Part shown: positions 1 through 64,000 of the stretch, one piece after another
Layout of the letters: every line of letters begins with the position of its first letter
Position numbering within the stretch: position 1 is the first letter of the stretch
Assembly: GCA_009746045.1 (NCBI GenBank)
Contig: RPFO01000065.1
Span: 8,784,042 to 8,848,041, forward strand
Source: Mesostigma viride
Lineage: Eukaryota; Streptophyta; Mesostigmatophyceae; Mesostigmatales; Mesostigmataceae
Direction of reading: 5' to 3'
Length of the DNA: 64,000 bases
Made by a program: the position numbers and the translations under genes
Notes under the pieces: generated by a model
Told to the model about the DNA's origin: nothing
The model's database searches: none
The model's input: only the letters and a program-made list of their open reading frames with translations

Positions 1-505
1 GGGGGCGGCCCTGCCTTACCCCGCGCGCGGGGAAGGCGGTGGGCGGCCAGCTCGATCTCACCAGTAAGGCCCATGCGATCAAGGATTTCTCTCTCAAAAG
101 CACGCGCAAGCTTCTCGGAATTCTCACCTTCCTCCATCTTGAGATTCTTGACAATGACGTTGAGGCTGCGCTTGGCGAGCTCGGCCTCCTCGCGGAGGTC
201 AAGCGTCTGCCGTTGAAGCTGGGCTGCGACGGCGGAGGTGGTGGAGGTGGTGTGTTGCTTAAGCATGTCCGCCCAGGTGGTGATGGGAGGAGCATCGCCG
301 GCCAGGCCAGCCGGGGCTGGCTTGGCGGCAATGTCCTTCACCGCCTGGGCGGTGAGGCCTGCGGTGTTCTGCAGAACCTCGATAGCGATGGCGTTATCCT
401 TAAGACGCTGGTCGATGTCGCGGAGCTGGGCGGTGATGGAGTCGGTGGAGGCGGAGGGGGGGGGGGTGGAGGCGAGGAGGGCGGCGGTGGCGGTGGGGAT
501 GGTGG
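1..505 (-). pseudogene. Non-LTR retroelement ORF1 fragment, cut by the window edge
   Basis: Read on the minus strand this stretch encodes the middle of an ORF1 nucleic-acid-binding protein: an Ala/Thr/Pro-rich stretch, a helical segment (SITAQLRDIDQRLKDNAIAI), then the RRM-like core with KRSLNVIVKNL and the conserved end HRLPRARGKA. The same protein is encoded on the plus strand at 1.3-6.0 kb. It runs off the left edge, so the C-terminus is not visible. At about 505 it abuts a plus-strand retroelement tail. An inverted 5' part joined to a 3' tail is what twin priming produces, but two independent insertions would look the same. Confidence 0.75.
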
Positions 506-545
506 GATATGTGCTACATATACTCCCAATGGAGTTATGTTACTA
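506..545 (+). repeat. Retroelement 3' tail with terminal hairpin
   Basis: Short plus-strand copy of the retroelement end: a GTGCTACATA motif, the hairpin ACTCC-CAAT-GGAGT (522-535), then ATGTTA and an A/T-rich tail. It meets the tail of an oppositely oriented copy at about 545. Confidence 0.6.
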
Positions 546-1045
546 ATAAATAAATTAATTAATATCTACGTTGGGAGTACCTATAGCACATGTATCCCTG
601 AGAAGGGGCATATGGCCGGCTTTCAATACATTCTGGGCTACTTCCTGCAAGGGTAGGTTGTAAACTACACCTGCTCTGGGTGCACAAAGTGCACCTGCAC
701 CACTATGTATTCCAGCAGCTAAGGTGCGGGCATAGGGTGGAAGATCATCATGGCTAAACAATGGCTAGGCCGGCATGGCATCTCAGCAGAGAGCAGCTCT
801 CTGCATTGACAAAGCTTGGCTAAATTCTTAATGCATCAATCGTGGGGAGTCCCATCATAGGAGCACATGATACTTGTCTCATGCACTTCATAGGTGCACA
901 TGCGCATAGGCGTGGGCCACGTGCTAAGCTAAGCCTGACTAGTCTACACTACTGCTATATATTTCCTAGGCTGGGGTTGCTGGGGTGGCGGGGGGCGCCT
1001 GCCAAGGCTTGTGGTCGACGTGGATGACCGCCCCCCTCCAGTATA
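546..1045 (-). mobile_element. 5'-truncated ORF1-type retroelement: ORF1 end, 3' UTR and tail
   Basis: On the minus strand, 1045 to 967 encodes the last residues of an ORF1 protein (VYWRGAVIHVDHKPW then Pro/Ala and a stop), matching the end of the intact ORF1 at 15.8 kb (VYWRGGDLMINHKMW). A 3' UTR follows, recognisably shared with 6300-6490 and 39060-39240 (the GGTGCAGGTGCAC and CCCTTGCAGGAAGTAG motifs and the ATGCCCCTTCTCAGGG box). It ends with ACTCCCAACGT and a TTAAT tail. The 5' truncation is typical of target-primed reverse transcription. Confidence 0.65.
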
Positions 1046-2225
1046 CCGGCTAGCTAGCTCGAGCTAGACGATGTGAGTAATTGGATGATAAGTAAAGTGT
1101 ACTCGCGTGTCATGCGCATATTTTTATCACGAGCCACGAGCCACGAGGTAGCCATGGCTGACGGCGGCGCTCATAACTTTCACGTTTGAGCACCGAATTT
1201 AGTCGTGAATATCACAATCGCTTCGTCTTTCTAAGACGCACATGCTGATATAATTTTCCGACGCTATTACGCAATATACGATGAGCAAACGCTTATCGAC
1301 GCAACGCAGCCTGACGGCTGCGCTCGGCAATGAAAATACGTCTGCAGCTCCGGCTGCAGCTTCGCCATCAGGGCCGGAAGGCAGTGGTGACACTAGTCGC
1401 GCACTGGTGGTCGCCCAGAACCCTCCCGGGCTCTCCTCGCCCTCGATCTGCATCGCCTGACCCAAAGCGCAGTCGCCCAGGCGAACCTGGCTGGTCTGAG
1501 CGTGATTTTGACGTCGACAGGCTCTTTACCACCTTCAACGCCAACAGGCCTGCCTTTTTCGACATGCCACCCATCAAGATACTGGAGCTCGTATTTTACG
1601 GGTCACACGCCTCACTTCTGGCCCTGTGCCAGCAACTCAATTTCCACACGTACCCAGCTTTTCCGCAACGGAGCTGACGGCCGGTATTCCCACCGCGTCT
1701 CAGACTCGTCGACCAACCTGGCCGGCTGGTCTCGCCCCCGCCTTCAGCTCGCAGCTCTCTTTACCCTCACTAAACGCTCGGGCGAGGACCTTCTGCACCC
1801 CGCCCCCATTACCGAATCCACCTTCGTCCACCACCTCCACGCCGCCCTCTCACAGCACGTGACGCCCATTGCTGCAGATGTGGCGGCAATTGGCGGCACG
1901 CTGGCTGCTGAGCTCCTCACCATCCCCACCGCCACCGCCGCCCTCCTCGCCTCCACCCCCCCCGGGCCCCCCCTCCGCCTCCACTGACTCCATCACCGCC
2001 CAGCTCCGCGACATCGACCAGCGTCTTAAGGACAACGCCATCGCTATATCGAGGTTCTGCAGAACACCGCCGGCCTCACCGCCCAGGCGGTGAAGGACAT
2101 TGCCGCCAATTAAGCCAGCCCCGGCTGGCCTGGCCGGCGATGCTCCTCCCATCACCACCTGGGCGGACATGCTTAAGCAACACACCACCTCCACCACCTC
2201 CGCCGTCGCAGCCCAGCTCCAGCGG

Positions 2226-5200
2226 CAGAGTGCAATCGTACGTTATACGCGTTATACGGTCACGGTGGAGTATAATGTATAATACGGTATAATACGGTAT
2301 AATACGGTATTATACGTTTTCGTACGGACACACTCAGAATACTCTGATTTTACACATTTTAACCCCTAAATGGTCTTGCTGCCGATTTTCCGCCAAAAAT
2401 CGAGTTCCAGCCGATGCATCGGCCCCTTCTCGGGGGACCAGATGCCGCGAAATCTATTGAGAATTAGGAAAAGTTTAGCTGAGAAGATCGAAAGTTTATA
2501 AAATTCTTCACAGCATGGTACTAGGGTTTGCATACTTTTGACAAAGTTATAGAGGTGTTCTGGCCGGTCAAAGTACAAGGGGTCAGGGTACTTTTTCACG
2601 TACAACGTGCATTCCGGAAAACGACGACCTGGCCATGGCGGCTTGCGCCCACGCATGGCATTTACGTTTGCGTTCGAATTTTCTGGCCAAACTTAGGATA
2701 TTGATTTTAAACGTCCTAAAGATCATACAGGCCAATTTTTGGTTCGCGGGAATGCCATTTGATAGGTGTCGGCAGCGTTCTTGCTGGAAAAAACTGCGAT
2801 CAGGCCGGACGATAGAAACGTTGACAGCAATACCTTTCCGGCGTATTTCAAAGTATATATTGGTTTCTTTGTACTTTTTATGATACATAGTAGTCGTAAA
2901 CGTGCAAGGGTGGCCAGAAATCGCCGAATCCAGCGACCATGCTGCACAACTTTGGTGTGCCGAAATGCGCCATTTTGCGGCCACCGCCTGGGCCAAGGTA
3001 ACGCCATCCATGCCTGGTAAAGCTTAAGCATCGTTTTCCTATCGATGTTTGACGTTTATATATACGTTCTAGCTTGTGTAGCACATTCTTTTTGCACTAT
3101 TCATGCTCTTTCTTGACCCTGGCCTGGCCCCTTTCTAAAACACCCTTCTTAGATGCTTCCCTCAGTCAGTTGACCTGCCACAGGGTGATGGTGATAAGTT
3201 TGAGAGGCTGTATGGGTTTGAATACCTCCATATATGTTTGTTATTCATTTCCCATACACATATTGCATGAGTGTGAGGCAGTTGGCTGGTCTCTGTGGCA
3301 TCATCAAGCACGTAACTGGTGAGTAAAAGCTTCCCATTGACAGCATGTGCCACCAGGTGTGCTGGCCATCACCTGGCAAGCTATAGCAGCTTAGGCCTAG
3401 TTTATCCTTGCTAGGGCAGGCTGAAATAGGCTCAACACCACTAGTTTGTTGGTGGCTGCCTCCTAGAATGCATGCCTTGCGTAGGGTGTCCGTACCACGT
3501 TACCTACGTGCATGGACACGGTGGCACCTGCACATAGGTGCCATGTAAGGGCAGTGTGATGATGCAGTTATGTTTCCCCATCATTGTGGAAGGGAAATGT
3601 ATTGTTTGGCATGGTTGGTGGCCATATTAGGAGGTAGTATGCCCACCCCTACTCCCTTGGTTGCTTTTTACCAACGGTACCCCTATGGGCTGTACTGGGT
3701 GTAACTGCTGGTATACCCACCCAAATGATGACCCCAATGGCTCAAACTGTTCAGCAACTAATTGTTTATCATCCCTGAAGTGGTAGGTGCCTAGGTCTTA
3801 TAACATAATTCAAAATGCACATTCTACCAAAAATGAAAACGCGCGTCTTGACCCCCCTGACTTTGACGGCATTTAAACATGGCCTACCCTGCATATATGT
3901 GAGGTTGTGATATACCAACCCGAAGGGCAACTCATGAACATGCTTGGCCCCCAAGGACAGCCATTGGATGTGGGTAGGTTGGATGGCATCTGGTTTGCAA
4001 AATTGTGAAGATCCAGCCGATTTATCGGCAGGATCTCAGACCATTTAGGGGTTAAGACACCCACCATCAATCCACATGTTTTTAACACTGTTTTGGACAT
4101 AATCCAAGGTTGCCCTACCCTCGGCTATACTCTATACGGTGGATATTGTGGACACGATCGATATATTGCATGTAATACTGAGAATGTAAACGTGCGCATG
4201 CATAATTGTGTGTACGTGTATAACTGTATATATGTGGCTTTATATTGGTTATGTTTACTTGGGTGCCTTCACTTTGATGCAAGTAATTATATATGGTAAA
4301 AAGGCCAGCAATAACTAGGGGACCGTGCAGTGGGCCAGCAAGGGGCCAACATGTTAAACATGGCTAAACAGGTGGGGATGTGATAATAAGTAACTCACAT
4401 ATTCTCACCTTCCATACAACAACCTTGTTTTCCAGCAGGCTGAAGAGCATGACAGGCGTCTATGAGCTCGCCAGCTCCTTGCAACGGTGATGCCGCTCCC
4501 AGGCAGCTAGGGTCCTTGACTACGCAATATAGAATGTCTACCGTGTGAAAACCTCCATACAGGAAGCGTAGCAAAGCCAGATAACTGCCCGATCAATTCT
4601 GGGTAGCTTTAGGAAGCATGGCATACGCAGCGTAAGGAAAACCATTGAAAGCTGCGGAAAATCTGATAGCACAACTGCAACAAGTGGAGAACAAAATAGC
4701 AAGAAAAGCCCAGAAACGGCGCAAAAAGTTTCATGCCAGGTTCATTAAGAGCGCAAACAGACTGGGCGGTGACATGCGGCAAATCAACGTACCACGGCCG
4801 GCATTATTTCCTACCCAGGCGCGCAAGAAAAGCCAGCCAGCCATGGATGGATTAACCGCGGATCGCGCAGGCCTGAACGAAATCATTTTAGAAATGACAG
4901 GAAATGGCTGCAGATCGAAGATGCTTAGGTTATTTTCATGGTGTCCGTTACTAAACGGCTCTTGCTGCATCAAAATAACCCACGAATATCGAGTTCTACC
5001 GTCGCAGGCACACATGCTAGATTATTCATCGCGGCCAAATTGTTGGATGAGACCCCCGTGCAAATCTGTAACAACAAAGGCAGCGAATTTGCAAATAGTG
5101 CAGATCTTGCTATGAAACATCATAATAGAACATCACTTTTAACCATCGGCTTAATTTTTTCGCCTGTCGCCCGCCGGATTAGCCATATTTTAACGGAACG

Positions 5201-5525
5201 CACGTCGCCATGGCCACCTCCGCACGGTGCGCGCACTGTGCACCACAATTTCAAAATAAGATCGCGTCGAATTGTGAAAGTTCAGACGGGTCAGTACTTA
5301 GAGATACGAAATCTGTTGCTTCAAATCGTTGCCCTGTCGTTCTGGCATCCTAGCCGCGCAAAACGTAAAAAAAACGCGGAAAACACGGCATTATACGGTA
5401 TAATACGGTATAATACGTCATTATGCGCTAAAACGTATTACGTATGAAAAATCATACGCTCAAAGCCAGCGTATTACGTATTATACCGTATTATACCGTA
5501 TTATACGGCGTATGATTGCACTCTG
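2226..5525. mobile_element. hAT-like DNA transposon, probably non-autonomous
   Basis: The ends are inverted repeats: CAGAGTGCAATCGTACG on the left, and GATTGCACTCTG closing the right end. Both are flanked by the 8-bp direct repeat TCCAGCGG (2218-2225 and 5526-5533). Removing the element and one repeat restores the ORF1 codons of the target. An 8-bp duplication with termini beginning CAGAG is diagnostic of the hAT superfamily. Beneath each end are tandem ATAATACGGT-type subterminal repeats (about 2275-2325 and 5385-5510), plausible transposase-binding sites. Without the nested 1.69-kb insertion it is about 1.6 kb. The longest open stretch (4645-5115) shows no recognisable transposase motif. 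Confidence 0.85.
2363..4051. mobile_element. 1,689-bp TTAR-flanked DNA transposon, copy 1
   Basis: Inverted termini CCCCTAAATGGTCT, flanked on both sides by TTAA (2359-2362 and 4052-4055). Subterminal palindromes lie at 2411-2422 (CCGATGCATCGG) and 4016-4029 (GCCGATTTATCGGC). It is nested in the hAT-like element, so it arrived later. The longest open frames (142 aa, minus strand) show no transposase motif, so it is probably non-autonomous. A 4-bp TTAA duplication and CCC-type ends suggest piggyBac, but copy 2 has TTAG, so the superfamily stays open. Confidence 0.8.
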
Positions 5526-6675
5526 TCCAGCGGCAGACGTACGCTTGACCTCCGCGAGGAGGCCGAGCTCGCCAAGCGCAGCCTCAACGCCATACTCAAG
5601 AACTTCGACATGGTGGAAGGTGAGAATTCCGAGAAGCTTGCACGTGCGTTTGAGAGCAAAATCCTTGCACGCATGGGCCTCCTTGGTGAGATTAAGCTGA
5701 CCGCCCACCGCCTCCCCCGCGCGCGGGGTAAGGCAGGGGCGCCTCCGCTTCTTCTCATCTTTGACAGCCCAGCGGACAAGATTTCGTTTCTCAGACGCCG
5801 CAAGCGGCTCGAGAACACCACGGCTTCACCGTGGACGACGACTTGACCCTGGCGCAGCAACAACGGCGACGGGAGCTATGGCCGACCTACCTCCAGCTCC
5901 GGCAGACCAAGGCGGGCCAGTGAGTACACCGGAAGGGGGCGACCATCTAATAATGTCGGCCACAAGCCCTGGCACGCGACCCCCTCGACCACCGCAGCCC
6001 CATGCAGCGACTCCAGAAGCCCCAGCCTAGGGGAATACAGCAGCAGTAGTCATGTAGAATAGTTAGACAGTGGCCTTGTACATGCCCGCCTACTACAGCC
6101 GCACTATACCAGTTGAGGCCTAGCCTTTTTAGTCATGTACTATGTGTGCCTATTATGATAAGCCACCCTCCAGATGATGCCTAGCTTTACTTAATTATGC
6201 AGTGCCCATGCAGGGGGACACTCCCTGCTGAGAAGCCATGCCCTAGCTCTTGTATAGCTTTGCTGATCTTCCCCACCTATGACAGGCTCCCCTTAGCTGG
6301 GTGTTGCCTGAAACTCTGGGTGGTGCAGGTGCCCTAGTGCATGCACCTAGAGCAAGTGTTGTTTACATTCCCACCCTTGCAGGAAGTAGCTTAGAATGTA
6401 TGATAGGCCATAATATGCCCCTTCTCTGGGCTATGTGCTACATATACTCCCAACGGAGTTATGTTACACAATTCAATTCAATTCAATTCAATGCGCATAG
6501 GCCGGCATGCCACAGATATCGTACTATGAATGCAAGACTACAACCGGTACCGGCCAGAAATTTGGAAAATCCAGACGTACCATGCATGGTACAGCTCACG
6601 ATCGAGCCTGCCATTATCTTATCCGCGTTTTCGAGTTCGCACTAGTACTATATGCTGATCTCATTAGGTGATTAG

Positions 6676-8364
6676 CCCCTAAATGGTCTTGCGGCCGATT
6701 TTCCGCCAAAAATCGAGTTCCAGCCGATGCATCGGCCCCTTCTCGGGCGACCAAATGCCGCGAAAACTATTGAGAATTAGGAAACGTTTAGCTGAGAAGA
6801 TCGAAAGTTTATAAAATACTCTAAAGCATGGTATATGGGTTTGTATACTTCTGACAAAGTTATAGAGGTGTTCTGGCCGGTCAAAGTACAAGGGGTCAGG
6901 GTACTTTTTCACGTACAACGTGCATTCCGGAAAACGACGACCTGGCCATGGCGGCTTGCGCCCACGCATGGCATTTACGTTTTCGTTCGAATTTTCTGAC
7001 CAAACTTAGGATATTGATTTTATACGTCCTAAAGATCATACAGGCCAATTTCTGGCTCGCGGGAATGCCATTTGATAGGTGTCGGCAGCGTTCTTGCTGG
7101 AAAAAACTGCGATCAGGCCGGACGATAGAAACGTTGACAGCAATACCTTTCCGGCGTATTTTAAAGGATATATCGGTTTCTTTGTACTTTTTATGATACA
7201 TATTAGTCGTTAACGTGCAAGGGTGGCCAGAAATCGCCGAATCCAGCGACCATGCTGCACAACTTTGGTGTGCCGAAATGCGCCATTTTGCGGCCACCGC
7301 CTGGGCCAAGGTAACGCCATCCATGCCTGGTAAAGCTTAAGCATCGTTTTCCTATCGATGTTTGACGTTTATATATACGTTCTAGCTTGTGTAGCACATT
7401 CTTTTTGCATTATTCATGCTCTTTCTTGACCCTGGCCTGGCCCCTTTCTAAAACACCCTTCTTAGATGCTTCCCTCAGTCAGTTGACCTGCCACAGGGTG
7501 ATGGTGATAAGTTTTAGAGGCTGTATGGGTTTGAATACCTCCATATATGTTTGTTATACATTTCCCATACACATATTGCATGAGTGTGAGGCAGTTGGCT
7601 GGTCTCTGTGGCATCATCAAGCACGTAACTGGTGAGTAAAAGCTTCCCATTGACAGCATGTGCCACCAGGTGTGCTGGCCATCACCTGGCAAGCTATAGC
7701 AGCTTAGGCCTAGTTTATCCTTGCTAGGGCAGGCTGAAATAGGCTCAACATCACTAGTTTGTTGGTGGCTGCCTCCTAGAATGCATGCCTTGCGTAGGGT
7801 ATCCGTACCACGTTACCTACGTGCATGGACAAGGTAGCACCTGCACATAGGTGCCATGTAAGGGCAGTGTGATGATGCAGTTATGTTTCCCCATCATTGT
7901 GGAAGGGAAATGTATTGTTTGGCATGGTTGGTGGCCATATTAGTAGGTAGTATGCCCACCCTTACCCCCTTGGTTGCTTTTTACCAACGGTACCCCTATG
8001 GGCTGTACTGGGTGTAACTGCTGGTATACCCACCCAAATGATGACCCCAATGGCTCAAACTGTTCAGCAACTAATTGTTTATCATCCCTGAAGTGGTAGG
8101 TGCCTAGGTCTTATAACATAATTCAAAAGGCACATTCTACCAAAAATGAAAACGCGCGTCTTGACCCCCCTGACTTTGACGGCAGTTATATATGGCCTAC
8201 CCTGCATATATGTGAGGTTGTGATATACCAACCCGAAGGGCAACTCATGGACATGCTTGGCCCCCAAGGACAGCCATTGGATATGGGTAGGTTGGATGGC
8301 ATCTGGTTTGCAAAATTGTGAAGATCCAGCCGATTTATCGGCAGGATCTCAGACCATTTAGGGG
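6676..8364. mobile_element. 1,689-bp TTAR-flanked DNA transposon, copy 2
   Basis: Same termini, same orientation and exactly the same length as copy 1, with only scattered substitutions visible. It is flanked by TTAG on both sides (6672-6675 and 8365-8368). It lies 183 bp beyond the tail of the ORF1-only retroelement. The high identity implies recent activity of the family and a transposase supplied from elsewhere. Confidence 0.8.
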
Positions 8365-8649
8365 TTAGACAAATACTTACACACACATACAAAAAAAAAA
8401 AACTGACAAATATCGTTCCTCGTCACATGCCCCAACCATACAACTAGTCGAAACACACGCCCTGCATGATCAATTAAGCAAGCTGTTTCCGGCCCGACTG
8501 TCTAGGTCATTATATAGTCGCTCTATACAGGTAAGCCATCCATAGTTTCAATGTACAAGGCGACACATTTCCATCTCCAATCATATTCATCATCCTGAAG
8601 ACCTGAACGACTCGAAAACGCGGAAAAGATAACGGCAGGCTCGGGCTAC

Positions 8650-9711
<1,062 letters not shown>

Positions 9712-11431
9712 TGTCCATGTTCCCAAGAAAAGTCCTTATTTTAGGACCAGTTTGAATTAAAAAATATATGTGCAAACATCAAATTTTGACCCTGGCATTT
9801 TTACCACTGACAGATAACACACTTTTTGAATTTTGGACAAAAACCTGGGTTCAAATAATTACATTCAGTGCCTGAATGGACCCTGGCCCATGGCAGGCCT
9901 CAAACCGCGAATTTGGTCAAAATGAGAATTTAGGACCAATAGGACCAATTAGTGTCAACGCATGACCATGCTATCCACACGGTCCCTTGAGCATCTTACA
10001 AGCGCTAGGGGACCCTACGAGGCCTTGGGATGGCGGGGCAGCGTATAACAAGGCCATACCCTGCTGTGGCTGCCTCTATATATACGCGTGCTTAACGGTG
10101 TCACAGATGGTGCAGGTAATGCAATATACGGTTGCATGGTTGCTGAGGTTGCCCGGCTTGAACATGGCCCACCCCTTGCGGTAAACTTTCTCTAAGCATA
10201 TGCCAAACCTTCTTTGACATCACGGACATGCTGGCCACCACCCAGCGATGAAAAAACATTGCATTTGCATTGCAACTAACACATGAATGCAGCCAAATCA
10301 AGTTACAGAACAACGTTGTGCTAACATGCAACGCTTTGTGAGCGAATTCAGGGTGCATGTAACACGTAAACCATATTGTATATACTGTCTGAGAACACCC
10401 TGAACGACTGCAGGCCATAGAACCATGGTTTATAACTAACACATGAGTAAAACTGCTCTTACGCATGTGTGTTTTAGCTGCAGCGGACGACGAAGATAGA
10501 GACGTAAAAAATTGTATGACGTAAACCAACTATGTGTGACAGTTATGTGCACAGAGAGCGTCCCCTCTTTTTAGGCATAGCTGGCTGACTCAAAACACCA
10601 CGACAGCGTTGCCAGTTACACTCATGATCTAGGACACCCCGGCACGTACCTGCTACTTACGTCGCCTCATTCCAGATGGTTGCAAAAAAGTCGCTGAAAT
10701 CCGCAGCGAGGTCAGCTTTCCGAGAGCTGAGCGCACCAAAGCTGGCCAACCGGTTCGAAAATGATATAAACCACGCTTGTGCTGCGTTCTAGGTCCAAGA
10801 AATACCGAAAGTGAAGACCTATAAGGTGCGCTCGCTGCCCAGCCTGAACGTCCCTAAAACATGGTCAACAATGGAAATCGGGCAAGAATATCACGGCCCA
10901 GGCGCTTCCATGTCAAATACTCCGTTTATAAACTCCAGACTATAATCAAAATCGTCCACAAAAATGTCCTGGCTTGATTCGCACCACAATTGCTAATACA
11001 CTAACATGTTTGTGCCAAAATCGACCCTCCGCGAGCAGGCGATCTGCGACCCATTTGTGTTGTGCCGCTGTGCTACAGCGCTACACATAAAAACTTGCGC
11101 AGAAAATTTCACAGCCTTTAAGCATAACTAACGACCTTTCGTTTTTGCTACTGGGCGCCCGAAATGATAAACGCACGTGAAAACGCCGGCCACGATTGTC
11201 AGGTCGCCATATCCACCTCAGATCATTCCCGCACCCACTTTTTCGCTCCAAAATCGGTTATATTTTTGGTCGAGGTACCTACTTTCCCGCCATTATACCC
11301 GGTACCCGGGTACGGAATCCGGGTACCATGTGCCGGTACCACGGGTCGGGTACATCATGCCGGGTACGGTCCACATGGGGTACGGTCCATATAGTGACCC
11401 CCCCCCCCCGGTACCTCGGTTATAGTAAATT
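9712..11431. other. Unassigned region between the two ATC arrays
   Basis: No convincing exon, RNA gene or element end was found. Repeated TTAGGACCAAT-like words lie at 9915-9950. From about 11300 to 11415 GGTAC or its close variants recur many times in 120 bp, followed by a run of C (11398-11409). Confidence 0.5.
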
Positions 11432-11468
11432 GGTCCTTAATTTAGGACTTTGTCCTAAATTAAGGACC
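11432..11468. repeat. Perfect 17-bp inverted repeat beside the large ATC array
   Basis: GGTCCTTAATTTAGGAC, a 3-nt TTT spacer, then its exact reverse complement. It sits 13 bp before the 3-kb ATC array. A related TTAGGACC word also lies next to the smaller array, so the two arrays share flanking sequence. Confidence 0.9.
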
Positions 11469-11481
11469 GTGGGAGGCTTAA

Positions 11482-14513
<3,032 letters not shown>

Positions 14514-14600
14514 ATTTAGCGGGTAAAAACAATTCGACAGCTTAGGATTGTAGGACAAGAAATCGCTATTGAAGCTGCATGTAAGTGAAGCAATGCGACG

Positions 14601-14638
14601 TAATAATAATAATAATCATCATCATCATAATAATAATC

Positions 14639-14681
<43 letters not shown>
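14601..14681. repeat. (AAT)n microsatellite with ATC blocks
   Basis: AAT triplets with embedded ATC runs, 88 bp beyond the giant ATC array and next to the 3' region of a minus-strand retroelement. It could be that element's tail and the seed of the ATC expansion. Just beyond lies CACGTGAC-TGC-GTCACGTG, an 8-bp inverted repeat. Confidence 0.85.
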
Positions 14682-14684
14682 GCA

Positions 14685-15361
14685 CGTGACTGCGTCACGT
14701 GAATGCCAATACAGAGTAAAGGAACCTTCAATTACCCTATATACACAGCGAGAAGGAGGGAGGGCGCCCTAGCTTCTCTCACGTTGCCGCTGAGTGGGCA
14801 GGCCACAGAGCGCTCTCTCCACAGCATGGTGCATGCCGGGGCGCAACACTGTGGGTGCAATCGTACAACCAGTGCAATACCATAGGTAGGCTGACGCATA
14901 GCTTATGCTACAAAGGTGATGCATGGGCTCTGACAAGACGTCCGCTACGGCGCAAGCTGATGGCCACAAGGTGATATAGAGCTATCTGAAGGTACTATAA
15001 CGCTGTGCGCGAATATCATTTCAAGTGCTATACTGCCTAAGCTATCCCATAATCGATTGCCCCCATCTAGACAACTAGCTTGAGTGCTCTATCCCGGGGG
15101 AGCCCGGGGGGGCTTCCACAGTTTCTTGTTGACATAAAGGTCCCCGCCCCGCCAGTACACTTGGGGCTTCTCGGTTTTGGTCTTGTGGCGGATGTATAGT
15201 CGGGCCACTGATCGCGGCGTTGCTGCTGCTGGGCTGGCGTCAGGTCGTCCTCAAGCGACCAGGAGGTGTTCACCAGCTTCTTGTGGCGAGCTAGAGAGGA
15301 ACCGAACTCGGGCTGTGATGTCACTGAAGGTGAGGACCACTGGAGGGGGCCCAGCCGGGAA
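14685..15361 (-). pseudogene. Older ORF1 retroelement copy: C-terminal fragment and 3' UTR
   Basis: On the minus strand 15361 to 15090 encodes the ORF1 C-terminal region with frame slips: GPPPVVLTFSD, RHKKLVNTSWSLEDDLTPAQ, then VYWRGGDLYVNKKLW in another frame. A diverged 3' UTR runs down to the AAT tract and shares CTGTGGGTGCAAT with the 3' UTR of the adjacent element. The intact ORF1 element at 15.4-16.8 kb appears to have inserted into this copy. Confidence 0.6.
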
Positions 15362-15365
15362 CTTG

Positions 15366-16800
15366 GGCTACCATTAATTAATTAATTAAACTCGTGCTCC
15401 CGTTGGGGAGTCACGGAGCACCGAAGTGCTTTTAATCCCTGTGTGTGCACTACAGGAGAAAGGGCAGAGACCCCCAGTCTCCTTCATGCCAAAGGCATGC
15501 CACAGCTGCAATCGGGCGCGGCTAGCGAAAAGGACAGGCTAACGATCCGGCAAACTGTGGGTGCAATAAGACCCATGTGAGCATATCATAGCAAGGAGCG
15601 TGGGCAAGTAATCTGAACATAGCCAGGGCGTAGCATGGCTGTACTAGGACTAGGCTAAGGCTATGGCTGGTTGTGTACCGTGCGTTGGCGGCACGTGACT
15701 AGGTGTGTTGGCACAGCTAGGCATGGCTGCCTTAGCGGCAGTGACGCCAATGGTTACAAGCTAGGGCTATTGCTATTCTAGCCCGCTGGGGGCGTCCACA
15801 TCTTGTGGTTGATCATCAGGTCCCCGCCCCTCCAGTACACCTTGGGCTTCTGGGGGTCCTGCTTATGGCGGAGGTATTCCGGCCACAGGTCGCGTCGCTG
15901 CTGTTGCTGAGCGGGGGTGAGGTCGTCATCCAGCGTCCAGGTGAGGTCGTGCAACCGCTTGCGACGAGAGAGGAACCGCTGCTTATCCTCAGGGGAGGGG
16001 AAGGTGAGTAGGACTGGTGGGGGGGCCGCCTTGTCCCGTGAGTGGGGAAGGCGGTGGCACCCACGCAGTTCTACCTCACCTACCAGGCCCATGAGGGTAA
16101 GAAGCTGGTTCTTGAGCTCGTCAGCAAGAGAGGTTGACGTCTCACCTGGCTTCTGGGGGAAGCGACGTAGCACCACTCGGCACTCGCGGCGAGCGCGATC
16201 GGTGACCTCCCGTTGCTGGGCCTGGCGGTGGTCCTCCAGCTCCTGGAGCTTTGTGGCGATGGCGTCGGTGGTGGAGGCGGTCGCTGACCGCAGCAGGTCC
16301 GCGTAGGAGAGCGGCGGGAGGTCGCCAGCATCCTGCCGGGGTGGCTGGGATGCAATGGTGGCCGTCTGCTCCGCTATCTTGGGGACCTGTGTGGCCAGGG
16401 CCTCGGTGTGGGCGGTGATGGCCTCAAGCTTCTTCAGGAGCACGCCACACTTGCCCTCCACCTGGTTAAGGCGAGAGACAAGTGCAGCATGCGTTTCCGA
16501 AGCCTGCGCCGTGGTGTGTAGCGCCGTGAACTGGGGTTGTAGCTTGTGGACGACCTTGGTTTCCACGTTGGAGACCCGGGCCTCGACCGTGTTGAGCGTG
16601 GTGTTCAGCGATGTCAGCTGCTCGGCCAGCGGCCAGGTCACGTGCTCCTCCAGCACTGCGCGGATGTCATCCTTGCCGAGGGAGGAAGCCTGGGCTACCA
16701 TGGTCCGGATTCTCCCGATTTCTGCCCTGCGCTGGTTGCCTCCTTGTTGATAACTAGATGGGTTTATATAATCTTGCATCCGAGCTGTCCTCTACTGCAG
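15366..16800 (-). mobile_element. ORF1-only non-LTR element, nearly intact
   Basis: Minus-strand unit with an intact ORF1 followed directly by about 400 bp of non-coding 3' region. It ends in a hairpin with 7-bp outer arms GTGCTCC (15394-15400) and GGAGCAC (15415-15421) and a TTAA-repeat tail (15366-15389). No ORF2 follows. The 5' boundary near 16800 is approximate and no target duplication was identified. Together with the element at 1.3-6.5 kb it indicates a family of ORF1-only elements. Confidence 0.65.
15778..16779 (-). CDS. ORF1 protein of a non-LTR retrotransposon
   Basis: Intact 333-residue frame, not recognised by name. Residues about 20-150 form long heptad-rich helices (RVSNVETKV, LVSRLNQVEGK) expected to make a coiled-coil multimer. 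Residues about 195-270 carry the RRM-like core (ECRVVLRRFPQKPGE, HRLPHSRDK, PPPVLLTFPSPEDKQRF). The C-terminal domain follows (LDDDLTPAQQQQRRDLW, KVYWRGGDLMIN). This order is that of L1-type ORF1 proteins, which coat element RNA and act as nucleic-acid chaperones. ATG 16779 is the first in frame; a later Met (MVAQASS) is also possible. The lack of stops, unlike other copies in the window, points to recent insertion. A TATATAAT stretch lies just upstream. Confidence 0.75.
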   Translation of the reverse strand: MQDYINPSSYQQGGNQRRAEIGRIRTMVAQASSLGKDDIRAVLEEHVTWPLAEQLTSLNTTLNTVEARVSNVETKVVHKLQPQFTALHTTAQASETHAALVSRLNQVEGKCGVLLKKLEAITAHTEALATQVPKIAEQTATIASQPPRQDAGDLPPLSYADLLRSATASTTDAIATKLQELEDHRQAQQREVTDRARRECRVVLRRFPQKPGETSTSLADELKNQLLTLMGLVGEVELRGCHRLPHSRDKAAPPPVLLTFPSPEDKQRFLSRRKRLHDLTWTLDDDLTPAQQQQRRDLWPEYLRHKQDPQKPKVYWRGGDLMINHKMWTPPAG

Positions 16801-16943
16801 CTAGATCGAAACTGATGTAAGTATAATTTTTAACATACATATGTGTCTAGCTTGCGGGCTAGCTAGCATCCGGCCATGCTTCGGTCCGCGCCATGTACGT
16901 ACTGAGGTGCCATTGTCGACTAGTTGAACATATGCAGTCACAT

Positions 16944-16986
16944 ATTAATTAATGAATGAATTAAACTCGTGCTCCCGTACGGAGCA
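16944..16986 (-). repeat. Retroelement 3' tail with hairpin
   Basis: Minus-strand end of another element: TGCTCC-CGTAC-GGAGCA hairpin (16970-16986), the GAGTTTAAT box shared with the neighbouring element, and an ATTAATT tail. Its body was not traced. Confidence 0.55.
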
Positions 16987-17227
16987 TTAAACCCGATGAA
17001 TGGGTGGATGGATGGATGGGTGGGTACACCCAATCCTACCAGTCTAAGCTATCTACAAGCTATCTACAAAACAGTCCTATAACTATGGTGCCCGCGACCC
17101 TAGCTAGGGGTCTTGCCTAGCATGCTGCCCACGTGTGCGAACGCGAGGCTTCCCTGGACTGCAGGGGGTTTGTTGTCCTCTATGACCCGGGCCCACTTGG
17201 CCTAGTCCATCATCTTTTTCCAAGTCA

Positions 17228-17890
17228 CGGAGAGGCCTAAAAAAAAAATTAAATTAAATTACATTATAACATGCATCCGTTGGGAGGTCATGTAGCACAT
17301 ATTCCTTGATGGGTGGTGGAAAGGAGAGAGCCGCGTAATCTAACTATGCTAACGCTAAGCTACCTAGTCTAGGAAAATCCTAACTGCCCTACTCGTCAAA
17401 ACGCCTCCTCCGCTTGGGGGGAGGGGGCTTGCCCACAGGGTGGAGAGGCCTAGGTAGCCCCGGCCCCATATATCGATCATGTACGAGCTGCTCTTTGAAG
17501 GTGCGGGCCTTGCGGCTTACGTCGAGCTAACCTGGCTGGCCGGGCCCAGCCCACGTGAGGAGGTGCCTGCCCGCGGCTGGGTGGGGCGCAGCCCTGCAAA
17601 GGGGCCACGGGAGGTGTCTACCTGGTAGGTGCATGCGAGCTACGTGCCCTTCGAGCAGCAGGCGCCGCTGCTTGATGGTGCTGGTGATACTTGTGGCATG
17701 CCGAGGTACAAGTCCTCCTTGCGGACATGAGCAGCGTATCCTACACGGAAATTAATTGACCGCAGCATGTTGGTGAGGCGCGCCGTCCAGCTTGCTGGCG
17801 AGGTCAGCGGTGAGAGTCCACGTCTCTGCCCCGTACGTACGTAAGAACAGGAGTCACATATGGATCCGGTCTCTATTATAAAGGATGGTC
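17228..17890 (-). pseudogene. LINE ORF2 C-terminal remnant with 3' tail
   Basis: On the minus strand the broken frames give ETWTLTADLASKLDG, MLRR, RKEDLYLGMPQVSTTIKQRR and EGHVARMH, the signature C-terminal region downstream of LINE reverse transcriptases (GSETWTLT, RRL.-GHV-R). A Pro-rich end and a 3' UTR follow, the same as the copies at 39.5 and 59 kb. It ends with a diverged hairpin (CATCCGTTGGGAGG) and an AAATT tail. It is 5'-truncated and frame-shifted. Confidence 0.65.
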
Positions 17891-18378
17891 ACGATCTTGC
17901 AGTCGAACCACCCCCACGGAAGTGCACTGTATCAAGGAGACAACTCACGGAAGTGCACTGTATAGTTATGACTTGTGAGCCTCTATTATGTGCATACATA
18001 TGTTGTAGTGTATCTAACAACATTATAAAAAATAAATAAACAAAAAACTTGCAGCGCCATGGGCGCTTCCAAATCATGGGCTAACCACATTGCCACGAAC
18101 AGGTCTTCAAAGGCCATACAAAGTACAAAGGCCCCTTTCTCTCCTTGGCCCGACTCAAACCCACGTTCCCCACATAATAAATGAAAAATCTTGGGGTGGG
18201 GTGGGGGTGGCGATAATGGCACATTTCCGGCCTGTAACCGGTAAGGCGCTAAATCCAGAACTGTCTTGCATTTCTTGACATGTCAACCGTCTCTAGTCGC
18301 TACTGTATGAAATATGGGTGTTCAACGATCCCCACATGCATCAACAACAAGACACAACAAAAGTCCATGCAATGACCC
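17891..18378. other. Unassigned region downstream of the IQ-motif gene
   Basis: Contains a short direct repeat (CGGAAGTGCACTGTAT at about 17919 and 17948) and nothing else I can name. It probably includes the 3' UTR of the IQ-motif gene, which ends at 18379. Confidence 0.4.
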
Positions 18379-21300
18379 CTATGTCCCCGCAACTCCCGCC
18401 TGGACCTGCGGCGGAGCATCCTGCTCCTTCCACGTCGCATCGGGCAGGGTGGGTATGGAAGCATCCGAGGCCCTCTGGTTCGTCTCCCTCTTCATCGCAC
18501 TACTCGGTCTTGCTTGTCCACTGACCGACCTCCCTTGTACACTGACGGGTCTTCCTTTTGCACCATGGCTGGCATCCCCCTTAGCCCCTGGCTCCGCCCC
18601 CGCTGGCGCCTGCACGTGCCAGTAGCCCTGCCCTGCCTCCGCACCGGCCGCAGACATGCCCGCGTGCAGGACCAGGTTCCTGGGGGAGCAACCGGGGCCC
18701 ACGCTCATGCGGTAATGCTGTACCGACGACTGCATCCGGTCCCTATGGGGCCTAGGGATACCAGGAGCCAGCGTGCCGCCGCCGCTGCCGCTGTCCACGT
18801 TAAAGTCATTCGAACGCTCCCACAGCCCATTGCCGCCAGGCCCCCGCAGCTGCCCACTCGGCCGTTGACCCGCCTCCATCCTGCTCGCGCGCTGCTGCAG
18901 CATCAGCGCCGTGTCCACGGACGCGCGCCGGTCCTGCGCCAGCTTGGCGTCCACGACCCCTGGCTGGGGGGAGACATACCCTGAGAAGCTCGACCCCCGC
19001 ATGCTGGGCGGGCCCAGGTGTTCGCGACCATCATCGTCATCCTCCTCGCTACTGTCATCGTTGGAGTGATCGCCGCCGGACCCTGAGGACGAACGGCTGC
19101 CCTGGCTGTGACGGGGGTCCTTGTCATCGCCCCCCTCGTCCCCTTCGCCCTCTGCGTTCTCGTTGGTGCAGGCCTCATCGTTGTCCTCTAATGCTAGCCC
19201 CCGCATGTAGCGCAGATCGGACAGCCGCGCGCGTGTCATCTGGCGCGCGGCACGCACGTGGTGGAGGTGCGCGTTGATCGCTTCCCGCTTCATGCGCGCA
19301 CGGATGAGGTAGCCGCGGAAGGCCGCCTGGGGTGAAAGGAAGGGGGGGGCGGGGGGCGGGGGGAGGGGCGGGGGCGGGAGCCGGGGGGCGGAGTACAGGT
19401 GCAGAATATTTGAGGAAATTAATTCATGATCATACTCATAATCATCCTCAGGGAACCGAGTGACCCAGCACCACTGTAGTATTCCCTCCTCGCGCCACAT
19501 GGCCGCTTCAAGAATCCGTCTCCCCTCCACCGCTTAAGCTCCACTACCCCTCTCACCCGCAGCACGTTGGCTGCCTCACTGCCTTACCTGCACCCTCCTC
19601 CCTCCTCTCCCCATCTGGTGCACAATGGCCCCCCTATTCCCCCCCCCCCCCCCCCCGGCAAGATCACTGCCACCCACCCCTTTCCTTGCTGAACGACCAT
19701 GGCCGTCTACTGCCCCCACCTGCACAGCACTGCCCCTCTATCCCCTTCACGCCCCCACCTGCACAATGATGTCGCGCTACTGCCACAACCCCACCTGCAC
19801 AATGATGTCGCGCTACTGCCACAACCCCACCTGCACAATGATGTCGCGCTACTGCCACCCACCCACCTGCAAGATGATGTCGCGCTACTGCCACAACCCC
19901 ACCTGCACAATGATGTCGCGCTACTGCCACACACCCACCTGCAAGATGATGCCGCGCTACTGCCACACCCCCACCTGCACGATGATGTCGCGCTACTGCC
20001 ACACCCCCACCTGCACGATGATGTCGCGCTACTGCCACACCCCCACCTGCACGTTGATGTCGCGCTACTGCCACCCCCCGACCTGCACGATGATGCCGCA
20101 CTACTGCCACACCCCCACCTACACGATGATGTCGCGCTACTGCCACCCCCCACCTGCACGATGATGTCAAGTTAAATTTCCCTCACCTGCACGATGATGT
20201 CAAGTTAAATTTCCCTCACCTGCACGATGATGTCGAGTTAAATTTCACTCACCTGCATACTAATATGAATACTAGTATGTTATATTATACTTACTAATTA
20301 TATTCACCAGCATACTATCGGGCCCACCCATCCCCTTTACGTCGTCACTTGGATGATGATGTCCATCTGCATACTTCACCTGCACAAGGATAGCAATCGA
20401 TTACCTTCACCTGCACAACGATGGCGGCCTATCGCCCTCGCGTGCACGATGATGGCCGCTATGCCCTTCCTTTAACGCCCTCACCTCCACAATGATTGTG
20501 AGCTACCGCTATCCCCTGTACACATGATGGCCGCCTACGCCCTGCCTAAACCTCACCTCCACAATGATTGTGAGCTACTGCTATCCCCTGTACACATGAT
20601 GGCCGCCTACGCCCTGCCTAAACCTCACCTCCACAATGATTGTGAGCTACTGCTATCCCCTGTACACATGATGGCCGCCTACGCCCTGCCTAAACCTCAC
20701 CTCCACAATGATTGTGAGCTACTGCTATCCCCTGTACACATGATGGCCGCCTACGCCCTGCCTAAACCTCACCTCCACAATGATTGTGAGCTACTGCTAT
20801 CCCCTGTACACATGATGGCCGCCTACGCCCCGCCTAAACCTCACCTGCACGATGATGGCAACCTACATCCGTTCCAGACCTCACCTGCACAATGATCGCG
20901 GCTTCGATCGGGTCCAGCTGCCGCAGCCGCTCCTTGCGCCTCCGCCTCGACTCGGCCCTCGCCCGCTCCTTTGCCCGCGCCTCTGCGTCCTCCCTCAGCT
21001 TGGCCACCCGCTTCTCCAGATCTGTGAGCTCGTCCTCGCCCCGCGCGTTCCGGCGCGACAGCCCGTTGGCACTCCGCTGCCGACCGTGAGGCCCCCCGCT
21101 CTTGAACCCCCGCCGGGCACTCCCCAAGGCCTCCTCGAGCTCATCCGCACGAAATGTGATCTCCCCGGTCGAGCCGCCCCCGTACTCGTCCCACGGGGGG
21201 CCCCCCTCGCCCGCATCGATCGCTGCCACATGGCTCTGGAGACTGGCCTGCAACACCTCGAGACTCGCGCGGCTGTTGAAGCTGGGGGCAGCCGACAGAA

Positions 21301-24300
21301 ATGCGGGGGAGCGCATGCCGCCACCGCCTGCAGCCACCGAGAGCGAAGACGGCGATGACGGCAGGAGCGCGGTTGTGTTGTTGTTACTGCCGGCCACAAC
21401 ACCGGCCACGGATGCTGGCCGCGTGGCGGCTAGCTGATCACTCGTGAGGCTGAAGCGGGCGCTGAGCAGGCGATTGCGTTTGTCCGGGCCGCCGGCCCGG
21501 GGTTGGCTGCCGCCGCCGCCCCTCTGCCCGTCGCCCCCTTTCCCAGCCCCCTTTCCACCCGCCTTGCTAGCCCCCTTGACGCTACTCGTCCGTTCGTGCT
21601 TATGCTGCGGACGTGGCCGCCCAACGTGGCGATCCACGCGCAGAGAGGCCAAGTCCCCCGCTGTGTCACTTCCCGAATCCGGCCCCATTCCCGCGACCTC
21701 CGACCCCGCGACACTTTCCACAGAGCACGCGACATCGCTCACGGCCGCGGTGGTCGCAAGCGAGGGCCGGACTTGCAGAGGGGGTTCCCACCGCCCCGTG
21801 TCCACGCGCGCATGCTTGCCCCGCAACGAGTGGCTCGTCCCGAGCGAGGGCTGAGATGGGCTGGAAGTCAGCCCGCCGTAGGCCCCCGCCCGGGCACCAT
21901 TACGGCCCATCGCCGTGAACGGGCGCGTGGAGTTTCGGTACCCTTCCGTCGCCGGGCGGACTAGCCCAGGGGAGACCCGCACCCAACCTGGGAGCGGGCC
22001 GAGGATGCTGGGGGAGGAGGGACACTTGTCGAGGACAGGGTTGCCGTGCTCGTCCCACAGCGTCTCGTCGGCGGGGCTCTGGATTGGGTCCTCGAGGCGC
22101 ACACGCATGGGCGACTTACGCGGCTTCTTGTGGACCATGGGCGCAGGGAGCACGCTCTGGTGGGGCGTCGCGGCCAGGTGCGTCCACTGGCCGCCCGCGA
22201 CCTGGCGGTTTGAATCGGGGGTGTCATACACATACACAGTGTTTACGTGACGTGAGAAGGTAAACAGCGAGATCGTATGTATCCATGTGAAAAGGGGCTT
22301 ACGCATGCGTACTACAGGCATTATGTTATAAGTATCATGTGGGAATGCGTACTATAGGCATCATGCAGCCATGTGTACTAAAGCATATCCATGGGCGCTA
22401 AAACTGCTGGGAGGGGAGGGGAGGGGAGGGGAGGGGAGGGGAGGGGAGGGGAGGGGAGGGGAGGGAGGGGAGGGAGGGGAGGGGAGGGAGGGGAGGGGAG
22501 GGGAGGGAGGGGAGGGAGGGGAGGGGAGGGGAGGGGAGGGGAGGGAGGGGAGGGGAGGGGAGGGGAGGGAGGGGAGGGGAGGGGAGGGAGGGGAGGGGAG
22601 GGGAGGGAGGGGAGGGGAGGGGAGGGGAGGGGAGGGGAGGGGAGGGGAGAGGGAGGGGAGGGGGGGGGAGGGGAGGGAGGGGAGGGGAGGGAGGGGAGGG
22701 GAGGGGAGGGGAGGGGAGGGGAGGGGAGGGGAGGGGAGGGAGGGGAGGGGAGGGGAGGGGAGGGAGGGAGGGGAGGGGAGGGGAGGGGAGGGGAGGGAGG
22801 GGAGGGGAGGGGAGGGAGGGGAGGGGAGGGGAGGGAGGGAGGGGAGGGAGGGGAGGGGAGGGAGGGGAGGGGAGGGAGGGGAGAGGGGAGGGAGGGGAGG
22901 GGAGGGGAGGGGAGGGAGGGAGGGGGGAGGGGGGGAGGGGAGGGGAGGGGAGGGAGGGGAGGGGAGGGAGGGGGGGGAGGGGAGGGGAGGGAGGGAGGGA
23001 GGGGAGGGAGGGAGGGGAGGGAGGGGGGAGGGGAGGGGAGGGGAGGGAGGGGAGGGGAGGGAGGGGAGGGAGGGGAGGGGAGGGGAGGGGAGGGGAGGGA
23101 GGGGAGGGAGGGGAGGGGAGGGAGGGGAGGGGAGGGAGGGAGGGGAGGGGGGGGGAGGGAGGGAGGGGAGGGGAGGGGAGGGGAGGGGAGGGGGGGAGGG
23201 GAGGGGAGGGAGGGGAGGGGAGGGGAGGGGAGGGGAGGGGAGGGGAGGGGAGGGGGGAGGGGAGGGAGGGGAGGGAGGGGAGGGGAGGGGAGGGGAGGGG
23301 AGGAGGGAGGGGAGGGGAGGGAGGGAGGGAGGGGAGGGAGGGGAGGGAGGGAGGGGAGGGGAGGGAGGGGAGGGGAGGGGAGGGGAGGGAGGGAGGGGAG
23401 GGGAGGGAGGGAGGGAGGGGAGGGAGGGGAGGGAGGGGAGGGGAGGGGAGGAGAGGGGAGGGAGGGGAGGGGAGGGGAGGGGAGGGGAGGGGAGGGAGGG
23501 GAGGGAGGGGAGGAGGGGAGGGGAGGGGAGGGGAGGGGAGGGGAGGGGAGGGGAGGGGAGGGGGGATCAATCAGTACTTACGACTGATTGATCATTACTC
23601 TAAGGATTCATTCCGCCCCATGGACCGCTGCAACCAATCGAAGGTAATGCAAATTAAAATAATCATATGTATGTCGGCTGACGCCAGTCGCCTAACCCAC
23701 TAGCAGCCTACTAGCAACCCGGCAACCATTGAGCAACCCCCTAACACTGGCCGCGCACCCTTGGCTAACATACTATACATCCGCGCCCACGCACCTGCAC
23801 GCGCTTCTCCACCTGTACGAGTGCGGTGCGGATGCGAGCATACTCCGGCAGCGTGACGAGCGACGGCAGCAACTCGAGCATGCGGCGCACGTACAGCCGG
23901 CACACCGCCAGGCCAGCGCTCACGCAGTGCCGCCGCTCCGTGAGCACGGCCACAGGGACGCGTACCCAGTCGGTCATGACGTTATCGACCGCGCAGAGGA
24001 GTCCCGGGAGCTCCAGCATGCCAGGGATATCTGGAGATAGACGCTTCCAGAGCTCGGTCAACAAGGTTACCAGGTTTTCGGTGATGTGCCGCTTGTAGGG
24101 GCCGCCGTTGCCCTGGCTCTTGAGCTGGAGGAGCGCAAAGGGGATGAGGTCGACGACCACGGAGGTCACAGCTGGGGTGTCCTCGTCCTCGCATTGGTAT
24201 TCCGGCAAGTCACCGCTCAGGACGGCGTTGACGACATCCACCACCGTGTCCCCTTTGCCCATGCGGCGCGAGCGCGTGAAGTCCACGTTCAGGATCGCCT

Positions 24301-24592
24301 TGGTGAGCTCCATGACGAGCCCGGCGCTGCCCCGTTCCAGTTGGATCTCGTTGACCAGGTTGTAGACGAACCGGTGGTTGAGCAGGTATTTCGTCAAGCC
24401 CGGCCGCCGCACCTCCACGTCCCAGTGCATCAGCGAGTCAGCGAATTTGGGCTGCTCCAGGAAAAACGTTGCGTTGCGGACGACGTACGCTAGCGCGGAA
24501 TCCAGGCAGAGCAAGGGACTGTTGACGTCGTCGCGAGGTAGGCGCGGCGGCTCGGCCTCGTTGGGTTTCCCAGCCAATTTGGGCATCGCCAT
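18379..24592 (-). CDS. Predicted IQ-motif protein, three exons, about 1,020 aa
   Basis: Predicted exons 24592-23795, 22201-20885 and 19326-18379, all joining in phase 0 with GT-AG introns. The exon 2/3 join is well supported because it rebuilds a canonical calmodulin-binding IQ motif, AAIIVQ plus [11 protein letters not shown]. The exon 1/2 join is inferred only from phase, strand and spacing; exon 1 could be a separate gene. Exon 1 is a helical, conserved-looking domain of 266 residues with no motif I recognise. Exon 2 is disordered and ends in a charged helix ([20 protein letters not shown]) before the IQ motif. Exon 3 is acidic and Ser/Gly-rich. Function unknown; calmodulin binding is inferred from the motif alone. 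The introns carry a 1.16-kb purine tract and two splice-site minisatellites. It faces RPA2 head to head. Confidence 0.6.
19717..20250. repeat. 36-bp minisatellite carrying a splice-donor copy (IQ gene intron 2)
   Basis: About eleven 36-bp units followed by shorter partial copies. On the minus (gene) strand each contains ATCATTGTGCAG-GTGGGG or a near variant. This matches the true end of exon 2 and its donor (ATCATTGTGCAG-GTGAGG, junction 20885/20884). Confidence 0.9.
20430..20876. repeat. 72-bp minisatellite carrying a splice-donor copy (IQ gene intron 2)
   Basis: 72-bp units starting at 20521, 20593, 20665, 20737 and 20809, plus flanking partial copies. On the gene strand each has ATCATTGTGGAG-GTGAGG, another version of the exon 2 end and donor. 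It lies directly beside the true junction, so it and the 36-bp array probably share that origin. Confidence 0.9.
22408..23565. repeat. GGGGA/GGGA purine-only tract, 1.16 kb
   Basis: Only G and A on the plus strand, a mosaic of 5-bp GGGGA and 4-bp GGGA units with occasional longer G runs. It lies in intron 1 of the predicted IQ gene, so the transcript would carry a long CCCCT/CCCT pyrimidine tract. The sequence can form triplex DNA and, on the plus strand, G-quadruplexes. The open frames in it (Gly/Glu/Arg-rich, Pro/Leu/Ser-rich) are artefacts. Confidence 0.95.
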
Positions 24593-25814
24593 AATCGATT
24601 AGTTGCAATTTCAACAGGCTAATGCAAAGAAAGTCTTACTGGTCTCAGCAGAAGATTTGTAAATTACATGGCTACGTAAATTAATTATAGATTCTGAGTA
24701 AACGGACACTCGCAGGCGATTCATGGCTCAGGGTTCGGCCAATTGCGCAAGCAGCTCGCGGCATACTTGCTGGCAGCGATTCTCCCCAGTTGGAAAACGA
24801 TGGATACGGACTCACAAGATATGTTGTGCCATCAAGTACCAAAAATAACGGCCGCATATGCCGACGTGTTCGATAATTAATTATGGAATAGCTCCATGTC
24901 GTCCCAAAGAACTGCCTACCCGAGACTATACATGGGTTTCTAATGGCCTGAACAGCTCTTCTCAATTTCTCCTTTCGAAACACGAAAAGAAAAGCAAGTC
25001 GAAATTGCGAAGTCCAAGTCAGCCCTGTAATACATTCTCAACGTGTGACTGCCTTCAACTAGTCCTCCATAACCCAAGCCGGTGCGACACCGGTATTGTA
25101 TTGGGTATTTCTAAAGCAGCGTCATATATAGAATGCGGATGCCAGTCGGCAGTCGCGGGTCGCCCCACTCGCCAGACGAATGGTCATTAGGACTGTCGAC
25201 GTATAGCAGTACGTACGCATACACCAATTGCGTATTACACACTGTACACTGCACAGACACCTACAGACACCACGTCTTGGACAGTGCATCCGCTGCGCGA
25301 GCCCCGCGGATGACCAGGAAACAGCTCGGTAGAGCCGCCAGGGACAAGTAGGTGCGGACGGCGACAAAACCCCCCACGCGAGCCGCGCCGCGCCGCGCCA
25401 CGCCTGCGGCAAGCTTGACAGAATGCCACTAGCTTCCCGCCATCAGCGTTCAAACGCGCGAGCGCACCCGTGTCAGATGCAAGCGGCACGAAACCTGAGC
25501 GGCCTTGGGTAATTCCCGCCAAGCCGAGTCTCAGACCATTTTCGACTAGAGACAAGGCGACAACAGCTGACTATATTTTCCGTTTTCCACCCATTTTCGT
25601 GTATATACTCACTTCCCGCTCGGCCTTGCCAAGCTGCAACGAGCAAGTCGTTTGCTTTTGCCAAAATTGTTGGGTTCTGAGAGGACCTATCTGCAATTGC
25701 TTGCCCATCTGTCAAGATTGGCAACTGGTACTCCAGCTTCGCTGCTTGAGGCGCATCGTGTTACGAGGTGGTCTGAGCAGTTGAAGTGAGTAGTCTGAAG
25801 GGAATTGTTTTGCC
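24593..25814. other. Intergenic region between two divergent genes
   Basis: Lies between the ATG of the predicted IQ gene (minus) and that of RPA2 (plus), so it should hold both promoters. No repeat array or element was recognised and I could not assign a TATA box. Confidence 0.5.
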
Positions 25815-36039
<10,225 letters not shown>

Positions 36040-36883
36040 CGATGCCCCCCCCCCCCCCCCCCCCAAAAAAAAAAAAAAAAAGGGATAGTGAAAACACATG
36101 GATGTGCATGTACGTCGGGTAGTGACGCCACGAATACATATGGACAACGGCTTTACACCGTGGCTTATAACCACGTCCGTTTTGCACACCCTGGATTTAG
36201 GATGTGCATGTGCAACGGATCGCAAGGTCAAGGCGCCCGCACGAATGCCTCGGTGTGTACACACACTGTAATGAGACCTATGCGCGCATGCACATATCAG
36301 CAGTAAGAGAATGGGCCCAAGGTTCTCCAGCGACTGCCCAGCGTCGAACCGCCTTGCACGTGCAGGGGTGCAATACGAGCATGCCGTGCGACATAAACTG
36401 GATAATCCGAAATGGCTGTAGAGCTAAGAGGGCAGGGAGAGTGCCTGCATGCCTCGGCAGCTAGCCAAGTCACGCGTCGACCCATATCTTTTATTCGTAT
36501 ATGTTATACTGCATTCGTACGGCGGCAGTAGCGAAATACTAAGTCGCACGGTGCAGTACCGGCGCGGCGTCCAATTCGAGACTTGGGACAATTTGCCCAA
36601 GTCCCAAACACTAGGGAAATGGGACTGCCACGCTACTGTACGGACCAAATTACTTGTCCCGACTTGTCAAACAAATTATATGGGCGTGTCAGGCTCATTG
36701 AGTAGATTAATGATGAATGTTTACATGTCGAAAACTTTGCATTAATTAATTAATTGATTCCATCATCAATATTGTTACGATAAGTTTGCCAAGTCCCTAA
36801 AATGGCCCTGCCACGCTAGTGCACAGACCAAACTACTTGGACATCCAATTGTCAAATAAATTATATGGGCATGTCAGGCTCAT
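36040..36883. other. Region downstream of RPA2
   Basis: Starts with a C run followed directly by an A run (about 36046-36081). A direct repeat around ATGTCAGGCTCATTGAGTA (about 36687 and 37349) was later used as the target of the SINE-like insertion. No gene was recognised. Confidence 0.5.
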
Positions 36884-37348
36884 TCTGATCAGACACTCCG
36901 CAAAGGTGAAAACCTTTGCGTTCAGTGCCGGGCCGCGGAAAACGCGGAAAACGCGATCTGCAAATGAATCCGACCGGAATCGAACTGGGGACCTCTCGCA
37001 CCAATTTTGCTGACTATAGGACGGACGTCTCCGGTTACCATGGCATCGCCAACTTACACCTACAGTCATCCGCAAAAGTTCTCCTGTCCGGGGAGTGATG
37101 CAAGCCTTTCGGATTTGGTACTAGATAAATCACTCGAGATCTGTGTGTAGGAGTACTACACACGTGTCTGCACGCGAGACTTGTTCAGTCTCGCACCGTG
37201 AGACGGGCTGAACACGGCTGAATCCTTCTTTAGAAGGGGGCGTAGCCGGTACTATCGAAATCAGCCAAGCGTATATTCTGATCAGACACTCCGCAAAGGT
37301 GAAAACCTTTGCGTTCAGTGCCGGGCCGCGGAAAACGCGGAGAACGCG
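36884..37348 (-). mobile_element. SINE-like element, full copy plus partial second unit
   Basis: The insertion is flanked by the 10-bp duplication TCAGGCTCAT (36874-36883 and 37349-37358). The 252-bp unit (36884-37135) matches the copy at 59904-60155. On the minus strand it contains a pol III B-box-like AGTTCGATTCC, with TGGTAACCGG upstream in the place of an A box. It ends with the hairpin GCAAAGGT-TTTC-ACCTTTGC and the end sequence GGAGTGTCTGATCAGA. A second, truncated unit (about 37276-37348) with the same hairpin is joined on the far side. A tRNA-derived SINE fits best; fold and promoter are untested. Confidence 0.65.
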
Positions 37349-37555
37349 TCAGGCTCATTGAGTATATTAATTATGACTGTTTACATGCCAATTAAAAACT
37401 ATGCATGCATGAACTGATTCCGTCATAAACATGACATAAAATGTATACGGTAAGTTTGATATCCAGGAAATGGTATCTGTCCGAGGCAATGCTTTAATTA
37501 TCTACAAAAGGTAAAGGGCTATATATCCAAGGCCTAGCATCATAATCAAGTGTCT

Positions 37556-38953
37556 AGAACACATAGACAACCTTGTCCTCATCAATCTTCTCCTTCTTCA
37601 CGTACACGGGCCCCCTGGCAGGTCAGTGGGCTGGGGGAGGTGGCAGCACGTTTGTGGCCAGGGGTCCGGCCCCCTCAGGTACTCCTGCTTGGGGACATCG
37701 TCGTCACCCTCCTATTTCTTGGCCTAGCTTGGGAGCCATCTTGGACTTGGTGTGTTTGAGACACCTGGATGGCCCCCCCTCCACCTTCTTGGGCTCCTCC
37801 TTGGACTACTCCTCGTTCTCAGCCTTGATCTCCTCCCTGACGTTCTTCCAGAATGTGTCTGCATCCCATGACTCAGTGGGCTCCTGCTCGATGGGCTCCT
37901 CCTTTGGCTCCTCCCCCTTGGCCTCCCCAGGCCTTCTTGGGCTTGGCCTTTCCCTTGACCTCCTTGGCCTCCTTCTTGGCCTTCTTCATGGCCTCCCTCT
38001 CGGCCTAGCTCCTCCTTCTCAACCTTCTGCCAGTACTGTTCTAAAGGGGTTGGTGTCTTGAAGTTTCTTATCAAAGCCCTTAGCCTGCCTCGCCCAGCTC
38101 CTGACCAGCTGGTCATTAGCTAAGTAAGCTGGTCATTAGCTAAGTCCAAGAAGCTAGCTTCTTGGACTTATCCTCCTCCTCCCCATCAGATTCCTCCACC
38201 CCCTCATATTCCTCCTCCTCCTTGACCTCCTCCCCCTCAGACTCCCTCCCCCTGCCGGGCCCCCTAGCTCCCCCTCCCCCGAGGTCCTCCTCAAGCTCCA
38301 GCTGGCGGACGATGAAGGGGTAATTAACCCTTGGGGTTGAAGATGGTGTCCTCGTTGTCCTCAGCCCTGAGAGCCTCCTTGCGCTGGCGGTACTCGTCCT
38401 GGAGAGCCGCCTTCAACTTCTTCGCCCTTGATCTCATTCTGCCTCAACTCCAACTGGAGGGGGGTGTCGTAGAGAACGTCGGCCTCGCAGGGGTCCTCAG
38501 GCCTGGGGGTGTTGGGGAAGGCGAAGGTGAAGTCCATGCACTTGACGCAGTGGTTCCTCTCCTAGTTGGCGTCTGGGATAATCTCCCACGGATGAGCCTC
38601 CTCATTGCACGTAGGGTAGCGGCAGGATTGTCCGTTATACCAGATGGGAGTGATCTCTCCCTTCTGCAAGGTGATGGGCAACACAAAAACAAAACAATGG
38701 GGGTCCATGATGTTAGAATCCAAAAGAGGAGCACGATGGTAAACTGAGAAATGCAAAAAAAACAAGTGGAAAGCAAGTTTACCTCGATCTTGTGCTCGAA
38801 CCGGATGCAATTGTCGACGTTTTCTCCGAAAACTTCGTCCAGCATGCGCAGTGGGAGCACCATATTGCACTGGTGGCAAATACTAATCCTTTCCGCGCGA
38901 GCGCTTTTCTTTGCCGTGAGCCTCTTATCAGACACTACATCCAACTTGAACTG
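37556..38953 (-). pseudogene. Zinc-finger-like protein pseudogene, not recognised
   Basis: Exon 38953-38783 encodes SICHQCNMVLPLRMLDEVFG. It is joined in phase 0 across a 119-bp GT-AG intron to an exon at 38663 giving KGEITPIWYNGQSCRYPTCN. A stop (TAG, 38562-38564) interrupts before RNHCVKCMDF. Downstream, coding-like text continues in shifting frames: an acidic run (KEEEEYEGVEESDGEEEDK), a Lys/Glu run (EAMKKAKKEAKEVKGKAK) and a clean end VYVKKEKIDEDKVVYVF plus stop near 37556. The spaced Cys pairs suggest zinc binding. The intron shows it is not a processed copy. Its 5' side abuts a retroelement at 38954, which probably truncated it. I do not recognise the family. Confidence 0.55.
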
Positions 38954-39060
38954 GTTAATAGTTTACACCCTCCTACCCTTGCAGGAAGTAGCCCAGAGTG
39001 TATTATAGGCCATATATTCTTCTCAGGGACATGTGAGCAGAACAAGAATTAATTAATTAA
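38954..39060 (+). repeat. Retroelement 3' end, plus orientation
   Basis: Carries CCCTTGCAGGAAGTAG, a TATAGGCCATAT box and a TTAA-repeat tail shared with the next feature. It is 5'-truncated to about 100 bp. Confidence 0.6.
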
Positions 39061-39240
39061 TTAATTAATTAATTAATTAAAATCATAGCTCCGTGGGGAG
39101 CTTATGTTACACATAGCCCTGAGAAAGGGGCATCTATATGGGTTTGTAATACAATCAGGGCGACAACCTGCAGGTGTAGGATGTCCAACAATCACCTGCT
39201 CTGGGTGCACAAGGTGCACCTGCACCGCCATGATGGTTTG
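39061..39240 (-). repeat. Retroelement 3' end, minus orientation
   Basis: Contains the same 3' UTR words as 546-1045, and the hairpin AGCTCC-GTGG-GGAGCT (39087-39102) next to the TTAA tract. It lies tail to tail with the preceding copy. Confidence 0.6.
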
Positions 39241-39496
39241 AACATGCCTCCTAAACAAGCACAAGCACACAAGGCGGCTTGAGGAGAGGGCCTAGAAGGC
39301 CTGCATGGCGGAACAAGAAGAGGTGGCAGAAGATTGTCCATGCAGGCCCACACGCCAGCCCCTGTGGGCAAGCCACCTCCCCCCAAGAGGGAGGGGCGTT
39401 TTGCTGAGTAGTGTAGTTAGGATCTTTCTAGACTAGATAGCTTAGAGTTAGGTTAGTTCGTTTACGCGGCTTCGCCCACCTCCACCCATCCAGTAA

Positions 39497-39545
39497 GGAA
39501 TATGTGCTACATGATCTCCCAACTGAGGCATGTTATAATATGTAA
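39497..39545 (+). repeat. Retroelement 3' tail, plus orientation
   Basis: ATATGTGCTACATGATCTCC, an imperfect hairpin and ATGTTATAAT, running into an A/T-rich tract shared with the minus-strand copy that follows. Confidence 0.55.
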
Positions 39546-40100
39546 ATTAGATTAAATTAAATTATAACATGCCTCCGTGGGGAGGTCATGTAGCACATAT
39601 TTCATGATGGATGGGGTGGAGGAAGCCGCGTGATCGAACTATCCTAACTCTATCTAGAAAATCCTAACTACACTACTCATGAATCAAAACGCCTCCTCCA
39701 CTTGGGGGGAGGTGGCTTGCCCACAGGGTCGGGCGTGTGCGCCTTGACAATCTTCTTCCACCGCGTCTTGTCCTGCATGGCAGTCCAAAGACGGGAGAGA
39801 GAGTGGATGCGGTGCTCAAACTGGGCTGGGACCACTAGGTCGTCCAGCAACATCTGAACGTAGTTGGTGACAGGTTTCCCTACCCTTTTGGGAATGTCCT
39901 TGGGGCCAGGCCAGGTCAGAATGTGCCGCCCTGGCTGTCCAAGCCGCTGGGGGCCGGCCAGACCAAGGGTGGTGTCGACCTGGCTGGTGCGGGCAAGGTG
40001 TCCTACAAATGCTATCCTACGCTGCCTAATCTCGTCCGAAACAGGAGGCATGCCATGATACAGAGACTCTGATGACGGACGCTCGGAAAAACCTACATTA
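39546..40100 (-). pseudogene. LINE ORF2 C-terminal fragment with 3' tail
   Basis: On the minus strand it encodes FSERPSSESLYHGM, SDEIRQRRIAFVGHLARTSQ, HILTWPGPKDIPKRVGKP, then RIHSLSRLWTAMQDKTRWKK and a stop. This is the C-terminal tail following LINE reverse transcriptases (RRL.-GH--R). Its 3' UTR ends in hairpin CCTCC-GTGG-GGAGG (39572-39585) and an AATTT tail. It is nearly identical to the plus-strand copy at 58.5 kb but truncated at a similar point. A short plus-strand tail fragment (about 40110-40140) borders its 5' end. Confidence 0.8.
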
Positions 40101-40145
40101 AGGATTATAATATGTAGGCATGTTATAATTTAATTTAACATGCAT

Positions 40146-41041
40146 GCCATGTTGCATGCAGCTAGAATCGGTGTATATATGAGTCGAGGGTAAACCATCT
40201 AGTCGTCCTGCTATAGCTCGATCTGTGCATCATGTAAGTCATATTTATAATATGGCTGGCCAGTGTGCATACTATGGTGGCATAATGGTGGCACTGGCCA
40301 GCTGGCACGCAGCGCTGACTAGTAGGAGACAAATATTCAAACATTACATCAAGTACATATAATAGAGGAGGGACAGCAATGCCATCTGGCTCACTGTGAT
40401 AGTTCAACTCAACGCAGTGATAATTTAACTCACCATACAAACACAATTCCTTCAATTGGCAGAGTCGATCTGACAAGTATCAAGCAGATCATAAGTGTAT
40501 ACATGCTCAGTGATTAATTCGGTCACCAGTACCACCCTGAGGGATGTGCAGCTTGATCTAGCTTGCTGGCCGGATGGCCTACTCCCTAGCCACTGCAAGT
40601 GTGCAAACCAGTCACTAACAACCATTACATGCCCTTGTCTGTTTCCCCGGGTGGCTTGTCTGGGAATGCCAGATGAGGCAATAGCCTCGTGTACTCTAAT
40701 CCAAGGTCTAGCTGGCGGTTACTGAGAAGAAAAGCAGGCGGCGACGAGCATCACGCCCTCCCTGGGAGCCCTAGTCGCAGCAGCGAGAGAATCAACAATC
40801 TCAGGAGCATGCAGCGGGAATAAAAGACAGGAGTTGCAGGAGAAGAAAACCGGGACAATCTTCCCAGGGCACCCTGACAAGCCCGAGCCACACATATGTG
40901 GGGCGGTGCAGACCCGCGACTTGCCCATCATTTACTGTGCAGATATTAAGAAGCCCTACCTGCATATCCATGACACAGCAGCTAGTAGAGGCCTGTAAGT
41001 TGCAGGAACTTCTCACAAGAGTCCGAGCCTACTCCCTCCTC
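40146..41041. other. Unassigned region downstream of DHFR-TS
   Basis: No exon, array or element end could be supported. It should contain the 3' UTR of DHFR-TS. Confidence 0.4.
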
Positions 41042-55385
<14,344 letters not shown>

Positions 55386-56751
55386 GCTTGCAGAAATGTG
55401 GCGGATTCCTGATGGCAATTCCATTGGCGAAGACCACAGCATGTGCCAACCGGGGTTCAGTGCTAGATGTGCGTTAGATGCTGGTCACACTTTGCCACTG
55501 TCCGAAAAGCTGTTTTGCATACAACGCGGTTTGAGGTATGAGCACGCGCATGATAGCAAACCCGTTTCTGCCAGCAGCGTGTTTTGTTGCGTCGCCTAGC
55601 ACTCTTGCGCAGCGACAGCGAGACGGTTTAATAGATACAAGACGTAAAACTGAGGAAACCCATACGCCGGGAGCTGTTTGATAGTGGGTGAAGTTTCCAC
55701 AGGAAAGCACGGGGCGTGTATGAATTTCGTGCCGCTTGCGACATGAGTTTTTGCCAGCATACCTTTGGAGAGCTTTGGGCGTTTTCTCCCGAAATATACA
55801 ACGCTGCGACTAAGAAGAGTAGATAATTGAACGCCAGGAGCTTGCAAAATTCTCATGACATATTCAGCATCTTGCCTGTCCGCAATTTCCTTGCAACGCA
55901 GGCAAAGCTGCATCCACGGGCTCGCTTGCTGCTCCCCCCTATCACGAAAATGGCCCTCGAATTATTTGACACGGTCGCGGGCTTGCAGTAATTTCGCGCC
56001 AATTTTCCGTTTGGCCACTGCAGGCACGCTGCCCCTGAGCTGCCTGAGCTCTGAAGTAGGAATAGCGGGAAATTTGAGTCGCAGGCGTGGCGCGACAACA
56101 CATCCTGTCAATAATGTTGTGATGAAAGACACAGTGTTGAGACTTGAGCGTAATAAGCTTACTGATGAATATGAGTGTAAGCTTATAACTATAAGCCCCT
56201 TATTTCCTAGTCAAGTAGTTAGTAGGGCCTGGTGAGTGGACTGTGGAGCGTGGTGTCCGGTCGTAAGTGGCTAATACTGAATACAGTACAGTACAAGTCC
56301 AGACTCCAAAATCAGTCAGTCAGTCAGAAAAATGAGTAAACTGTAAATAGCGTGAAGTCATATTAGCTAGTCTGCATACCTATCTGCAAGCCCTTATTAG
56401 TTATTACCTAACCCTGACCTAACTGCAAAATTCCTGAGTTCTCTCATCTCTGATGCACGACACTGACGACAGTCGACAAGACTCACAACTCACAAGAGGC
56501 TGACAATGATAACACGTAGATACAACAGTGATCACAGAGACTCCTTGCAGGCAATGCGCACGTGCTGTGACCCGCGAGAGAACGTTCATATCGGGCATTT
56601 TATTTCTTTGGCCTGGCACGGTTCAGCGGACAACCACGATTGGTCTCCTGCGTTTGTCAACGAGAAAGTAGACTGCAACGTTTAAAGAAGTGTGACGTTG
56701 TTTACTGACTGCAACGTTTAAAGAAGTGTGACGTTGTTAACATAACAAAAA
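55386..56751. other. Intergenic region between DHFR-TS and the plastid-type gene
   Basis: The flanking genes diverge, so both promoters should be here. A 46-bp direct repeat containing GACTGCAACGTTTAAAGAAG lies at about 56660-56740, just upstream of the plus-strand ATG. CAGT repeats lie at 56316-56328. No other gene was recognised. Confidence 0.5.
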
Positions 56752-57991
56752 ATGGTTAGCATTTTCCCGACAGCGACGACCCCCTTCACAGGCATGCGCT
56801 TGGATTCAGCCAAGTCCAAGACCTTAATAAGGCCACACCACCGTGTATCACTAGCGAGCGTACAGAATGGTGCGGTGCCATCTTCGGTCCGGCTAAACAC
56901 AGGGAAGGACTGTGAGCTGGGGATCTCCATTTTCCCGAATTTCTCTTACAATGCTGCTGGCGGTGGTGGCACAGGGAAGGTCACGGGTGTGTCCAAAGAT
57001 GGCAGGGAAGTCCACTTTAGCTTTGACCAATCCTCCATCGCCATCCCGCCCTTGGATTTCAATAGCACGCGGTTCCTCGGGATTCCGCTCCCACCTCCTC
57101 TCCGGATCGACATTATCACCAAAAGCCTGGCGGGCACTGCTGACATGCAGTCCGGCAAGGTAGGCCGACGCTTGCGTGTTAAATGGCTGCCTGGCGTGCC
57201 TGCAGCCCTGACATAGCCTCGCAGGGATCCCACGTTGTATACAAATTTGCTGATTAATGGACATGAGTATGGAGCAGTTTTATGGTTGCGCCATATTCGC
57301 AGGCCATATGGCGACGTCGTTACGGGGCTATGCGATAGCAGCCAATTACTTAGGGTTATCAGATTGTGTCTACCCCCTTCACGGAGTTTCGTCAGCAAGA
57401 AGCACCGGGCATTCCGGTATTCGCCCTTGTCGCCATGGGTTTTGTGAGGTTGCCCTTGGTGATGTTGGTCACAGCGACATAAGTTGACGCCTTGTAAACC
57501 ACTTTTGGAGTCAAATACTTTTGGAGGAAGTGCCCTCACGTGGACTGCTACTGTTGGACACTAAGCATGGTTGTTTATTCTCATACATGTGTGTCACGTA
57601 GATGCGCCTATTCTACCTATTCCTTCCTGAAAAAGTTCAGGACGTTGAAAACGCATGCTGCTGTGCTGATCTATTCTTCTTATTCTATATATGCAATCGC
57701 ATTGCGGGACAGGTGGAATTGGATTTTGATGCTGAGTTCTGCTTTTCGGCCGGCCCGCTGTACAAGGCAGCGCCCCTCTCCGTCATCACCAGGCTGACCA
57801 CTGAGTCCTCCCAAGGCACTATGCGCGGGGGTGTGGGTGAGAGGCGTGTCGCATCGGGGGCGCGAGAGGGAACCTGCAAGCTCGTTGGAGTGGCGACGGT
57901 GCCCAAAGTGGATGACTTTGTGTTGAATACTTTCTTACAATTGCCCACTGAAGCGTTGGCGGTCCTGGCAGCCAGTATCGAGTTTTCTTAG
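56752..57991 (+). CDS. Plastid-targeted-type protein of unknown function, two exons
   Basis: Exons 56752-57159 and 57713-57991 (GT-AG, phase 0) encode 228 aa. The first 45 or so residues are rich in Ser, Thr, Arg and Lys and nearly free of acidic residues, as in a chloroplast transit peptide. The mature part has SIFPNFSYNAAGGGGTGKV, SIAIPPLDFNSTRFLGIPLP, VELDFDAEFCFSAGPLYKAP-like PLYKAAPL, then GTCKLVGVATVPKVDDFVLN and FLQLPTEALAVLA. From memory this resembles an uncharacterised protein family conserved in land plants and algae, but I cannot name it. No catalytic motif or membrane segment is evident. The ATG was chosen because it begins the transit-like leader; the protein looks complete. Confidence 0.75.
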
Positions 57992-58529
57992 TTGGACTTC
58001 ATAGATAATGTCTAGACAGGCTGGTAATAGTGGACCAAATGCTGATGGTTACGTGAGATACGTACGAAGGCTGGCCACCTCATGATGCTTGGCCAGTGTA
58101 TTATTGATTCATATTGCGTTTGAACCTCCTAGCTATGGCGACACAGGCCGGGCTGGGCTGCATGCCATCTGATGCCACACTGGCTGCCGGCCACTCACTA
58201 TATTAGAAGTGTTAACATCTGTAGAAGTAAGCATTAGCCTGTCAGGACTATTCTCCAGCCTGTTCGATGGTTGCCTCATTGTTTAGTACAAGCACGGATC
58301 TGGAAATGAGCTCCGTTAATGAATGAATGAGCTCCATGGCCCCAAACAACTTAGGGGCTAGCAAAACTACAGTGACCGCATTGAAACTTTTTTGTCATCG
58401 AACAAACATAGTTTTCCATACCTATACATGCGCCCGTTGCTGACGTACATCTGCCTGAACGCCACACGTGGCATTCGCACAATCAGATACTGCGTCAATT
58501 ATTGGGTTCTTTAAAAAATGCAGCATATA
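57992..58529. other. Region downstream of the plastid-type gene
   Basis: Presumably its 3' UTR and spacer up to the LINE fragment. It has a GAGCTCC-type inverted pair around GAATGAATGA (58309-58337) reminiscent of a degraded retroelement tail. Confidence 0.35.
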
Positions 58530-59138
58530 TGCGCAACCGGAAAGGATGCTCCGGCAGGTCCTTAATGTAGGTTTTTCCGAGCGTCCGTCATCAGAGTCTT
58601 TGTACCATGGCATGCCCCGTGTTTCGGACGAGATTAGGCAGCGTAGGATAGCATTTGTAGGACACCTTGCACGCACCAGCCAGGTCGACACCACCCTCGG
58701 TCTGGCCGGCCCCCAGCGGCTTGGACAGCCAGGGCGGCACATTCTGACCTGGCCTGGCCCCAAGGACATTCCCAAAAGGGTAGGGAAACCTGTCACGAAC
58801 TACGTTCAGATGTTGCTGGACGACCTAGTGGTCCCAGCCCAGTTTGAGCACCGCATCCACTCTCTCTCCCGTCTTTGGACTGCCATGCAGGACAAGACGC
58901 GGTGGAAGAAGATTGTCAAGGCGCACACGCCCGACCCTGTGGGCAAGCCACCTCCCCCCAAGCGGAGGAGGCGTTTTGATGATGAGTAGTGCAGTTAGGA
59001 TTTTCTAGATAGAGTTAGGATAGTTCGATCACGCGGCTTCCTCCACCCCATCCATCATGAAATATGTGCTACATGACCTCCCCACGGAGGCATGTTATAA
59101 TTTAATTTAATTTAATTTTAATTTAATATGCGCAACCA
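58530..59138 (+). pseudogene. LINE ORF2 C-terminal fragment with 3' tail
   Basis: Plus-strand copy of the fragment at 39.5-40.1 kb: MLRQVLNVGFSERPSSESLY, SDEIRQRRIAFVGHLARTSQ, PKDIPKRVGKPVTNYVQMLL and a Pro/Arg end PPPPKRRRRFDDE-stop (58987-58989). The 3' UTR ends in hairpin CCTCC-CCAC-GGAGG (59077-59090), then ATGTTATAATTTAATTTAAT. It is 5'-truncated, as target-primed insertions usually are. The frame is open to the end, so it is young. Confidence 0.8.
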
Positions 59139-59903
59139 CTCAGACAACTCTAGTCCTTCCACAACTTTCGAACACCATTTGTCCAAGAACATTTGTCTTC
59201 AGTGACACACCCATGTCGCTGGGTGGTGTCGTGTGCTGTGTTTCTGTGAACACCATGCATGCCACATAAAAGAACCTGAGTAGTACAGCCTTTGTAAAGA
59301 CTCAGCTTGTTGAGGGGGACAACCTAATTGATGTCAGACCTGGTATAGTACTTCGTGACATGCCGGCCTTGAGCATGCATGCCCGCAAGCACTACGGTAC
59401 AGTTCTTGAAAAATGCTTTATCAAGGTGACAACCAGCGCAGGCCAGAAATCAGGAGAATCCGGACAGTACAGTTCTTGTAAAAATGCTTTACACATGTTG
59501 TCGCTGTGTGTACTGATACGAATGTTATGGCATGCGTGAAACATAGTCATGGTTCCAATCAAAGGTCCCAGCATTGACAGCTGGTCAGCTGGCAAGTTGG
59601 CCAGCAGTACAGGTGATAACAAGCAGTACTGATAAATGTTACATGTATGTCTGCTCCTTCACGCCCAGATCCAAGTACTTGTCCACGGTACCGCATTCAA
59701 ACAGTCCTGTTGGATCCAGTCCTTCAGTTAGCGTCTGTCATTGTATATTTTGACCAAGACTGCACTGTGCTGTGAAGGGAACACCCAAGTTTTGCGCTAC
59801 CACCATGGTCCTTCACCCACCTTGACCAGTCATGGACATGTTCTAAGTGATACATGTTTGTGGAAATACAGTCGGGGTACGTGCTCCGTCCCATCATGTC
59901 TGT
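59139..59903. other. Unassigned region between LINE and SINE-like copies
   Basis: Contains an internal direct repeat (GTACAGTTCTTGAAAAATGC at about 59398 and a variant at 59467). No gene was recognised. Confidence 0.4.
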
Positions 59904-60155
59904 TCTGATCAGACACTCCGCAAAGGTGAAAACCTTTGCGTTCAGTGCCAGGCCGCGGAAAACGCGGAAAACGCGATCTGCAAATGAATCCGACCGGAAT
60001 CGAACTGGGGACCTCTCGCACCAATTTTGCTGACTATAGGACGGACGTCTCCGGTTACCATGGCATCGCCAACTTACACCTACAGTCATCCGCAAAAGTT
60101 CTCCTGTCCGGGGAGTGATGCAAGCCTTTCGGATTTGGTACTAGATAAATCACTC
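59904..60155 (-). mobile_element. SINE-like element, single full copy
   Basis: 252 bp, nearly identical to 36884-37135. It is flanked by GTCTGT on both sides (59898-59903 and 60156-60161). The minus strand carries the B-box-like AGTTCGATTCC and ends in the hairpin closed by GCAAAGGT and ACCTTTGC. A second arm pair, CCGCG-GAAAA-CGCGG on the plus strand, lies beside it. Confidence 0.7.
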
Positions 60156-60161
60156 GTCTGT

Positions 60162-61395
60162 ATTCATGTCCCACTACGTCCAACATTATCGCAAGCCAAC
60201 CCCCTCGGTATTCGTCCGTATTCGTGTCCGAGCAGGTCAACGTCCGGTCAGTGTTCACTGGTCGACATTGTCGCACGTGACGTGCATGCATGTTGTCGTG
60301 GTCGACATCTGCGGTCCGAGGTTGCAGCCAAGTCGTAAATTCAATACACCCCCCCAGTGCCGGGGATATAGTCAGGTAACCCGTAACCACCATCGTGAGC
60401 AATCCCTTGAGCTAGCAACCCTTTGTACCAGGGGCAGTCTCGGTCAGAGTGGCAGGTCAGGCATCCCACAACCGACGATAGTGTGTAGGGTCACAAGAAC
60501 GTGGTAAGTTGGTTTAGCAAACTAACTGCCCGAAGAGAGTCAGGGGGGGAGGCACGTTTCAACCTGCAGGTTTTCCCACCCAAGAAGACCTGCTGACCAA
60601 GGCAACAGGCTTCATTGGGGGGGAACTTGAGGACAAACACGTGGCAGAATCACATGCAACTCAACCATCACGTGCTGTCTCCTAATTTAGCCAGCATGGC
60701 GTGACGGGAAAAACACAAGTCACTGCCGATCAGAATGTCGGACCCCTTTCCCCCAATCCCCTGAATGGTGCGCCCTCCCAGAAGAAAGCAGCCACAGGCA
60801 TGCAAGTGTATGTGGTGATTTCCAAAACAATAAACCAGGCAAGCCTCGCTCCTTCACGAGTAGGAAACCACAGGGCAATACATAGAAAATAGTCAGCAGC
60901 ACACATATGGACGCCATGCGCAAGCCCGGCCAGCCTGATAGCTAGGAGTCTTAACTCTTCATCGAAGGCCTGAGCATGTCCATGAGCAGCTTAGCACAGG
61001 GCTGACATCAGATGATACCACCTTAACAAAATAACTGGGCCAAACCACTCCCCTCTCGAAATACAGCTAAGAAAATGCCGGCATTACGATACGATGCAAT
61101 AATGGGTCAGGAAGAAGGTGGAAGGTAGAAAAAATCTACTAGCATGCACCCCACCACAACAAGAACATCGCCCCAAGTCCAGGCAGACAAAGTGCTTCGG
61201 CAGAAAAGGCAAAGCACGGCGAAACGTGAAGCTCAAGCATCCCCTCTATCAAATCTAGGTAGATCTCACTTTTGCAAGGCTGCATAACCTCCACAAACCT
61301 GCAAAAACTACACAAACCTGCAAAACCTACAGGGCCGGCCTAATCAGGGCACAGCCCGGATAGGTATGGCCATCGCGATAATGTGCACCCCCACC
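60162..61395. other. Region downstream of the RBM45-like gene
   Basis: Part of it should be the 3' UTR of the minus-strand gene ending at 61396. No exon, RNA gene or repeat array was identified. Confidence 0.4.
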
Positions 61396-63814
61396 TTACG
61401 CCGTGTCCACACGCTGCCTCTTGCGTGAGTCCTGCGACCCTGGCGGATCCGCCACCATCACTTTGAGCCGAGACCCAAACAGCTCAGCGCCGTTGAAGTT
61501 GATCACCGCGAGCTGCGCGCTCTGCGAGTTGTTGTACTGCGAAGCGCAACACAGGATGCGCCGGACACAGGGAGCATCGGTATGTAGGTTTACATGAATG
61601 ACCAAATGTTTGGTTATCAGAAAATGTACGTTTACATGAATGACCACAGGTTTGGTTATGTAAAAATGTATTTTTTCATGAATGACCAGAGGTTTGGTTA
61701 TCGAACGAACCGGGGGCAAAGAAATAGTTCACAATGGGCGTGAACCATGCCCGCACTTGAAAGCCCAAGTTATGGCTGTTCTGGAGGGCAGACAGCCCAT
61801 TCCTCACATTCACCTACATCAACGCTCTTGAGACGCCGCCCCTACCCTCACGATCCTTAAGTCAAGCATGTTCCCTCTCATTCCTTATCCCTCATATAGC
61901 CCTTACCTGAATTGACAAAGCAATCCATCCTTCTCTGCATGCCCCGTTCCATCCCTATCCAAACCACCCACCCAAGATACCTCCCTATCCAAACCACCCA
62001 CCCTAGATACATCCCTATCCAAACCACCCACCCTAGATACATCCCTATCCAAACCACCCAACCTAGATACATCCCTATCCAAACCACCCACCCTAGATAC
62101 ATCCCTATCCAAACCACCCACCCTATAGACCACCGCCATTCCACTCTCTCTGCCAAAACTATACATTTCTTTTTCCCATGTCCCCTCCATATTGCCACTC
62201 TTCCTCCCAGGCACCTCATGTCAACACAACCGTGGCCCCCACTCATGTACGGAGACTGCTGCCACTACCCTCCCCACCTCATCTTCCCTCCAGCCTCCCA
62301 GCATCGCTGGCTGTCCCCTCCATCCCCCCCGCCCCGGTCTCCTAAACTTGACCTATTCCCCCCCCGCCCTTCTCCTCACCTTGACCTATCCCCCCCCCCC
62401 CCCTTCTCCTCACCTTGACATAGCCGTAGTTCTTCCCTGGCTGCAAGCGTGCGTACTCCAGCCCAGGGCAGCGCGCAAATATCTCCTGGAGCAGGCCATC
62501 GGAGATGGGTTTTGACGCCACCACGAAAAGGCGCGAGTCGGGCGCGTCGTCTGCACGGTGGTCGCGCCCGCGGTCCTTCTGCTGCTCCCCGCACCGCCAC
62601 GCAGGGGCAGATGGGCAGACACACATACACACACAACGAACAAAACACAGACAGACACACACACACACACACATGAGCAGACGCAAGCGCCCACAGCCAT
62701 GGCTAAGGCCACGCGCATACCAAGCCCAGTACCATGCCCAGCAACATCACCCGGCAAGTGGGGAACACCTGGAACGAGGTTACTATGCCGTGTGTATGCG
62801 TGATGGAATGACATCAGGTATATCAGCCAGGGGGTCTCAAGGTATCGGGGTGCCCGAGAACAGCGGTTTTTAGTGCCTGCAACAAGGGGACGCTACTTAG
62901 CGAGCTGAGCTCGTTGGCTACAAGGGCCATGGGGAATGAAAGGCAACAACGAGGGCCACGGGGAATGGAAGGCAACAAGAATGGAAGCCATACCAGGATA
63001 CCCTCAAGGCAATGCCCCTAATCTCTGAGCCCCTCAGCGAGATGGCGCCGGCGGCATCCAAATGGCCAGAGAAGAGGGTGAACACACATGTTACAAAACT
63101 ACCCGCATGGTGCAAACAAAAGATGTCTACGGTGGCAGCGTAAGCGACGGATAGCTTGAGCAGAAAGTGATGGACTCCATTAGCACCACAACAAGATTTA
63201 GGGAGGCAGAGATGGTCAGCAACATAACAGCCGCATGAGAAACCGGCTTGTTACAAGCTAGGGCTAGACATCAGTCAACGTCTGAGACACAGAAGCGAAC
63301 ACTGCCAGTGGGGGGCAGACAAACGCACACAGAAGTGATTTGCTCCACAGTGTCCATACAGTGTCCACAGTGTCCACAGTGTCCGCATAGTGTCCATACT
63401 GCACAATGTTCCTTAGTTTCCCGCATAGTGTCCATTGTGCGCGCATCGTCGTCAATGGCCAGATCGTGCCCGCATCGTGTCCAGATAGTGCCCATGGTCC
63501 ATAGTGTCCACAAAGTGCCCACAAAGTGTCCACCTAGTGTCCAACTGTCCATAGCGTCCACATGGTTGTCGCGCAGTCTCCTTGGTGTCTGCAAAATGTT
63601 TATAATTTCCACATCATGCCCCTAGTGATGTCATGTCCTTTGCTTACAGACAATGCCATGCTTCACTCACCCCTGCCATGTCTAGTCCGGCCGAGCCAGG
63701 GAGTCCCCCCAAGCCGCCCAGTGCCCCAAGGCCACCAAGCCCTCCCAGACCACCCAGGCCACCCACGGGGCCGGCGCCTGGTAACGAGAGCATGTGTGCG
63801 AAATTGTCCCGCAT
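61396..63814 (-). CDS. RBM45-like RNA-binding protein, 3' part of gene
   Basis: Predicted exons 63814-63671, about 62584-62414 and 61536-61396 (GT-AG, phase 0). The first is a Gly/Leu-rich linker (MRDNFAHMLSLPGAG, then GGL repeats). The second opens a C-terminal RRM with RNP2 (RLFVVAS), KPISDGLLQEIFARCPGLEY and RNP1 (GKNYGYVK). The RNP1 is completed by the last exon (YNNSQSAQLAVINFNGAELF, GSRLKVMVADPP) and a basic end SRKRQRVDTA-stop. Layout and ending resemble the last RRM of animal RBM45, where LKVMLADSP and KRQR also close the protein. Other multi-RRM proteins remain possible. Upstream exons with further RRMs should lie to the right of the window. The acceptor of the middle exon may be 3 bp further on. 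Confidence 0.7.
61945..62130. repeat. 30-bp tandem repeat, six copies
   Basis: Units of ATCCCTATCCAAACCACCCA followed by CCCTAGATAC, in the last intron of the RBM45-like gene. Confidence 0.92.
63345..63560. repeat. Degenerate 9-bp GTGTCCACA / GTGTCCATA repeat
   Basis: About twenty diverged units in an intron of the RBM45-like gene. Confidence 0.85.
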
Positions 63815-64000
63815 CTGTGCGGCCAGTGTCCAAGAGTCAAGGAAGAGAGACAGCGGGAGACAGCGGGAGGAAGTCGGGGTGAGCAAGGTGGCGCTGGGTA
63901 GCAATGGAAAAATGCAGAAGGTGGAGTGGTGTTCAGCTCGCCAAGGGCTGATCGCTTGAAGAAACAGCAGCGCTGTACCATTTTCGATTACCCGGCGAAA

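Follow-up and report, generated by a model that had tools for sequence, protein, structure and literature searches.

Why should the tandem repeats inside an intron be built from the very junction at which that intron begins? The question is raised by a stretch of 64,000 nucleotides of the Mesostigma viride genome (C1468:8784042-8848041; 440-Mb genome in 2,243 contigs), hereafter the window, in which several genes carry arrays with an exon border inside the repeat unit. Both here and in genes elsewhere in that genome, introns often contain one or many copies of their own start joined to the last bases of the preceding exon, and far more rarely copies of their end. These arrays are mirage-type minisatellites, and tandem duplication filtered by splicing is the best account of them and, in our judgement, a fairly probable one.

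Junction-derived arrays in the window

Exon borders in the window were placed by protein homology together with GT-AG ends, which gave 24 introns (eight in RPA2, twelve in DHFR-TS, two in the IQ gene, one in the RRM gene and one in a further gene); the first intron of the IQ gene was placed without a homology check. The spliced products or their pieces match the Pfam families RPA_C, DHFR_1, Thymidylat_synt, IQ and RRM_1 above cut-off, with the IQ match spanning the IQ-gene junction and the RRM_1 match spanning that of the RRM gene. Over almost its whole length DHFR-TS can be aligned with the solved chain 8dae_A, which we take to be the Arabidopsis enzyme, and no gap falls at the exon 7/8 or exon 1/2 borders. 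Compared with a solved RPA32 chain, about 15 residues are missing from RPA2 near its exon 3/4 border, which is less certain for that reason. The best of four candidates for an extra small exon that would fill this gap lies inside the RPA2 array itself (27581-27625; summed score 14.5, the donor contributing most), and it was not adopted.

An earlier note on this DNA had described donor arrays in RPA2, DHFR-TS and the IQ gene and an acceptor array at exon 2 of DHFR-TS, and all of these are recovered by TRF. The array in intron 2 of the IQ gene (19717..20885, minus strand; TRF and homology) runs from the true donor, at exon end 20885, across most of the 1,558-nt intron. TRF divides it into blocks of a 36-bp unit (19748-20168, 11.7 copies), a 33-bp variant (20147-20257, 3.4 copies) and a 72-bp double unit (20479-20856, 5.2 copies), which by eye form a single chain of 36-bp-like units. 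Beyond the authentic donor, which scores 11.0, this intron holds 23 donor-like sites scoring at least 8; once the site at +1207, which is not a copy, is set aside, 15 of the 22 copy-like sites outscore the authentic one. Most of intron 1 of the same gene is occupied by a (GGGAG)n array of 1.15 kb (22409-23563).

At the exon 7 donor of DHFR-TS (exon end 49290), a 51-bp unit recurs 16.3 times with 100% matches (48473-49304, minus strand; TRF). The unit joins the last 15 exon bases, GACACGAGCGCAAAG, to the donor GTGGGT and 30 intron bases, so composed that it stays open in frame over 17 aa, yet a reading of the array as protein-coding was rejected, the alignment to 8dae_A leaving no room for it. 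A 228-base piece of the array had no genome match beyond its own place in a search that skipped very common words. The RPA2 exon 3 donor array (27461-27659, plus strand; TRF and homology) consists of 3.0 copies of a 67-bp unit, with the true donor after position 27491. At exon 2 of DHFR-TS (exon start 54513), 2.3 copies of a 76-bp unit cover the acceptor (54508-54679, minus strand; TRF and homology); the true acceptor is the copy adjoining the exon, and two copies lie upstream. The exon-derived part of the unit, which the earlier note had put at 12-30 bp, comes to 31 nt in RPA2 and to 15 nt both at DHFR-TS exon 7 and in the IQ gene, while at the DHFR-TS acceptor it is only about 6-8 nt and the stated range does not apply.

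Two further cases had been missed. The RRM gene carries a donor array of 2.9 copies of a 34-bp unit (62322-62419, minus strand; TRF; exon end 62414, GGCTATGTCAAG|GTGAGG), in which six exon bases are repeated exactly and twelve with mismatches. Intron 4 of RPA2 holds a single imperfect repeat of the exon 4 tail, 412 nt downstream of the donor (30500..30517, plus strand), matching at 17/18 nt and followed by GT.

The window also holds repeats of other kinds. Near-perfect (CAT)n arrays extend over 11482-14513 (about 1,010 copies) and 8650-9711 (about 354 copies), and a 1.7-kb stretch present twice (2359-4059 and 6672-8371, 97.6% identity) is probably a single mobile or duplicated element in two copies. 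Within the 3,820-nt intron 11 of DHFR-TS, at 42640-44350, inspection by eye showed a LINE-like fragment of a reverse transcriptase. A 31-mer occurs in two exact copies (37020-37050 and 60040-60070) close to a tRNA-like box, GAATCGAAC; no tRNA was called at this repeated element, which is possibly a SINE.

A survey of donors and acceptors

Beyond the window, we sampled 22 genes with matches to the Cpn60/TCP1 or kinesin families, picked mostly for having several exon hits and before their DNA was seen; HSP70 genes, which have few introns, were excluded. Their junctions were placed from profile anchors, reading frame, stops and weight matrices, and with the window included the survey covers 95 donors and 97 acceptors. 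A junction was counted as copied when its 16-mer (8 exon and 8 intron bases) recurred in the intron at a distance of 15-250 bp with at least 14/16 bases matching, including at least 7/8 of the exonic ones. By this rule an intronic copy was found at 22/95 donors (4/24 in the window and 18/71 outside) and at 1/97 acceptors, namely that of DHFR-TS exon 2 (Fisher p 6.8e-7). The difference holds outside the window alone (18/71 donors against 0/73 acceptors, p 8.5e-7), the window by itself being too small a sample (4/24 against 1/24, p 0.35). Border-multiplying arrays recur elsewhere in the genome, with donor copies in 11 of the 22 outside genes. They include a CCT3 array of 48 bp x10, an array of 76 bp x3.9 in the Hsp60-like gene of L039 and kinesin copies at spacings of 70, 88 and 97 bp; six of the 22 donor matches span no more than 20 bp ungapped.

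The polarity persists when the rule is changed. With 15/16 bases required, copies remain at 12/95 donors and 1/97 acceptors (p 0.0012); with a 26-base window, at 11/95 and 2/97 (p 0.0096); and with a laxer rule that considers the exon alone (15/18 exon bases, up to 800 bp away), at 15/95 and 3/97 (p 0.0027). Acceptor-side duplications therefore exist and are several times rarer than donor-side ones, so that acceptors do not in general mirror the donors. A first pass over 60 introns with a 24-base window gave the same picture, although one of its 14 donor matches (L038, spacing 74) lacked a shared run of exon bases. Looking to the exon side, the L041 donor has an additional 16-mer match 237 bp upstream, and a downstream match was found for 0/97 acceptors.

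Chance likeness to the donor consensus was ruled out as the source of these matches: when donor 16-mers were compared with the introns of other genes, 1/1,073 sampled pairings matched, which corresponds to 0.09 expected in 95. The view that chance placement is unlikely is thus upheld by recurrence in the donor's own intron.

A misplaced acceptor would score as copy-free and favour the asymmetry, and some outside acceptors are probably misplaced. Among the 41 outside intron pairs, five that depart from the profile by at least three residues were retained as doubtful. A restricted count was made for this reason, limited to intron pairs that agree with the profile within two residues and have fair splice scores, and it gave 8/31 donors against 0/31 acceptors outside (p 0.0047) and 12/55 against 1/55 with the window added (p 0.0019). 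Ten donors, 13 acceptors and three intron pairs were left out as uncallable, among them the donors of two kinesins (kC and kF) that appear arrayed. One CCT3 donor, at profile position 435, had to be set manually, the automatic pair call having landed inside the array; without it the donor count is 21/94.

These figures bear on the most improbable of the explanations that we considered, that the pattern is an artefact of assembly errors or wrong exon borders. It could draw on the complete identity of the DHFR-TS copies, on the placement of borders by homology and on the poor fit of some outside junctions to the profile. Against it, copies have diverged in many arrays, the DHFR-TS borders match a solved homologue, solved CCT chains can be aligned to the exon anchors of five CCT genes (gaps falling at unanchored exons), and the pattern is present in half of the other genes and holds in the best-supported junctions.

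The surveyed contigs yielded several observations apart from the counts. A CCT8-like gene, by our own reading, carries a donor array of 40 bp x2 (L036 2693-2770; exon ..GTIKHVSKAK) of which about 31 bases are exon-derived; its exon is unanchored and the array stands outside the counts. We read the gene of L040 as a plastid-type Cpn60, which together with the fused DHFR-TS of the window suggests a plastid-bearing lineage. G000:C2011 holds a full-length Cpn60 frame that lacks introns, along with two Hsp70 frames, also full-length, and is perhaps a bacterial contig within the assembly. One CCT gene is present in two copies, on G000:C1641 and C887, with equal exon scores and an inter-exon distance that differs by about 3.2 kb; these are either uncollapsed haplotypes or recent paralogues with large variation in intron length.

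Origin and persistence of the copies

The earlier note had suggested for these arrays an extreme form of intron gain by duplication of AGGT-containing segments (the Rogers model), in which duplicated exonic segments create the introns themselves. The units do hold an exon tail followed by GT, often as AG|GT, and in one of 65 introns (kinesin L060, 851 nt) the exon tail and the intron tail are alike at 10/12 bases. If introns had arisen in this way, however, an intron should end in much the same sequence as the exon upstream of it, and over the 65 introns the mean identity is 4.35/12, compared with 4.39/12 between unrelated introns. The introns that hold the arrays moreover begin with an ordinary GT and finish with an ordinary AG, which argues that existing introns have been lengthened. 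We regard intron gain as a highly improbable origin, and this part of the earlier interpretation is not sustained.

Whether donors are special as sites of duplication can be judged against the interiors of the same introns (median length 749 nt), 33 of 65 of which contain an interior tandem 16-mer at 15/16. Measured by coverage, exact copies (16/16) occur at 5/95 donors, at 5.1% (2.7-8.1) of interior positions and at 0/97 acceptors. At 15/16 the values are 12/95, 6.6% and 1/97, at 14/16 they are 23/95, 8.0% and 2/97, and at 13/16 they are 28/95, 9.9% and 3/97, with acceptors below the intron interior at every level. Older copies are about three times commoner at donors than in intron interiors, and exact copies are no commoner by coverage. 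A donor excess that grows with copy age is expected if copies at donors can be recognised for longer, the authentic exon and donor being held from drifting, and the excess among older copies is partly due to this constraint. When arrays are counted as single events, donors exceed expectation at 16/16 (5 observed, 2.0 expected, p 0.056), at 15/16 (12 against 2.5, p 1.5e-5) and at 14/16 (23 against 3.1, p 3.5e-13); doubling the expectation, as for a longer detection horizon, gives p 0.39, 0.006 and 1.6e-7, respectively. Equal birth rates may therefore not explain everything, and a true donor hot spot is possible.

Such a hot spot, caused for example by a transcription-linked RNA:DNA hybrid or by the G-rich GTGGGTG motif, would make introns grow from their 5' ends. 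Besides the excess of events at 15/16, it would account for a local peak of copies (18/94 windows centred on the donor, about 9/90 further in and 6/85 at +12) and for the short reach into the exon: across the 22 donor cases the exon-derived part does not exceed 38 nt in units of up to 190 bp, which looks shorter than uniform placement predicts. That exon windows at -70 to -30 of donors have an intronic copy in 0/469 we count in favour of duplication filtered by splicing. On the other hand, exact copies show no excess by coverage and only p 0.056 by events, and a departure in the same direction is predicted if a copy lasts longer when its partner is constrained. We hold a donor hot spot, the chief rival account, to be unlikely as the main cause. 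Its fuller form, in which a hot spot tied to transcription or splicing is combined with a strict first-donor rule, so that unused donor arrays of equal or greater strength accumulate and introns grow from their 5' ends, we likewise consider unlikely; were it true, the genome would be a natural record of 5'-to-3' splice-site choice.

Under duplication filtered by splicing, the donor/acceptor polarity probably reflects which duplicated splice sites cells tolerate. Tandem duplications with spacings of about 25-190 bp would arise throughout the introns of a repeat-rich genome, and one that starts within the last 40 nt or so of an exon would carry the exon tail, the 5' splice site and the head of the intron. 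If the 5'-most donor stays in use, the extra copies would be intronic and silent, and donor duplications could for that reason persist, sometimes growing into arrays and lengthening the intron. Duplications that span an acceptor would mostly be lost, because splicing to the acceptor further upstream would leave extra sequence in the mRNA. Donor copies may also remain recognisable for longer, with selection holding the authentic exon tail and donor while the copy alone drifts. Selection, rather than mutation, would then lie behind the asymmetry. A semi-prospective check speaks for this account. A genome-wide search for CAGGTGAGT occurring twice within 26-54 bp returned 45 matches in 15 places, and 15 matches in 7 places for the reversed motif; the search is only suggestive because the frequency of the motif was not normalised. 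Six of the 15 places, chosen for their array-like look, were inspected. At four (L063-L066) the first copy begins, as judged by eye, precisely where an open, protein-like frame stops; the exons at two of them resemble LRR (E 2.5e-5) and WW (E 7.5e-6) domains, both below the Pfam curated cut-off, and the remaining two had no Pfam match. At a fifth, L062, a likely exon precedes the first copy, with three exonic bases. At L061 the array starts within the intron.

This account depends on which copy the cell uses. On the protein alignments, the donor in use is predicted to be the 5'-most one and, at exon 2 of DHFR-TS, the acceptor in use the 3'-most one. Use of the first copy instead would cause a frame shift or a stop in 19 of the 22 donor cases, so copies cannot generally add to the protein. 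Nor can strength exclude them, because in 16 of the 22 the authentic donor is equalled or outscored by one copy or more; it is probably position, judging from these scores, that keeps the copies out. The earlier claim that many equivalent donors are exposed to the spliceosome stands as a description of the sequence, DHFR-TS intron 7 having 16 sites of equal donor score with the authentic one included; the choice among copies is read here from protein homology.

The copies might alternatively serve a function, as decoys for U1 or enhancers, or as AG|GT sites of a recursive or dual-specific kind through which the intron is removed stepwise. The GT is kept in 43 of 45 exon-tail copies, at 15 junctions, although 24 of the 45 stem from two arrays (DHFR-TS and CCT3) and the retention for that reason says little. 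Dual-specific AGGT sites are contained in the repeats of human UBC, as one report describes (PMC10809524). A further hint comes from the array of L062 (G000:C1424:2265200-2265660, six consecutive motif copies), in which the 37-bp unit, TTTTGTGTTTTGTCCCGCAG|GTGAGT, fuses a pyrimidine-rich acceptor to a donor (CAG|GTGAGT), a composition that makes a recursive-splicing array possible at this place. For the arrays at large, the units are private to their own junctions, as the cross-gene control indicates, and 73/95 donors have no copy by the 16-mer rule, which argues against a general function; we think such a role improbable.

Splice choice among identical sites has usually been studied one construct at a time, and here evolution seems to have performed the experiment many times over within a single genome: duplicated donors persist and duplicated acceptors are mostly lost, even where the extra donors equal the real one in strength. 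The arrays offer a simple route to intron lengthening. They also call for caution in predicting genes: two of them at least keep an open frame over their whole length (DHFR-TS, 17 aa x16; CCT3, 16 aa x about 10) and could pass as annotated protein repeats. If the exon tail serves as a fixed reference, the ages of duplications could be estimated.

Relation to known systems

The closest parallel is with the mirages of amphioxus, likewise minisatellite-like tandem duplications across exon-intron boundaries that multiply splice signals. Two reports (PMC3087553, PMC3902484) describe them in Adh3, the globins BflGb6 and BflGb9, troponin C and PGBD5, with units of 10-160 bp and with splicing undisturbed. 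In M. viride, the feature that defines a mirage, a unit that includes the exon-intron boundary, is present at the 22 donors and the single acceptor counted above. Those reports concern single genes and include 3' boundaries (BflGb6), whereas in the present sample roughly one donor in four is affected and hardly any acceptor, in what appears to be a plastid-bearing lineage.

Other systems share some of these features. In ATP2A1 and the potato RdRp gene, according to one report (PMC4974935), a tandem duplication likewise includes splice signals and in potato crosses an intron-exon border, but a new intron arises there, whereas existing introns are lengthened here and the identity of exon tail and intron tail carries no general signal. 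A related human study of introns within tandem repeats (PMC10809524) describes repeated AG|GT units in UBC and VCX3A whose copies are coding and function at once as 5' and 3' sites; the copies described here lie in introns, and the use of most of them would disrupt the reading frame. Introner elements, as presented in one account (PMC7789003), resemble these arrays in their repeated intron sequence and in direct repeats at exon-intron borders, but they form dispersed families. The M. viride units are tandem and private to each junction, and the cross-gene pairings gave no sign of one element dispersed over many introns.

A literature search, with most subscription journals outside its scope, retrieved no recognised report of such arrays in algae and no genome-wide comparison of donors with acceptors. 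Set beside the systems above, what is new here is the occurrence in a lineage far from animals, the frequency, at about a quarter of sampled donors, and the strong polarity between the two ends of the intron.
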